Assembly: GCF_013408535.1 (NCBI RefSeq)
Contig: NZ_JACBZA010000001.1
Coordinates: forward strand, 5,230,850-5,294,849
Direction: 5' to 3'
DNA from: Actinopolymorpha cephalotaxi
GTDB lineage: Bacteria > Actinomycetota > Actinomycetes > Propionibacteriales > Actinopolymorphaceae
Length of the DNA stretch: 64,000 nt
Shown: positions 1 through 64,000 of the stretch, one piece after another
Position numbering within the stretch: position 1 is the stretch's first letter
Layout: every line of letters begins with the position of its first letter
The notes under the pieces: model-generated
Told to the model about the DNA's origin: nothing
What the model saw: the letters and a program-made list of their open reading frames with translations, nothing else
The model's database searches: none
Program-made: the position numbers and the translations under genes

Positions 1-2196
1 GCCACCCCCGCCACCTACGTCGAGTCCCGCGCCCTCGGTGAGCTGATCGGCGAACTGACCGTCGAGGAGTCCCGGCTCGACGCGCTGAAACTGGGGTGGG
101 TACGCCAGGCAGAGGCCTGCGACATCGGCAAAACCACCGGCGCGGCCACCACGGCGGCCTGGCTGCGCACCACCCAGCGGATGGGCACGAAGGACTCCTA
201 CGCCACCGTCAACCTCGCCCGCGACCTGGACCGCACCATCACGTTGACCGCCCGCGCCATGGCACGCGGGGAGGTCTCGTTCCGGCACGCGCAGGTCATC
301 GCCGGAGCCATCAAAGACCTGCCCAAGTGGATCAGCCTCGAACAACGCGCGGCGGCCGAGGAGTACCTGATCGAGGAGTCCCGGCGGCGTAATCCCGACG
401 ACGTACGCCTGCTGGGCCGGCACCTGTTGCGGGTCATCGCGCCCGAGGAATGGGAGAAGCAGCTCGGCAAGGTACTCGACGCCGCCGAACGCGCCGCCGA
501 ACGCAGCCGGTCCCTGTTCTACCGGCCCAACGGCATCCCCGGCTCCGAAACCGTGGTGATCAAGCTGCCGGTGCTGGAGATGGAACAACTCCGCAAGATC
601 ATCGAAGCGCTCGTCGCCTCCGACAAGCGTGCCGAACCCGACGACCGTCCCCTGGACCAGAAGCGTGGTGACGCGTTCGCCGAACTCATCGCCCGGATGG
701 CCGAGTGGGAGGCATCGCCCAACCGCGGCCGGGGCCGGGACTGTGTCACCGTGCTGATCCACCTGCAGCAGCTGATGGCAGGTGTCGGGTTCGGCAGCAT
801 CGACGACCTCAACCCCATCCGCCCCATGCCGTGTGGCTGCCAGACTCCCGACGCCAAACGCCAGAACGCCAAGCGCAAGGCCCGCAAGAACGCCAAGCGC
901 AGCAAGAGTTCCGAGTCTGGTGAGTCCGGCGAGTCCGGGGGGTTCGGGCGGGGCGCAAGTCGCGGCGGCACGACAGACGCCGAACCCGGCCAGAGTGCCG
1001 GCGATGGCGAGAGCGCCAAGCCCGACAAGGCCGAGAACACCAAGCCGGGTAGGACTCCTGACGGCACCGAGGCGGCCACACCTGAGGACGCCGAGCAGAG
1101 CAGCTGCCGCGAGCCCCGTGCAGACGCCGAGCCCAGCGAGGACGTCGACGACACCGCGCCCGACGCCCAGCCGGGCCAAGCAGTCACCGACCCCGACGAC
1201 ACGAGCGGCCCCACCGCCGAGCTGGGCGGCGCTGGCGAGCCCGGAGACCTCGGCGACGTCGGTGACCCGAACGTGACGAGCAACCCCGTCCGCCCCAACA
1301 GCCCGGCCGGTTCTGGCGACCCGGACGCGGTAGGTGACCTCGGCGAGAGTGCGGTGCCGACCGGTACCAGTGCTCCGGAGGCGGCTCCCACTGCCGCCGA
1401 GACCACAGCGGCTGCCCGAAAAGATCAACCAGACAAAGAGAAACTACCAGCCGACCGGCCGGACCCGTCGGTCGGAACCGCTGAGCGGATACCCGCACCA
1501 CGAGAACCCGGACACCACCCACAACCGAACACCGCCACCGGAACCAATCCCGGCCCGGGAACTGGACCGGGACCCGGATCATCCGATCCGGAACCCGAAC
1601 CACACAACGGGAATCCGGAACCACATACCGGCCCCGAGGACTGCGACCTCGGAGCCGAAGACGACGCCGAATTCCAAGAGGGTGCGGCGGAGCCCGAGGC
1701 TGCCCCCGACCACGACGACCGCGCCCGCCCCAACCAGCCCGTTGATCCTCACGACGGGTGTCAGAAGTGCGGCGGTGGCGGATCGGCCCGCATCACCGGA
1801 CTACGCGGGGAGCCGCTCTCGGTCGCGACGATCCGGCGGATGGCGTGCGACGCGAACATCATCCCCGTCGTACTCGGCGGCAACGGCGAGGTCCTCGACG
1901 TCGGCATGGCAGACCGGTTCTTCACCGAAGCGCAACGCCGGGCCCTCGCCGTCCGCGACGGATCCCACTGCCATTTCCCCGAATGCCAGGTACCCGAACG
2001 ACGTTGCGTCGCCCACCACATGACGGCTTGGGATGACTTCGGGCCGACCGACCTCGCGAACGGAGTCCTCTTGTGCAAGACGCACCACACGTTCGTCCAC
2101 CACAAGGGCTGGACCGTCCGCATGGGCAGCCACGGCCACCCCGAATACATCCCGCCCGAATGGGTGGACGTCCACCAGAAAGTGCAACGACCATGA
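1..2196 (+). CDS. DUF222/HNH endonuclease protein (13E12 family), 5' end outside window
   Basis: The reading frame is open from base 1 and matches the DUF222 family before the first in-window ATG at 181, so the gene begins upstream of the window. DUF222 fills roughly the first 240 codons. A disordered linker of about 280 residues, rich in Asp, Pro, Glu and Gly, follows. The C-terminus is an HNH nuclease fold: CHFPEC, CVAHHMTAWDDFGPTD, then LCKTHH, which supplies the paired Cys and His metal ligands and the catalytic His. Such proteins are multicopy in actinobacteria and are probably nucleases, but their biological role is unknown. The linker is unusually long for the family. The stop is TGA at 2194-2196. 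The converging gene ends 62 bases further on. Confidence 0.88.
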   Translation, partial: ATPATYVESRALGELIGELTVEESRLDALKLGWVRQAEACDIGKTTGAATTAAWLRTTQRMGTKDSYATVNLARDLDRTITLTARAMARGEVSFRHAQVIAGAIKDLPKWISLEQRAAAEEYLIEESRRRNPDDVRLLGRHLLRVIAPEEWEKQLGKVLDAAERAAERSRSLFYRPNGIPGSETVVIKLPVLEMEQLRKIIEALVASDKRAEPDDRPLDQKRGDAFAELIARMAEWEASPNRGRGRDCVTVLIHLQQLMAGVGFGSIDDLNPIRPMPCGCQTPDAKRQNAKRKARKNAKRSKSSESGESGESGGFGRGASRGGTTDAEPGQSAGDGESAKPDKAENTKPGRTPDGTEAATPEDAEQSSCREPRADAEPSEDVDDTAPDAQPGQAVTDPDDTSGPTAELGGAGEPGDLGDVGDPNVTSNPVRPNSPAGSGDPDAVGDLGESAVPTGTSAPEAAPTAAETTAAARKDQPDKEKLPADRPDPSVGTAERIPAPREPGHHPQPNTATGTNPGPGTGPGPGSSDPEPEPHNGNPEPHTGPEDCDLGAEDDAEFQEGAAEPEAAPDHDDRARPNQPVDPHDGCQKCGGGGSARITGLRGEPLSVATIRRMACDANIIPVVLGGNGEVLDVGMADRFFTEAQRRALAVRDGSHCHFPECQVPERRCVAHHMTAWDDFGPTDLANGVLLCKTHHTFVHHKGWTVRMGSHGHPEYIPPEWVDVHQKVQRP

Positions 2197-2258
2197 GGGA
2201 CCCCGACCCGGGAGTGTCACCTGGGCAGTTCACGCCTGCCCAGCTGGCCTCCCTGCGC

Positions 2259-3662
2259 TCACACCGAGCGGAGCGCGGCGACCAGCCTCGTCAACGACTC
2301 CTTGGCGTCACCGAAGAGCACGGTTGTCTTCGGGTCATGCAGCAGGGGGTTCTCGATCCCGGCGAACCCGGGCCGCATCGACCGCTTCAGGAACACCACC
2401 GCCCTGGCCTCGTCGGCGTTCAGGATCGGCATCCCCGCGATGGGCGAGCCGAACGGTTCACGCGCGGACGGGTTCACCACGTCGTTCGCACCGACCACGA
2501 GCGCCACGTCGGTGGCCCGGAACTCCGAGTTGACGTCGGCCATCTCCACCAACTGCTCGTACGGCACGTCGGCCTCGGCGAGCAGCACGTTCATGTGGCC
2601 GGGCATCCGGCCCGCGACCGGGTGGATGGCGTACACCACCTCGACGTCGCGCGCGGCCAGCGCCTCGGCGAGTTCGCGGAGAACGTGCTGTGCCTGCGCG
2701 ACGGCCAGCCCGTATCCGGGGATCAGCACCACCCGGCGCGCATACCCCAGCATCACCGCGATGTCTCCGGCACCGGCCGACTTGACCGGCCGGGAACTCT
2801 CCTCCGTCGCCCCCTGCGTCGACGGTCCGGCAAGCCCGCCGAACACGATCGTGGTCACGCTGCGGCCCATCGCCTGTGCCATCAGCCTGGTCAGCAACGT
2901 GCCGGCCGCACCGACCAGGGTGCCCGCCACCAGCAACAGCGCGTTGCCGAGCAGGTAGCCGCTCGCCGCCACCGACAAGCCGGTGAAGGCGTTCAGCAGC
3001 GAAACGACGATCGGGACGTCCGCACCGCCGATCGGGAGCACCAGCAGCACACCCACGCCGAGCGCGAGCAGCGCCAGCACGATCCCGAACACCACCGACC
3101 CGAGTACGACGGTGGTCACCGCCGCGGCGAGGGTCACGACCAGGACGCCGCCGTAGACCAGCCGGGTGTGGGGTACGACGATCGGCCGGCCGGGCACCCA
3201 GTCCTGCAGCTTGCCGAACGTCACCAGCGAACCCGCGAAGCTCACCGCGCCGACCAGCACCGTGAACGCCACCGCGATCCGGACGCCCACATCCGCGTCG
3301 GCAAGCCCGCCGAGTTCGCCGAGCTCGCGGAGCTCGAGCAGCGCCACCAGGGCGGCCGACGCACCGCCGACCCCGTTGAACAACGCCACCAGCTGCGGCA
3401 TCGCCGTCATCACCACCCGGCGGGCGGCGACCGCACCGACCGCGGCGCCGAGAGCGATGGCGACCAGGATCGGAAGGAGGTTGTCAGGACGTACGGCGGC
3501 GAAGGTCACGGCCACCGCGAGCACCGCGCCGGCGGCACCGACGAGGTTGCCGATCCGCGACGTGCGCGGTGCGGCCAGCCCGCGAAGGGCGAGGATGAAG
3601 CACACCGCCGCGACGAGGTAGCCGAGTTGCGCCCACACGGGCGTGGTCGTGGGGTCAGCCAT
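2259..3662 (-). CDS. pntB: NAD(P) transhydrogenase subunit beta (PntB)
   Basis: Membrane subunit of the proton-translocating transhydrogenase, which moves hydride between NADH and NADP+ using the proton gradient to supply NADPH. The 467 residues fit the usual length of about 460. The N-terminal half has about nine hydrophobic helices. The C-terminal NADP(H)-binding domain shows VVLIPGYGLAVAQAQ, RMPGHMNVLLAEADVPY and VVGANDVVNP, all PntB hallmarks. I chose the ATG at 3662. It overlaps the end of pntAB by 8 bases (ATGGCTGA) and has AGGAG about ten bases upstream; a longer frame would run into pntAB. It is the last gene of a three-gene minus-strand operon. Confidence 0.95.
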   Translation of the reverse strand: MADPTTTPVWAQLGYLVAAVCFILALRGLAAPRTSRIGNLVGAAGAVLAVAVTFAAVRPDNLLPILVAIALGAAVGAVAARRVVMTAMPQLVALFNGVGGASAALVALLELRELGELGGLADADVGVRIAVAFTVLVGAVSFAGSLVTFGKLQDWVPGRPIVVPHTRLVYGGVLVVTLAAAVTTVVLGSVVFGIVLALLALGVGVLLVLPIGGADVPIVVSLLNAFTGLSVAASGYLLGNALLLVAGTLVGAAGTLLTRLMAQAMGRSVTTIVFGGLAGPSTQGATEESSRPVKSAGAGDIAVMLGYARRVVLIPGYGLAVAQAQHVLRELAEALAARDVEVVYAIHPVAGRMPGHMNVLLAEADVPYEQLVEMADVNSEFRATDVALVVGANDVVNPSAREPFGSPIAGMPILNADEARAVVFLKRSMRPGFAGIENPLLHDPKTTVLFGDAKESLTRLVAALRSV

Positions 3663-3963
3663 GACGTCTGGGGCTCCTGGCAGGAGTCCTTCCACGGAAC
3701 ATCTCCAGCATTCGGTCGGTCACCACGAAGCCACCCACGAGGTTCAGGGTCGCGAGGAACACCGCCACCAGTCCGACCCACAGCTCCACGGCGTCGCGGG
3801 CACGGCCGGTCACCAGGATCGCCCCGATGAGGATCACGCCGTGAATCGCGTTCGCCCCCGACATCAACGGCGTGTGCAATGTCGTGGACACCTTCGAGAT
3901 GACCTCGTACCCCGTGAACGCGCTGAGCACGAACACGGTCAGCAAAGCGACTCCCTCGGTCAT
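3655..3963 (-). CDS. pntAB: NAD(P) transhydrogenase alpha subunit, membrane part (PntAB)
   Basis: A protein of 102 residues with three hydrophobic segments, matching the small membrane part of the split alpha subunit. Motifs such as TGYEVISKVSTTLHTPLMSGANAIHG are typical of this domain. It joins PntB in the membrane to form the proton channel, and the soluble NAD-binding part is the separate upstream gene. The ATG directly follows the TAG stop of pntAA with no gap. The purine-rich GAGGTGGGG at the end of pntAA acts as its ribosome site, so translation should be coupled. The three-subunit arrangement is common in actinobacteria. Confidence 0.94.
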   Translation of the reverse strand: MTEGVALLTVFVLSAFTGYEVISKVSTTLHTPLMSGANAIHGVILIGAILVTGRARDAVELWVGLVAVFLATLNLVGGFVVTDRMLEMFRGRTPARSPRRHG

Positions 3964-5088
3964 CTACCCCACCTCCCCGAGGAGTTCGAGCGTCGGCCGG
4001 TGGACCACTTCACCCGCGTGGGTGACACAGGTGGCGGACAGGATGTCATCACCGAAGTCCAGATGGAGAGCGCCGACCCGCACCATCAGCAACAGCAGGT
4101 TGACGACGTTGTGCCCGTAGAGCTCGCTGGCCGGTCGCGGCAACTGGCTGGCCACGTTCGAGCCGCCCCAGACCAGTACGCCCCCGACCATCACCTCATG
4201 GCCGGGAATGCTGCCCTCGACGTTGCCGCCCTGGTCGGCGGCCAGGTCGACCACCACCGACCCCGCCCGCATCCCGGCGACCATGTCAGTGGTGACGAGC
4301 ACCGGCGCGGTCCGGCCGGGCACCGAGGCGGTGGTGATCACCACGTCCGCGGCGGCGACGTGCGGGGCGAGCAGCTCCCGCTGGCGGGTGGCGCGTTCCT
4401 CGTCCATCTCCCGCGCGTAGCCGCCGGCACCCGCGAGCGGCGGCAGGTCGAGCTGCACGAACTTCGCGCCGACGCTGGCCACCTCCTCCGCCGAACTCTC
4501 GCGGACGTCGTAGGCCTCCACCACCGCACCGAGCCGGCGCACGGTGGCGATCGCCTGCAGCCCGGCGACCCCGGCGCCGAGCACCAGCACCGCCGCCGGC
4601 CGCACCGTGCCGGCGGCGGTCATGAACAACGGGAAGAACCGCTGCAGGCGTTCGGCCGCGACAATCGCGCCGCGGTAGCCCGCGACCATCGACTGCGACG
4701 ACAACGCGTCCATCGGCTGCGCGCGGGCGGTGCGCGGCACGAGGTCCATCGAGAACGACGTGATGCGGCGCTCGCGCAGCCGGCGGACCAGCGGCCCCTC
4801 CTCCGCCGTCGGCAGGAAGGACACCGTCACGGCACCCTCGCCGAGCTGGCGGGCGGTGCTGAGGTTGATCGGCTGCACCGACACCACGACGTCGGCACCG
4901 GCGAGCACCTCCTCGCTCACCTGCGCGCCCACCGCACGGTAGTCCTCGTCGGTGGCACCCGCCTCGTTGCCGGCGCCGGACTCCACCGACACGTCGACGC
5001 CCGCTGCCAGCAGCCGGGGCAACTGCTCCGGCAGCAGCGCGACGCGGCGTTCACCGGTCCTGCGTTCCCGAAGTACGGCTATCCTCAC
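3964..5088 (-). CDS. pntAA: NAD(P) transhydrogenase alpha subunit, NAD-binding part (PntAA)
   Basis: Soluble NAD(H)-binding subunit of the transhydrogenase, 374 residues. It starts MRIAVLRERRTGERRVALLP, as alanine dehydrogenase/PNT N-terminal domains do. The Rossmann motif VLVLGAGVAGLQAIATVRRLGA lies mid-protein and VVVDLAADQGGN follows, both classic for PntAA. The start codon is GTG with AGGGTGG about six bases upstream. It is the first gene of pntAA-pntAB-pntB. The 89-base gap to the divergent hydrolase gene must hold promoters for both directions. Confidence 0.94.
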   Translation of the reverse strand: MRIAVLRERRTGERRVALLPEQLPRLLAAGVDVSVESGAGNEAGATDEDYRAVGAQVSEEVLAGADVVVSVQPINLSTARQLGEGAVTVSFLPTAEEGPLVRRLRERRITSFSMDLVPRTARAQPMDALSSQSMVAGYRGAIVAAERLQRFFPLFMTAAGTVRPAAVLVLGAGVAGLQAIATVRRLGAVVEAYDVRESSAEEVASVGAKFVQLDLPPLAGAGGYAREMDEERATRQRELLAPHVAAADVVITTASVPGRTAPVLVTTDMVAGMRAGSVVVDLAADQGGNVEGSIPGHEVMVGGVLVWGGSNVASQLPRPASELYGHNVVNLLLLMVRVGALHLDFGDDILSATCVTHAGEVVHRPTLELLGEVG

Positions 5089-5177
5089 GGGCGGCCACCC
5101 TACGGCACCCCCGGAGGCGGAGGTAGGTTCGGAGCCGTGCCCGGACAGCGGTACCCCACCGACGAAAGGAGCACCCC

Positions 5178-5951
5178 ATGTGCTTCCCCGCGGACGCCCT
5201 TCCCCCCGAGCCGCCCGGCGGTGCCGAACCGGTCACCGGTTCCCGCATCACGCTGACCGCCGCCGACGGCGCCACCTTCGGCGCCTACGAGGCGGACGCG
5301 CCCGCGTCCAGTGGTGCCGGTGTGGTGGTGATGCCGGACGTGCGCGGTCTGTTCGGTTTCTACGAGAACCTCGCCGAACGCTTCGCCGGCGTGGGCATCG
5401 ACGCCGTCGCCATCGACTACTTCGGCCGAACGGCCGAGGAGCCGCCGCACGCGCGTGGCGACGACTTCGACTTCCGCTCCCACGTCGCCCGTACGACTCC
5501 GGAATCGGTCGCGGCCGACGTCGGCGCCGCGGTGGACCGGCTGCGGAGCCGTGGCCGGGTGACCTCGGTGTTCACCGTCGGCTTCTGCTTCGGCGGCTCG
5601 TACTCCTTCCTCGCCGCGTCGCGCACCGACCTCGCCGGCGTCGTCGGCTTCTACGGCGGCATGCGGCAGCGCGTGGAGGGCGGCCCGACGCCGATCAGCG
5701 AGGCCGCGGGGTACAAGACGCCGGTGCTCGGCCTGTTCGGCGGGGCGGACGAGAGCATCCCGCCGGAGAAGGTCGAGGAGTTCCGGTCCGCGCTGGAGTC
5801 CGCCGGGGTCGAGCACACGCTGCACACCTACCCGGGCGCGCCGCACAGTTTCTTCGACCGCAGCTTCGACGACTACTCGGCCGAGTGCGCCGACGCGTGG
5901 ACCCGGGTGCGGGAGTTCGTCGCCGTCCGCTCCGGTCCCCGGCCAGCCTGA
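5178..5951 (+). CDS. Dienelactone hydrolase family protein
   Basis: An alpha/beta hydrolase of 257 residues. The nucleophile is Cys137 in GFCFGG, with Asp191 in GGADESIP and His223 in APHSFFD. This is the Cys-Asp-His triad of the dienelactone hydrolase family (PF01738). Known members open lactones such as dienelactone in aromatic degradation, but many act on unknown esters. No aromatic-pathway genes lie nearby, so the substrate is unknown. The ATG follows AAAGGAG at good spacing. The gene diverges from the transhydrogenase operon and is followed after 164 bases by the beta-galactosidase gene. Confidence 0.88.
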   Translation: MCFPADALPPEPPGGAEPVTGSRITLTAADGATFGAYEADAPASSGAGVVVMPDVRGLFGFYENLAERFAGVGIDAVAIDYFGRTAEEPPHARGDDFDFRSHVARTTPESVAADVGAAVDRLRSRGRVTSVFTVGFCFGGSYSFLAASRTDLAGVVGFYGGMRQRVEGGPTPISEAAGYKTPVLGLFGGADESIPPEKVEEFRSALESAGVEHTLHTYPGAPHSFFDRSFDDYSAECADAWTRVREFVAVRSGPRPA

Positions 5952-6088
5952 CGGAGGGGTCACCCAGCCGGGTCCGGGTGGGCGGCCCCGGTTCGCGGGT
6001 GGGGGTGGCGCAGGTTGTTCCCGAACGGCGTTCAGCTGGCGGGCAGGCGCTTTCCCCTGCTTGCGGAGGGGGCCTTACGGTGGGTTGA

Positions 6089-9385
<3,297 letters not shown>

Positions 9386-9423
9386 ACGATCGGCTGAGCA
9401 GCCGGTCGTGGTCTGGTCCGAGT

Positions 9424-9463
9424 GAAGCGGCGGTCCGACTCCTCGGGGTCGGACCGCCGCTTC
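9424..9463. terminator. Bidirectional intrinsic-type hairpin
   Basis: A perfect 16-base inverted repeat (GAAGCGGCGGTCCGAC and its complement) with an 8-base loop lies 38 bases after the beta-galactosidase stop, between convergent genes. It has no long T tract on either side, as is usual in high-GC actinobacteria, so termination is inferred from stem strength and position. Confidence 0.75.
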
Positions 9464-9470
9464 GTTGTCG

Positions 9471-9534
9471 GACCGAGCGCTGTTCAGACCGAGCGCTGTT
9501 CAGACCGAGCGCTGTTCGGACCCAGTGCTGTCAC
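9471..9534. repeat. Four tandem 16-base repeats
   Basis: The unit GACCGAGCGCTGTTCA occurs three times nearly exactly (9471-9518), then as a diverged fourth copy up to 9534 that enters the 3' end of the VTC-domain gene. Each good copy contains the palindrome AGCGCT. It sits right after the convergent terminator. Confidence 0.85.
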
Positions 9535-10436
9535 GTAGCTGGTGGCGGACCAATCTGGACGCAGGTGTCAGATTGGTCGGCTCCTGGGTCTGCGACGTCG
9601 TTCCACTCGCGTAGGTGGGACTTTGGACGCCAGTCGAAATGGTGACGTAGAACCCGGTTCCACGGGTTGGTCACAACTGTGGGGTTGAGAAGGGCGAGGG
9701 CGACGCAGTACTTGCTGATGCTGACCGGCCGGACTCCGAGTTCGCGGAGAATCCGGTCGGCCGTGCTGTTGCCGGTGACGGTCTTGCTCTCCACGAGGAT
9801 CTGGTCCGTGAGCCCGTCGGCCGTCCGACCGCGGTGCTGGCAGACGAGGTCGAGGTCGCAGGTGAAACGGTTTCCCTCTGCGAGGTCGACAAGGGTTCCG
9901 CGAAGGTACCTGGTGGTGACGACCGGTGCCAGTTCGGGCGCGCCGATGCCGTACTCGGCGTGGAGCAGGTCGTCGAGCAGGCGGTGGGCCTCATCGGTGA
10001 GCGCTGCGCGGTGCTCGGCCGGGTGGGGGAAGCGGGCCTTGGCGGTCTGTGAACGGCGGCCTTTCAGTTTGACCTCGAACATGCAGATGCCGGAGTCCAC
10101 ATAGGTGCGCGTACGGACCTTGTAGCGGAGTCGGCGGCCCTGCAGATGCTGGCGGTAGAGGTGCAACTGAGGGGTGTCGAAATACACCGACTCGTACTGG
10201 AACAGTCGTCGGCCATCGATCTCCAGGACGGAGTACCGCTCGCCGAGCCGGGTGAGAAGCTCGGTGAAGCTTTGGGCGGGAACGAGGTACTTGCGGTCGA
10301 CCCGGGTCTGCAGAGCCGCCTGCTCCAGCACCGTCGGCAGGTCCACTCCGGTCAGCGGTGCGAGCGCGTCGGCGACGAGTGCGCTGGCGCGGGTCGGGAC
10401 CTCGGCAGGGTGGGGCGTCGCGACGGGGGCCGTCAT
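9531..10436 (-). CDS. VTC domain-containing protein
   Basis: A soluble protein of 301 residues with the VTC domain (PF09359), a CYTH-like tunnel fold. In yeast this domain makes polyphosphate from ATP. Charged strands typical of the tunnel are visible: RVDRKYLVP, YESVYFDT, LRYKVRTRTY, FEVKLKGR and LVESKTV. The catalytic role of bacterial members paired with DUF4956 proteins is not settled. The ATG overlaps the stop of the upstream DUF4956 gene by four bases (ATGA), so the two are translationally coupled. The last codons run into the tandem 16-base repeats. Confidence 0.85.
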   Translation of the reverse strand: MTAPVATPHPAEVPTRASALVADALAPLTGVDLPTVLEQAALQTRVDRKYLVPAQSFTELLTRLGERYSVLEIDGRRLFQYESVYFDTPQLHLYRQHLQGRRLRYKVRTRTYVDSGICMFEVKLKGRRSQTAKARFPHPAEHRAALTDEAHRLLDDLLHAEYGIGAPELAPVVTTRYLRGTLVDLAEGNRFTCDLDLVCQHRGRTADGLTDQILVESKTVTGNSTADRILRELGVRPVSISKYCVALALLNPTVVTNPWNRVLRHHFDWRPKSHLREWNDVADPGADQSDTCVQIGPPPAT

Positions 10437-11065
10437 GGAGCAATCCGGTCGAGTTGGCGGGCGACGTACGTCGGGGAGGTGCGGCGGTCGAAGAGCCGGA
10501 ACCGCACGTCGACGACGGTGATGTCACGCACCAGGTCGAGTTCACGGACGACACAGTGTTTGACCTTGCCGGCCAGGAGTTGTTCAAGGGCTGCGTAGAG
10601 GCGGCCCGGGTCGGGATAGGCGGCGTCGAGCGTGACCGTCTGCCGTCGGGTCCGGACGAGCAGCCGAGGGTGGTCCGCGACGTACATGACAGCGAGGAGC
10701 GTCGCGGACAGCGCGGGCGTGAACCAGACGCGTCCCGTGTGTAGCCCATTGATGAGCCCGAGGGCCAGGGAGATGAAGTAGTAGGCGACCTCCTCCTGGG
10801 TGATCGAGTCCGAACGGAGCCGGACGATCGACAATATGCCGAACAATCCGAAGCCGAGGCCCAGGCCGGCACCGGAGCCGGCACTGGCGAGGAGGGTGGT
10901 GACGACAAGGACGCCGACGTTGAGAGCGATGTACGCCAGCAGCAGGTCGCGACGGTAGTAGCGCCGGAAGTACACGAAATAGGCCAGGACGCAGATGGCG
11001 ACCAGGTCGGCGATCAGTGCCGTCCAAAGGTTGTTGGCGGTTAGTGCCGTCCAAAGGTTCCGCAT
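10433..11065 (-). CDS. DUF4956 family membrane protein
   Basis: A protein of 210 residues with about four membrane helices in the first 130 residues, then a soluble C-terminal ferredoxin-like region. The glycine-rich GSGAGLGLGFGLFGILSIVRLRS segment is characteristic of DUF4956. The start is set at ATG 11065 because GAGGAG lies five bases upstream; the open frame extends further but has no better start. The N-terminus repeats itself (NLWTAL twice) owing to a 27-base tandem duplication. It is co-transcribed with the VTC-domain gene, a pairing seen widely in bacteria and suspected to form a membrane polyphosphate-linked system. Confidence 0.82.
   Translation of the reverse strand: MRNLWTALTANNLWTALIADLVAICVLAYFVYFRRYYRRDLLLAYIALNVGVLVVTTLLASAGSGAGLGLGFGLFGILSIVRLRSDSITQEEVAYYFISLALGLINGLHTGRVWFTPALSATLLAVMYVADHPRLLVRTRRQTVTLDAAYPDPGRLYAALEQLLAGKVKHCVVRELDLVRDITVVDVRFRLFDRRTSPTYVARQLDRIAP
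11016..11059. repeat. 27-base-period duplication in the DUF4956 N-terminus
   Basis: The 17-base string AGTGCCGTCCAAAGGTT occurs at 11016-11032 and 11043-11059. The period of 27 bases keeps the frame and duplicates NLWTAL in the protein. Confidence 0.85.
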
Positions 11066-11296
11066 CACTTCTCCTCGAAGACAGCTGGTGTTCACGGGTC
11101 GTTGACGTCGCCCGGCTGCGTCCAGAATCGGTGATCCCCGTCGGCGACGAGCCGCCTTTCGACGTGGATTGAGAGGTCTCTCATCCGATGAGGGACGGTC
11201 TCGGGGGATGACGCATCGCTCGTCCACGACGTCCGGAAAGGTCGCTCCGACCACACCTGACAGTTTCGGGTCACGCAGCCGATGAACGCCTTGTCA
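11066..11296. other. Intergenic region upstream of the DUF4956-VTC pair
   Basis: No gene is seen in these 231 bases. They must hold the promoter of the DUF4956 operon and the 3' end of the upstream methyltransferase transcript. The inverted repeat TGAGAGGTCTCTCA at 11170-11183 is a possible operator. Confidence 0.45.
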
Positions 11297-12727
11297 TCAA
11301 CCACATTCCGAGGAACGACACTGGCTGGGCGTCGCCGTCGCGGTCCAGGACACCAACACCCGCACGTACCTTTTGTCGACGACGTACTTTCCCTCGTACG
11401 CACCGCCGTCGTCCGAACCGCCGTCGTCCGAACCGCCGTCGCCCGAACCGCCGACCGGCAGCGGCAGCACCTCCACCCGCATGAGCTCGCTGCCGGGCCG
11501 GCCGGCGTCGTCCCACGCCCGGGCGGCGGCCACCAGCCGGGTGGCCAGTACGGACCCGTCGGCGCCGTAACCACGGACCGCCAGTGGTGCCACGTCCGAC
11601 CGGTCGCCGGTACGCGGTCTCGCCAGCAGCGCGGCACTCGCGCCGGCCACGAGCCCTGCGCCCATCGCGGCCGACGGGCCGGACGGTCCGTCGTAGACGA
11701 CCGGCAACTCCACCGGCCCGCGTTCGATCGCCTCGGCGGCGGCGTACAGCCCGCAGCTGTCCGGTTCGGTGAGCGCGAGCCAGCCGAAGAGGCCGTCCAC
11801 GAGTTCGGGCGTGGTGAGCTCCAGCCCGGTGGCCACCTCGACCGGCCGGCCGGCCAGCGCAAAGGCCAGCCCGTCGGCGCCGATCTCCCGTTCGTCGTCG
11901 ACCGACAACGAGACGCCGACGTTCTCCCCCTGGGGCACGCCAGACCCACCGGACGCGCCGATCCGGAACCGCCGTCCGGGCCCGGCGGCCAGCCCGCGCA
12001 GCGGCATGAAGCCGCAGGTGTACGCCGACCGGCTGCGCCAGCGTGGCCCGGCGTTCCCACCGACCGCGTCCACAGGGTCGACCGCATCGACAACATCGAC
12101 AGGTTCGACAGGTTCGACAGGTTCGACAGGTTCGAACGCGATCGACCGCATCACGCCCCGCAGGTCGAACGGCACCACCAGCCTGCCGTCGACCGCGAGT
12201 TGCTCGCGCCACGCAGGCGGCAGGTCCCACGCGCCGGCGGTGACGATCATCCGGTCGTACGGCGCACCGCCGGGCACACCCAGCGCGCCGTCGCCGCACT
12301 CCACGCGCACCCGGTCGTACCCCGCCGCCACCAGCGCGGCCCGCGCCGCGTCGGCCACGTCGGGCTGCAGATCGATCGTCGTGACCCTGCCGTCCGGACC
12401 GGCGAGGTGTGCGAGCAGCGCGGCGTTGTATCCGGTGCCGGCACCGATCTCCAGCACCCGGTGGCCGGGCCGGACGTCCAGCTGCTCCAGCATGATCGCC
12501 ATGATCGCCGGCTGGGAGGACGAACTCGTCGCCGTGCCGTCCGCGTCCCGGCGAGTCACCACCGCCTCGTCGGCGTAGGCCTCCTCAGCCGGTACGCCGG
12601 GCAGGAAGAGGTGCCGCGGCACCGTCGCCAGCGCCTCCGCCACCCGAGAGTCGTGCAGCACGTCGCGCGCCCTCAGGTCGGCGACGAGCGCCTCCCGCAG
12701 CGCGCGCAAGTCCGGGTTGACAGTCAC
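11297..12727 (-). CDS. PCMT-like methyltransferase with long C-terminal extension
   Basis: The first 210 residues resemble protein-L-isoaspartate O-methyltransferase: VPRHLFLPG, a TSSSSQPAIMAIML stretch, and the SAM-binding motif VLEIGAGTGYNAALLA. A further 260 residues form an extension seen in actinobacterial PCMT-like enzymes, some of which modify peptides. Repair of isoaspartyl residues is the default guess, but the true substrate is unknown and no precursor peptide gene is evident. Two in-frame minisatellites interrupt it: EPVEPVEPVEPVD (four GACAGGTTC units on the plus strand) and GSDDGGSDDGG. The start is GTG. The downstream DUF4956 gene begins over 230 bases away. Confidence 0.78.
   Translation of the reverse strand: MTVNPDLRALREALVADLRARDVLHDSRVAEALATVPRHLFLPGVPAEEAYADEAVVTRRDADGTATSSSSQPAIMAIMLEQLDVRPGHRVLEIGAGTGYNAALLAHLAGPDGRVTTIDLQPDVADAARAALVAAGYDRVRVECGDGALGVPGGAPYDRMIVTAGAWDLPPAWREQLAVDGRLVVPFDLRGVMRSIAFEPVEPVEPVEPVDVVDAVDPVDAVGGNAGPRWRSRSAYTCGFMPLRGLAAGPGRRFRIGASGGSGVPQGENVGVSLSVDDEREIGADGLAFALAGRPVEVATGLELTTPELVDGLFGWLALTEPDSCGLYAAAEAIERGPVELPVVYDGPSGPSAAMGAGLVAGASAALLARPRTGDRSDVAPLAVRGYGADGSVLATRLVAAARAWDDAGRPGSELMRVEVLPLPVGGSGDGGSDDGGSDDGGAYEGKYVVDKRYVRVLVSWTATATPSQCRSSECG
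12098..12133. repeat. 9-base minisatellite, four copies
   Basis: Four exact tandem copies of GACAGGTTC (plus strand) encode repeated Glu-Pro-Val in the PCMT-like protein. Confidence 0.88.
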
Positions 12728-12771
12728 CCAGCCCCCCAGAACACCTCGGCCCCTCAGAAAACCTCGGCCCC

Positions 12772-13713
12772 TCAGGGCACCCGCGCCTCGAGTGCCTCGT
12801 CGCCGGGCGGAAGCTCCGGGCCGGCCTCCTCGCGTTCGGCCTGGTCCACGTCGATCCGGTCGGTCCAGCGGGCGTCCGGGTCCGGTTGTGGGACCGATGC
12901 CAGCAGCAGCTGGGTGTACGGGTGCTTCGGCGTGTGCATGACCTCCGACACCGGACCCTGCTCGACCACCCGGCCCTTCGTGATCACCTTCACGTCGCCG
13001 CCGACGTAGTAGACGGTGGACAGGTCGTGGGTGATGAACAACGTCGACATGCCGTAGTCGCGCCGGAAGTCGACCAGGATGTCGAGGAACAGCTTGCGCA
13101 CCTGCGCGTCCAGCATGGACACAGGCTCGTCGGCGATGATGAAGGCCGGCCGCAGCATGTGCACCCGGGCCAGCATGATGCGCTGGCGCTGCCCACCCGA
13201 CAGCTGGTGTGGGTAACGCCCGAGCACCTGGCCGGGGTCGAGCTTCACCGCCCGCAGCGACTCCTCCATCAGCTCACCGGCCCGCTCCTTGGACCGGGTG
13301 AGCCCGAACTTCCTGATCGCGCTGCGCAGCACGCGGTCCACCCGGTAGACGGGGTTGAAGATCGCGTACGGATCCTGGAAGACCGGCTGCACGTTGCGCC
13401 GGTAGTCGTCGTACTCCGCCCGCGACAGCTTCGAGATGTCCTTGCCGCCGTAGGTCACCGCGCCGGAGGTGGGTGCCTGCAGGCCGAGGATGATCCGGGC
13501 GATGGTGCTCTTGCCGCTGCCGCTCTGCCCTACCAGGCTGACGATCTGCGGCGGTTCGGAGCGCAGCGCGAACGACGTCTCGTGGACCGCGGTGAGGAAG
13601 CCGGTCGCCGAGCCCCGGGCGTGGAACCGCTGCACCACCTGCCGCAGCTCGATGTCCTTGCCGCGCCCGTCCCTGCCCCGCGTGTCCTCCGCCCGGGTGT
13701 CCTGCGCCGTCAC
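12772..13713 (-). CDS. ABC importer ATP-binding protein, Opp/DppF type
   Basis: A cytoplasmic ATPase of 313 residues that powers import by the adjacent Dpp-type permeases. Walker A is GQSGSGKST, the signature LSGGQRQRIMLARV and Walker B FIIADEPVSMLDAQ, with the switch His in LFITHDLS. The C-terminal oligopeptide-transporter extension (HPYTQLLLASVPQPD) is present but lacks the Cys-rich part of some homologues. The GTG start overlaps the stop of the upstream ATPase gene by four bases (GTGA). It is the last gene of a five-gene minus-strand operon. Annotated neighbours in this class are often called peptide transporters, but many carry oligosaccharides. Confidence 0.93.
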   Translation of the reverse strand: MTAQDTRAEDTRGRDGRGKDIELRQVVQRFHARGSATGFLTAVHETSFALRSEPPQIVSLVGQSGSGKSTIARIILGLQAPTSGAVTYGGKDISKLSRAEYDDYRRNVQPVFQDPYAIFNPVYRVDRVLRSAIRKFGLTRSKERAGELMEESLRAVKLDPGQVLGRYPHQLSGGQRQRIMLARVHMLRPAFIIADEPVSMLDAQVRKLFLDILVDFRRDYGMSTLFITHDLSTVYYVGGDVKVITKGRVVEQGPVSEVMHTPKHPYTQLLLASVPQPDPDARWTDRIDVDQAEREEAGPELPPGDEALEARVP

Positions 13714-14600
13714 CGCACCTCACTCTCCTTCTGCTGCCAGGGCGCGTCCCCGATCCGGGGGATCGACTCGATCAGGCTGCGGGTGTAGGGATGCTGGGGT
13801 TCCTTGAAGACCTGGCGTACATCACCGACCTCGACCACGCGTCCCTCGTACATCACCGCCACCCGGTCGACGAGCTGCGCGTGCACACCCATGTCGTGGG
13901 AGATCACCACCAGCGTCACGCCGAACTGGTCACGCAGGTCGCCCAGGCTCTGCAGGATGACCCGCTGGATGGTGACGTCCAGCGCGGTGGTGGGTTCGTC
14001 GGCCACCACCAGGTCGGGTTCGAGGGCGATGGACATCGCCATCAGCACCCGCTGCTTCATGCCGCCGGACAGCTCGTGCGGGTACATCCGGGCCACACCG
14101 GGATCCAGGCCCATCGAGCGCAGCAGCCGCGGGATCATCTCGTCGATCTCGCCCCGGCGCTGCCCGGCGTGTTCGACGATGACGTCGCGGAACTGGTCGC
14201 CGACCCGCATCACCGGGTTCATCGAGTTCATCGAACCCTGCGGGAGGTACGACAGCGCCCGCCAGCGCAGTGCCCGCAGCCGGCGTTCGTCGACCTTGAG
14301 CAGGTCGACCGACGGTCCATCGCTGGGGTGGAAGGCGATCTCGCCACCGGCGACGTAACCGGGCGGGCGGAGCAGCCGCAGCAGCGACACCGCCATGGTG
14401 CTCTTGCCGCTGCCGGACTCACCGGCGATGCCGAGGATCTCGCCTCGGCGTACGGTCAGGTCCACGCCGTCGACGGCAGCGACGTCGCCGCCGGTGGTGC
14501 GGTAGTGGACCTTGAGTCCCTTGATCTCCAGCACCGGCCGCTGCTGCGCGGCGTCCGCCGGCGGAGACGGGGCGGGTTCGGTCGCGCTCGGCCTAGGCAC
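13710..14600 (-). CDS. ABC importer ATP-binding protein, Opp/DppD type
   Basis: The second ATPase of the importer, 296 residues. Walker A is GESGSGKST, the Q-loop region SYLPQGSMNSMNPV, the signature LSGGMKQRVLMAMS, Walker B LVVADEPTTALD and the H-loop VISHDMG. It ends with HPYTRSLIESIP, the start of the Opp/Dpp C-terminal motif, and is short there. The GTG start has GAGGAG upstream and lies inside the last codons of the permease gene (8-base overlap). It would pair with the other ATPase as a heterodimer. Confidence 0.93.
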   Translation of the reverse strand: MPRPSATEPAPSPPADAAQQRPVLEIKGLKVHYRTTGGDVAAVDGVDLTVRRGEILGIAGESGSGKSTMAVSLLRLLRPPGYVAGGEIAFHPSDGPSVDLLKVDERRLRALRWRALSYLPQGSMNSMNPVMRVGDQFRDVIVEHAGQRRGEIDEMIPRLLRSMGLDPGVARMYPHELSGGMKQRVLMAMSIALEPDLVVADEPTTALDVTIQRVILQSLGDLRDQFGVTLVVISHDMGVHAQLVDRVAVMYEGRVVEVGDVRQVFKEPQHPYTRSLIESIPRIGDAPWQQKESEVR

Positions 14601-15468
14601 CGGCGACTCCTCTCAGACGCGGGTTGTAGACCTCTTCCAACCCGATGTTGCAGAGGTTCAGCGCGGCGAACAGCAAGGTGAGCAACAGGATCGGCGCGAC
14701 GAACATCGGCCAGGCGCCGAGGGTCAGCGCACCGGTCCCGATCGCACTGAAGATGATCTTCCCCAGGTCGATGGTCTCGCCCGGCCCGAGCCCGATCACC
14801 TCAAGGCCCACAAGGGCGAAGATCGCGCCCAGCGCCGAGGAGGCGAAGCCCACCCCGATGTAGGGAAGCATGTTCGGCAGCAGCTCGTAGGCGATGATCT
14901 CCAGGTCGCGGAACTTCGTCACCTTGGCGAGTTCGACGTAGGGCCGCGCCCGCAGGCTCAGCACGTGCGCGCGGATCGTCCGGGCCGCGAACGGCCAGCT
15001 GAACACCGCGAGCATCAGCGCCACCTGGGTGATGCCGACGTTCTTGGTGTACGCCGACAGCGCGATCAGCAGCGGGAAGCTCGGCACCACCAGCACCATG
15101 TCGGTGAAGGTCGACAGCACCCCGTCGACGGCACCGCCCTTGTAGCCGGCGATGAACGCCATCAGCACGCCCGCGATCGTGGAGATCACCCCGGCGATCG
15201 CGCCGACCTTCAGCGACACCGCGAGGGCGCCGATCACCATCGCGAAGACGTCCCGGCCGAACTGGTCGGTGCCGAGCCAGTGGTCGGGCGAGGGCACCTG
15301 CCACTTCTCGTACGCCGCGATCGCCACCGGGTCCTGCCCGCCGCCGACCGCGGAGGCGATCAGCGGACTCGTCACCGCGGTGAGGATCAGCAGCAGGAGC
15401 AGCACCAACCCGGTTGTCAACTTCCAGTTGCTGGTGAACACGCGTCCCATGCCGCGTACCAGTTTCAT
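14593..15468 (-). CDS. ABC importer permease, DppC type
   Basis: An integral membrane protein of about 291 residues with an N-terminal membrane anchor, then the binding-protein-dependent transport domain. It carries DQFGRDVFAMVIGALAVSL near the start of the domain, as DppC/OppC do, and the coupling-loop region EIIAYELLPN. I prefer ATG 15468, which has GGGAG five bases upstream, over the GTG six bases earlier. It forms a heterodimeric channel with the permease encoded just upstream. Confidence 0.9.
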   Translation of the reverse strand: MKLVRGMGRVFTSNWKLTTGLVLLLLLILTAVTSPLIASAVGGGQDPVAIAAYEKWQVPSPDHWLGTDQFGRDVFAMVIGALAVSLKVGAIAGVISTIAGVLMAFIAGYKGGAVDGVLSTFTDMVLVVPSFPLLIALSAYTKNVGITQVALMLAVFSWPFAARTIRAHVLSLRARPYVELAKVTKFRDLEIIAYELLPNMLPYIGVGFASSALGAIFALVGLEVIGLGPGETIDLGKIIFSAIGTGALTLGAWPMFVAPILLLTLLFAALNLCNIGLEEVYNPRLRGVAGA

Positions 15469-15477
15469 GCCCACTCC

Positions 15478-16539
15478 CTAACGCCAGTACTTGACCCGCG
15501 GATCCAGCAGCGGGAGCAGGAGGTCGAGGATGAGGTTGGCGGTGAGGACCGCGAAGATCGCCAGGTTGGTGACACCCAGGATCGTGTTGAAGTCGAGGAT
15601 CTGGATGGCGTTGACCAACGTCGCGCCCAGCCCCGGGTAGTTGAACAGCTGCTCCACCAGCACGTTGCCGTTGAAGATGAAGCCCAGCGAGATCCCGAAC
15701 GCCGTCACCTGCGGGAGGTAGCAGTTGCGCAGCGCGTACTTCGTGAGGATCTTGCGCGGCCGCAACCCCTTCGCCTGGGCGTAGGTGAGGTAGTCCTCGC
15801 CGAGCACCGGCACCATCAGCATCCGGGTGGACAGCAGCCAGCTGAACACCCCGATCACCACGATCGACAGGCTGGGCAGCAGGCCGTACTTCAGCAGGCT
15901 GAAAATGAACTCCGGCGAGATGCCCGGGGTCAGTCTGGCGTTGTACGCCGAACGCGCCGGCAGCCAGGCCAGCTGGTAGGCGAAGACGAACGTCAGGATC
16001 AGCGCCAGGAAGTAGTACGGCACGTGCGACAACGCGATCGCCACGTTGGTCACCAGGTCCGCGCCCGCCTTGCCCCGCCGCCATCCGGCGAGCGCACCCA
16101 CCAGCAGGCCGATCACCCAGGCCAGCACCGCGGACAGCCCGAGCAGGCCGACCGTCCACGGCAGCGCGCGCATGATGACGTCCTGGGCGGGCGTCGGGTA
16201 GTTGATCAGTGACGGCCCGAGGCTCTGCTGGAACAGCACGCGGTACATGTAGTGCAGGTACTGCGAGAACAGGTTGCCGTCCAGGCCGAACTCCGCGCGG
16301 TAGCGATCGATCACCGCCGCGCTGGCCTGCGCGTTGTAGACGTAGTTCTGCTGCAGGGTCTGGATGAACGTCTGGATCGGGTCGCCCGGGATCAGCCGGA
16401 AGAAGAAGAACGCGACGGTCACCGCGCCCCACAGCTCCACGAGGTACAGCCCGAACCTGCGGACGGCGTAGCTCGCGAGCGGGTGCGCGGCGAGCCAGGA
16501 CCGCACGCGTCCCGGCTCGACCGCGACCTCCGAGCTCAC
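15478..16539 (-). CDS. ABC importer permease, DppB type
   Basis: A permease of 353 residues with six predicted helices. Features are RRFGLYLVELWGAVTVAFFFFRLIPGD at the N-terminus, EDYLTYAQAKGLRPRKIL in the EAA coupling loop, and the C-terminal LLDPRVKYW, all DppB-like. The GTG start at 16539 overlaps the stop of the binding-protein gene by four bases (GTGA), which rules out the longer frame. The large periplasmic loop after helix 1 (about residues 50-110) is typical of DppB. Confidence 0.92.
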   Translation of the reverse strand: MSSEVAVEPGRVRSWLAAHPLASYAVRRFGLYLVELWGAVTVAFFFFRLIPGDPIQTFIQTLQQNYVYNAQASAAVIDRYRAEFGLDGNLFSQYLHYMYRVLFQQSLGPSLINYPTPAQDVIMRALPWTVGLLGLSAVLAWVIGLLVGALAGWRRGKAGADLVTNVAIALSHVPYYFLALILTFVFAYQLAWLPARSAYNARLTPGISPEFIFSLLKYGLLPSLSIVVIGVFSWLLSTRMLMVPVLGEDYLTYAQAKGLRPRKILTKYALRNCYLPQVTAFGISLGFIFNGNVLVEQLFNYPGLGATLVNAIQILDFNTILGVTNLAIFAVLTANLILDLLLPLLDPRVKYWR

Positions 16540-18383
16540 TTCTTCCCCGTGGGCTGGAGCTTCCCGATCACGAACATGAACTGTCCCCACCAGTTGTTCG
16601 GGACCTGGTAGAGGTCGGAGCCGGTCGGCCAGCCCTTCCAGTACGTCGTGTTGTAGTACGACGGGTAGGCGGTCTGGATCACCGGGATCACCGGCAGCCG
16701 CTTGTAGTACTCCGCCAGCGCCTGCTGCATCAGCGGCTTGGCCTCGGGGCTTTCGGGGTTCATCTCCGCCAGCTGGTGGGACAGCGCGTCCAGCTTGGGA
16801 TCGTTCAGGCGCACCTCGTTGCGCCCGACCGAGTTGACCCCGATCTTCTTGGCGTACTTGCCCTGCAGTCCGACGTAGAGCTGGTTGGGGTCCCAGGACA
16901 CGCTGCACACCCACTGGGAGGAGATGTCGAACTGGCCGCGTTCGAACTTCTCGCTGTGCACCGAGCCGCTGTAGCTGCGGATGTTGGCGGTGACGCCGAG
17001 CTTCTTCAGCTCACCGACGATGAGCTGGCCGATGACGAACTCCGCGCCGTCCACGCCGGACGGTGTGATGACCTCGATGGTGGCCGGCTTGCCCTTCCAC
17101 ATCCGCTTGCCGCCGGCGCCCTTTTTCGCGCCCATCTCGTCCAGCAGCTTGGCCGCCTTGGCCGGGTCGTACTCCATCTTGTACTCACCGGCGACGGACG
17201 CGACCTCCCACTTGTCGTTGCCGTCGTAGTCGGCCCAGGGGTACTGCGCGGTCGGCGTCTTCACCGGCCACACCGTCGAGCCGACCTTCTGCCGGTCGAT
17301 GACGTAGGAGATGACCCAGTGCATGCGCGGGTCACCGATGATGCCGCGGGCCGGGTCGCAGTTCAGCCACAGCGCACGGGGGCACGGGTCGTGGAACGGC
17401 GTGGTGACGAGGTTCGGGTAGCCCTGGCTGCGCAGCGACTTGGCGTGCTGCTCGTCCAGCGACCCGACGTCGAACTCCGCCCGCTTGAACGCCTGGCTGG
17501 CCGCGTCCTGGGACTGCGCGGTCGACTGGAAGATGACGTACTCGACCTTGGGGTAGAACTTGTCCTTGTTCCAGTAGTCGGGGTTCAGCTTCCAGACGAA
17601 CATCTTCTGGCTGGCGATCGCCTTGTCCAGCACGTACGGCGCGGTGCGGACGGGCGGGTTGTCGCGGTACTTCGTCGGGTCCTTGCCCTCCCAGATGTGC
17701 TTGGGCAGGACGTCGAAGCCGCTGGCGATCGTGCAGATGAAGCCGTAGTGCAGCCGCGGGTTCGGCTTGGACAGCTCCATGATCGCGGTGTGCGGGTCCG
17801 GGGTGGAGACGTCCTTGACGAAGTCCTTGAGGTCGCCGCCGCCGCCGAGGAGTTCGGCGTTGTCGCGCATCAGCAGGACGGTGAACTTGAAGTCCTCGGA
17901 GGTGAACGGCTTGTTGTCGCTCCACTTCGCCTTCGGGTCGAACTTGAAGGTGAGCGAGGTGAAGTCCTTGTTGTACTCGTAGCCGGTCGCCAGCCACGGC
18001 ATCAGCTCGCCGGTCGGCAGGTTGAGGTAGAAGAGGTACTCCCGCCCCACGGTGTCGAAGCCGTTGCCGGCGGCGTTGCCGTTGGGGATCCGCAGGTTGA
18101 AGCTGTTGAAGACCTGGTAGTCCACCTGGCCGATGACGACCGTCTTGTTCCGCGGTGTCGGGATGTTCGCCTTGCCGACCGCGGGCTCGTCGTCGGCACC
18201 CTCGGGCTTCTTGCCGTTGCCGGAGTAGCTGCCGCCACCGCTGGAGCACGCGCTGAGGAAGCCGCCGCCGAACAGCAACGCGGCACTGGCGCCGAGGCCG
18301 GCCTTCAGCGCGCCGCGTCGGTTCATGAGCTGATAGCTCAACACCTCTTCGACGTTCTCGAACCTGCGGTCCGACGACTCCAT
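16536..18383 (-). CDS. ABC importer substrate-binding lipoprotein (SBP family 5)
   Basis: A precursor of 615 residues that captures the ligand outside the membrane. The N-terminus has NRRGALKAGLGASAALLFGG and a lipobox LSAC, so it is probably a Tat-type or Sec lipoprotein. SBP_bac_5 features include WSDNKPFTSEDFKFTVLLM and a C-terminal NTTYWKGWPTG. This subgroup also includes oligosaccharide binders, so the ligand (peptide or sugar) cannot be set from sequence. ATG 18383 has GGAGGTG upstream; the longer frame would read through the promoter repeats. It is the first gene of the operon and divergent from the ANTAR gene. Confidence 0.92.
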   Translation of the reverse strand: MESSDRRFENVEEVLSYQLMNRRGALKAGLGASAALLFGGGFLSACSSGGGSYSGNGKKPEGADDEPAVGKANIPTPRNKTVVIGQVDYQVFNSFNLRIPNGNAAGNGFDTVGREYLFYLNLPTGELMPWLATGYEYNKDFTSLTFKFDPKAKWSDNKPFTSEDFKFTVLLMRDNAELLGGGGDLKDFVKDVSTPDPHTAIMELSKPNPRLHYGFICTIASGFDVLPKHIWEGKDPTKYRDNPPVRTAPYVLDKAIASQKMFVWKLNPDYWNKDKFYPKVEYVIFQSTAQSQDAASQAFKRAEFDVGSLDEQHAKSLRSQGYPNLVTTPFHDPCPRALWLNCDPARGIIGDPRMHWVISYVIDRQKVGSTVWPVKTPTAQYPWADYDGNDKWEVASVAGEYKMEYDPAKAAKLLDEMGAKKGAGGKRMWKGKPATIEVITPSGVDGAEFVIGQLIVGELKKLGVTANIRSYSGSVHSEKFERGQFDISSQWVCSVSWDPNQLYVGLQGKYAKKIGVNSVGRNEVRLNDPKLDALSHQLAEMNPESPEAKPLMQQALAEYYKRLPVIPVIQTAYPSYYNTTYWKGWPTGSDLYQVPNNWWGQFMFVIGKLQPTGKK

Positions 18384-18755
18384 CGGGCACCTCCATGCAT
18401 TCGCCGAACGTGGGGACAGTGCGTCGGCGCCTTGCTTCCGGGCACATTCCGGGCACACTCCGGGCACATCCGGGCACACCGATGTACGCCCACGGGGGGC
18501 GTGGAAGAAGAGCGGAATGTAACTGAGGGGCGACTCGGCACTGCGTGACGCCGCCCAAGTAAATTCCTGCCGACAGAGGGAGTCAACAGATCGCGCACTC
18601 ACTGTGGTTGCCAGATCTGGACCTGTGTTCAAGTTTCGAACCCAGGGGTCCGGGTAATCCCCCGAGACCGGGGCGTCCAAGGTCGGCAACCCGCGAGGCA
18701 AACCCCGCCAGCACCGGGGACACTGACCGTCGAGTATGCAAGGTGGGAGGTTGGC
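18384..18755. other. Divergent promoter region between ABC importer and ANTAR regulator
   Basis: No gene is seen in these 372 bases. They contain the four 11-base repeats at 18437-18479, a stretch of lower GC around 18555-18600 likely to hold promoters, and the palindrome CCAGATCTGG at 18611-18620. Both flanking genes start here in opposite directions. Confidence 0.6.
18437..18479. promoter_or_regulatory. Four phased 11-base repeats upstream of ABC importer
   Basis: TCCGGGCACAT, TCCGGGCACAC and TCCGGGCACAT are followed by CCGGGCACAC, in direct tandem, 54 bases before the binding-protein start. The 11-base period is about one DNA turn, so a protein could bind all copies on one face. Function is inferred. 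Confidence 0.5.
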
Positions 18756-19583
18756 GTGTCCCGGGAGCGACGCATCACCGAGACGTTCGTCGAGTTGGCC
18801 GGCACCGCGGCGAGCCAGGACGGCGACGCCGGCTTCCTGCGGCTGTTCGCGCAACGATGCGCCGACCTGGTGGACGCGGCCGGCGCCACCGTGATGCTCG
18901 CCGACGAACACGGCCGGCTCGGTCTCGCCGCCACCTCCTCACCGTCGATCCGGCTGGCGGAGGTCACCGGCCTGCGCGCCGGCAGCGGACCCGGTCCGGA
19001 GGCCTACGCGCTCGGCCGCCCGGTGGCCTGCCCCGACCTGGACACACCGCCGGAACGCTGGGACGGTTTCGCCGCCGCCGCCCGCGCCGAGGGGTACGCC
19101 TGCGCGCACGCGTGGCCCCTGCGCGACCGCGACGAGGTGCTCGGTGCGGTCGAGCTCTACCGCGCCACCTCCGGTCCGTACGACGAACCCGACGCCGAGC
19201 TCGCCGAGGCGCTGGCCCACGTCGCCGCCATCAGCCTGCTCCGCGAACGCCGCCAGCAGCGCGCCGACGTGCTCACCCAGCAGCTCCAGCAGGCGCTCGA
19301 CAGCCGGCTGGTCATCGAACAGGCCAAGGGCGTGCTCGCCGAACGCCGCAGTCTCGGCATCGACCAGGCGTTCGTCCTGTTGCGCGGCCACGCCCGCCGG
19401 CACCAGATGCGGCTGGCCACCCTGGCCGGCCAGGTCCTCGACGGCACGGCGGACGGCAGCCTCCTCGGCCACCCGGCCCAGCAGCAGGCGCCGCGCCCGC
19501 AGCCGGGCCGTCCCGGACCCGCCGACCTGGCGAGGATGAGTCCTCGCCGGCCGGCCGTGCAACCGCGCCCCGACCGTCCCTGA
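18756..19583 (+). CDS. GAF and ANTAR domain transcription antitermination regulator
   Basis: A protein of 275 residues. A GAF sensor domain spans about residues 10-160 (DLVDAAGATVMLADEHGRL through LGAVELYR). A coiled coil follows, then an ANTAR domain near 175-235 (QLQQALDSRLVIEQAKGVLAERRSLGIDQAF), the RNA-binding fold that prevents termination at paired hexaloop hairpins. The C-terminal 40 residues are Pro/Arg-rich. The GTG start has GGGAGG seven bases upstream. It diverges from the ABC importer and may control it, but no hairpin pair with matching loops was identified. Confidence 0.88.
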   Translation: MSRERRITETFVELAGTAASQDGDAGFLRLFAQRCADLVDAAGATVMLADEHGRLGLAATSSPSIRLAEVTGLRAGSGPGPEAYALGRPVACPDLDTPPERWDGFAAAARAEGYACAHAWPLRDRDEVLGAVELYRATSGPYDEPDAELAEALAHVAAISLLRERRQQRADVLTQQLQQALDSRLVIEQAKGVLAERRSLGIDQAFVLLRGHARRHQMRLATLAGQVLDGTADGSLLGHPAQQQAPRPQPGRPGPADLARMSPRRPAVQPRPDRP

Positions 19584-19617
19584 CCCAGGGCGCGGCCGGG
19601 CAGCGCGGACCAGCCGG

Positions 19618-20298
19618 TCAGCTGGGCCGGACCACCGCGAACGGCGTACCCGTCAGCCGCTGCCGCAACGGGTTGTCGGCCAGCGCGGCCGCCAGCGTCG
19701 GGGCCGGCAGCGAGAGTGGCGACACCGCACGCACCGAGCCGCCGAAGTCGTTGATGTCGACGATCGCGACGCCCACGCCGAGCCGGTGCTCGAGCTCGGC
19801 GCACACCCGCGCCGCGTGCTCGGGTTCGAACGGCGGGAACAGCAGGTGCTCGTACGGCGGCCGTCCGCCGTCGATGTCGCGGGCCAGCGAACCGGCGACG
19901 CGGTAGAAGGTCCCCTTCACCCCGAAGGCGCGCCCGACCGCGCCCGCGGCCGCGGCGGCGTAGACGCGCACCCGTCCGGTCTTCCGCAGGACGTACGCCA
20001 TCTTCTCCGGCACCGACAGCCCGCGAGAGCCTGGGCGCGGCCGAACGAACGACGCGAGCAGTCGCGCCTCGCGGCCCACCCGCACGTCGCCGGTCTGCAC
20101 CGTGCCGCCCTCGAGCAGCAGGGCGACCTTCTCGCTGATCGCGACGGTGTCGCCGGGCTCCATCTCGAGCAGGTGCTCCGACAGCACCTCGGCCAGGTCG
20201 TCCTGCTCGGTCAGCCAGCGCGTCCTGACCGGAAGCCGTTGGAACGACCGTCCGTCCACGGTGATCTTCGACCAGATGAGCGGCGCGGAAACCGACAT
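19618..20298 (-). CDS. F420-0:L-glutamate ligase-like protein
   Basis: A protein of 226 residues related to CofE/FbiB, the enzyme that adds glutamates to coenzyme F420. Family-like elements are the N-terminal VRTRWLTEQDDL, GDTVAISEKV and a C-terminal VAIVDINDFGGSV segment. The start is ATG with GGGGGAGAG upstream. It stands alone, without fbiA, so it may be a paralogue with another acyl-ligase function rather than the main F420 ligase. FbiC is encoded 36 kb away in this window. Convergent with the ANTAR gene, 34 bases apart. Confidence 0.68.
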   Translation of the reverse strand: MSVSAPLIWSKITVDGRSFQRLPVRTRWLTEQDDLAEVLSEHLLEMEPGDTVAISEKVALLLEGGTVQTGDVRVGREARLLASFVRPRPGSRGLSVPEKMAYVLRKTGRVRVYAAAAAGAVGRAFGVKGTFYRVAGSLARDIDGGRPPYEHLLFPPFEPEHAARVCAELEHRLGVGVAIVDINDFGGSVRAVSPLSLPAPTLAAALADNPLRQRLTGTPFAVVRPS

Positions 20299-20493
20299 GA
20301 CTCTCCCCCGTCCAGCATGGTGTCGCCAGGCAAAACCAGTCTTAACGCGAGGCGACGCGCCGTTGGCGGAGATGAAATCCTTCTAATTTGTCCGGCCATT
20401 CGAGAATCTGTGCGGCAGATTTGGTTACGCCGGGCATAATTGGCCCTTTTCCGAGTGGTCGCGAAGTGCCGACGAGATCGGTGGGCGTACCGA

Positions 20494-21180
20494 TCAGCCG
20501 GGCGAGCCGACCGCGACGTTCTCGCCGACGAGCCGGTATCCCTGACCGCGCACCGTCTGGATGCGGTCCGAACCGAGTTTGCGACGGAGGTACCGCACAT
20601 AGACGTCGACCACGTTGGAGCCGGGGTCGAAGTCGTATCCCCAGACGTGGGACAGCAGTTGTTTACGGGACAGCACCTGACCGGGATGACGCAGGAACAT
20701 CTCCGCGAGCAGGAATTCGCGGGTGGTCAGGTCGACCGCCCGGTCACCGACGACGGCACGCCTGGTGCGCAGGTCCAGCGAGAACTCCCCGTGGCGTACC
20801 ACCGTGACCGGCGGGCGTGGAATCGCGTTCAGGCGAAGGCGAATCCGGGCCAGCAACTCCTCGAACCGGAACGGCTTGCTCATGTAGTCGTCGGCCCCGC
20901 CCTGCAGGCCGGCGACCGTGTCGGCGACCGAGGTGCGCGCGGTCAGAATCACCACGGGAATGGCGTTGCGCGACTCCCGCAGTCGCCGGAGGACGGTGAA
21001 CCCGTCCTTTCCCGGCAGTCCGAGGTCGAGCACCATCAGGTCGTAGTCGCCCGACTGGGCCTGACGCAGCGCGGAGTCCCCGTCGGGGACGGTGGTGGTG
21101 TCCAGCCCGTTGCCCCGCAGGCCCTTCTCGATCAGCGACGAGATGCCCTGCTCGTCCTCGGCAATGAGGATATGGGTCAT
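20494..21180 (-). CDS. OmpR/PhoB-type response regulator
   Basis: A DNA-binding response regulator of 228 residues. The receiver domain has the acidic pair Asp9/Glu10 region, phospho-acceptor Asp52 in VLDLGLPGKDG, Thr80 and Lys102. The winged-helix domain has REFLLAEMFLRHPGQVLSRKQLLSHVWG and YVRYLRRKLGSDRIQTVRGQGYRL. I prefer ATG 21180 (AGGAG seven bases upstream) to the adjacent GTG 21183. It diverges from a histidine kinase gene across 124 bases and is its obvious partner. Confidence 0.93.
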   Translation of the reverse strand: MTHILIAEDEQGISSLIEKGLRGNGLDTTTVPDGDSALRQAQSGDYDLMVLDLGLPGKDGFTVLRRLRESRNAIPVVILTARTSVADTVAGLQGGADDYMSKPFRFEELLARIRLRLNAIPRPPVTVVRHGEFSLDLRTRRAVVGDRAVDLTTREFLLAEMFLRHPGQVLSRKQLLSHVWGYDFDPGSNVVDVYVRYLRRKLGSDRIQTVRGQGYRLVGENVAVGSPG

Positions 21181-21304
21181 CACCGGACTCCTTCCGACTC
21201 GTTACGTCCGGCACAAGTGGCAGCGATAACTGCGATTCCCCAGCCATTTGAGTCGTAACTTCGGATAATGAGGCGGATCGAATCGAGGACAACTGGGGCA
21301 ATCG
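21181..21304. promoter_or_regulatory. Shared divergent promoter region of the OmpR-type two-component pair
   Basis: The region carries inverted related strings, GACTCGTTACGTCC on one side and the complement of GAGTCGTAACTTCGG on the other, around a lower-GC centre. Such symmetric sites could be bound by the response regulator itself for autoregulation; this is inference. Confidence 0.4.
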
Positions 21305-22768
21305 GTGGGTGTGAGCACTGGCGGGTATTCGCCGCACCAACTGGTGCGCGTTCCGCGGTCGGCACGGATCCGCGTTCTCGGTTGGCTGGTGGCGTTGTGC
21401 GCCGTGGCGATGGCCGCGGCCGGCGGCGCGGTGATGGCGATCGAACATGACCGGACGACCCACGAAGTCGACGCCGAACTGAGTCGCGATGTCCGTCAAC
21501 TCGCGAACTCGGCGGCGGTACGCCTCGATCCCGGCACCGGGCAGGCCGCCGTACCGACGCGCCGGGACTTCTCGGCCGCGTTCGCCGCCCACCCACCGCG
21601 TCCGGACGAGGCGTACTTCGGCTTCGTCGACGGCCTGCTGCTCGCCCGGTCCGCCGGAAGCGGCCTCGCCGGCCCGGCCGCCTTCAGCGAGGTTCTGCCG
21701 TACGCCCGGGCGGCGGCCCGGACGACAGGACCGGCGTCCGGCGAGGTGACGGTCGCGAGCGACCTGCGCCTAGCCGGCACGGCCGTGCCGGGTTCCGGCG
21801 GCCACCGCGCCACGCTCGTGGTGGCCCGGGACACCACCCGGCTGGAGGCCGTTCTCTACGCGGAGTTCCGTACGTACGCCCTCGTCGCGCTGGCCGGACT
21901 GGCGCTGGCGACCCTGGCCGGCTTCGCGGCCACCGGCCGGATCCTCACCCGCCTGCGGGTTCCCGTCCGCCCCACCACCGGGCAGCCGCTCACGTTCGCG
22001 CCGCTCACCCTGCACCGGCAGGTCCTCGACGACGCCGGCCACGAGTTGCGGACGCCGATCACCATCATGCGCGGGCATCTGGAACTCCTGGACCCGAACG
22101 ACCGGGCCGAGGTCGCCGCCACCCGTGATCTGGTGCTGGACGAACTCGACCGGATGGCGCGGCTCGTCGACGACCTGGCGACCCTGGCCACCGCCGACCG
22201 GCCGGACTTCCTGCGGCCCGCCCCGGTGAACGTCGGGGTGCTGGTCAAGGAGATCGCCGAGAAGGCCCGGACCCTCGGGCACCGCGACTGGGTGGTGGAG
22301 GCGAGCACCGACGCCACCGTGGTCGCCGACGCCCAGCGGCTGACCCAGGCCCTGCTGCAGCTGGCCGACAACGCCGTACGCCACACCGTCGAGGACGACA
22401 CCATCGCGCTCGGCTCCGGTGTCGACGAGAGCACCCGGATGGCCAGGCTGTGGGTCCGCGACACCGGACCGGGCGTGAGCGAGGCCGACCAGGAACGCAT
22501 CTTCGGCCGGTTCGAACGCGCCGCCGAGGAGGAGCCGGGGTCCGGTTCGGGGCTGGGCCTGGCGATCGTCGCCGCGATCGCCAAGGCGCACGACGGCCGG
22601 GTCGTGCTGTACTCCACGCCCGGCCTCGGTTCGACGTTCACGGTGCTGATCCCGCTCGTCGGCAGCGGCGCCGATCAGCCCCGCCACCGCACCGGCGAAC
22701 GCGAGCCGGAGCTCGCCGGTGACGCCGACCGGATACCCGCCGCCGGTCATGTCCGGGTGACCCGCTGA
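21305..22768 (+). CDS. Sensor histidine kinase
   Basis: A kinase of 487 residues. Two membrane helices (about residues 22-46 and 190-216) flank an extracellular sensor of about 140 residues. The dimerisation domain carries phospho-His246 in DDAGHELRTPIT. The ATP domain has N box LADNAVRHT, G1 DTGPGVSEAD, F box FGRFERA and G2 GSGSGLGLAIV. Unusually, the link between helix 2 and the His helix is only about 30 residues and shows no recognisable HAMP domain. Start GTG 21305; GTG 21311 is an alternative. Its TGA stop overlaps a possible CTG start of the MurJ-like gene. Confidence 0.9.
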   Translation: MGVSTGGYSPHQLVRVPRSARIRVLGWLVALCAVAMAAAGGAVMAIEHDRTTHEVDAELSRDVRQLANSAAVRLDPGTGQAAVPTRRDFSAAFAAHPPRPDEAYFGFVDGLLLARSAGSGLAGPAAFSEVLPYARAAARTTGPASGEVTVASDLRLAGTAVPGSGGHRATLVVARDTTRLEAVLYAEFRTYALVALAGLALATLAGFAATGRILTRLRVPVRPTTGQPLTFAPLTLHRQVLDDAGHELRTPITIMRGHLELLDPNDRAEVAATRDLVLDELDRMARLVDDLATLATADRPDFLRPAPVNVGVLVKEIAEKARTLGHRDWVVEASTDATVVADAQRLTQALLQLADNAVRHTVEDDTIALGSGVDESTRMARLWVRDTGPGVSEADQERIFGRFERAAEEEPGSGSGLGLAIVAAIAKAHDGRVVLYSTPGLGSTFTVLIPLVGSGADQPRHRTGEREPELAGDADRIPAAGHVRVTR

Positions 22769-24333
22769 GCGGGGGCCGGCGGGCCGCCGTCGTCCGCTCC
22801 TCCGCGCTGCTCGTCGGGCTCACCGCAATCAGCCAGGTGCTCGGCTTCGCCCGGGACGCGGTGATGGCCGCGGTGTTCGGTGCGGACGCCGCCGTGGACG
22901 CGTTCCTCGTCTCCCAGGGCGTGATGAACGTCGTTCTCGGGCTGGTCTCCGGCGCGATGGCCAGGTCGCTGGTGCCGCCGGTGGCGCGGGCGGTCGAGGA
23001 GAACCGCCCGAAGGAAGGGCAACGCACTGTCCAGGTCACGTTGACAGTGACGATGGCAGTCCTGCTGGTTGCGTCCGCGGTGATGTTCGTCCTCGCCGAT
23101 CAGGTGGTCGACGTCCTCGCGCCGGGCTTCGACCCGCACACCGAGGCGCTGGCAGTGACGATGACCCGCATCGTCCTCGTCGCGACGGTGTTCGTCTCCG
23201 GCACGAACCTCCTGGCCGGCGCCGCGCAGGCACACGGCCGGTTCTTCTGGGCCGGTGTGCAGGGGGTGCCGTTCAACCTGGTGATGATCGGCGCGATGGT
23301 CGCCTTCGGCGGGAAGTTCGGCGTGGCCGCGCTGGCCGGTGGTTTCGTCGTCGGGTCGGCCGCCCGGTTCGCCGCCCAGCTGCCAGCGGTGCGCGGCATC
23401 GGCCTGCGGCTGCGGCCCTCGCTGCGCGTCCGCGATCCCGGCTTCCGGGAGATGATGCGGATGGTGCCGCCGCTGCTGGTGGGCAGCGCCATCGTCAACG
23501 TCAACACCACGGTCGACCGCGCGGTCGGCTCGGCCCAGGGCGCCGGCACGATCGCCTCCCTCAGCTACGGCTGGCGGGTGGTCACGCTGGCCGAGGTCGT
23601 GCTGGTAACGGCGTTCGCGACCGCGTTGTTCCCCGCGTTCAGCGCCCTCGGCCGGCCCGAGCGCCGGGGCGAGCTCCGGCGCGCGACCGGACGGGTTCTC
23701 GGCGTGGTGCTGGTGGTGATCACCCCGGTGGTGGTGGTGCTCGCGGTGGCGGCCAGGCCGATCGTCGTGCTGCTGTTCGCCCGCGGCAGCTTCGACGAGC
23801 GGGCCGTCCACCTGACCACGCTGGCGGTGTCCACGTACGCACTGGCGCTGCTCGGCCTCGCGGTGCGCGAGGTGGTGGCCAGGGCGAGCCTCGCGGTCGG
23901 CGACAGTCGCGCGCCGGTGCTCACCGCGCTGGGCGCGATGGGCGTGAACGTGGTGGGCGACCTGACCCTCGGTGTGCGGTACGGCGTGACCGGACTCGCT
24001 GCCTCCACGTCGATGTCGGTACTGCTGGCCGCGACCGTGCTCAGCGTGCTGACCGCCCGGCGCCACCGGGCCCTCGCGCTGGCGCCGGTGGCACGCACCG
24101 TCCTCGCGGTCGGGGTGGCCGCGGCCGCGTCGGCGGCGGCGGGCTTCGCGGTGTCGCGCCGGCTGCCGGTCGAGGGCGCCCGGCACGCACTGGTGTCCCT
24201 GGCGGTGACCGGCGCCTGTTGCCTGCTGACGTACGCCGTGGTGCTCGTCCTCACCCGGGTGCCCGCCCTGGCCGACCTGCGCGCGGCCGCGCGGGACCTG
24301 ACCAGCGGGCGCCCACGCCGGGACCCGACCTAG
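22765..24333 (+). CDS. MurJ/MviN-like lipid II flippase, probable CTG start
   Basis: A polytopic membrane protein of about 522 residues with some 13-14 helices and MurJ-like elements such as VLGFARDAVMAAVFGADAAVDAF and FPAFSALGR. It may flip lipid-linked sugars, as MurJ does for lipid II in wall synthesis. The first conventional start is GTG 22837, but the frame upstream encodes RRAAVVRSSALLVGLTAISQ, the expected first helix. The only start-like codon there is CTG 22765, which overlaps the kinase TGA in a CTGA quartet with GGGTGA just upstream. Start confidence is moderate; the family call is strong. Confidence 0.8.
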   Translation: MSGGRRAAVVRSSALLVGLTAISQVLGFARDAVMAAVFGADAAVDAFLVSQGVMNVVLGLVSGAMARSLVPPVARAVEENRPKEGQRTVQVTLTVTMAVLLVASAVMFVLADQVVDVLAPGFDPHTEALAVTMTRIVLVATVFVSGTNLLAGAAQAHGRFFWAGVQGVPFNLVMIGAMVAFGGKFGVAALAGGFVVGSAARFAAQLPAVRGIGLRLRPSLRVRDPGFREMMRMVPPLLVGSAIVNVNTTVDRAVGSAQGAGTIASLSYGWRVVTLAEVVLVTAFATALFPAFSALGRPERRGELRRATGRVLGVVLVVITPVVVVLAVAARPIVVLLFARGSFDERAVHLTTLAVSTYALALLGLAVREVVARASLAVGDSRAPVLTALGAMGVNVVGDLTLGVRYGVTGLAASTSMSVLLAATVLSVLTARRHRALALAPVARTVLAVGVAAAASAAAGFAVSRRLPVEGARHALVSLAVTGACCLLTYAVVLVLTRVPALADLRAAARDLTSGRPRRDPT

Positions 24334-24572
24334 AGATGGCGCCCGGTCCTGCCGCCGGAGCACTGTCAACGCGGCCTTGCCGCAAGGCCGGCTTGCCGCA
24401 AGGCCGCCTTGCGCCCGGGATCATCGGTGGTACGGATCGCTTGCGGCATTTCTCCCGCGAATGTCGGCGCGCGCCCGCGGACCCGTGCATAGGCTGGCCC
24501 ACGTCGGCCGGTGACCGGCCGAGGTGCCCTGGGTCGTCGGGGGCTGGGGGAGATACGCCCGAGGAGCGCGTC
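24334..24572. other. Intergenic region before the hopanoid operon
   Basis: These 239 bases separate the flippase gene from hpnC and must hold the operon promoter. A copy of the TGTCAAC motif begins at 24364, followed by GGCCTTG-CCG-CAAGGCC (24373-24389), a perfect 7-base stem, and further CTTGCCGCAAG repeats to about 24415. The hairpins could end upstream transcription. Confidence 0.55.
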
Positions 24573-25610
24573 ATGTCCGACAGACCGGACGGCCCGTACG
24601 GCCCGCATGGCCCGCATGGCCCGCATGGCCCGCATGGCCCGCGTGGCATGGACGGGCCGGCGACGGCCCGGTTCGGGGCCGGCGGGACCGATGGTGTCGG
24701 CGGTGCCGAGGATCCGTGGGCGAAGGCGGCGGCGGAGAACTTCCCGGTGACCCTGCGGGTGGTGCCCGTACGCATTCGGCAGGACCTGGAAGCGGTCTAC
24801 CGCTACGCCCGGCACGTCGAGGAGATCGGAAACACCGAGAACACCGAAGGCACCGGAACCGCCGGGAACACCGAGGACACCGGGGACGGGGCACCCGCCG
24901 ACCGGTCGGCCGTACTCGACCGGCTGGCCGGCATCGACGCGGACATCCGCGCGCTCTACCACGGCGGCCCGGTGAACGACCCGGTCGTCGCCGACCTCGC
25001 CTCGCTGGTGGCCAGGCAGCGGGTGCCGGCCGACCCGCTGCTGCGGCTGATCGAGGCCGGCCGGCGCGACCAGCGGGTCCGCCGGTACGACACGTTCGCG
25101 GAGTTGCTCGACCACTGCCACTACTCCGCGGACCCCGTGGGCGAGCTCGTCCTGCTCGTCTTCGGCCGCGCGACCGCCGAACGCGTCCGCCGCTCGAACC
25201 AGATCTGTACGGCACTCCAACTGCTGGCGCACTGGCAGGACGTGGGCGAGGACTACCGCCGGGACCGGATCTACCTGCCGCGGGAGGACCTGCGCGCGTT
25301 CTCCGTCGGCGAGGAGGACCTCGGCCGGCCCCGGGCGAGCGAGGCGCTGCGGGCGCTGATCGCGTTCGAGACGGCCCGGGCGCAGAAGCTCCTCGAGGCG
25401 GGCGCGCAGGTGCTGGGCACGCTGTCGGGCTGGGCGCGGGTGAGCGTCGCGGGCTCCGTCGCCGGCGGGCGGGCCACCTGCTCGGCGCTCCGCCGCGCCG
25501 GCTACGACCCGCTGCGCCGGGTGCCGCGGCCCACCTCACCGGTGATCGCCGGAGCCTGGCTGCGGAGCATGCTCGGTTCCCGGCGTACTCCGGCGGGTGG
25601 CCGGGGATGA
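24573..25610 (+). CDS. hpnC: Squalene synthase HpnC (hydroxysqualene-forming)
   Basis: A protein of 345 residues of the squalene/phytoene synthase family. In the HpnCDE route, HpnC turns presqualene diphosphate into hydroxysqualene. The second acidic motif QDVGEDYRRDRIYLP is intact. The first reads YARHVEEIGN, with Glu in place of the usual Asp pair. Low-complexity inserts occur: GPHGPHGPHG near the N-terminus and NTENTEGTGTAGNTEDTGD after the first motif. The ATG has GAGGAG upstream. First gene of a seven-gene hopanoid operon. The Glu substitution may alter metal binding, so HpnC is assigned by position and homology together. Confidence 0.88.
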   Translation: MSDRPDGPYGPHGPHGPHGPHGPRGMDGPATARFGAGGTDGVGGAEDPWAKAAAENFPVTLRVVPVRIRQDLEAVYRYARHVEEIGNTENTEGTGTAGNTEDTGDGAPADRSAVLDRLAGIDADIRALYHGGPVNDPVVADLASLVARQRVPADPLLRLIEAGRRDQRVRRYDTFAELLDHCHYSADPVGELVLLVFGRATAERVRRSNQICTALQLLAHWQDVGEDYRRDRIYLPREDLRAFSVGEEDLGRPRASEALRALIAFETARAQKLLEAGAQVLGTLSGWARVSVAGSVAGGRATCSALRRAGYDPLRRVPRPTSPVIAGAWLRSMLGSRRTPAGGRG

Positions 25611-25617
25611 GAGGGAG

Positions 25618-26616
25618 ATGAACGTCGATCAGGCCTACCGCGCGTGTGCGGCGATCACCCGCCGGGAGGCGCGGAACTTCTCCTACGGCATCGCGCTGCT
25701 CCCCGGGCCGAAACGGCGCGCCCTGTCCGCGGTGTGCGCCATGGCGCGCCGCGTCGACGACATCGGCGACGCCGACCTGCCGGTGGCCGAGAAGCTGCGC
25801 CGGCTGGCGGTGGTGCGCAACCAGGCCGAACGCCTGCTGGCCGGCCCGCCGCCCGCGCCCCCCGATCCGGCCGACCCCGCCGACCCGGCCGCGTCCGACC
25901 CGGTGGTGGTCGCGCTGGCCGACGCGGCGCGGCGGTTCCCGATCCGGCTGGACGCCCTCCTGGAACTCCTCGACGGATGCGAGGCCGACGTCCGGGGCAT
26001 GCGCTACAAGACGTTCGAGGACCTGGTGGGCTACTGCCGCCAGGTCGGTGGCTCGGTGGGCCGGCTGTCGCTCGGGGTGTTCGGCCCGCGGTCCTACGCC
26101 GAGGCCGAGCCGCTGGCGGACACCCTCGGCGTCGCTGTGCAGCTCACCTGCATCCTGCGCGACCTGTACGACGACCGGCTGCGCGGCCGGATCTACCTCC
26201 CGGCCACCGACCTGGACGACTACGCCTGCACCCTCGAGCTACGCGAGCTCCGCGAACTCCGCGAGGGCCACGAGCCCCGCGACGGCCGCGACCCCCTCGG
26301 CCCCATCGACCCGCGCGAGCCCCGCGACCCGCGCGAGAGCGCCGCCGAGGAGGGCCTGATCGACCCGGACAGCTTCGCCGACCTGGTGCGGTTCGAGGCG
26401 AACCGCACGCGGGCGTGGTACGTGCGCGGACTCACCCTGCTCCCGTTGCTGGACCGCCGCAGCCGGTCGTGCACGGCGGCGATCGCCGGCGTCCACCTGC
26501 GGCTGCTGGACCGGATCAGCGCCGACCCCGACCTGATTCGCGACCAGCGCCTGGAGTCGCCGGGCAGGGCGAAGTTCGCGGCGGCGGCGCGGGCGCTGGC
26601 CCGAGGTGAGGCATGA
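25618..26616 (+). CDS. hpnD: Presqualene diphosphate synthase HpnD
   Basis: A squalene/phytoene synthase family protein of 332 residues that joins two farnesyl diphosphates into presqualene diphosphate. Motif 1 is ARRVDDIGDAD and motif 2 CILRDLYDDRLRGRIYLP, both intact. A charged insert (ELRELRELREGHEPRDGRD, then PREPRDPRES) lies after motif 2. ATG 25618 starts right after the hpnC stop, with GAGAGGGAG abutting it; an in-frame GTG at 25597 overlapping hpnC is an alternative. It overlaps hpnE by four bases. Confidence 0.9.
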   Translation: MNVDQAYRACAAITRREARNFSYGIALLPGPKRRALSAVCAMARRVDDIGDADLPVAEKLRRLAVVRNQAERLLAGPPPAPPDPADPADPAASDPVVVALADAARRFPIRLDALLELLDGCEADVRGMRYKTFEDLVGYCRQVGGSVGRLSLGVFGPRSYAEAEPLADTLGVAVQLTCILRDLYDDRLRGRIYLPATDLDDYACTLELRELRELREGHEPRDGRDPLGPIDPREPRDPRESAAEEGLIDPDSFADLVRFEANRTRAWYVRGLTLLPLLDRRSRSCTAAIAGVHLRLLDRISADPDLIRDQRLESPGRAKFAAAARALARGEA

Positions 26617-28028
26617 CGTCGGTCGCGGTCGTCGGCGGCGGCCTGGCGGGGATCGCGGCCGCTGTCCGGCTGGCGGACCGGGGTGCCCGGGTGACCCTGC
26701 TGGAGGCGCGCACGCACCTGGGCGGTGCGACGTACTCCCTGGACCGGCCTGCCGTCTCCGGCCGGTCCGGCCTGGTCGCCGACACCGGCCAGCACGTGTT
26801 CCTGCGGTGCTACCACGCCTACCGCGCCCTGCTGGAACGCCTCGACGTGGCAGCACTCGCACCGGTCCAGGACCATCTGGCGATCCCGGTGCTGCGGCCG
26901 GACGGGCGTTCGGGCGAGCACGCGGACCAGCCGGCCTGGATCTACCGCACCCGGCGCGGACCGGCGCCGCTGCACCTGGCCCGATCGCTGGCGGCGTACA
27001 GGCCGCTGACCCCGCTGGAACGGCTTCGCGCCGGCGCGGCCGCGTTCGCGCTGCGCCGGGTCGACCCGGACGACCCGCGCAGGGACACCTCGACGTTCGG
27101 CGAGTGGCTGCGCGAACGCCGGCAGTCCGGGCGGGCGATCGAGCGCCTGTGGGGCCTGATCGCGGTCGCCGCGCTGAACCTCCCGCCCGACGAGGCGTCC
27201 CTCGCGCTGGCCGCCAAGGTGTTCCGCACCGCGTTCCTCGACCGGCCCGAGGCCGCCGACCTCGGCGTGCCCGCGGTGTCGCTGCGGCAGTTGCACGCCC
27301 AGCCCGCGGCCCGGCTGCTGGAACGCCTCGGTGTCGACGTCCGCACGAACGTGCGGGTGCTGGCCGTCGAACCACTCGCCGATCCGGGCGCCGGCGCCGA
27401 GCGGTTCGTCCTGCGTACCCGTACCGACGAACTCACCGCGGACGCGGTCGTGGTGGCGGTCCCCCACCAGTCCGCCGCCCGGCTGGTGCCGGCTCGCGCG
27501 GTGCCCGACGAGGCACGGGAACGCTGGGCCCGGCTGGGGTCGGCGCCCATCGTCAACGTCCACCTGCGCTACGACCGGCGGGTGACGGCGTTCCCGTACG
27601 CCGGTGCGCTCGACTCCCCCGTGCAGTGGATCTTCGACCGGACCCGGGCCGCGGGCGTGGACCGCGGCCAGTACCTCGTGGTGTCGGTGTCGGCCGCGCA
27701 CGCCGAGGTCGGCACGACCACCGAGGAACTCCGCCGTACGTACGCCAACGCGGTGGACGACCTGCTGCCCGGCGCCCGCACCGCCCGGGTGGTCGAGTCG
27801 TTCGTCACCCGCGAACCCCACGCGACGTTCCGCCAGGGCCCCGGCACGGCGGCGTTGCGCCCACCCACCCACACCGGACTGCCCGGGCTCACCCTCGCCG
27901 GCGCGTGGACCGCCACCGGGTGGCCGGACACCATGGAGGGCGCGGTACGCAGCGGCCTGCGGGCGGCGGACGCGCTCTCCCTCACCAGGACCCCGACGTC
28001 GCGCCCCCTTGGAGAGGCCCTGCCATGA
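26613..28028 (+). CDS. hpnE: Hydroxysqualene dehydroxylase HpnE
   Basis: An FAD-dependent amine oxidase/desaturase-like enzyme of 471 residues that reduces hydroxysqualene to squalene in the HpnCDE route. The N-terminal dinucleotide fold is VAVVGGGLAGIAAAVRLADRG with VTLLEARTHLGG. A PNTWP-like C-terminal FAD region appears as LTLAGAWTATGWPDTMEGAVRSG. The ATG overlaps the hpnD stop (ATGA), and its own stop overlaps the next ATG the same way. Length is normal for HpnE. Confidence 0.93.
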   Translation: MTSVAVVGGGLAGIAAAVRLADRGARVTLLEARTHLGGATYSLDRPAVSGRSGLVADTGQHVFLRCYHAYRALLERLDVAALAPVQDHLAIPVLRPDGRSGEHADQPAWIYRTRRGPAPLHLARSLAAYRPLTPLERLRAGAAAFALRRVDPDDPRRDTSTFGEWLRERRQSGRAIERLWGLIAVAALNLPPDEASLALAAKVFRTAFLDRPEAADLGVPAVSLRQLHAQPAARLLERLGVDVRTNVRVLAVEPLADPGAGAERFVLRTRTDELTADAVVVAVPHQSAARLVPARAVPDEARERWARLGSAPIVNVHLRYDRRVTAFPYAGALDSPVQWIFDRTRAAGVDRGQYLVVSVSAAHAEVGTTTEELRRTYANAVDDLLPGARTARVVESFVTREPHATFRQGPGTAALRPPTHTGLPGLTLAGAWTATGWPDTMEGAVRSGLRAADALSLTRTPTSRPLGEALP

Positions 28029-29050
28029 CGCTGCTCCCCACCGAACGCCGCATCGCGGAGACCCACCGGATGGTCGAGCCGGCCCTGCTCGCCGCACTCG
28101 ATCGGCTGGACGCGGACACCCGGCGCGCCTGCGGCTACCACTTCGGCTTCTGGGACTCCGACGGCCAGTTCCCGGCCGAGCCCACAGCGCGCGGCAAGGG
28201 CCTGCGGCCGGTCCTCGCGGTGCTGTCGGCGCAGGCGGCGCAGGCACCGCCCGAGGCGGGCGTTCCGGCCGCGCTCGCCTGCGAGCTCGTGCACAACTTC
28301 TCGCTGTTGCACGACGACGTGATCGACGGCGACACCGAACGCCGGCACCGGCCGACGGTGTGGGCGCGGTTCGGCGTACCCGACGCGATCCTGGCCGGCG
28401 ACGCGCTGTTGTCCCTGGCCAACGAGGTGCTCGCCGAGGCCGACTCCGTCCACGTCCACGTGGCCGTACGCCGGCTGGGTGAGACCGTGCGGCAGCTGAT
28501 CGCGGGCCAGACCGCCGACATCGCGTTCGAGAAGCGCGACGACGTGACCCTCGCCGAGTGCACCAGCATGGCCGCGGACAAGACCGCCGCCCTGCTGGCG
28601 TGTTCGGCCTCGCTGGGTGCGGTGCTCGCGGGGGCGCCGGCCACCCTGCTGGCGGCGCTGACGACGTTCGGGCGGCACGTGGGCATGGCGTTCCAGCTCA
28701 CCGACGACCTGCTCGGCATCTGGGGCGACCCGGTGCGCACCGGCAAGCCGGTGCTGTCGGACCTGCGGGCGCGGAAGAAGTCCGTCCCGGTGGTCGCCGC
28801 GCTCACCGCCCCGACGATGGCGGCGGAGGAGTTGCGCGACCTCTACCGCCGGCCCGACCCGCTGGACGAGGCCGAGCTCGCCCGGGCCGCGTCTCTGGTC
28901 GAACAGGCCGGTGGCCGCGGCTGGACCGAGGACGAGGCGGACCGCCAGCTCGCGGCCGGGATCCGGGCACTGGGCACGGTCGACCTGCCGGACCCGGTGC
29001 GCGACGACCTGACCCGGGTCGCGGGTCAGCTGCGCGGACGGAGCGCCTGA
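28025..29050 (+). CDS. Polyprenyl diphosphate synthase (farnesyl/geranylgeranyl type)
   Basis: An all-helical trans-prenyltransferase of 341 residues that should make the C15 precursor for squalene. The first Asp-rich motif is LLHDDVIDGDTERRHRPTVW. The second reads FQLTDDLLGIWGD, a DDxxG variant common in actinobacterial members. GKGLRPVL supplies the IPP-binding Lys/Arg. Start ATG 28025 lies in the ATGA overlap with hpnE; the longer open frame would overlap hpnE completely. Chain length cannot be set from sequence, but position in the operon favours farnesyl diphosphate. Confidence 0.9.
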   Translation: MTLLPTERRIAETHRMVEPALLAALDRLDADTRRACGYHFGFWDSDGQFPAEPTARGKGLRPVLAVLSAQAAQAPPEAGVPAALACELVHNFSLLHDDVIDGDTERRHRPTVWARFGVPDAILAGDALLSLANEVLAEADSVHVHVAVRRLGETVRQLIAGQTADIAFEKRDDVTLAECTSMAADKTAALLACSASLGAVLAGAPATLLAALTTFGRHVGMAFQLTDDLLGIWGDPVRTGKPVLSDLRARKKSVPVVAALTAPTMAAEELRDLYRRPDPLDEAELARAASLVEQAGGRGWTEDEADRQLAAGIRALGTVDLPDPVRDDLTRVAGQLRGRSA

Positions 29051-30975
29051 TGGCCGGCCTGTCCGCGCGGTCGGTGCAACCGAACGCCGACGACGACGCG
29101 TCGGCGCACGCCGCGCTGGACCGTGCCGTCGAGCACCTGCTGGACCTGCAGGACCCGGCCGGCTGGTGGAAGGGCGAGCTGGAGACCAACGTCACGATGG
29201 ACGCCGAGGACCTGATGATGCGGCAGTTCCTCGGCGTCCGCACCGACGAGCAGACCGCGCAGTCGGCCACCTGGATCCGAAGCCAGCAACGCGACGACGG
29301 CTCGTGGGCGAACTTCCGGTTCGGGCCGGGCGACGTGTCCACGTCGGTGGAGGCCTACGTCGCGCTCCGGCTCGCCGGCGACGACGCCGACGACCAGCAC
29401 CTCAAGCAGGCCCGTCAATTCATCCTTGACAGCGGCGGGGTCGAGGCCACCCGGGTGTTCACCCGGATCTGGCTGTCGTTGTTCGGGCAGTGGAGCTGGG
29501 ACGACGTGCCCGCGCTGCCGCCGGAGATCGTGCTGGCGCCGGCCTGGGTGCCGTTCAACGTCTACGACTGGGGCTGCTGGGCCCGGCAGACTCTCGTACC
29601 CCTCACCATCCTCGGCGCGCTCCGGCCGAACCGCCCGCTCGGGGTGAGCGTCGACGAGCTCCGCACCGGTTCGCCGGCACCGCCACCGGCCCCGCCGACC
29701 ACGTGGCGGGGCGCGTTCACCCGGCTGGACCGGGCCCTGCACGCCTACGAACGCCGGCCGGTCCGGTCGGTGCGCAAGCTGGCCTTGCGCCGGGCCGCGG
29801 AGTGGGTCGTCGCCCGGCAGGAGAAGGACGGCTGCTGGGGCGGCATCCAGCCGCCGTGGGTCTACTCGCTGATGGCGCTGCACGCCATCGGCTACCCGCT
29901 GGACCACCCGGTGCTCGCGGCGGGCCTGGCCGGCTGGGAACGCTTCACCATCAGGGAGGAGACCCCGGACGGCACCGTACGCCGGATCGAGGCGTGCCAG
30001 TCGCCGGTCTGGGACACCGCACTCGCCCTGGTCGCGCTCGGCGACGCGGGCGTGGATCCCGAGGCCGGCCCGATGGTGCGGGCGCGCGACTGGCTGCTGG
30101 CGGAGGAGATCACCGTCCGCGGCGACTGGGCCGTACGGCGGCCGCACACTCCCGCCGGCGGGTGGGCGTTCGAGTTCGACAACGACGGCTACCCCGACAC
30201 CGACGACACCGCCGAGGTGGTGCTCGGCCTGCGCCGGACCGCCGAGTCGCCACAGGTGGAGGAGGCGGTACGCCGGGCCCGGATCTGGCTGCGCGGCATG
30301 CAGTGCCGGGACGGCGGCTGGGGCGCGTTCGACGCTGACAACACCCGCGAACTCGCCTACCAGTTGCCGTTCTGCGACTTCGGCGCGGTGATCGATCCGC
30401 CCAGCGCGGACGTCACCGCGCACGTGGTGGAGATGTTCGCCCACGAGGGGCACGCCGACGACCCGGAGGTGCAGCGCGCGGTGCGCTGGCTGCTGGACGC
30501 GCAGGAGAAGGACGGCTCGTGGTTCGGCCGGTGGGGCGCGAACCACGTGTACGGCACCGGCGCGGTCCTGCCCGCGCTGGTGGCTGCCGGCCTCTCCCGG
30601 CACGACCGGGCCGTCGTCCGCGGCGCGAACTGGCTGACCGCGCACCAGAACGCCGACGGCGGCTGGGGTGAGGACCTGCGTTCCTACACCGATCCCACCT
30701 GGGTGGGCAAGGGCACGTCGACGGCGTCGCAGACCGCGTGGGCGCTGCTCGCGCTGGAGGCGGCCGGGCTGAGCGGGTCCCCCGCCGTCCGCGCCGGGAT
30801 CGCCTGGCTGGTGGCCACCCAGCGCCCCGACGGCGGCTGGGACGAGCCGCAGTTCACCGGCACCGGATTCCCCGGCGACTTCTACATCAACTACCACCTC
30901 TACCGGCTGGTGTTCCCGGTCACCGCGCTCGGCCGGCTGCTCACCCCGGCAGGCGATGCGCAGGACCGGGCATGA
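29050..30975 (+). CDS. shc: Squalene-hopene cyclase
   Basis: Cyclises squalene to hopene/hopanol at the membrane. Its 641 residues are near the family norm of about 630. The catalytic acid motif is Asp383-Thr-Asp385-Asp386 in [10 protein letters not shown]. Many QW repeats are visible, for example [53 protein letters not shown] and [12 protein letters not shown] 29050 overlaps the preceding TGA by one base (TGATG). The next gene starts 11 bases after the shc stop, or overlaps it by four if its earlier ATG is used. Confidence 0.96.
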
Positions 30976-30986
30976 GGGGAGCTGCG

Positions 30987-32510
30987 ATGGCGGCCGAGTT
31001 CGCCCTGTGCGCGCCGACCCGGCTGGAGACGGCCGCGGTCCGGCGTGGCCTGCCCGCGGGAACCACCTCGGCCACGCTGCTGCGTACGGGCATGGGCCGC
31101 CGGCACGCCGAACGTGCGGCCCACCTGCTCGCGCACACCGGCCGGCCACCGAGCGGTGTGCTGGTGACCGGGGTGGCCGGCGCGCTCGACCCCGGCCTCG
31201 CACCGGGTGACGTGGTGGTGGCCACGGAGGTACGCGCCGGCGAGCGCGTCGTCGCCTGCCCGAGCGCACCGCTGCTGGCCGCCCGGCTGGCCCGGATCGG
31301 CCTGACGGTGCGCACCGGCCCGGTGGTGAGCCGGGACCACCTGGTCAGCGGCGCCGCGCGCACGCCCCTGCGCGACAGCGGCGCCCTCGCCGTCGACCTG
31401 GAGTCCGGCTGGCTCGCGGCCGGCCTGCCCGCCTCGACCGCGACCGCGTGCGTACGGGTGGTCGCCGACCCGGCCACCGGCGCGTTGTGGCGACCGGTCA
31501 CGCTGGCCCACCTGCGGACGGCGGCGCGCACGCTCACCACCGTCGCGCCCGCGCTGGCCGACTGGGGTGCGGCGACCGGGGCGCGGACCGTCCTGCTTCC
31601 CCACCCGCGGTCGTTCTGCGCCGGGGTGGAACGCGCCATCGACATCGTCGAGCGGGTCCTCGTCCAGCGCGGCGCCCCGGTCTACGTCCGCAAGCAGATC
31701 GTGCACAACTCCCACGTCGTGGCCCGGCTGGAAGGCCTCGGCGCGGTGTTCGTGGAGGAACTGGCCGAGGTGCCCGCGGGCGCCACCGTCGTCTTCTCCG
31801 CGCACGGTGTGTCCCCCGCGGTCCGGGACGAGGCCGCCGCCCGCGGTCTCGGCGTCGTGGACGCGACCTGCCCCCTGGTGGCGAAGGTGCACAGCGAGGC
31901 GCGCAGGTTCGCCGACCGCGGCGACACCGTGCTGTTCATCGGACACGACGGGCACGAGGAGACCCAGGGCACCGTGGGCGAGCGCCCGGGCAGCACGGTG
32001 CTGGTGGAGGACCTCGCCGGCGCCGCCCGCGTACGGGTGCCCGACCCCGGCCGGGTGTCCTACCTCGTGCAGACCACGCTCGGGGTGGAGGAGGTGGCCG
32101 AGATCGTCGGCGTCCTGCACGACCGCTTCCCCGCGCTGCAGGGTCCGGCGTCGGACGACATCTGCTACGCCACCACCAACCGCCAGCACGCCCTGCGGTC
32201 GGTGGCCCGGCAGGCCGATCTCGTCCTCGTGGTCGGCTCCCGGAACTCCTCCAACGCCAACCGGCTGGTCGAGCTCGCCCGCCGCCTGGGCACCCCGGCC
32301 CACCTGGTCGACGACCCCGGCGGCATCGACCTGGCCTGGCTACCCGACGCGGCCACGGTCGCGGTCACCGCGGGCGCCTCGACACCGGCGTCGCTGGTCG
32401 ACGCGACCGTCGACGCGCTGCGCGGCCTCGGCCCGGTGGACGTGCGCGAGCACGTGGCCACCACCGAGGACATCGAGTTCACCCTGCCGAAGGAGGTGCG
32501 CAACCCATGA
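30987..32510 (+). CDS. HpnG-IspH fusion: adenosylhopane nucleosidase plus HMBPP reductase
   Basis: A fused protein of 507 residues. Residues 1 to about 195 are a nucleoside phosphorylase-like domain ([36 protein letters not shown]) like HpnG, which removes adenine from adenosylhopane. Residues from about 200 are a full IspH, the iron-sulfur enzyme that makes IPP and DMAPP. All three cluster cysteines are present: Cys211 in FCAGVERAI, Cys295 in DATCPLV and Cys393 in [22 protein letters not shown] is also intact. There is no stop between the domains. ATG 30987 has GGGGAG upstream; ATG 30972, overlapping the shc stop, is possible. Overlaps hpnH by ATGA. Confidence 0.88.
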
Positions 32511-33514
32511 CCATGCCGATGCGGCAGAGCCTGCGAATCGGGCGGTACCTGCTGACCCAGCGACTGCGCGGCCGGGAGAAGTTTCCCCTGCTGGTCGAGC
32601 TCGAGCCGCTGTTCGCCTGCAACCTGCAGTGCGCGGGCTGCGGCAAGATCCAGCACCCGGCCGACGAGCTCCGCCGCCGGATGCCGGTCGAGCAGGCCGT
32701 GGCCGCGATGGAGGAGTGCGGCGCGCCGATGGTCTCCATCGCCGGCGGCGAACCCCTCATGCACCCCGAGATCGACCGGATGGTCGCCGAACTCGTGAGG
32801 CGGAAGATCTACGTCTTCCTGTGCACCAACGCGTTGCTGGTCCGCAAGTGGTGGGACCGCTTCGACTTCCAGCCCTCGCCCTACTTCGCGTTCGCGGTGC
32901 ACATCGACGGCCTGCGCGAACGCCACGACGCGTCGGTGGACCACGAGGGCGGCTTCGACGAGGCGGTCGCGGCGGTGAGGTTCCTGCAGGCACAGGGATT
33001 CCGGGTCACCACCAACACCACGTTCTTCACCAGCGACAGCCCGCAGAACGTGATCGACGTACTCGACTTCCTCAACGACGACCTGCACGTCGACCAGATG
33101 ATGGTGTCGCCGGCCTACGCCTACGAGAAGGCGCCCGACCAGGACCACTTCCTCGGCGTCACCCAGACCCGGGAGCTGTTCCGCAAGGCGTTCGCGAACG
33201 GCAACCGCGCGCGCTGGCGGCTCAACCACTCCCCGATGTTCCTCGACTTCCTCGAGGGCAAGGTGGACTTTCCCTGCACCGCCTGGGGAATTCCGTCGTA
33301 CTCGCTGTTCGGCTGGCAGCGGCCCTGCTACCTGATGAGCGACGGATACGCCTCGACGTACCAGGAACTGGTCGAGGAGACCGACTGGGACAGCTACGGA
33401 CGGGGCCGGGATCCGCGGTGCGCGAACTGCATGGCGCACTGTGGGTACGAACCGACGGCGGTGCTGGCCACGATGGGCTCACTGCGCCAGTCGTTGCGGG
33501 CCATCGCCGGTTGA
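32507..33514 (+). CDS. hpnH: Adenosyl-hopene transferase HpnH (radical SAM)
   Basis: A radical SAM enzyme of 335 residues that joins a 5'-deoxyadenosyl group to hopene, the first step of extended (C35) hopanoids. The 4Fe-4S motif is CNLQCAGC near residue 38. [14 protein letters not shown] and the C-terminal SPASM-like [12 protein letters not shown] agree with HpnH. The ATG overlaps the fusion gene stop. The TGA stop lies inside the first of four 14-base repeats. Last gene of the operon; its product is the substrate of the upstream HpnG domain. Confidence 0.94.
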
Positions 33515-33562
33515 CAAGGGCCGGTTGACAAGGGCCGGTTGACAAGGGCCGGTTGACAGGGG
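33507..33562. repeat. Four tandem 14-base repeats at the hpnH stop
   Basis: CCGGTTGACAAGGG occurs three times exactly, then CCGGTTGACAGGGG. The first copy contains the hpnH stop codon. The array lies between convergent genes, just before a GC-rich inverted repeat at the SDR stop. Confidence 0.9.
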
Positions 33563-33573
33563 CGGGCGGCGGC

Positions 33574-34335
33574 TCAGCCGTCGCCGCCCCAGCGCCCGGC
33601 CAGCCGGTGGTAGGTCGTCGGCGCCAGTGAACGCACGGCCACCGGGACGCGCAGCCAGGCGGGTACGACGACCTCGGCCTGGTCGCGTTCGACTGCCCGC
33701 ACCAGCGCGGCCGCCACCCGCTCCGGCGGGATCGGGCGCGGGAAGCGCCGGGCGTACGGTGCGCCGCGCCGGGCGAAGAAGTCGGTGTCCACCACGCCCG
33801 GGACCACCGTGCTCACCCCGATGCCGGCGCCGGCGACCTCCGCCCGCAGGCTGGCCGCGAACACATGCAAGCCCGCCTTGACAGCGGCGTACGCCGACTC
33901 ACCGGCGACTCCCAGCACCGCGGCGATGGAGGAGACGAAGACCAGGTGGCCTGAGCCGCGCGCGGTCATCGCCGGCAGCACGGCCCGGGTGAGCTCCATC
34001 GGCGCGCGCAGGTTGACCGTGAGCAGCCGGTCCAGGTCGGCGTCGTCGACCTGCGCCGCCGGGCCGACCGCGCCGACGCCGGCGTTGTTGACCAGCAGGT
34101 CGGGCGGCTCGTCCCGGTCGGCCAGCCGGGCCGCCAGGCCGGCGACGTCGTCAGGGTCGGCGAGGTCGGCGACCAGCGGCTCCCCGCCGGTGGACCGGGC
34201 CACCGCGGCGAGCCGGTCCGCGTCCCGGCCGACCAGCAGAAGCCGGCAGTCGGCGGCGGCCAGCCGCTCGGCCACCGCGCGCCCGATCCCGCCGGACGCG
34301 CCGGTCACCACCGCGAACCGACCGGCGACCCGCAC
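33574..34335 (-). CDS. Short-chain dehydrogenase/reductase
   Basis: A classical SDR of 253 residues. The cofactor motif TGASGGIG is at residues 11-18, NNAG near 87 and the catalytic Ser-Tyr-Lys in SSIAAVLGVAGESAYAAVK. LLLVGRD after strand 2 suggests NADP(H). The substrate is unknown. The start is GTG directly after the TGA of the small membrane protein gene, with GAGGTG upstream, so the two are cotranscribed. It converges on the hopanoid operon, but no role there is implied. Confidence 0.87.
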   Translation of the reverse strand: MRVAGRFAVVTGASGGIGRAVAERLAAADCRLLLVGRDADRLAAVARSTGGEPLVADLADPDDVAGLAARLADRDEPPDLLVNNAGVGAVGPAAQVDDADLDRLLTVNLRAPMELTRAVLPAMTARGSGHLVFVSSIAAVLGVAGESAYAAVKAGLHVFAASLRAEVAGAGIGVSTVVPGVVDTDFFARRGAPYARRFPRPIPPERVAAALVRAVERDQAEVVVPAWLRVPVAVRSLAPTTYHRLAGRWGGDG

Positions 34336-34602
34336 TCACACCTCGGGCGGGACGTCGGTCTCGCGGTAGACCCGCCGCTCGGCGGTGGTCTGCCGGCCGT
34401 TCTCGATGACCTGCCGCTCGCTGATCGAGGCCGCCCGGCGCCGCTTGTTCCACAGCGTCAGCGTGATGGCCAGGATGGTCGCGCCGGTGAGCATGAACAC
34501 CCAGCCCACGACGTCCAGGCTCAGCCAGTCCGGGTTGGCCCGCACGGCGAAGGCAAGGATCGCCCCGAACGCGATGAGAAAAATGCCCGCGCCGATACTC
34601 AT
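34336..34602 (-). CDS. DUF6458-like small membrane protein
   Basis: An 88-residue protein with two helices (IGAGIFLIAFGAILAFAV and VVGWVFMLTGATILAITLTLW), then a basic, charged tail. The pattern matches the actinobacterial DUF6458 family of unknown function. ATG with GGAGG upstream. Directly abuts the SDR gene downstream. Confidence 0.75.
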   Translation of the reverse strand: MSIGAGIFLIAFGAILAFAVRANPDWLSLDVVGWVFMLTGATILAITLTLWNKRRRAASISERQVIENGRQTTAERRVYRETDVPPEV

Positions 34603-34720
34603 GTCGGAACCTCCGTCGAACGTCGCGTACCCCCATATTCAACTACTTTCCGGCGGCCGACTCCGGCACCCGCGCATTCCGGGCGCGTGGGGGATACCGG
34701 AGTCGGCCAGCGGGGGACGG

Positions 34721-35623
34721 TTACGGCAGCCGGCCGCCGGTGACGCCGAGGATCTGCCCACTGACGAAACTCGACTCCTGGGAGGCCAGGAACACGAACG
34801 CGGGCGCGAGCTCGGCCGGCTGACCCGGCCTGCCCAGCGGTGCGTCCGCACCGAACGACGCCGCCTTCTCCGCGGGCATCGACGCCGGGATGATCGGGGT
34901 CCACACCGGGCCGGGCGCCACCGAGTTGACCCGGATGCCGCGCTCGGCGAGCTCCTCCGCGAGGCCCTTGGTGAACGTCACGATGGCGCCCTTGGTGGTG
35001 GCGTACGGCAGCAGCGCCGGCGTCGGCTGGTAGGCCTGGATCGAGGAGGTGTTGATGATGGTGCCGCCCTCGGGCATGGCCGGCAGCACCGCCTGGGTGA
35101 GCCAGAACATCGCCATGATGTTGGTGCGGAACGTGTGCTCCAGCAGGTCCGACGGGATCTTGTCGAAGCTGCCGAAGCTCATCTGGTACGCCGCGTTGTT
35201 GACCAGGATGTCGACCTGGCCGAACTCCTTGACCACCTGGTCGGCCAGCCGGCGGCAGTTGCCCTCCTCGCTCAGGTCGGTCGCGAAGCGCAGCACCTTG
35301 CGGCCGGCCTCCTCCACCACCCGGGCGGTCTCGTCCGCGTCGGACTCCTCGGCCTCGAGGTAGGCGATCGCCACGTCGGCACCCTCGCGGGCGAACGCCA
35401 GCGCGACGGCCCGGCCGATGCCCGAGTCACCACCGGTGATCAGCGCCTTCTTACCCTCCAGCCGGCCCAGCCCGCGGTAGGTGTCGTAGCCGTAGTCGGG
35501 CTTGGGGTCCATCTCGGAGTCCAGGCCGGGGTGTTCCTGGGTCTGACCGGGGAAGTCCGGGCGGGGGTGCTGGTGCTGCGGGTCCTGCTGGCTCGTCTGG
35601 TCGGGTTGGTCGCGCTGCGTCAT
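34721..35623 (-). CDS. SDR oxidoreductase, YghA/general-stress type
   Basis: An SDR of 300 residues with an N-terminal Gln/Pro/His-rich extension ending PKPDYGYDTYRGLGRLEGK, as in YghA and Bacillus general-stress dehydrogenases. TGGDSGIG, NNAAYQ, and Ser...Tyr-Ala-Thr-Thr-Lys (SSIQAYQPTPALLPYATTK) are intact. Substrates of this subgroup are poorly known. ATG 35623 has GGGAG upstream, and the open frame extends further without support. It is divergent from a Dps-like gene, which fits a shared stress response. Confidence 0.87.
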   Translation of the reverse strand: MTQRDQPDQTSQQDPQHQHPRPDFPGQTQEHPGLDSEMDPKPDYGYDTYRGLGRLEGKKALITGGDSGIGRAVALAFAREGADVAIAYLEAEESDADETARVVEEAGRKVLRFATDLSEEGNCRRLADQVVKEFGQVDILVNNAAYQMSFGSFDKIPSDLLEHTFRTNIMAMFWLTQAVLPAMPEGGTIINTSSIQAYQPTPALLPYATTKGAIVTFTKGLAEELAERGIRVNSVAPGPVWTPIIPASMPAEKAASFGADAPLGRPGQPAELAPAFVFLASQESSFVSGQILGVTGGRLP

Positions 35624-35890
35624 GAATCTCCCAGCTCGTGCACGTGTGAGGGGCCGTTCCCGGTCGGCGCCGGTCGGCACCGGTTCGCTCGTGTCGGAGG
35701 CTTACCCCGTAAGTCCCTCCTATCACGTACGGGAACGACCCGCCTGTCGCTCCGTTTCGTACCGGCGGCGGCCGGTACGCCTTGCCGGGCGATCCGCTCA
35801 GGTCGCGGCGGGGTTTGCCTGCCATCGGACCGGGACGCAGGCTGGCAGTGGAGGGTGCCTGCCACGTGACGAAGACGTGAGGTGAGTTCG
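35624..35890. promoter_or_regulatory. Divergent region of SDR and Dps genes with possible stress promoter
   Basis: No gene is seen. GGTTT at 35812-35816 and GGGAC at 35832-35836, 15 bases apart, resemble an actinobacterial SigB/SigF promoter (GGTTT/GGGTA) about 55 bases before the dps start. An 8-base inverted repeat (CGTACCGG/CCGGTACG) lies at 35758-35779. Confidence 0.4.
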
Positions 35891-36364
35891 GTGACCCAAG
35901 GACACGCCAAGACCACCGACGAGGTGTCGGGGAAGGACGTCGCGAAGGTCCTGCAACCGGTCCTCGTCGACCTCCTGGGCCTGGCCCAGAACGGCAAGCA
36001 GCTGCACTGGCACGTGCGCGGCCGCTACTTCCTGCCCGTCCACGAGCGGCTGGACGTCGTGATCGACGACGCCCGGGACTTCGCCGACACGGTCGCCGAG
36101 CGCCTGGTCGCGCTGGACGTACCCGCCGACGGCCGGCCGGCGACCGTGGCGACCACGACCAACCTCCCGGAGGTGGCGCCGGGCTTCACGAGCGACGACA
36201 AGGTCGTCGGCGCCGTCGTCGACCAGCTCGACGCCACGATCGCGCGGGCGCGCACGGCGATGGAGGCGCTGGAGACGACGGACCCGGTGAGCCAGGACAT
36301 CGTGATCGAGGCCCTGCGGACGCTGGAGAAGCACCGCTGGATGTTCGCCGCGCAGCTCGGCTGA
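35891..36364 (+). CDS. dps: Dps-like ferritin-family protein
   Basis: A four-helix protein of 157 residues. Dps proteins form 12-mers that oxidise and store iron and shield DNA. Ferroxidase ligands are visible in LHWHVRGRYFLPVHERLD and DFADTVAERL (two His, Asp, Asp, Glu). GTG 35891 has GAGGTGA six bases upstream, so I prefer it to GTG 35882. Convergent with the polymerase gene, 21 bases apart. Confidence 0.88.
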   Translation: MTQGHAKTTDEVSGKDVAKVLQPVLVDLLGLAQNGKQLHWHVRGRYFLPVHERLDVVIDDARDFADTVAERLVALDVPADGRPATVATTTNLPEVAPGFTSDDKVVGAVVDQLDATIARARTAMEALETTDPVSQDIVIEALRTLEKHRWMFAAQLG

Positions 36365-36385
36365 GCCGCGCGGCCGGATCGCGCC

Positions 36386-38380
36386 TCACTTCGCCTCCGA
36401 CCAGCGGGTGACCACGCTCACGTCGGCGACGAAGCGGACCGAGCTGCCCGCCGCCCAGAACCCCGCCGTCGACTCCAGCGCGCTCGCCAGCAGCGCGGTC
36501 GCGTCGCCGGCGTGCTCGGCGGGCACGTGCAACAACAGCTCGTCGTGCAGGCACAGCACGATCCGGCCGCCGAACGGGCGCAGGCCGGTGCGCACCGCCG
36601 CGGCCCACGCCTTGAAGAACTCCGCCGCCGCACCCTGGACGACGGCGTTCCGGGCGAACCTGCCGTGCCCGTGCCGCCGGGCCCGGTCGGCCGCCGGCCG
36701 CGATCCAGGTGGTGCGTCCGCCGCGCGGGGGTCCACCGGCTCCTCGGCCGCATCACTCGCGTCGCTCTCCCCCGGCCGGAGCCGGATCAGCCGGCCGCCG
36801 TGGGTGCGGATGTCCCGGCCGACCAGGCCGGCCTCCTCTGCCGTACGGAGGTAGCCGATCGCCCGCGGGTAGGCGCGTTCCATCCGCCGCAGGGCGGCGC
36901 CGGCCGTGCCGGAGGTCTGGCCGTACATCGCTGCGAGAACGGCGACCTTCGCGGTGGGCCGGTCGCAGTGCAGCTGTGCGGCGACCGGGGCGTACAGGTC
37001 GTCGGCGCGCGCGGCCCGGGCGAGCGCGGCGTCGCCGGAGACCACGGCCAGCACCCGGGGCTCGATCTGGCCCAGGTCGGCGCGGACAAGAACGTGGCCC
37101 GGCTCGGCGGCGACCGCCACCCGCAGCCCGGCGGGCAGGTTGTGCAGCCCGGCGCCCGCGGTCATCCGGCCGGCCGCGCCGTCGGAGGCCGCCCACGTCC
37201 CGCGCAACCGGCCGTCGGCGCCGACGTGCCGGTCGAGCCAGCCGTAGCCGTAGGTCGTGGCGATGCGTTCGGCCTTGCGCCAGTCGAGAAACGCGGCCAC
37301 CCCCGGATGGGAGTCGCGGAACGGCTCCAGCCGCCAGGACCGGGTGTCGGGGAGGTTGAACCCGACCCGGCCCAGCAGCTCGCGGACCTGCACGGGGTTG
37401 CGCAGGTCGACGCGCACCCCGGCCTCCTCCCCCGAGCCGGGGCGGAACAGGTCGACCACCGCGGCGTCCCGCCTGGCCCGGGCGGCCGCCTCGGCGGCGG
37501 GAGTGGCCGGGCGGGGGCCGACGAAGCCGGAGATGTACCGCTCGGCCGCCCCGCGGTCGAGGGGAAGCCCGTCGTGCTCCAGCTCGACGGCCAGCAGCGC
37601 GGCGGCGGACTCGGCGTACGCGGTGAGGACGGCCAGCGGCAGCGACCGCGGGCTGGCCCGGGGATCCGGCAGCGCGCGCAGGCCGGCGTCCTGGGCGGCG
37701 CGGACCCGCAGGGCGAGCGCGGCCCACCTGGCCGCGCGGTCGAGGACGGCGTCGGCGGCGGGTCCGGTCACCCGGTCGGCGAGCCAGTCCTGACCGGCCA
37801 CGTCGGGCCGGAGCCGGCCGTCGTGGGCGAAGAAGTCGGCGGACTCGTCGTCGGAGCCGGCGGCGGGGTTGGCGTCGGAGCCGGCGGCGGGGTTGGCGTC
37901 GGAGCTGACGGCGGGGTTGGCGGCGTCGGAACCGCCGAGGGAGTTGGAGAGGGCACCCGGGAGGGTGGCGGGTTCGGACCAGTCGAGCAGGGTCACCTCC
38001 CGCCGGGGCGGCGGCGGCTCGGGCAGGCCGGTGGCGGCGGCCCACACCGCGGCCGGGTCATCGCGCCGGCCGCCGTGGAGCACCCGGTGGCCGGCGGCGA
38101 GGTCCCAGCAGGCGCGGACCCGCACGTCCGCGGCGAGCAGCTGGCCGGCGGTCGTACGGGCGTCCCACCAGACCCACCTCGGCCGGAGCTCCCGGTCGAG
38201 CTCGGCGACCAGCCCGGCCGGGTCCGCGCAACGGACCGCCCGGCGGTGGCCGTCGACGGCGAGCCCGACGCCCAGGCCGGGGACCACGACGAGTGCGAGG
38301 CAACGACCGGGCGCGGATCCCACCAGCTCCGCCAGCCCCGCCAGTGTGGGGGCATGCTCGGCGGTCGACCACGGCTCCAT
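36386..38380 (-). CDS. DNA polymerase I-like protein (family A) with degenerate exonuclease half
   Basis: A protein of 664 residues with a family A polymerase domain in the C-terminal half. Motif A reads VRADLGQIEPRVLAV (usual DYSQIE), motif B DRPTAKVAVLAAMYGQ and motif C CLHDELLLHVP, so both catalytic Asp are present. The N-terminal part has a degraded 3'-5' exonuclease fold with few acidic ligands. A linker has three repeats of DANPAAGS type. Actinobacteria often have such a second, PolI-like protein of uncertain role. ATG 38380 has AGGA eight bases upstream; other in-frame ATGs lie just before it. Confidence 0.85.
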   Translation of the reverse strand: MEPWSTAEHAPTLAGLAELVGSAPGRCLALVVVPGLGVGLAVDGHRRAVRCADPAGLVAELDRELRPRWVWWDARTTAGQLLAADVRVRACWDLAAGHRVLHGGRRDDPAAVWAAATGLPEPPPPRREVTLLDWSEPATLPGALSNSLGGSDAANPAVSSDANPAAGSDANPAAGSDDESADFFAHDGRLRPDVAGQDWLADRVTGPAADAVLDRAARWAALALRVRAAQDAGLRALPDPRASPRSLPLAVLTAYAESAAALLAVELEHDGLPLDRGAAERYISGFVGPRPATPAAEAAARARRDAAVVDLFRPGSGEEAGVRVDLRNPVQVRELLGRVGFNLPDTRSWRLEPFRDSHPGVAAFLDWRKAERIATTYGYGWLDRHVGADGRLRGTWAASDGAAGRMTAGAGLHNLPAGLRVAVAAEPGHVLVRADLGQIEPRVLAVVSGDAALARAARADDLYAPVAAQLHCDRPTAKVAVLAAMYGQTSGTAGAALRRMERAYPRAIGYLRTAEEAGLVGRDIRTHGGRLIRLRPGESDASDAAEEPVDPRAADAPPGSRPAADRARRHGHGRFARNAVVQGAAAEFFKAWAAAVRTGLRPFGGRIVLCLHDELLLHVPAEHAGDATALLASALESTAGFWAAGSSVRFVADVSVVTRWSEAK

Positions 38381-38773
38381 GGCGATCATCCTGCCCGCGG
38401 CCACCGACAGTGGCGCGGGAGGTCACCGTCGCACGCGTCGTCCAGGGTCCAAGGTCCTCGATCGGACCGGAATTCGCCGTAGATTTTCCCGCAAAGCGGA
38501 CACCGAGCTTGGCAGACGTCCTGCCGATCCCGCAAACTGCCCAAGGTCGGCCACGGGGGCCGAACCGGCAACACAACGCAAAAGCACCTCGCACCACGGC
38601 TCCCGGAAGGCTTACGGCGCCCGGCCCATCTGCCGGCGTCCACCGTTCGTCGCGTGATCTTCCTCTGCCCGCGCACCGTGTCCGCCCGGCGGACGAGAGT
38701 GCGTGAGCGCGAACCGCCCCACGTCCTGGGGACGTGCCGTGAACGCGCCGCCACGACGAAAAGAGATCGCTCG
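38381..38773. other. Leader region of the M23 peptidase gene
   Basis: No gene is seen in these 393 bases. GC drops around 38460-38600, likely the promoter area. A perfect hairpin CACGTCC-TGG-GGACGTG lies at 38720-38736, 37 bases before the start. Actinobacterial wall-peptidase genes can have c-di-AMP riboswitches, but I do not see that consensus. Confidence 0.45.
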
Positions 38774-39736
38774 ATGCCGCCAAAACTGCCGCGCCGCTCC
38801 TCAGCCCGACATCGCTCCGACGGCCCCAGCAGCCTCGCTCGTCCCGAAGACTCCCGTAGCCCCCGCCGGCCACTCCGCGTCCTCGCCGTCGTCGCCGGCG
38901 TGCTCGCCCTCACCGCGGGTGCGGTGACCCCGTGGATCCTCGCCCGCCAGGCCGGACACCTCGACGACTCCGCCGCCAAGGTCGCGGCGTACGACTCGGT
39001 GAGCAGGCAGGTCGACACCGCGCGCGAGCGCGCCGAGCGTGAGCGCGCCTCCCGTTCGCAGAACCGGGTGGCTCCGCCGGCGACGCCGACCGCCACCGCG
39101 ACGCCGACCCCGAAGGCCACCAAGAAGGCCAAGCCGACCGCGAAGGCGACCCCGAAGGCCACCAGGAAGGCCTCGCCGAAGCCGAAGCCGAAGCCGAAGG
39201 CCACGAAGAAGGCCTCGCCGAAGCCGAAGGTCACCAGGAAGACCGCCGCCAAGAAGGCGACCCGCTCCAGCGACGGCCGCCCCGCCTTCGACCTGCCGGC
39301 GAAGTGCGGCACCGAACTGCGGTTCACGACGTACGCCGGACACGCCCCGGACGACATGAAGATCGACTTCTTCAACGAGAGCGGAGCGACCGACGGCATG
39401 GTCGTGGTGGCCTCCGCCGCCGGCACCGTGGTCAAGCTGTCCGAGCCGGGTGGCGTGAAGATCGACCACGGTGACGGGTGGTACACGATGTCCCTGCACA
39501 TGCAGGAGCGCGACGTCTCCGTCGGCCAGAAGGTCAGGCAGGGCGAGCGGATCGGCCTGGCCGGCGCGGTCGGCACCGGCGTCTCCCACCTGCACTACGA
39601 GCAGATCTACGACAGCAACCACGACGGCTGGGCCGACAGCCCCGGCGAGATCGTGCACTCGCGCCTGCAGGGAGTGCTGTACTCCGTGCAGCCCGACGGC
39701 GACGAGCCGGTGGTGGCGAGCAAGAACTCCTGCTGA
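38774..39736 (+). CDS. M23 family metallopeptidase, membrane anchored
   Basis: A protein of 320 residues. A basic N-terminus and one membrane helix (about residues 31-52) precede a coiled segment. A Lys/Pro/Ala/Thr linker of about 60 residues then leads to an M23 LytM-like domain that would cut peptidoglycan cross-bridges. Zn ligands include the HLH motif in SHLHYEQ; the upstream ligand region reads GHAPDDMKIDF. GTVVKL and VKIDHGDGW are typical strands. ATG 38774 is favoured over the longer frame because family similarity begins after it, though its ribosome site (AAGAGA) is weak. The linker may thread through the wall. Confidence 0.84.
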   Translation: MPPKLPRRSSARHRSDGPSSLARPEDSRSPRRPLRVLAVVAGVLALTAGAVTPWILARQAGHLDDSAAKVAAYDSVSRQVDTARERAERERASRSQNRVAPPATPTATATPTPKATKKAKPTAKATPKATRKASPKPKPKPKATKKASPKPKVTRKTAAKKATRSSDGRPAFDLPAKCGTELRFTTYAGHAPDDMKIDFFNESGATDGMVVVASAAGTVVKLSEPGGVKIDHGDGWYTMSLHMQERDVSVGQKVRQGERIGLAGAVGTGVSHLHYEQIYDSNHDGWADSPGEIVHSRLQGVLYSVQPDGDEPVVASKNSC

Positions 39737-39781
39737 GGTCTCACCCGGGGTCCCACTCGAGGTCTCACTCGGGTCCCACTC
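39735..39781. repeat. Direct repeat of about 24 bases after the M23 gene
   Basis: GAGGTCTCACCCGGGGTCCC plus ACTC at 39735-39758 is followed by a 23-base near copy to 39781. The repeat begins at the stop codon of the M23 gene. Confidence 0.8.
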
Positions 39782-39933
39782 CGTCCGGTCGGTCCGCCGG
39801 GCACGCCGCGCGCACCCCGCACATCAGGCGCGTGGCCGATGCCCGGCGTACCGGCGACGCCTATGCTCTGCCGTGAACGTGGGAACCGCCGCCGGGACGC
39901 CCCGGCCGATGCCTCGGGACGGAGTGAGCGCGC

Positions 39934-41490
39934 GTGCGGCCGCTGGGACCAGCTGACCCCCACCAGGTCGGCGCCTACTCCCTACGTGGGCGGCTGGGCG
40001 GCGGCGCGATGGGCACTGTCTACCTCGGCACCTCTCCGGGCGGCCGGGCGGTTGCGGTGAAGGTCGCCCGCACCGACCTGGCCGACGATTCGGACTTCCG
40101 CGAGCGGTTCCGGCGCGAGGTGGCGATGGCGCGTTCGGTCGGCGGCTTCTGGACCGCCGGCGTCGTCGACGCCGACCCGGAGGCACCCCAGCCGTGGCTG
40201 GCCACGGAGTACGTCGTGGGCCCCACCCTCCAGCAGGCGGTGTCGGAGTACGGCCCGCTGCCCGCGCCCGCGGTCCGCCGGCTGGCAGCCGGGCTCACCG
40301 AGGCGCTGCAGGCGATCCACTCGGCCGGGCTGATCCACCGCGACCTCAAGCCGTCCAACGTGCTGCTCGCCGCCGACGGTCCCCGGGTGATCGACTTCGG
40401 TATCTCCCAGGCGCTGGAGGGAGTACGGCTGACCGCGACCGGGGAGTTCCTCGGGACACCCGGCTACCTCGCGCCCGAGCAGATCAGCGGCGCCGACGTC
40501 GGCCCCGCCACCGACCTGTTCGCGCTCGGCGCCGTCCTCACCTTCGCCGCGACCGGCAAGGGCCCGTTCGGCAGCGGGCCGACCGAGGCGTTGATGTACC
40601 GCGCGATGCATGACGAACCCACTCTCGACGGCCTGTCCTCCGACCTCGCCGGCGTGGTGCGGGCCTGCCTGGACCGCGATCCGGCCCGCCGGCCGGCGCC
40701 CGGGCAGGTCCTGGACCGCATCGGTGGCCTCCCTCCGCCCGGGCCGGACGGTGCGGACTGGTTGCCGGCGCCGGTCCGGACCCTCGTACGGCAGTACGCC
40801 ACCCAGCTGCACAGCACTTCCGCTCCGGAGGAGCCGTCCGCCGAGCAGCAGGCGCCGTCGTCCGCGGGGCAGCAGGCGCCGCCGGTCGCCGACCCGGACG
40901 TGCGGCCCGCGGACTCCGGGGCACCGCCCGCCGAGGTGGCGAGGCGGCCGGGCGAACCCGACCGGCCGTCCACCGACGGCGGCACGGTGCGTTTCACCAG
41001 CAACCGGCTGGCCGGGCTGGTCATCGCGGGCTGCCAGCTCCTCGCCGGGCTCTTCCTGGCCCGCTGGGCCGGGGAGTCGTCCGACTCCGACCCGGTCATG
41101 CGGGTGGCCGCGCTGCTCGCGTTCATCGTGTTGCTCGTGCTGGCGACCAGGCACCTGATCCGGTCGGCGCGCCGGGGATACACGCTCGAGCTGAACCGGC
41201 AGAGCATGGTGGCGGCGAAGGGACACCGGCGCTGGCAGATTCCGTGGGAGACGGTCGCGCGGGTGCGGGTGGTCGGCGACCGTTCCGAGCCGTGGGTGGT
41301 GGTCTGGCTGGTGGACGGCTGGACGCCGCCGCGCAAGGTCACCGGCCGGGCGTTCCGCAAGTACCACGGTGGCTACCGGCTCTACCCCGTCGGCCACCAG
41401 GACGGGCGCCGGTCGCGGGTACGGGAGATCGAGGAAGTGCGGTCGGCGCTGGCCTGGCACGCCCGGCGCGCCTTCGACCCCAGCGCCTGA
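39934..41490 (+). CDS. Serine/threonine protein kinase with C-terminal membrane domain
   Basis: A Hanks-type kinase of 518 residues. The Gly loop is LGGGAMGTVYLG, ATP Lys43, catalytic Asp137 in HRDLKPSN, and DFG Asp154. A disordered Pro/Ala/Glu linker follows (about 290-350). Two membrane helices (about 360-410) and a C-terminal domain of about 90 residues that looks PH- or YcxB-like (YTLELNRQSMVAAKGHRRWQIPWETVARVRVV) complete it. There are no PASTA repeats. The start is GTG 39934. It may sense at the membrane through the C-terminal domain; targets are unknown. Confidence 0.9.
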   Translation: MRPLGPADPHQVGAYSLRGRLGGGAMGTVYLGTSPGGRAVAVKVARTDLADDSDFRERFRREVAMARSVGGFWTAGVVDADPEAPQPWLATEYVVGPTLQQAVSEYGPLPAPAVRRLAAGLTEALQAIHSAGLIHRDLKPSNVLLAADGPRVIDFGISQALEGVRLTATGEFLGTPGYLAPEQISGADVGPATDLFALGAVLTFAATGKGPFGSGPTEALMYRAMHDEPTLDGLSSDLAGVVRACLDRDPARRPAPGQVLDRIGGLPPPGPDGADWLPAPVRTLVRQYATQLHSTSAPEEPSAEQQAPSSAGQQAPPVADPDVRPADSGAPPAEVARRPGEPDRPSTDGGTVRFTSNRLAGLVIAGCQLLAGLFLARWAGESSDSDPVMRVAALLAFIVLLVLATRHLIRSARRGYTLELNRQSMVAAKGHRRWQIPWETVARVRVVGDRSEPWVVVWLVDGWTPPRKVTGRAFRKYHGGYRLYPVGHQDGRRSRVREIEEVRSALAWHARRAFDPSA

Positions 41491-41493
41491 CCC

Positions 41494-41511
41494 CCCGGCC
41501 GTCCGGCCGGG
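41494..41511. terminator. Short GC hairpin between convergent genes
   Basis: CCCGGCC-GTCC-GGCCGGG, a 7-base stem, lies four bases after the kinase stop. A bidirectional terminator is likely from position. Confidence 0.55.
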
Positions 41512-41525
41512 CGAGCAAGCGGACG

Positions 41526-41915
41526 TCAGCCGCCCTCGGACAGGTCGTGCCTCGGGTCGTACGCCGCGATCCAGTAGTACCCGCCGTCCGGCTCGTAGTC
41601 GTAGATCAGCGCCGTCGACCCGGCCGGCAGGTTTTCCTCGCCGTTCTGGCGGACCTGGATCCGGGTCTGCGAGCCGTCCGGCCCGGGCGCGTCGGCCGCG
41701 CCGACGTACCGGTCGACCCGCACCGAACTCGTGGTGCACACCTGACCGAGGAGCGCGCGGTGGGCGGTGAACGGGTCGGCGCCGGAGTCGGCACCTCGGC
41801 GCGGGCACAGCCGGTCCAGCCGACCGGGCGAGCCCGCCGGCGCGGCGGCGACGAGTACGACGACCAGCGAGACGACGGCGACAGCCACGATGGCGAGCGC
41901 GGCGTACGCGTCCAT
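41526..41915 (-). CDS. Small membrane-anchored protein of unknown function
   Basis: A protein of 129 residues with one N-terminal helix (YAALAIVAVAVVSLVVVLVAA) and an exported domain. Two Cys (RLCPRR and QVCTTS) may form a disulfide. The domain ends with strands such as STALIYDYEPDGGYYWIAAYDP. ATG 41915 has GGAGGG nine bases upstream. I do not recognise the family. Confidence 0.7.
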   Translation of the reverse strand: MDAYAALAIVAVAVVSLVVVLVAAAPAGSPGRLDRLCPRRGADSGADPFTAHRALLGQVCTTSSVRVDRYVGAADAPGPDGSQTRIQVRQNGEENLPAGSTALIYDYEPDGGYYWIAAYDPRHDLSEGG

Positions 41916-41990
41916 CGGTTCTTTCCCTCCCCGCCACCGCACGCCGAACGTCCCGGGCGGGGTGGCGGGGGGACTATACCGCGCCGACGA

Positions 41991-42551
41991 TCATCGCCGG
42001 GCGGCTCCGTCGAGGAGGGCGGCGGCCATCGCCTTCGCCTGGCGGGCCGGGCGGGGACCCGGCTCGCGCATCGCGGTCACGATCGCGCCGTCGACCAGGA
42101 GCACGAACTGCTCGGCGAGGGTGCGGGCGCGGGACCGGCGTTGCCCGGACGCGACCAGCAGGCCCTGGATGTAGCCGGTCAGCGTTTCCTTCTGCGCGGC
42201 CGCGATCTTGTGGGCGGGACTGTCCGGATCGGCGACCTCGACCATGGCGTTGATGGAGGAGCAGCCACGGAAGGTCGGGCGCTCGAAGCGTTCGGCGAGG
42301 GCGTCGAAGACCGCCAGCGGCGAGCCACCGCGGGCCGCGACCGCGTCCTCCATCCCGGCCTGCCAGCGCTCACCGGAACGCCGCACGATCTCCACCACCA
42401 GGTCGTCCTTGCCGGCGAAGTGGCGGTAGAAGGACGCCCGGCCGACGCCGGAGACCTCCAGCAGGCGTTCGACCCCGACCGCGCGGATGCCCTCGGAGTA
42501 GAAGAGCTCCTCGGCGGCCTCCACCAGCCGGTCGCGCGCACAGGTCGGCAT
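41991..42551 (-). CDS. TetR family repressor
   Basis: A repressor of 186 residues. The helix-turn-helix spans about residues 25-50 (IRAVGVERLLEVSGVGRASFYRHFAGKDDLV). The C-terminal ligand domain has GCSSINAMVEVAD, as in the C-terminal-like regulators of AcrR/TetR type. ATG 42551 is chosen because the longer frame would read through the operator region. Divergent from an MFS exporter gene; two operator copies lie between them, so it likely represses both. Confidence 0.9.
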   Translation of the reverse strand: MPTCARDRLVEAAEELFYSEGIRAVGVERLLEVSGVGRASFYRHFAGKDDLVVEIVRRSGERWQAGMEDAVAARGGSPLAVFDALAERFERPTFRGCSSINAMVEVADPDSPAHKIAAAQKETLTGYIQGLLVASGQRRSRARTLAEQFVLLVDGAIVTAMREPGPRPARQAKAMAAALLDGAARR

Positions 42552-42582
42552 GCCGCTCACCGTACCCGAGGTTGACGAAAAA

Positions 42583-42626
42583 CGGAACCGGTCAGTACCG
42601 TCTGGAAACGGAACCGATCGGTACCG
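42583..42626. promoter_or_regulatory. Two TetR operator copies, 26 bases apart
   Basis: CGGAACCGGTCAGTACCG (42583-42600) and CGGAACCGATCGGTACCG (42609-42626) are near-identical imperfect palindromes in the 90-base gap between the repressor and MFS genes. The second is symmetric except for one A/T pair. Each copy begins with AAACGGAACC. Confidence 0.72.
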
Positions 42627-42641
42627 AATCTTGGGAGACCC

Positions 42642-43862
42642 GTGCACACCCACCGCACCGGCGCGCCGCCGTCCCGCGCGGCCGTCCTCACCGTCGGGAC
42701 GTTCGCCGTCGGCACCGACGCCTTCGTCGTCGCCGGCGTCTTGCCCGACCTCGCCCGCTCACTGCACGTCGGTGTGGCGCAGGCGGCGCAGCTCGTCACC
42801 GTCTTCGCTCTCGCCTACGCCGTCCTGGCACCTGTGCTCGCCGCGCTCACCGGACGGTGGCCGCGGCGCAAGCTGCTGTTGACAGCACTGCTGGTGTTCG
42901 TGCTCGGCAACGTCGCGACCGCGCTGGCACCTTCGTACGTCCTGGTGGTGGTCGCCAGGCTGCTGGCCGCCGCGGGTGCGGCGATGTTCACCCCCAACGC
43001 GAGCGCCACCGCGGCCGCGCTGGCGCCACCGGAGCAACGGGCCCGCGCCATCTCCTGGGTGGCCTTCGGGCTCACCTCCTCCACCGCGCTCGGCGCCCCG
43101 CTGGGTACCTTCCTCGCCTCCGTCCTGAGCTGGCGGGAGACGATGTGGTTCGTCGCCGCCCTGGGAGTTCTCGCCGCGCTGGGGATCGCCCGCTGGTTGC
43201 CGGACGTGCCCGCACCGCCCGCGGTCTCCCTGCGCGAACGCCTGTCCCCGCTCGGCGACCGGCTCGTGGTGCGGTGCCTCGCGGTGACGCTGGCGATGTA
43301 CCTCGGCGTGTACGTGGCCTACACCTATGCGAGCGTCATCCTCGGCCCGGCCACCCACGGCGACGGCGCGGTCCTCGCGGTGCTGCTCCTCGTCTCCGGC
43401 TGCGCCGGCATGGTGAGCACTCCCCTGTCGGGACACCTGACCGACCGGGTCGGCCCGCGGTGGCTGATCACCGGTGCCGCCGCGATCCTGCTGGTGACGT
43501 TCGCCCTGCTGCCCGTGGCGAGTACGACCGTGGTGGGCGCGGGCATCGGCATGGCGGCGTACGGCTTCGGCGCCTGGGCGGTCAACGTGCCGCAGCAACA
43601 CCGGCTGATCGCGCTGCGCCCGTCCTCGCCGGCCTTGGTCGTCGCGCTGAACGCCTCCGCCCTCTACCTCGGCGTCTCGCTGTCGGGACTGGCCGGTGCC
43701 GGCGCCCTGCAGGTCACCAGCGTCACCGCGCTGCCCTGGGTGGCCGCCGCGTTCGTCGCCGTCGGACTGCTCGTCTCCGAAGGTCTGCACCGCCGGCTCC
43801 CTGTGTCGACCGTCCCGACGGTGGCGACGGCGCCTGCGGCCGAACGTCAGCCGGCGTCCTGA
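42642..43862 (+). CDS. MFS transporter, DHA1-like drug exporter
   Basis: A 406-residue, 12-helix transporter. Motif A is ALTGRWPRRKLLLTALLVF and motif C-like GFGAWAVNVPQQHRL follows in the second half. It resembles arabinose/chloramphenicol-type DHA1 exporters. The GTG start has GGGAG six bases upstream. The divergent TetR gene suggests ligand-induced export. It ends 16 bases inside the convergent monooxygenase gene. Confidence 0.88.
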   Translation: MHTHRTGAPPSRAAVLTVGTFAVGTDAFVVAGVLPDLARSLHVGVAQAAQLVTVFALAYAVLAPVLAALTGRWPRRKLLLTALLVFVLGNVATALAPSYVLVVVARLLAAAGAAMFTPNASATAAALAPPEQRARAISWVAFGLTSSTALGAPLGTFLASVLSWRETMWFVAALGVLAALGIARWLPDVPAPPAVSLRERLSPLGDRLVVRCLAVTLAMYLGVYVAYTYASVILGPATHGDGAVLAVLLLVSGCAGMVSTPLSGHLTDRVGPRWLITGAAAILLVTFALLPVASTTVVGAGIGMAAYGFGAWAVNVPQQHRLIALRPSSPALVVALNASALYLGVSLSGLAGAGALQVTSVTALPWVAAAFVAVGLLVSEGLHRRLPVSTVPTVATAPAAERQPAS

Positions 43863-44992
43863 TCCGCCACCGGCAGTTCGGTCGCCAGCAGCCGCGCGAC
43901 CTCTCGCGCGGCTGCCCGGCCGGCCCGGTTGGCGCCGACGGTGCTCGCCGACGGGCCGTACCCCACCAGGTGCAGGCGAGGCTGCGCGACCACCCGGGTG
44001 CCGTCCATCGCGATGCCGCCGCCGGGTTCGCGCAGCCGCAGCGGCGCGAGGTGGCCGAGGTCGGGGCGGAAGCCGGTCGCCCAGACGATCACGTCCGCTG
44101 GAACGAACGCCCCGTCCGGCCACACCACGCCGTCGGGCCGGATCCGCTCGAACATCGGCAGCCGTGTCAAGACGCCTTTGCGCAAGGCCTCCTTGACGAC
44201 GGTGGTGTACGCCAGTCCGGTGACGCTGACCACGCTCTGGGGTGGCAGCCCGGCGCGCACGCGTTCCTCGACCCGGGCCACGGCGGCCCGGCCGTCCTCG
44301 CGGGTGAAACCGTCGCGGAACACCGGCGGGCGACGGGTCACCCAGGTGGTCGCGGCGGCGACGTCGGCGATCTCGGACAGGATCTGCGCCGCCGAGTTGC
44401 CGCCGCCCACCACGACCACGCGCCGGCCCGCGAACTCCGCCGGGCCGCGGTAGCTCGCCGAGTGCAACTGCCGTCCGGCGAAGCCGGCGGCGCCGGGATA
44501 GGCGGGCCAGTACGGCCGCCGCCAGGTCCCGGTCGCGTTGATCACCGCGCGGGCCGCCCACTCACGGTCACCCGCGGCGACTACGAGCCGGTCGCCGAAC
44601 TCGCGCACGCTGTCCACTCGGACCGGGCGCAGCACCGGCAGCGCGTTGCGGCGTTCGTACGCGGCGAAGTAGTCGGCCACCACCTCGGCCACCGGTCGAC
44701 TCACTCCCGGGTCGGTGCCGTCGGCGTCGTCGCGTCCGTCATCGCTTCCGGCCGTACCGAACCGGCTGCCCGGCAGGTCGAAGATGCCGTGCACCTTGGC
44801 CATGGTGAGCGTGCTGGGCCGGTGCCGCCACGCACCGCCGGGCAGCGGGTCGGCGTCCAGCACCACGAACCCGGTGCCGGGCGCCCACCCGTCGCGCCGC
44901 AGGTGGTACGCGCTGGACAGGCCCGCCTGTCCGGCGCCGATCACCACCACGTCGACCTCGGCCTGCGCTTGCGTCTCCTCCGGGCTGCCCAC
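43847..44992 (-). CDS. Flavin-dependent monooxygenase-like oxidoreductase (CzcO/YUC type)
   Basis: A flavoprotein of 381 residues. The FAD motif is VVVIGAGQAGLSSAYHL and the NADPH motif VVVVGGGNSAAQILSEIA, with ATGFRPDLGHLAPL toward the end. It resembles bacterial flavin-containing monooxygenases that act on N, S or ketone substrates; the substrate is unknown. The start is GTG. Lies downstream of the PhyH gene on the same strand, 127 bases away, and converges on the MFS gene with a 16-base overlap. Confidence 0.87.
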   Translation of the reverse strand: MGSPEETQAQAEVDVVVIGAGQAGLSSAYHLRRDGWAPGTGFVVLDADPLPGGAWRHRPSTLTMAKVHGIFDLPGSRFGTAGSDDGRDDADGTDPGVSRPVAEVVADYFAAYERRNALPVLRPVRVDSVREFGDRLVVAAGDREWAARAVINATGTWRRPYWPAYPGAAGFAGRQLHSASYRGPAEFAGRRVVVVGGGNSAAQILSEIADVAAATTWVTRRPPVFRDGFTREDGRAAVARVEERVRAGLPPQSVVSVTGLAYTTVVKEALRKGVLTRLPMFERIRPDGVVWPDGAFVPADVIVWATGFRPDLGHLAPLRLREPGGGIAMDGTRVVAQPRLHLVGYGPSASTVGANRAGRAAAREVARLLATELPVADQDAG

Positions 44993-45119
44993 GCCCGGTC
45001 CAACCAGCGGAGCGGCCGAAGCCTTCCCACCGGTGGGATCGAGCCGGGCCGGGGCCGGAGGTCGGCCAGGTCAGCCAGGCCCGGCCGCGGGGAAGGTCAC
45101 GCAGGTCCTCGCCGTTTCC

Positions 45120-45944
45120 TCAGACGTCAGGACGGTCCCCGTCCTCGGCGTCGACAGGCGCCGCCGAGAAGATCGATCGGACATGGTCCGGCCACGCCTG
45201 CCAGGTGGCCGCCGGGACCCGCAGCGACGGCGCCCGCCAGGACAGCCAGGCACGCTGGTAGACGACGGCGAGCATGGAGCGGGCCCCGGCGGACTCGTTG
45301 GGCACACCGCGGTGCCACAGCCGCAGGTCGCGGATCACCGCGGCGCCGGCCGGCACGTCCATCCGGGCCGACGCCAGCGCCTGCGCCCTGGTGGTGAGGT
45401 CGACGCCGGCGTCCTGCACCGAGTCCACGATCAGGTGCGACGCGGGCCAGACCTCGGTGCTGCCGTTCTCCCGGGTGAAGTCACACAGCGGGATGTTGAC
45501 GACGACGGCCGTGGTGGGGGTGGGCACGCCGAGGTCGGCGCCGAAGACCGGGCCGGCGTCACGGTGCACCCGCTGGTACGTCGAGCCCGGGAACGCGGTG
45601 TTGGAGTTGTAGTACGAGCAGTGCAGGCCGTCGCCGAGGATGGCGGTCAGCACCCTGAGGAGCAGCGGGTGCGCGATCGTCTCCACGTCGGAGAACGGCG
45701 GCACCAGCGGCAACTGCATCTGCACGTGTTTGCGCCCGTCGGTCGGCTGCACCCGGCCGGAGGTGTCACGGCCGGTTTCGCGGCCGGTGCCGTCGCCGAG
45801 GTCCTGCCCGAGCTCGGCTCGCAGCAGGTCGTCGTACGCCGACCGCAGGGTCGCCACCCGGTCCGCGTCGAACACGCCGGGCAGGATCAGCAGTCCGGAG
45901 TCCCGGAAGGTCCGCAGTGCCGTCGCCAATGCCTCGTCGTCCAC
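45120..45944 (-). CDS. Phytanoyl-CoA dioxygenase (PhyH) family protein
   Basis: An Fe(II)/2-oxoglutarate oxygenase of 274 residues. The metal triad is His and Asp in QRVHRDAG and the distal His in RLWHRGVPN; Arg near RSMLAVVYQR may bind 2-oxoglutarate. Substrates range from fatty acyl-CoA to natural-product intermediates, so the role is open. The GTG start has GGAGGG upstream. Its neighbour is a flavin monooxygenase; both may act in one oxidative step series, but this is a guess. Confidence 0.85.
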   Translation of the reverse strand: MDDEALATALRTFRDSGLLILPGVFDADRVATLRSAYDDLLRAELGQDLGDGTGRETGRDTSGRVQPTDGRKHVQMQLPLVPPFSDVETIAHPLLLRVLTAILGDGLHCSYYNSNTAFPGSTYQRVHRDAGPVFGADLGVPTPTTAVVVNIPLCDFTRENGSTEVWPASHLIVDSVQDAGVDLTTRAQALASARMDVPAGAAVIRDLRLWHRGVPNESAGARSMLAVVYQRAWLSWRAPSLRVPAATWQAWPDHVRSIFSAAPVDAEDGDRPDV

Positions 45945-46152
45945 GAGTCCGCCCTCCTACTTATGTCCACACGACCAGTGAACGTAGGTGCGCGGCGTTT
46001 GGGAAATCAAGGAAACCCGAAGCCGGGCGGCCGACTCCGGACAGCTGCCCGAACGTTCGATCACCGCGCATCACGGCGTGGCGATTTCCTGTCACGACTC
46101 CTCAGGAATCCTGCGACGACATCACCACGACATCTCTGGGTAGCGCGCCGAG

Positions 46153-46181
46153 GGCCGGTCGACCAACGAGGTCGGCCGGCC
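46153..46181 (+). ncRNA. Strong hairpin in leader region
   Basis: GGCCGGTCGACC pairs with GGTCGGCCGGCC across a 5-base loop AACGA: 12 pairs, one of them G-U. No T-rich tail follows. Candidate structured leader or terminator; it fits no known family that I recognise. Confidence 0.45.
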
Positions 46182-46343
46182 ACGTGTGTTCGGACGTTGA
46201 AGGCGAAGCTGTCTGCGGCGGACACCACGAAAGCCCAGCCTGGCAACACGTCCGTCCACGGAGCCAGGTTCGGCGTCATACCCCGGAGCCACCACGCCAC
46301 CAGCGATACCAACCTGGTACATGGCCGAGAATGCCGTTGTCAT

Positions 46344-46364
46344 TGACAGGTCACACCCCTGTCA
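46344..46364. promoter_or_regulatory. Inverted repeat, possible operator
   Basis: TGACAGG and CCTGTCA are separated by seven bases, giving a perfect 7-base dyad about 307 bases before the ABC binding-protein start. Confidence 0.5.
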
Positions 46365-46670
46365 TTAGCGTCCCGATCACGTCTTCGCCGGGGGGTGATC
46401 GCGCCCGCCGGTGAATCGTGTCCACGCACCGAACGCAGCACTGCCATGCACCGCCGCATCACCGCAGCACGTTCGCAGATCTTCGGCTTCGACACGCATT
46501 GATTCGACACGCATCGAGATGTGAAGTCACCACACGCAGTTTCCAGACCTCGCGGGCGAGGCGGTGAGCATGCGTACGGCCGTCTTCCCGCGCTCCGTAC
46601 CCATGTGTCCTCCGTCCACCCGCCGGTCGCTCGACCTTGCTGACAGCTGGGCTGATCGCTGGAGGTACGC

Positions 46671-48485
46671 ATGTCACCCATGTCGCCGGACGGTTCGCGA
46701 CGCGACTTCCTGAAGCTCACCGGACTCGCCACGTCCGGCCTGGTGCTCGCCGCCGCGTGCGGCACCCCCGAGGCGCCACCCGGACCGCAACCCTCGCAGA
46801 CGTCGTCCCGGCCGGTGCCGCGCGGCAAGCCGAAGTCGGTGCCCCGGGAGAAGACCCTGATGCTGGCCAACGGCGACGGGTCCGACGTCGGAATCTGCAA
46901 CCCGTACGCCTCCGGCTTCAACCACCAGCGCGGGCTGGCGGCGATGTTCGAGCCGCTCTACTTCTACTCGGCCTTCACCGGCGAGACGATCCCGTGGCTG
47001 GCGGACGGGCAGCCCACCTACACCTCCGACAACACCAAGGTCACCATCAAGACCCGCAAGGACGCCAGTTGGAGTGACGGGAAACCGTTCACCGCGGGCG
47101 ACGTGGCCTTCACCTTGACGATGCTCAAGGACAAGAAGAACACCGCGATGGCGTACTCCGCGGACATGCGGGAGTGGGTGAAGAGCGCCCGCGCGGTCGA
47201 CGACAACACCGTCGAGATCAGCTTCACCAAGCCGGCACCGAGGTTCGTCTTCGACTATCTGTACATGAAGAACGACCTCGGCATCTTCCTGGTACCCGAG
47301 CACATCTTCTCCCAGCAGAAGAAGCTGACGGAGTTCCTCTTCTACGACCCGGCGAAGAAGTGGCCGGTCGTCACCGGCCCTTACCAGATGGTCGACTGGA
47401 CCAACCAGCGCCGGCTGCTGGACCGGCGTGACGACTGGTGGGCGAGCAAGGCCGGGATCGCCCAGCAGCCCGGACCCGAGCGCGTCATCGTCGTTCCGTT
47501 CACCGACCCGACCAACACCGCACAGCGACTGATCAACAACGAGCTGGACTCCTCCCTCGACCTGCGGCCGCCGGTGATCAAGCAGGTGGTGAAGGAGAAC
47601 CCGAAGATCGTGACCTGGAGCGGACGTTCCGCGCCTTACGGCTACATCGACTGGTGGCCGCAGTCGCTGTTCTTCAACTGCGCGGTCCCGCCGTACAACG
47701 ACCCCCACGTGCGGCGAGCGGTCAACCACGCCATCGACCGCGACCAGCTGGTGTCGGTGGGATACGAGGGTGCCGGGACGATCTCACAGCTGCCGTTCCC
47801 CAACTTCCCTCCACTGCAGAAGTACTTCGACGCACTGCAGCCCACCCTGGACCGATACCCGACCAACGCCCACGACCCGGCGAAGACCGAGCAGATCATG
47901 AAGAGCAAGGGGTTCACCAAGGACAACCAGAACCTCTGGGTGGACAAGTCCGGCAAACGGCTGGACGCCACCATCTACGGTCTGCAGGACCTCACCACCG
48001 ACTACGGCCCCATCCTCGCCGAGCAGTTGCGGGCCGCCGGGTTCAACGCCTCCCACCAGGCGCCCTCCGACAGCTACACCCGGATCGCCGACGGCTCGGC
48101 GAAGCTGTTCCTCTTCGGCTTCGCCGGCGCCATCGCCGACCCCTACCCGTCGCTGGAACTGATGCACTCCCGGCACGTGTCGAAGGTCGGCGTGCAGGGC
48201 GACGTCAGCAGCCGGTGGAAGAACGCCGACTACGACAAGATCGTGGAACGGATGAGCGGTCTCCCGGTCGGCGACCCGGGCGAGCTGCCGTTGTTCCTGC
48301 AGGCGATGGAGATCTACCTCAAGAACCTCCCGCACACCCCGGTCGTGCAGTGGCTGCACCGGATCCCGTACAACACGACGTACTGGACCGGCTGGCCCGA
48401 CAAGTCCGACCCGTACCTCCCGGGTGCGTTCTGGTTCAAGACCCTTCCGCTGGAGCTCAGCCACCTCAAGTCCGCGAAGGGGTGA
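46671..48485 (+). CDS. ABC importer substrate-binding lipoprotein (second system)
   Basis: A precursor of 604 residues of SBP family 5. The signal is a Tat type, SRRDFLKLTGLATSGLVLAAAC, ending in a lipobox Cys near residue 26. WSDGKPFTAGDVAFTLTML and the C-terminal NTTYWTGWPDKSDPY mirror the first importer's protein. The ATG has GGAGG upstream. It leads a five-gene operon (binding protein, two permeases, two ATPases). Ligand unknown; peptide or oligosaccharide. Confidence 0.93.
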   Translation: MSPMSPDGSRRDFLKLTGLATSGLVLAAACGTPEAPPGPQPSQTSSRPVPRGKPKSVPREKTLMLANGDGSDVGICNPYASGFNHQRGLAAMFEPLYFYSAFTGETIPWLADGQPTYTSDNTKVTIKTRKDASWSDGKPFTAGDVAFTLTMLKDKKNTAMAYSADMREWVKSARAVDDNTVEISFTKPAPRFVFDYLYMKNDLGIFLVPEHIFSQQKKLTEFLFYDPAKKWPVVTGPYQMVDWTNQRRLLDRRDDWWASKAGIAQQPGPERVIVVPFTDPTNTAQRLINNELDSSLDLRPPVIKQVVKENPKIVTWSGRSAPYGYIDWWPQSLFFNCAVPPYNDPHVRRAVNHAIDRDQLVSVGYEGAGTISQLPFPNFPPLQKYFDALQPTLDRYPTNAHDPAKTEQIMKSKGFTKDNQNLWVDKSGKRLDATIYGLQDLTTDYGPILAEQLRAAGFNASHQAPSDSYTRIADGSAKLFLFGFAGAIADPYPSLELMHSRHVSKVGVQGDVSSRWKNADYDKIVERMSGLPVGDPGELPLFLQAMEIYLKNLPHTPVVQWLHRIPYNTTYWTGWPDKSDPYLPGAFWFKTLPLELSHLKSAKG

Positions 48486-48489
48486 GTCT

Positions 48490-49494
48490 GTGTCATGGCG
48501 TTACCTCGTTCGCCGCATCCTGCTGCTGTTGCTGGTGATGTGGACCGCGGCGACGATCAACTTCTTCATCCCGAAGCTCAGTCCGCGCGACCCGATCAAG
48601 GAACGCCTGCAGCTGGCCGCGACCCAGGGTGGGCGCAACCAGACCGGTCTGCAGGCGATGGCCGACGCGTACGCCCATCAGTACGGCCTGGACCAGCCGC
48701 TGTGGAAGCAGTACCTGCACGCCCTGCTGAAGGTGGTGCAGTTCGACTACGGCTACTCGATCTCGCAGTACCCGCGGACGGTCAACTCCGTCATCGGTGA
48801 CGCCCTGCCGTGGACGATCTGCCTCGGCCTGGTGTCGATCCTGATCGCGTTCGTCGTCGGCACGGTCCTGGGTGCGCTGCTCGGCTGGCCGCGCTCGCCC
48901 GGCTGGCTGCGGGCACTGGTCCCGGTGAGCATGCTCACCAGCGCGGTGCCGGCGTTCGTGCTCGGCTTCCTGCTGATCTACCTGTTCGCGTTCCGGCTGA
49001 AGGCCTTCCCGCTCGCCGGGGCGTACTCCCAGACCGCCAACCCCGGTTGGAGTCTGAGCTTCGCCGGCGACGTCCTCGACCACGCCTTCCTGCCGGCGAT
49101 GGCGCTGGTGTTGTTCCAGATGGGCGGCCAGGCGCTGCAGATGCGCGGGCTGATGGTGATGACCGTCGGCGAGGACTACATCACCTTCGCCGACGCCAAG
49201 GGGTTACGGCCGCGCCGGGTGTTCCTGAGGTACGCCGTCCGCAACGCGCTGCTGCCCCAGGTGACCGGACTGGTGATGTCCCTTGGCACGTTCATCTTCT
49301 CCACCGTGCTGGTGGAGACGTTGTTCGCCTACCCGGGGCTGGGCGGTCTGATCAACTCCGCGATCCAGGTGCTGGACTTCAACCTGCTCTACGGAATCAC
49401 CATGATCCTGGTCTTCGCCGTGTGTATCGCCACCCTGGCCGTGGACCTGATCTATCCCCTGCTCGATCCCCGCATCCGCTACGACCGGAGGTGA
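48490..49494 (+). CDS. ABC importer permease, DppB type (second system)
   Basis: A permease of 334 residues with six helices. WRYLVRRILLLLLVMWTAATINFFIPK is at the N-terminus, EDYITFADAKGLRPRRVF in the coupling loop, and LLDPRIRYDRR at the end. GTG 48490 lies four bases after the binding-protein stop, with AAGGGGTGA as the ribosome site, so the longer frame is rejected. It pairs with the next permease. Confidence 0.92.
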   Translation: MSWRYLVRRILLLLLVMWTAATINFFIPKLSPRDPIKERLQLAATQGGRNQTGLQAMADAYAHQYGLDQPLWKQYLHALLKVVQFDYGYSISQYPRTVNSVIGDALPWTICLGLVSILIAFVVGTVLGALLGWPRSPGWLRALVPVSMLTSAVPAFVLGFLLIYLFAFRLKAFPLAGAYSQTANPGWSLSFAGDVLDHAFLPAMALVLFQMGGQALQMRGLMVMTVGEDYITFADAKGLRPRRVFLRYAVRNALLPQVTGLVMSLGTFIFSTVLVETLFAYPGLGGLINSAIQVLDFNLLYGITMILVFAVCIATLAVDLIYPLLDPRIRYDRR

Positions 49495-49496
49495 GC

Positions 49497-50408
49497 ATGG
49501 TCACCCCTGCCACGACCTCGATGACCATGCCGGGCCGGCAGGCCTGGACCGGCCGGGCCGGCTCGTTCCTGCGCTACGTCCGCCGCAACCCGCTGCTGGC
49601 GGTCGGGGGGATCATCTTCCTCGCTCTGGTGTTGTTCTCCACCGCCGGCAGCCTGTTCGTGGACACGGTGAAGGCGCCGTACCCGCTGGCGGCCCCGGCC
49701 AGCCTGGCACCGTCGTGGGACTACCCGTTCGGGACCGACGCCCAGGGCCGGGACATGCTCGCGGTGATGATCGTGGGCACCCGGCTGAGCCTGAAGATCG
49801 GCCTGCTGGCCGGGTCGATCGGCCTGGCCGTCGGCATCGTGCTCGGCCTGATCTCGGCGTTCTACGGCGGCTGGATCGACAGCGCGATCCGCTGGATCGT
49901 GGACGTGATGTTCACCATCCCGAGCTTCCTGGTGATGGTGGTCATCGCCTCGCTGCTGCAGCAGTACATCTCGATCGAGAACATGGCGTTCATCCTGGCG
50001 GCGTTCGCCTGGCCCGGTCCCACCCGCGGCATCCGGGCGCAGGTGCTGTCGCTGCGGGAACGCCAGTTCATCCAGATGGCGCGACTGTCCGGCATGCGCG
50101 GGCCGGAGATCATCATCCGCGAGCTGCTGCCCAACCTCGCGCCGTTCCTGCTGGCGGGCTTCGTGGGCGCACTGATCGGCGCGGTCTACGGCGCGCTCGG
50201 CCTGGAGCTGCTCGGCCTGGGCTCCCAGCGCGAACCCACGCTGGGGATGACGTTCTTCTGGATGCAGAAGTACTCCGCGCTGCTGCGCAACCTGTGGTGG
50301 TGGTGGGGCATTCCGATCGCCATCATCATCCTGCTGATCCTCTCGCTGTACTTCATCTCCTTCGCCCTCGACGAGTGGGCCAACCCGCGTTCCCGGAGGT
50401 CCGCATGA
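49497..50408 (+). CDS. ABC importer permease, DppC type (second system)
   Basis: A permease of 303 residues. After an anchor helix comes FGTDAQGRDMLAVMIVGTRLSL and the coupling segment EIIIRELLPNLAPF, as in DppC. A short Trp-rich stretch (NLWWWWG) marks the last part. ATG 49497 follows GGAGGTGAGC and starts two bases after the previous stop. Its stop overlaps the next ATG (ATGA). Confidence 0.92.
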   Translation: MVTPATTSMTMPGRQAWTGRAGSFLRYVRRNPLLAVGGIIFLALVLFSTAGSLFVDTVKAPYPLAAPASLAPSWDYPFGTDAQGRDMLAVMIVGTRLSLKIGLLAGSIGLAVGIVLGLISAFYGGWIDSAIRWIVDVMFTIPSFLVMVVIASLLQQYISIENMAFILAAFAWPGPTRGIRAQVLSLRERQFIQMARLSGMRGPEIIIRELLPNLAPFLLAGFVGALIGAVYGALGLELLGLGSQREPTLGMTFFWMQKYSALLRNLWWWWGIPIAIIILLILSLYFISFALDEWANPRSRRSA

Positions 50409-51442
50409 GCTCCGCGTCCACCGCGTCCCCCGCCTCGTCGGCGACCGCCGAGACGGCGGCGCGGCCGGTGCTGTCGGTACGCGACCTCAAGGTGGAGTAC
50501 CACACCGACACCGGCGTGGTGCGGGCCGTGAACGGCATCTCCTTCGACCTGATGCCCGGTGAGCGGATGGGCCTGGTCGGTGAGTCCGGCTCGGGCAAGT
50601 CCACCGTCGCGCTGGCGCTGATGCGGATGATCCGCCGTCCGGGCCTGATCTCCGGGGGGCAACTCGTCCTTGACGGCACCGACCTGGTGCCGCTGCCGGA
50701 GCGGGCGATGCGGGCCCGCCGGGCGCGGGAGATCGCGATGATTCCCCAGGGTGCGATGAACTCCCTCAACCCGGTGGCCCGGATCGAGGACCAGATCATC
50801 GACACGCTGGAGGACCACGCCGGCGGGCGTACGTCCAAACGGGAGCTACTCGGCCGTGCCCGGGAGGCGCTGGAGTCGGTCGGCCTGCGCCGTGAGGTGG
50901 GCCGGATGTATCCGCACGAGCTGTCCGGCGGGATGAAGCAACGCGCCTGCATCGCCATCGCCGTGGCCATGCGGCCCAAGGTGGTGATCGCGGACGAGCC
51001 CACGTCCGCGCTGGACGTCGTCGTGCAGCGCCAGGTGATGGACACCATCGTGCGGCTGCAGCAGGAGTTGCACGTCGCGGTCATCCTGATCGGCCACGAC
51101 ATGGGACTGATGGCGCAGTCGGTGGACCGGCTGGCGGTGATGTACGCCGGCAAGCTCGCCGAGCTGTCCCCGATCCGGGACATCTTCGCCGAACCCCTGC
51201 ACCCGTACACCAACCTGCTGATCGAGAGCCTGCCGAAGCTGGAGGACCGCGGCACGTTCCACGGCATCCCCGGGCTGCCGCCCTCGCTGAAGTCGCTGCC
51301 CCCGGGCTGTCTGTTCCATCCGCGGTGCCCGCGGGTGATGGACGTGTGCCGCACCACCGTGCCGGCCTACCGCGAGCACCGGCCCAACCAGTTCGCCGCC
51401 TGTCACCTGCACGAGGAGCATCATGGCGAAGCCGACCGCTGA
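50405..51442 (+). CDS. ABC importer ATP-binding protein, DppD type (second system)
   Basis: An ATPase of 345 residues. Walker A GESGSGKST, Q-loop PQGAMNSLNPV, signature LSGGMKQRACIAIA, Walker B VVIADEPTSALD and H-loop ILIGHDMG are intact. The C-terminal Opp/Dpp domain is complete here, with Cys residues in PPGCLFHPRCPRVMDVC that may bind an iron-sulfur cluster. Start ATG 50405 lies in the ATGA overlap with the permease. Confidence 0.94.
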   Translation: MSSASTASPASSATAETAARPVLSVRDLKVEYHTDTGVVRAVNGISFDLMPGERMGLVGESGSGKSTVALALMRMIRRPGLISGGQLVLDGTDLVPLPERAMRARRAREIAMIPQGAMNSLNPVARIEDQIIDTLEDHAGGRTSKRELLGRAREALESVGLRREVGRMYPHELSGGMKQRACIAIAVAMRPKVVIADEPTSALDVVVQRQVMDTIVRLQQELHVAVILIGHDMGLMAQSVDRLAVMYAGKLAELSPIRDIFAEPLHPYTNLLIESLPKLEDRGTFHGIPGLPPSLKSLPPGCLFHPRCPRVMDVCRTTVPAYREHRPNQFAACHLHEEHHGEADR

Positions 51443-52511
51443 CCAGGACGCCACCACCGCGGCCGGGAGCGCGCGGACGCACGCACCGCTGATCGAGCTC
51501 CGCAACGTCACCAAGGTGTACGGCGGGCGGGTGCTGTCCCGCAACGCCACCGTCGCCCTGGACGACGTCTCGCTCACCGTCGCCGGTGACACCCCGCAGA
51601 TCATCTCGGTGGTGGGCGAGAGCGGCAGCGGCAAGACGACCCTGGCGTCGCTGCTGATGGGCTTCATCTCGCCCACGTCGGGCACGATCCACTACCAGGG
51701 CAGCGATGTCGCGAGCCTCGGCGGCGCCCGGATGCGGGAGTTCCGGCGCGACGTGCAGGCGGTGTTCCAGGACCCGTTCTCGGTGTTCAACCCGTTCTAC
51801 AAGGTCGACCACGTGCTGACGGTGCCGATCGCGAAGTTCAAGTTGGCGAAGTCACGCGCGGACCGGCACGACCTGATGGTCTCGGCCCTGGAGACGGTGG
51901 GGCTGCGGGCCGACGAGACCCTCGGCAGGTATCCACACCAGCTGTCCGGCGGCCAGCGCCAGCGGGTCACCGTGGCCCGGGCACTGATGATGCGGCCCAA
52001 GCTGATCGTGGCCGACGAGCCGGTGTCGATGGTGGACGCCTCACTGCGGGCGACGATCCTGGAGAGCCTGCGCACTGTCAACCAGACGTTGAAAGTGCCG
52101 ATCCTCTACATCACCCACGACCTCGGCACCGCCTACCACGTGAGCGACCACATCCTGGTGATGTACCGCGGCACCATCGTCGAGGCCGGCGACGTCGAGG
52201 AGGTGATCCGCGCACCGAAGCATCCGTACACCCAGCTGCTCATCGACTCGATTCCCTGGCCGGACCCGATGCGGCCGTGGGGGCAGGAAGCCGCCCGGTC
52301 GAGTGAGAACGTCACCGTTCCCGACGACCACCAGGGTTGCCGGTTCGCCGACCGCTGCCCGGCGGTGATGGCGAGGTGTGTGGAGAACGCGCCGCCGCCG
52401 TACCTCACCGGTCCCGACCACGCCGCGACCTGCTTCCTGCACGCCGAGCAGCCCGCCCTGCCCAAGGAGAGGCTGAGCGAGCTGCTCACCGTGTCGGTGC
52501 AGAAACCCTAG
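51423..52511 (+). CDS. ABC importer ATP-binding protein, DppF type (second system)
   Basis: An ATPase of 362 residues. Walker A GESGSGKTT, signature LSGGQRQRVTVARA, Walker B LIVADEPVSMVD and H-loop LYITHDLG are intact. The C-terminal GCRFADRCPAVMARC motif is the Cys-rich Opp/Dpp tail. It overlaps the previous gene by 20 bases, with GAGGAG as ribosome site. Its TAG stop is part of a palindrome shared with the convergent LCP gene. Confidence 0.94.
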   Translation: MAKPTADQDATTAAGSARTHAPLIELRNVTKVYGGRVLSRNATVALDDVSLTVAGDTPQIISVVGESGSGKTTLASLLMGFISPTSGTIHYQGSDVASLGGARMREFRRDVQAVFQDPFSVFNPFYKVDHVLTVPIAKFKLAKSRADRHDLMVSALETVGLRADETLGRYPHQLSGGQRQRVTVARALMMRPKLIVADEPVSMVDASLRATILESLRTVNQTLKVPILYITHDLGTAYHVSDHILVMYRGTIVEAGDVEEVIRAPKHPYTQLLIDSIPWPDPMRPWGQEAARSSENVTVPDDHQGCRFADRCPAVMARCVENAPPPYLTGPDHAATCFLHAEQPALPKERLSELLTVSVQKP

Positions 52512-52515
52512 CCGG

Positions 52516-53976
52516 CTAAAGCTTCTTCGGGCCCTTGTAGGCGCAGGCGCTGTCGAGGTCGTCCGCGGCCTGCGGCGTGGCGCTGTCCTTCTCGCTCTCC
52601 CGGATGGCCTGCTTCACCCGGCTGTGGATGAAGTCGTAGTCGGGATGCGCGGACTTGATCAGCTCGTTGGTGAACGCCACGTTGCTGACGTCGGCCTTCT
52701 TCACCTTCAGGGACAGGTCGACGACCGCCGGCAGCAGGCTCTGCGGGATGTCGGTCAGCACGATGTCCTTCGCCGTCTTGGCCAGCGCCTCGTACCTCGT
52801 CAGCAGCTTCACCGGGTCGGCCTGGTCGACGATCGCCTTGACCGTGCAGCGCTGCCGCCGCATCCGGGCGTAGTCGTCGGCGCCGTACCGCGCCCGGGCG
52901 AACCACAGCGCGTGGAACCCGTCGAGGTGCTGGTTGGGTCCGGGCTGGATCCAGCCGCCGGGCTTGAGGCCGGCCGAGGATTCGCCACCCATCGGGATCT
53001 TGGTGTTGATGTTGACCGTGATGCCGCCCAGGGCGTCGACGAGTTCGCGGAAGCCCTCGAGGTTGACGAGGACGTAGTAGTCGATGTTCAGCCCGGTCGC
53101 CCCGCCGGCCGCGAGCTTGACCGCGTCCGCACCCGGGTTGTCGCTCTTCAGCAGGCCGGGATTCTGCTCGGGAACGTTTCTGTAGACCGCGGTCAGCATC
53201 CACTCCAGCTCGCTGCCCTTGCCGTCGAAGATGCCGTTCGGGTAGGCCTTGGCGAGCACGGATCCCTTGGGGAACGGAATCTTCTCCAGGTTGCGCGGAA
53301 GGCTGAAGAGCACGGTGTTGCCGGTGTGGGTGTCGATACTGGCGATGATCACCGTGTCGGTGCGCACGCCCACCCGGTCCGGTCCGCCGTCGCCGCCGAG
53401 CAGCGCGATGTTCAGCCTCGGCTTCCCGGCCCAGGGATCCTTCACCGACACGTGTTTGGGCGCGGTGGCGCTGCGGCTGTGCGAACTGGCGAAGACGTTC
53501 TGTACGACATCCTTCTGCACCAGCGCGTAGCGTCCGCCGACGCCCAGTGGCACCACGGTCATCAGCGCCAGCACCGCCACCAGGCCGTACCCCATGACCC
53601 GCTGAAACGCGGCGACTCCGCGTGGCAGCAGCGAGCGGTACGTCGCGATGATGACGCACACCCAGGCGAGCGCCAGGGCGGGCAGCACCATCCCGATCAC
53701 GACCAGCGCCCCGGGCTGGACCGCCCAGTGCAGAACGGTGTCGCGGTGGAACAGCAGCAGATAGCCGAGGAAGCCCGCGACCAGTGCGGCCAGCACCACG
53801 ATGGCCCAGCCGATCCTGCGCCGGCCCGCGATCACCAGACCGCTGCCGGGAATGACCGTGCCGAGCACGGTGAAGCCCAGTGCCCGGCCATATCCCTGTT
53901 GTCGGCGGCGAGTTTTGTCGTACTGTTCGTAGTGGTACGACAAAGGCCCCTTGCCCTGCTCTTCGTCCTCGCGCAT
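52516..53976 (-). CDS. LytR-CpsA-Psr (LCP) family wall glycopolymer ligase
   Basis: A protein of 486 residues. About four membrane helices lie in the first 160 residues, more than the single one usual for LCP proteins. The LCP domain follows: LNIALLGGDGG, RTDTVIIASIDT, SLPRNLEKIPFP and DYARMRRQRCTVKAIVDQ, including the Arg and Asp that bind the pyrophosphate lipid. These enzymes attach teichoic acids or arabinogalactan to peptidoglycan. ATG has GGGAGAGG upstream. The stop is four bases from the convergent importer gene stop. Confidence 0.89.
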   Translation of the reverse strand: MREDEEQGKGPLSYHYEQYDKTRRRQQGYGRALGFTVLGTVIPGSGLVIAGRRRIGWAIVVLAALVAGFLGYLLLFHRDTVLHWAVQPGALVVIGMVLPALALAWVCVIIATYRSLLPRGVAAFQRVMGYGLVAVLALMTVVPLGVGGRYALVQKDVVQNVFASSHSRSATAPKHVSVKDPWAGKPRLNIALLGGDGGPDRVGVRTDTVIIASIDTHTGNTVLFSLPRNLEKIPFPKGSVLAKAYPNGIFDGKGSELEWMLTAVYRNVPEQNPGLLKSDNPGADAVKLAAGGATGLNIDYYVLVNLEGFRELVDALGGITVNINTKIPMGGESSAGLKPGGWIQPGPNQHLDGFHALWFARARYGADDYARMRRQRCTVKAIVDQADPVKLLTRYEALAKTAKDIVLTDIPQSLLPAVVDLSLKVKKADVSNVAFTNELIKSAHPDYDFIHSRVKQAIRESEKDSATPQAADDLDSACAYKGPKKL

Positions 53977-54158
53977 ATCCGGAACCTCTCCCGCGTACCA
54001 CTACGTCCAAACCCGTCGGGCAGGACTCGTGGAAAGCCCGGAGAACCGTTTTTACTTTTCTCGACCTAATAGCGACCGCCCGTCAATCGTGAGCCGAATT
54101 CGGTGTCGCCGCAATAGCCTTGTGTGACAATTCGCGAACACTGTGTAACTGATGCGGC
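53977..54158. other. Intergenic region between transposase and LCP gene
   Basis: No gene is seen in 182 bases. GC falls around 54090-54150. It should hold the LCP promoter and the 3' boundary of the transposase gene. I searched for terminal inverted repeats of an IS element and found none. Confidence 0.4.
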
Positions 54159-55946
54159 TCAGTGGGGGCCGGGTGCCCACTCCTCCAGCGCGAACACCGT
54201 GCACAGCCGGCGCTGCACGGGATCGAGGTCGACCAGCACCCGGCGCGCCCGCGGCCGCCCGCCGGTCGACGGGTAGGAGACGACGGTCTCCTCGATTCCG
54301 GCCAGGCGCGTGAAAAGGTCGCGCACCGACAGGTCGATGCCCGCGTGCTGCACGCGCCGCCGCATCACGTGCGCGACCGTGGTGGCGAGCAGGCAGACCA
54401 GCGAGTGCACGGCCACGCGCTCGTCGGTCCACCGCCACCGGGGCGACGGCGCGGACGTCACCGGGGCGACGAACTGGCGCAGCGTCGACTCCAGGCGGTA
54501 GCGGGCGCGATAGGCGGTGAGCACGTCGGCCACCGACCAGTCCTCGTGGTCGGTGACCAGCACCTGCTTGCCGAACACCTCGTGCCGTAGCCGGGTGAGT
54601 GCCGCCTCGTCGACCTTCCAGCGCAGCCGCAGCCCCTCGTCACCACCGGCCGGGCCGCCGGTCAGGCTGGTGGAGAGCACGCGTTCGACCCACCGGAAGC
54701 GGGTGATGCGGGCGACCTCGGCGGCCACCTGGTCCCGTGACCGGTGCAGCGTACGGCGTTCCAGGGACCCGGCGAGGTCGGCCAGCCGCCGGGTGGCGCT
54801 GCTCAGGTCGCGGGCGAGGGCCTGCGTCTGCGCGGCCCGCAGGGCGGCGGAGTGCACCAGGACGACCCGCCGGTCCACTCCCGCGACCCGGGCGCGGGTG
54901 TCCAGCGCGGTGACGCCCGGAAACCGGTCGCGATCCACCGCCCGCCGTCCCGACGCCGGCCGCGCGGCCAGCTCGGGATGGTCGGTCAGCGGCAGCGAGG
55001 CGACGAAGTGCCGGCCGGTGCGCGCGGCGAAGTCGACCTCGGCGGACTGGCCGGCGTCCACCACGACGGTGACCGGTGCCTGCCCGCCGAGCCCGGCGTA
55101 CCGGGCGGCGAGCCGCTCACTGAGCGCGGTGAACGCGGTGGTCGCCGGGTCGCCGTGCCGGTAGAGCTCGGCGGTCAGCGGCACCGCGCCGTCCAGGGTG
55201 ACCGCGGCCGCCAGGCCGGCCGGCCACGGCTCGTCGGCCGAGCCGTCGGCGCCGGGGGCCGCGTCGGCGTCGGGCGGGCCCGCGTAGGTCGTGAAGTGGG
55301 GTACGTCGAGCACGAGCACCGGCCCGGCCGGCTCGGCCGGCTCGGCCGGCTCGGGAGGCTCGGGAGGCTCGGGAGGCTCGGGAGGCTCGGGAGGCTCGGG
55401 AGGCTCGGGAGGCTCCGAAGGCTCGGTGAACTCGGCTCGCAGCCGGTCGAGCACGCCCGCCTCCAGCAGCCGGCGCCGTTCCGGTCCCAGCCGGCCCATG
55501 GCCCGCCAGAACGCCCGGCGGTCCAGCGCGCCCGGGTCGATCCGCGGCCGGACGAACCGCTGCGCCGCCGTGGCCGCCCACCACTCGCCGAGGTCGACCT
55601 CGCCCGGCTCGGACTCGGGGGCGACCGCCTGCCGGGCCACCGCGAGGGCGAGGTAGGTACCGACCGAGACGCGGCTGCGGCCGGGCCCGGCGAGACCGTC
55701 GACCAGGTCCACCACGCCGAGGTCGGTGAGCACCCGCCAGACGGCCCCGACGTCGCCGAACGCCAGGTGCCGGGTGTGCGTCGGTGTGGGCGCCGGGCCG
55801 CGCTCGCCGGCCAGCGCCGCGGCGATGTCCTCGGCACTGCCGAGGTAACGCTGGGCCACCACTCGTGGCGCTCCGCCCACCCGGGCGGACTCCGCGAGGT
55901 AGTAGAAGGTCCGGCCGTTCACCGTCTTGCCGATCACCGACGCCAT
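54159..55946 (-). CDS. IS1634-like transposase, possibly immobile
   Basis: A protein of 595 residues that begins MASVIGKTVNGRTFYYLAES, as IS1634/IS4-group actinobacterial transposases do. A possible DDE triad is Asp214 (VLDVPHF), Asp297 (VVVDAGQ) and Glu486 (YRLESTLRQF), the last in the usual Y-R-E-R context. A tandem 9-base repeat inserts EPPEPPEPP and EPAEPA between domains, which is unusual. Composition and codon use match the host. No terminal inverted repeats or target duplications were seen within about 150 bases. It may be an old or domesticated copy. Confidence 0.78.
   Translation of the reverse strand: MASVIGKTVNGRTFYYLAESARVGGAPRVVAQRYLGSAEDIAAALAGERGPAPTPTHTRHLAFGDVGAVWRVLTDLGVVDLVDGLAGPGRSRVSVGTYLALAVARQAVAPESEPGEVDLGEWWAATAAQRFVRPRIDPGALDRRAFWRAMGRLGPERRRLLEAGVLDRLRAEFTEPSEPPEPPEPPEPPEPPEPPEPPEPAEPAEPAGPVLVLDVPHFTTYAGPPDADAAPGADGSADEPWPAGLAAAVTLDGAVPLTAELYRHGDPATTAFTALSERLAARYAGLGGQAPVTVVVDAGQSAEVDFAARTGRHFVASLPLTDHPELAARPASGRRAVDRDRFPGVTALDTRARVAGVDRRVVLVHSAALRAAQTQALARDLSSATRRLADLAGSLERRTLHRSRDQVAAEVARITRFRWVERVLSTSLTGGPAGGDEGLRLRWKVDEAALTRLRHEVFGKQVLVTDHEDWSVADVLTAYRARYRLESTLRQFVAPVTSAPSPRWRWTDERVAVHSLVCLLATTVAHVMRRRVQHAGIDLSVRDLFTRLAGIEETVVSYPSTGGRPRARRVLVDLDPVQRRLCTVFALEEWAPGPH
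55329..55418. repeat. 9-base minisatellite in transposase gene
   Basis: About ten tandem copies of GGCTCGGGA or GGCTCGGCC encode repeated Pro-Pro-Glu/Pro-Ala-Glu in the minus-strand transposase. Confidence 0.88.
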
Positions 55947-56103
55947 ACTTTAGGTAATACCGTCCGGCGGGGGTTCTCGCCACCCACCCATTCTGCTGTG
56001 ACCAGCGCCGACGCCTCTTCCACGGGTGTCAACGAGGCCTTGCCACCGGTGCCCGGCGGCGGCGTGGTGGCGAGCCCCCGGCGCACCGGCCTAGCGTTCG
56101 GGC

Positions 56104-58773
56104 GTGGATTCCCCGCGTACGCCGAACCCGCCCGCCACCTCCGCCACCACGGCCGTGCCCGTCGCGGCGCCGACCGTGCCCGCACCGGCGGAGCCGGCGC
56201 CACCGGCGTCGGCGATGCGGCGTTCCCTGGCCAGGGCCGGCGCCGGCAAGACGCTGAACGTCGACGAGGCGGCCGTCCTCCTGCACGCCAGGGATGCCGA
56301 CCTCGACACGCTCACCGGGCACGCCTCCCGGGTGCGCGACGCCGGGCTGGCCGCCGCCGGCCGCCCGGGCGTGATCACCTACAGCCGCAAGGTGTTCATC
56401 CCGCTGACCCGGCTGTGCCGGGACCGCTGTGGCTACTGCACGTTCGTCACCGTGCCCGGCCGGCTGCCCTCGCCGTACCTCAGCCCCGACGAGGTGCTCG
56501 ACATCGCCCGCCAGGGTGCGGCGATGGGCTGCAAGGAGGCGCTGTTCACTCTCGGCGACCGGCCGGAGGACCGCTGGGACGCCGCCCGCGACTGGCTGGA
56601 CGAGGCGGGCTACGACGACACGCTCTCCTACGTACGGGCGATGGCGATCCGGGTGCTGGAGGAGACCGGCCTGCTGCCGCACCTCAACCCCGGCGTGCTG
56701 TCCTGGCGGGACCTGCAGCGGCTGAAGCCGGTCGCGCCGTCGATGGGGATGATGCTGGAGACCACCGCGCGCCGGTTGTTCACCGAGCGCGGCGGGCCGC
56801 ACTTCGGCTCACCGGACAAGGATCCCGACATCCGGCTGCGGGTGCTGGAGGACGCCGGCCGCAGTGCCGTGCCGTTCACCACCGGCCTGCTCATCGGTAT
56901 CGGCGAAACCCGGCACGAACGCGCCGAGGCGCTGTTCGAGATCCGCCGGATCGCCCGCACCTACGGCGGCATCCAGGAAGTCATCGTGCAGAACTTCCGG
57001 GCCAAGCCGGACACGAAGATGCGGTCCGCGCCCGACGCCGACCTGCGCGACCTGGCCGCGACGATCGCGGTCGCCCGGCTGGTGCTGGGGCCGAGCGTGC
57101 GCATCCAGGCGCCGCCGAACCTCATCGACGACGAGTACGCGCTGATGCTGGCGGCCGGGATCGACGACTGGGGTGGCGTCTCGCCGTTGACCCCCGACCA
57201 CGTCAATCCCGAACGCGCCTGGCCGCAGGTGGCCGACCTGGCGCGGCGGACGGCCTCGGGCGGCTTCGAGCTGCGGGAGCGGCTGACGATCTACCCCGAG
57301 TACGTCCGGGCGGGCGAGCCCTGGCTCGACCCGCGCCTGCAGCGGCACGTGCAGGCCCTCGTCGACCCCGCCACCGGGCTGGCCGACGAGGACGCGATAC
57401 CTGCGGGTCTGCCCTGGCAGGAACCTGACGGCGGCTGGCCGGCCGACGCCGGCACCGGGCGTACGGACCTGCACGTCACCGTGGACACCGAGGGCCGCAC
57501 CGACGACCGGCGTACCGACTTCGACTCGGTCTACGGCGACTGGGACGAGCTCGCCGGCCAGGTTTCCACAGCACCGCAACGCTTCGACGCCGATGTCAAG
57601 GCGGCCTTGCGCCGAGCCGAGCGCGACCCGGCGGGGCTGAGCGACGACGACGCGCTGGCGCTGCTGCACGCCGACGGCGCCGAACTCGAGGCACTCACGA
57701 AGCTGGCCGACGACCTGCGCCGCGAGGCCGCCGGCGACGACATCACGTTCGTGGTGACCCGCAACATCAACTTCACCAACGTCTGTTACACCGGTTGCCG
57801 GTTCTGCGCGTTCGCCCAGCGGCGTACCGACGCCGACGCCTACACGTTGTCGCTGGAGCAGGTCGGCGACCGGGTGGACGAGGCGTGGGAGGCCGGCGCG
57901 ACCGAGATCTGCATGCAGGGCGGGATCCACCCTGACCTGCCGGGTACGGCGTACTTCGACCTGGCCGCCGAGGTCAAGCGGCGTCAGCCGGACATGCACC
58001 TGCACGCGTTCAGCCCGATGGAGGTCATCAACGGCGTCTCGCGGACGGACCTGCCGGTCCGTGAGTGGCTGACACGTGCGCACGAGGCGGGTGTGGACTC
58101 GTTACCAGGAACGGCCGCGGAGATCCTCGACGACGACGTCCGCTGGACCCTCACCAAGGGGAAGCTGCCCACCGCAAGCTGGACCGAGGTGGTGAGCACC
58201 GCCCACGACCTCGGCATCCCCACCACCTCGACGATGATGTACGGCCACGTCGACACCCCCGCCCACTGGGTCGCCCACATCAAGCTGATCGCCTCCCTGC
58301 AACGCCGGAGCCTGGAGGCCAACGGCCGGCCGGGGTTCACCGAGTTCGTGCTGCTGCCGTTCGTGCACACCAGCGCGCCGATCTACCTCGCCGGGCTGGC
58401 CCGCCCCGGGCCGACCGCGCGGGAGAACCGTGCGGTGCACGCGCTGTCCCGGTTGCTGCTGCACGGGCTGGTGGACAACATCCAGTGCTCCTGGGTGAAA
58501 CTCGGGCCCGAGCTGTGCCGTTCGGTCCTCGACGGCGGTGTGAACGACCTCGGCGGCACGCTGATGGAGGAGACGATCAGCCGGATGGCGGGCGCCGGCA
58601 ACGGTTCGTACAAGACGATCAGCGACCTGCGCGCACTGGCCGCGCCGACCGGGCGGCCGCTGAAGCAGCGGACCACCGGGTACGGCGTGCCCGGCCCGGA
58701 GCGGGTGGCCGCCGCCGAGGCCAGCGACGGTGTGTGCGCCGCCGTCCGCCGGCCCCTGCCGCTGCTGCGATGA
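56104..58773 (+). CDS. fbiC: FbiC, F420 chromophore (FO) synthase
   Basis: A fused CofG-CofH radical SAM enzyme of 889 residues that makes FO from tyrosine and 5-amino-6-ribitylaminouracil. The first 4Fe-4S motif is Cys105, Cys109 and Cys112 (CRDRCGYC); the second is Cys561, Cys565 and Cys568 (CYTGCRFC). A linker near residues 440-480 joins the halves. Length is typical. Start GTG 56104; no strong ribosome site is visible, so it could differ by some codons. It overlaps ribA by four bases (ATGA). Confidence 0.95.
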
Positions 58774-59390
58774 CCGCCCAGCGGGTGCCGGTGCCAGGCC
58801 TGGTGGAGCGGGCGGCGTCGACCCGGCTGCCCACGGAGTACGGCGAGTTCACCGCGTACGGCTACCGCACGCCCCGCGGCGTCGACCACCTCGCGCTGGT
58901 GCGCGGCGACGTGGCCGACGGCGCCGAGACGCTGGTCCGGTTGCACTCGGAGTGCCTGACCGGGGACGTGCTCGGCTCGTTGCGCTGCGACTGCGGACCG
59001 CAACTCCGGCTTGCGCTGGCCGCGATCGCCGCGGCCGGCCGGGGCGTGGTGGTCTATCTGCGCGGCCACGAGGGACGCGGTATCGGCCTGGCGGCCAAGC
59101 TCGCGGCGTACGCCCTGCAGGACGGCGGACACGACACGGTCGACGCCAACCTCGCGCTGGGGCTGCCCGCGGACGCCCGCGACTACGCCGACGCCGCGGC
59201 GATCCTCACCGACCTCGGCGTGGGCAGGGTCAGGTTGCTGTCCAACAACCCGGCCAAGGCGGCAGGCCTGTCCGAGGGCGGTGTCCGCGTCGTCGAACGC
59301 GAACCGCTCGTCGTTCCGGCCAATCCGGAGAACGCCGGCTATCTCGCCACCAAACGGGACAGGTTCGGGCACATCCTGCCGACCGGGTGA
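58770..59390 (+). CDS. ribA: GTP cyclohydrolase II (RibA-type)
   Basis: A protein of 206 residues that opens GTP to the first pyrimidine of riboflavin synthesis. Zn Cys ligands are in [19 protein letters not shown], and [10 protein letters not shown] has the catalytic Arg/Glu. LSNNPAK is also conserved. The usual fusion to RibB is absent. The ATG overlaps the fbiC stop. The pairing suggests a dedicated supply of the ribityl-pyrimidine used by FbiC, with downstream rib enzymes elsewhere. Confidence 0.92.
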
Positions 59391-59590
59391 CTGCACCGCC
59401 CGAGGCGCGGTGTCAACGCCGGCTTGCGCAGGCGGACGACGGGACGGAACGCGCCGACCGCGTTGCGTTCTTACGTACCTGCCTAGGTATGGCTACGGAT
59501 GCACGACGAGGGTCCTGGTGCAAGCGTGGGGAAGGTCCCACCAGATCGGTGACCAAAGTCCCGAGATCCCAAGGCCCCAAGGTCCACGCA
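59391..59590. other. Intergenic region before the alpha-glucosidase
   Basis: No gene is seen in 200 bases. A TGTCAAC motif lies at 59411-59429. TTGCGT (59463) and TAGGTA (59484), 15 bases apart, are a weak promoter candidate. Short CCAAGG/CCCAAGG direct repeats precede the start. Confidence 0.4.
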
Positions 59591-61396
59591 ATGCCTCCGA
59601 AGATCAGCGCCACGCAGGACTCCCTCCGCCAGCGGTTCGCGCCGACGGCGACTGCGGTGGCCCCCGCCGTGCCCGCCCTGCGGCCCGTCCCGGACGTCCC
59701 TCTCCGCGATCTGGGCGCGGAGTGGTGGCGGCGGGCGGTTGTGTATCAGGTGTATGTGCGGAGTTTTTGTGATGGTGATGGTGATGGGGTGGGAGATCTG
59801 GCGGGTGTGGTGGGGAAGTTGCCGTATCTGGCGGGTCTGGGTGTGGACGGGTTGTGGCTGAACCCGTTCTACGCCTCTCCGGGCCATGACCACGGCTATG
59901 ACGTGGCCGACCACTGCGCGGTCGACCCGGCGTACGGCTCGTTGGAGGGGTTCGACGAGCTCGTCGCCACCGCGCACGGGCACGGGATCCGGGTGATCCT
60001 GGACGTGGTGCCCAACCACGCCTCGATCGCCCACCCCTGGTTTGCTGCCGCCCTCGCGGCCGGGCCGGGCAGCCCGCAGCGGGGCCGGTTCCACTTCGCC
60101 GACGGCCGCGGGCCCGACGGGAACGAGCCGCCGAACAACTGGCGGTCCATCTTCGGTGGGCCGGCCTGGACCCGGATCAGCGAACCCGACGGCACACCGG
60201 GGCAGTGGTACCTGCACACCTTCGCCGCCGAACAACCCGACTGGAACTGGACCCACGCGGATGTTCCGGCGCTGTTCGAGCGGGTGCTGTCGTTCTGGCT
60301 GGACCGCGGCGTCGACGGATTCAGAGTCGACGTCGCCCAGGGCCTGCACAAGAAGCCCGGCCTGCCCGACCACCCCGACGCCGCCGCCGACGAGGCGACC
60401 GGGGACCCGGTCAACCCGAACGCGTGGAACCAGCCGGCCGTGCACCAGGTGTGGCGCTCGTGGCGCAGGCTGGTCGAGGACTACACCGCCGCCGACGGGC
60501 GGGACCGGCTGCTGATCGGAGAGGTCGGGCTGACCGACCCCGCCGCCGTCGCCGACTACACCCGCCCCGGCGAACTCCACCACACCTTCTGCTTCCCCTT
60601 CGCCCACGCCCACTTCGACGCCGACACCTACCGCCAGGTCATCACCACCGCACTCGCCCACCACCCCGACGGGGTGGCCTGGGTCGCGAACAACCACGAC
60701 CTCCCCCGCGCCGTCACCCGCCACACCCCCACCCCCAGCGATAGCGACGGCGACGGCGACGGTGAGGAGTTGCCGGCGGGTGCGGACCCCGCCCAGATCG
60801 GGCTCGCCCGGGCACGGGCCGCCGCCGCGCTCATGCTCGCCCTGCCCGGCGCGGTCTACCTCTACCAAGGCGAAGAACTCGGACTGCCCGACGTCGCCGA
60901 CCTACCCGTCACCGTCCTCAAAGACCCCATGTACCACCGCTCCGGCGGGACCCGCCCCGGCCGCGACGGCTGCCGCGTCCCCCTGCCCTGGACCACCAGC
61001 CCCGACCACCACCACGGCTTCTCCCCACCCGCCACCACCACCCCCGCCTGGCTACCCCAACCCCCCACCTGGGCCGACCTCGCCGCCGACACCCAACACC
61101 ACACCACCACCTCCACCCTCAACCTCTACCGCCAAGCCCTCGCCCTCCGCCGCACCATCCCCGACCTCGCCACCACCACCCTCACCCTCCACACCGACAC
61201 CCCACCCGGGCTCCTCGCCCTCACCCGCGGCACCCACCTCACCACCTACACCAACACCACCCACCACCCCATCCCCACACCACACCCCCACCCCGGCCAA
61301 CCCATCCTCACCACCCACCCCACCCCCCACCCCACCGACACCATCCCCCCCAACACCACCGTCTGGTACCACCACGACGACGAGACGCCCGCCTGA
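59591..61396 (+). CDS. GH13 alpha-glucosidase/amylase family enzyme
   Basis: A cytoplasmic hydrolase of 601 residues resembling oligo-1,6-glucosidase or trehalose-linked GH13 enzymes. The nucleophile is Asp247 (FRVDVAQ), acid/base Glu311 (LLIGEVGL) and transition-state Asp370 (NNHD). VNHA-like DVVPNHASIAHPWF and YQVYVRSF fit the family. The start ATG 59591 has only AAGG upstream, so it is tentative. Base composition is patchy: T/G wobble near 59738-59858 and nearly all C wobble after about 60900. The C-terminal beta domain is very rich in Thr, His and Pro. Confidence 0.88.
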   Translation: MPPKISATQDSLRQRFAPTATAVAPAVPALRPVPDVPLRDLGAEWWRRAVVYQVYVRSFCDGDGDGVGDLAGVVGKLPYLAGLGVDGLWLNPFYASPGHDHGYDVADHCAVDPAYGSLEGFDELVATAHGHGIRVILDVVPNHASIAHPWFAAALAAGPGSPQRGRFHFADGRGPDGNEPPNNWRSIFGGPAWTRISEPDGTPGQWYLHTFAAEQPDWNWTHADVPALFERVLSFWLDRGVDGFRVDVAQGLHKKPGLPDHPDAAADEATGDPVNPNAWNQPAVHQVWRSWRRLVEDYTAADGRDRLLIGEVGLTDPAAVADYTRPGELHHTFCFPFAHAHFDADTYRQVITTALAHHPDGVAWVANNHDLPRAVTRHTPTPSDSDGDGDGEELPAGADPAQIGLARARAAAALMLALPGAVYLYQGEELGLPDVADLPVTVLKDPMYHRSGGTRPGRDGCRVPLPWTTSPDHHHGFSPPATTTPAWLPQPPTWADLAADTQHHTTTSTLNLYRQALALRRTIPDLATTTLTLHTDTPPGLLALTRGTHLTTYTNTTHHPIPTPHPHPGQPILTTHPTPHPTDTIPPNTTVWYHHDDETPA

Positions 61397-61461
61397 CCGC
61401 ACCGACGCGGGTACGAACGCTCGCGGACTTTCAGGTGCAAGACCCTCAGGTGTCTCGACCC

Positions 61462-62124
61462 TCAGGAGTCGCGCGGGGTGACCAGGCCGGACTCGTACGC
61501 GAGGACGACGAGCTGGGCCCGGTCGCGTACACCCAGCTTCACCATGGCCCGGTTGACGTGGGTCTTCGCGGTCAGCGGGCTGATCCCCATCCGGTCGGCG
61601 ATCTCGTTGTTGGACAGGCCTCTGGCCACCAGGGTGACGGCCTCGCACTCGCGGTTGGTCAGGTCCGGCAGCCGCGGGTGGACGCCGGCGCCGGGCGGCT
61701 GGGTGACGTACCGGCTGATCAGTTTGCGGGTGATCGACGGCGCGAGGAGGGCGTCGCCGCGCGCCGCCACGCGTACGGCGTGCAGGAAGTCCTCGGGCAG
61801 GATGTCCTTGACGAGGAACCCCGCGGCTCCGGCGCGCAGCGCCTCGAAGACGTACTCGTCCAGGCCGTAGTTGGTGAGGATGACGACGTGCACCCGCGCC
61901 AGGGCGGGGTCCGCCGCGATCCGCCGGGTGGCCTCGATGCCGTCGAGCACCGGCATCGACACATCCACGAGCGCGACGTCCGGTAGGTGTTCCGCGGCCA
62001 GCGCCACACCGGCGGCGCCGTCGGCGGCCTCGGCCACCACCTCGATGTCGTCCTCGGCGTCGAGCAGCGCGCGGAACCCACCGCGGATCAGCGACTGGTC
62101 GTCGACGAGCAGTACCCGGATCAC
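61462..62124 (-). CDS. NarL/LuxR-type response regulator
   Basis: A regulator of 220 residues. The receiver has Asp8/Asp9 and phospho-acceptor Asp54 in ALVDVSMPVLDG, with Lys in FLVKDILP. The LuxR helix-turn-helix is LTNRECEAVTLVARGLSNNEIADRMGISPLTAKTHVNRAMVKLGVRDRAQLV. The ATG overlaps the stop of the kinase gene by four bases (ATGA), so they are one operon. Confidence 0.94.
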   Translation of the reverse strand: MIRVLLVDDQSLIRGGFRALLDAEDDIEVVAEAADGAAGVALAAEHLPDVALVDVSMPVLDGIEATRRIAADPALARVHVVILTNYGLDEYVFEALRAGAAGFLVKDILPEDFLHAVRVAARGDALLAPSITRKLISRYVTQPPGAGVHPRLPDLTNRECEAVTLVARGLSNNEIADRMGISPLTAKTHVNRAMVKLGVRDRAQLVVLAYESGLVTPRDS

Positions 62125-63377
62125 GGTGACGGCTCCGCGGGGTGCTCGGCGCGGCTGTCAACTCCGGCTTGCCCAGGTTCGGCAAGCCGGAGTTTGGCAC
62201 GGCTGTCAACGTCAGCTTGCCCGGGTTCGGCCTGCCCGGGTTCGGCGGGTACGGGGAGTACCGGGAGTACGGCGTGCACGGTGAAGCCGCCCTCGTCGCG
62301 CGGCGCCGCCCGCAGGTGGCCGCCGAGGGCGGTGACGCGTTCGCGCATCCCGAGCAGCCCGACACCGGGTACCGGCACCGCGTCCACCGTGGCCTTCCCG
62401 TCGTCGTCGACGCGTACGTCCAGGGCGTCTCGCCGGTAGCCGATCCGGACCGACGCCTCGGTGGCGCCGGCATGGCGGGCGATGTTGGTCAGCGACTCCT
62501 GGACGATCCGGTAGGCGGTCCGGTCCACGGCCGCCGGTACGCCACGGCGTACTCCCTCGATCGTCAGCGTCGCGTCCAACCCCGCGGCCCGGGCTCGCCG
62601 CAGCAGGTCCGGAACCTGGTCGAGTCCACTCGGCGGGCTCAGCTCGTCGTCGCGCAGCGCCTCGAGGGTCGCGCGTAGCTCCCGCGCCGCTTCCCGGCTG
62701 GCCTCGCGGATCGCCACCAGGGCCTCCGGCACCGGCTCAGCTCGCTTGCGGGCCAGGTGAACTGCGGCCTCGGCCTGCACCTTGATGACGGAGATCTGGT
62801 GGGTCAGCGAGTCGTGCAGCTCCCGTGCGATGTGCAGCCGCTCCTCGTCGGCACGGCGCCGCGCGGTCTCCTCCCGGGTGCGTTCGGCCTCGTCCGCCCG
62901 GCGTTCGGCCTGCCGCAGGGCCTCTCCGGCGGCCCCGGCGGCGATCAGCCAGGCGATCTGGAGGACGTCCCGGGCCTGCGCGAACGCCTTGCTCACCGAG
63001 GCGTCCTGGGGCGAGACCACGATGGCGAACGGGAGGACGGCGAGCATGAGCACCGACGCCGCCACGGTGACGATGCGGTGGCCGGCCCGCACCGCGGCGT
63101 ACACCGCGAACAGGTACGCCACGACCGGCACGTCGAAGCCGACGGCCTGGTAGCCCAGCGCGCACAACCCGGTGACCACCAGCACGGCGACCGGAGAACG
63201 GCGGCGCGCGACCAGCGCCAGCCCGCCGGCCGCCAGCAACCCGTAGCCCAGCGGGTCCAGGCTCGTCGCGGGTCGCGCCTCGGAAAGCCCGGCGGCCACC
63301 AGGGCACCGGCCACGCCGACGGCGATCACGACGTCCATCACCCCGAGGTTTCGGGTTCGCCCAGGTGCACTGCTCAC
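62121..63377 (-). CDS. NarX/DesK-type sensor histidine kinase with repeat-derived tail
   Basis: A kinase of 418 residues. Four or five membrane helices occupy residues 12-150 with no large outer domain. A coiled coil leads to HisKA_3 with phospho-His188 in ERLHIARELHDSLTHQ. The ATP domain has YRIVQESLTNIARHAGA, DDDGKA and GVGLLGMRERV. The last 45 residues (about 373-418) read AEPGQAEPGQADVDSRAKLRL and similar; they come from a DNA repeat that includes a 14-base inverted repeat. Start GTG 63377, or ATG 63338. Divergent from the DUF6223 gene. Confidence 0.9.
   Translation of the reverse strand: MSSAPGRTRNLGVMDVVIAVGVAGALVAAGLSEARPATSLDPLGYGLLAAGGLALVARRRSPVAVLVVTGLCALGYQAVGFDVPVVAYLFAVYAAVRAGHRIVTVAASVLMLAVLPFAIVVSPQDASVSKAFAQARDVLQIAWLIAAGAAGEALRQAERRADEAERTREETARRRADEERLHIARELHDSLTHQISVIKVQAEAAVHLARKRAEPVPEALVAIREASREAARELRATLEALRDDELSPPSGLDQVPDLLRRARAAGLDATLTIEGVRRGVPAAVDRTAYRIVQESLTNIARHAGATEASVRIGYRRDALDVRVDDDGKATVDAVPVPGVGLLGMRERVTALGGHLRAAPRDEGGFTVHAVLPVLPVPAEPGQAEPGQADVDSRAKLRLAEPGQAGVDSRAEHPAEPSP
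62156..62225. repeat. Two TGTCAAC motif copies with a 14-base inverted repeat
   Basis: TGTCAACTCCGGCTTGCCC (62156) and TGTCAACGTCAGCTTGCCC (62204). The first overlaps the arm AACTCCGGCTTGCC (62160-62173), which pairs perfectly with 62181-62194 across a 7-base loop. The repeat is translated as the kinase tail. Confidence 0.8.
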
Positions 63378-63610
63378 CCGCGCACCATAACCGTGGGCCC
63401 GCGCGGGTGGCTCCCTCTGCGGGACCAGGGAGGGATACCGCGATCGCGGTATCCGGGCGGTTCGTACGACCTCCGCGGCAGCCGGCTACGGCACCGGCGG
63501 CAGCGCGAACTGTCTCCGTCCGTACGACGACCGGCGGCGACCGGCGCGACAGGCTGGAGGCGTCCGGTCGTGGACGTCAGCCGTCCGCTCGGAGGCGAGA
63601 AGGAGCCCTC
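63378..63610. other. Divergent promoter region of the NarL pair and DUF6223 gene
   Basis: No gene is seen in 233 bases. It contains a perfect 22-base palindrome at 63433-63454. Promoters for both directions are expected. Confidence 0.5.
63433..63454. promoter_or_regulatory. Perfect 22-base palindrome, likely operator
   Basis: The half-site is GGATACCGCGA, followed directly by its exact complement, centred between 63443 and 63444. It lies 56 bases upstream of the kinase start and 157 before the DUF6223 gene. Binding by the NarL-type regulator or another dimer is inferred. Confidence 0.65.
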
Positions 63611-63997
63611 ATGTTCGTCCCACACCTGATTGCCGGGTTCGTCCCGGCCCAGCCGGCCGCACCCGGCGCGTACACCCTGACCGCCGGCCGTTCCTGGGCC
63701 ATGGTCGCCATGGCGCTGGGAGTTGCCGGCGCGATCGCCGGTGGACTGGCGCTGGCCAACCGGGCGGGCACCGTCACCCGCAGAAGGCGGGCCCTCGCGG
63801 CTCTGGTCGCGGGCTCGGCCGGGACGGTCGTCGGCGGGCTGGTCGTGGCGGCCGCCGACGGCGGTCCCGGCACCGGCTACGGGATCGTCGGCGGTGTGCT
63901 GGCCCTGCCGGTCGGGCTGGCCGCGATGCTGCTCGGCGGGCTGGCTCTCGCCCGGGTCCGCCGCACGGTCTCATCGACCGCGGGAACGCCCGGCTGA
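63611..63997 (+). CDS. DUF6223-like membrane protein
   Basis: A protein of 128 residues with an N-terminal signal-like stretch and three more hydrophobic segments. Repeated small-residue motifs such as AGSAGTVVGGLVVAAADGGPGTGYGIVGG match actinobacterial DUF6223. Function is unknown. ATG 63611 has AAGGAG upstream; longer in-frame starts lack support. Its divergence from a two-component pair suggests it could be a target of that pair. Confidence 0.76.
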   Translation: MFVPHLIAGFVPAQPAAPGAYTLTAGRSWAMVAMALGVAGAIAGGLALANRAGTVTRRRRALAALVAGSAGTVVGGLVVAAADGGPGTGYGIVGGVLALPVGLAAMLLGGLALARVRRTVSSTAGTPG

Positions 63998-64000
63998 CGG

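Follow-up and report, generated by a model that had tools for sequence, protein, structure and literature searches.

In the hopanoid operon of Actinopolymorpha cephalotaxi an HpnG-like nucleosidase and an HMBPP reductase of the IspH type are encoded by one gene, and this gene is a genuine fusion that places both domains in one chain. The fusion is common in actinomycetes, where HpnG occurs about as often or more often fused than alone in a sample drawn evenly from the class. We consider it likely that the product is one bifunctional polypeptide, combining the operon's HpnG-like step with an extra HMBPP reductase that would supply the hopanoid pathway and whose dose would be tied to the operon. 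Positions given without a contig or locus name refer to the window, i.e. the whole stretch of 64,000 nucleotides that was analysed.

A single frame within the hopanoid operon

The frame starts with an ATG at 30987, ends with a TGA at 32508-32510 and is open throughout its 507 amino acids. Together with the Pfam and NCBIfam matches this bears out an earlier note on this DNA, which had read an adenosylhopane nucleosidase-like domain and an entire HMBPP reductase from one uninterrupted frame inside the hopanoid operon. The Pfam family PNP_UDP_1 (PF01048) matches residues 27-166 with 43.4 bits (gathering threshold 25.1), and LYTB (PF02401) matches residues 202-478 with 289.8 bits (gathering threshold 24.5). 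In NCBIfam, the fusion reaches 285.4 bits with ispH_lytB TIGR00216 (cut-off 187.85) and falls below the cut-offs of the stricter IspH subgroup models NF002188-NF002190. The HpnG model TIGR03468 is the best nucleosidase-family model for the N-terminal domain, yet its 76.6 bits remain below the cut-off of 187.1, and we therefore refer to this domain as HpnG-like. Cysteines are found at positions 8, 91, 155, 211, 295 and 393 of the fusion protein, the last three being the cluster ligands of the IspH domain. The gene, its parts and its operon neighbours are located as follows:

24573..25610, + strand: hpnC (squalene synthase HpnC), first gene of the hopanoid operon; TIGR03464 255.6 bits, cut-off 250.45
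25597..26616, + strand: hpnD-like gene (presqualene diphosphate synthase); TIGR03465 225.5 bits, under the cut-off of 278.6; position conserved
26613..28028, + strand: hpnE (hydroxysqualene dehydroxylase); TIGR03467 402.8 bits, cut-off 283.05
28025..29050, + strand: polyprenyl diphosphate synthase (PPS), its start overlapping the hpnE stop; NF041169 410.1 bits (cut-off 450), and matches to other prenyl synthase models
29050..30975, + strand: shc (squalene-hopene cyclase) with DTDD motif; TIGR01507 718.6 bits, cut-off 431.1
30987..32510, + strand: HpnG-IspH fusion, single open frame of 507 amino acids; Pfam PNP_UDP_1 and LYTB, kept in relatives, AF2 model
30987..31574, + strand: HpnG-like nucleosidase domain, residues 1-196, with invariant E14, D137, E139, R157 and D161
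31560..31619, + strand: domain joint, about residues 192-211, from the end of helix 171-196 to the first IspH strand
31584..32507, + strand: IspH domain, residues 200-507, with cluster cysteines 211, 295 and 393
32507..33514, + strand: hpnH (adenosyl-hopene transferase, radical SAM); TIGR03470 509.3 bits, cut-off 225.05

The order hpnC-D-E-PPS-shc-[G-H]-hpnH is constant among the fusion loci compared. The HpnG-like domain has a hopanoid context, as its gene adjoins shc and hpnH: the ATG of the fusion is located 11 bases 3' of the shc stop (30975), and its stop codon and the start of hpnH share the ATGA at 32507-32510. Reading of the sequence alone also places a MurJ/MviN-type lipid flippase-like frame just upstream of hpnC (about 22837-24333, + strand), a possible neighbour of the operon.

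The HpnG-like and IspH domains are joined without a flexible linker. In the AlphaFold2 model, which is confident and comprises two domains (pLDDT 92.4, pTM 0.89), a long helix formed by residues 171-196 runs directly into the first IspH strand. In 24 of 25 homologues, C211 follows the invariant W193 at a distance of 18 residues. The protein is thus of the "Rosetta stone" kind, with IspH and a second domain in a single uninterrupted chain. We also considered that the apparent fusion might be an assembly artefact (a frameshift or an overlooked stop codon), or that an internal start might yield two products. Nothing in favour of either was found, and the identical in-frame joint recurs in independent genomes. 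The same in-frame fusion is found in 6/6 genomes of the genus, the five relatives being 70-93% identical to the window protein (93% for Actinopolymorpha rutila, the closest named relative), and it recurs in many actinomycete genera, which contradicts the frameshift that the earlier note had named as grounds for giving up its claim. Against a split product, the joint of the window gene contains no in-frame ATG, GTG or TTG, such codons are not conserved at the joint of the homologues, and no conserved internal start codon was found in the fused genes among the homologues compared. Conservation and the lack of a conserved internal start rule out a frameshift or split product, and we give virtually no credence to an artefact.

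Distribution and active sites of the fused protein

The spread of the fusion was determined in an even sample of 297 genomes of the class, using as query residues 1-222, which include only 23 IspH residues. HpnG is fused in 39 of the 69 HpnG-bearing genomes, while 30 match the HpnG part only; in one further genome the HpnG match is cut by a contig end. The fusion is also present in 4 genomes of another class of the same phylum, with other operon genes adjoining. Most of the best 80 loci from a species-wide genome scan carry both domains in one frame, but these loci were picked by similarity and the even class sample is the fairer count. The mapping of taxonomic spread that the earlier note had proposed therefore leads to many actinomycete genera and families and to a second class. 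Its view of HpnG and IspH as normally separate is correct for Streptomyces-like clusters, where a standalone hpnG occupies the same operon position, and fails for actinomycetes at large, given the numbers of fused, contig-cut and standalone genes above.

In the IspH domain, the residues equivalent to C12, H41, H74, C96, H124, E126, T167, C197, S225, N227 and S269 (E. coli numbering) are kept in 58/58 fused proteins. The equivalents of C12, C96 and C197 are the cluster cysteines 211, 295 and 393, exactly as the earlier note had assigned them. Housekeeping IspH copies have cluster and substrate residues identical to those of fused IspH. Fold comparison superimposes the IspH domain (span 200-505) on E. 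coli IspH with a Z score of 40.7 and an rmsd of 1.4 over 306 residues, and aligns the HpnG-like domain with MTAN over residues 1-196 (Z 24). On the nucleosidase side, fused HpnG and the standalone HpnGs compared have E14, D137, E139, R157 and D161 without exception. In an alignment with MTA/SAH nucleosidases, E139 pairs with the catalytic Glu (of VEMEA) and D161 with the catalytic Asp (of RAISD). HpnG is held to strip adenine off adenosylhopane, giving ribosylhopane (PMC12583986). Foldseek ranks PDB 9ql0, E. coli IspH crystallised with adenosine present, first among the matches to the fusion model, and the adenosine is curious next to a domain expected to release adenine.

The additional ispH and the possible role of the fusion

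The earlier note had suggested looking for a second ispH, and an ordinary copy indeed lies elsewhere in the genome, at C1:620594-621529, with 56% identity to the fused IspH domain. The genome searched is a single 6.86-Mb contig, in which dxs and ispG each gave one match over cut-off; the fusion gene is its one HpnG-like hopanoid gene, and no second hpnG was found. Among 40 genomes, all 26 that carry the fusion have exactly two ispH genes and all 14 with a standalone hpnG have exactly one, where 10 of the 14 unfused genomes belong to one Streptomyces-like, genus-like group (named by inference) and the counts are not independent events. Because of these gene counts we assign the fused IspH, as an additional copy, to the hopanoid operon.

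In the IspH tree the fused proteins group with the IspHs of encapsulin operons (see below) in a single clade, and the housekeeping copies fall into another (100/100). Given this separation and a mean identity of 56%, we rejected a recent duplication of the genome's own ispH as the source of the fused copy. E. coli is the only outgroup in this tree, and its IspH is 51% identical to the fused and 52% identical to the housekeeping proteins. The HpnG tree is weak on whether standalone HpnG is ancestral or reflects secondary loss of IspH. In one Streptomyces-like hopanoid cluster (L151:8684-11812), ispG and dxs frames were identified after hpnH by reading the sequence. It seems that the hopanoid operon has gained different MEP genes in different actinomycetes.

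IspG and IspH are hard steps in terpenoid engineering, and the operon described here would be a natural lipid operon that has an IspH to itself, in covalent linkage with an enzyme of the pathway. We propose that the N-terminal domain serves as the operon's only HpnG-like nucleosidase, which would take the adenosylhopane produced by HpnH and release its adenine, leaving ribosylhopane. The C-terminal domain would be a working extra [4Fe-4S] HMBPP reductase beside the housekeeping ispH, providing IPP/DMAPP for the operon's prenyl synthase, squalene and cyclase genes, and the fusion together with the operon overlap would couple the dose of the spare IspH to hopanoid synthesis. What we infer from the sequences is that both domains are enzymatically active, that the fused IspH supplies the pathway, and that co-dosage explains why the fusion exists. 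An IspH dose that follows hopanoid demand, as the earlier note had envisaged, would fit the ispH counts. Extra IspH alone need not raise the flux if Dxs or IspG is limiting, and the fusion provides an easy way of testing whether hopanoid synthesis is limited by precursor supply. Channelling between the domains is unlikely, given the distance of their reactions within the pathway.

The same distance between the catalysed steps would also suit a neutral accident of operon evolution, in which the domains work side by side with no functional link. Rare IspH fusions have been described as possibly random by Rao et al. 2015 (PMC4746011), and the hopanoid operon also occurs in genomes without fused IspH. 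Nevertheless, the fusion is kept over many families and two classes with both sites intact and the joint fixed, and the extra IspH tracks the fusion exactly; a neutral origin therefore appears rather unlikely to us. Far less probable, and in our view hardly to be expected, is an altered function of the IspH domain as the missing reductase that converts ribosylhopane to bacteriohopanetetrol, acting on the product of HpnG. The ribosylhopane reductase is still unassigned (PMC12583986), and the fusion does join a reductase domain to a ribosylhopane-making enzyme. This role is disfavoured, however, because the unfused, Streptomyces-like hpnG genomes manage without any second IspH and because fused IspH has all HMBPP-binding and cluster residues as in housekeeping IspH. 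Moreover, IspHs of the same clade are present in encapsulin operons that have neither shc nor hpnH. We thus favour the bifunctional polypeptide with an HMBPP reductase that would feed the hopanoid pathway.

Related IspH fusions and the encapsulin operons

A "UDP-IspH" protein (UDP/PNP phosphorylase plus IspH) was reported by Rao et al. 2015 in Frankia sp. QA3, EUN1f and EAN1pec and grouped among single-species fusions that could be random (PMC4746011). The words "hopanoid" and "nucleosidase" are absent from the text of that paper. UDP-IspH has the same two domains, and the Frankia homologues found here are nucleosidase-first and also lie in a hopanoid operon. In contrast to the Frankia-only protein of 2015, which carried no link to HpnG or hopanoids, the fusion described here spans many families and two classes, so that a Frankia fusion once deemed possibly random proves to be widespread and conserved in the hopanoid operons of actinomycetes. 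A paper naming an HpnG-IspH fusion was not found among the open-licence PMC literature. IspH-RPS1 (NF000907) and IspH-UbiA likewise combine IspH and a second functional protein in one chain, but they have other partners and occur mainly in anaerobes (Clostridium, Fusobacterium) and sulfate reducers (PMC4746011). The Streptomyces-like clusters (L150-L153, L159) share the operon order and the invariant HpnG residues, whereas their hpnG has no attached IspH and their genomes have one ispH each. In hopanoid clusters of Acidobacteria, ispH is grouped with shc and hpnH but is separate and unfused (PMC5462960).

The closest group to fused IspH, with a mean identity of 64%, consists of the IspHs encoded in family 2B encapsulin operons. 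These operons comprise shell genes and a prenyl transferase, without shc or hpnH, and the nucleosidase part is degenerate or lost. In Prauserella flavalba (L070:3761-8978), two family 2B encapsulin genes are found with an N-terminally extended IspH and a polyprenyl transferase that scores above the cut-off of the encapsulin-cargo model. Using an HMM of the fused HpnG domains, we detected an HpnG remnant in 16 of 24 encapsulin-operon IspHs tested, with E values of 2e-9 to 4e-4 compared to 0.2 for the best of 480 shuffles. The loci with a remnant are L067-L069, L070, L071, L073, L075, L079, L082-L085, L087, L089, L093 and L099, and the encapsulin pair was detected in most of them, the exceptions being L079, L082 and L087. 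The remnant match spans about profile positions 60-109, and the catalytic part is gone; in L074, L086, L091 and L092 the N-terminal extension is absent altogether. Unlike family 2B encapsulin operons, the fusion locus has no shell gene nearby: the search for an encapsulin gene gave no significant match in the window and none over cut-off in the genome.

Since a partial, dead HpnG precedes their IspH, the encapsulin-operon IspHs probably descend from a full HpnG-IspH fusion. This claim leans on the remnant more than on the tree because support for the sister relationship of the fused and encapsulin IspH groups is near 80 or lower. It points to a shared origin of the IspH genes found in encapsulin terpenoid operons. 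More tentatively, we can imagine a single origin of the fusion in the hopanoid operons of actinomycetes and its later copying into family 2B encapsulin operons, where the nucleosidase died and the HpnG remnant was retained for a different task, e.g. docking to the shell or the prenyl transferase; this sequence of events is possible, although we would not expect it to be the true one. Sequence comparison suggests that hopanoid and encapsulin operons share more than IspH. The hopanoid PPS of the window (28025-29050) is itself near the encapsulin-cargo polyprenyl transferase family (410 of 450 bits with NF041169). In a relative from the same genus, a broken ispH-like piece with a stop is present as two fragments (G004:C1:3475995-3476397).
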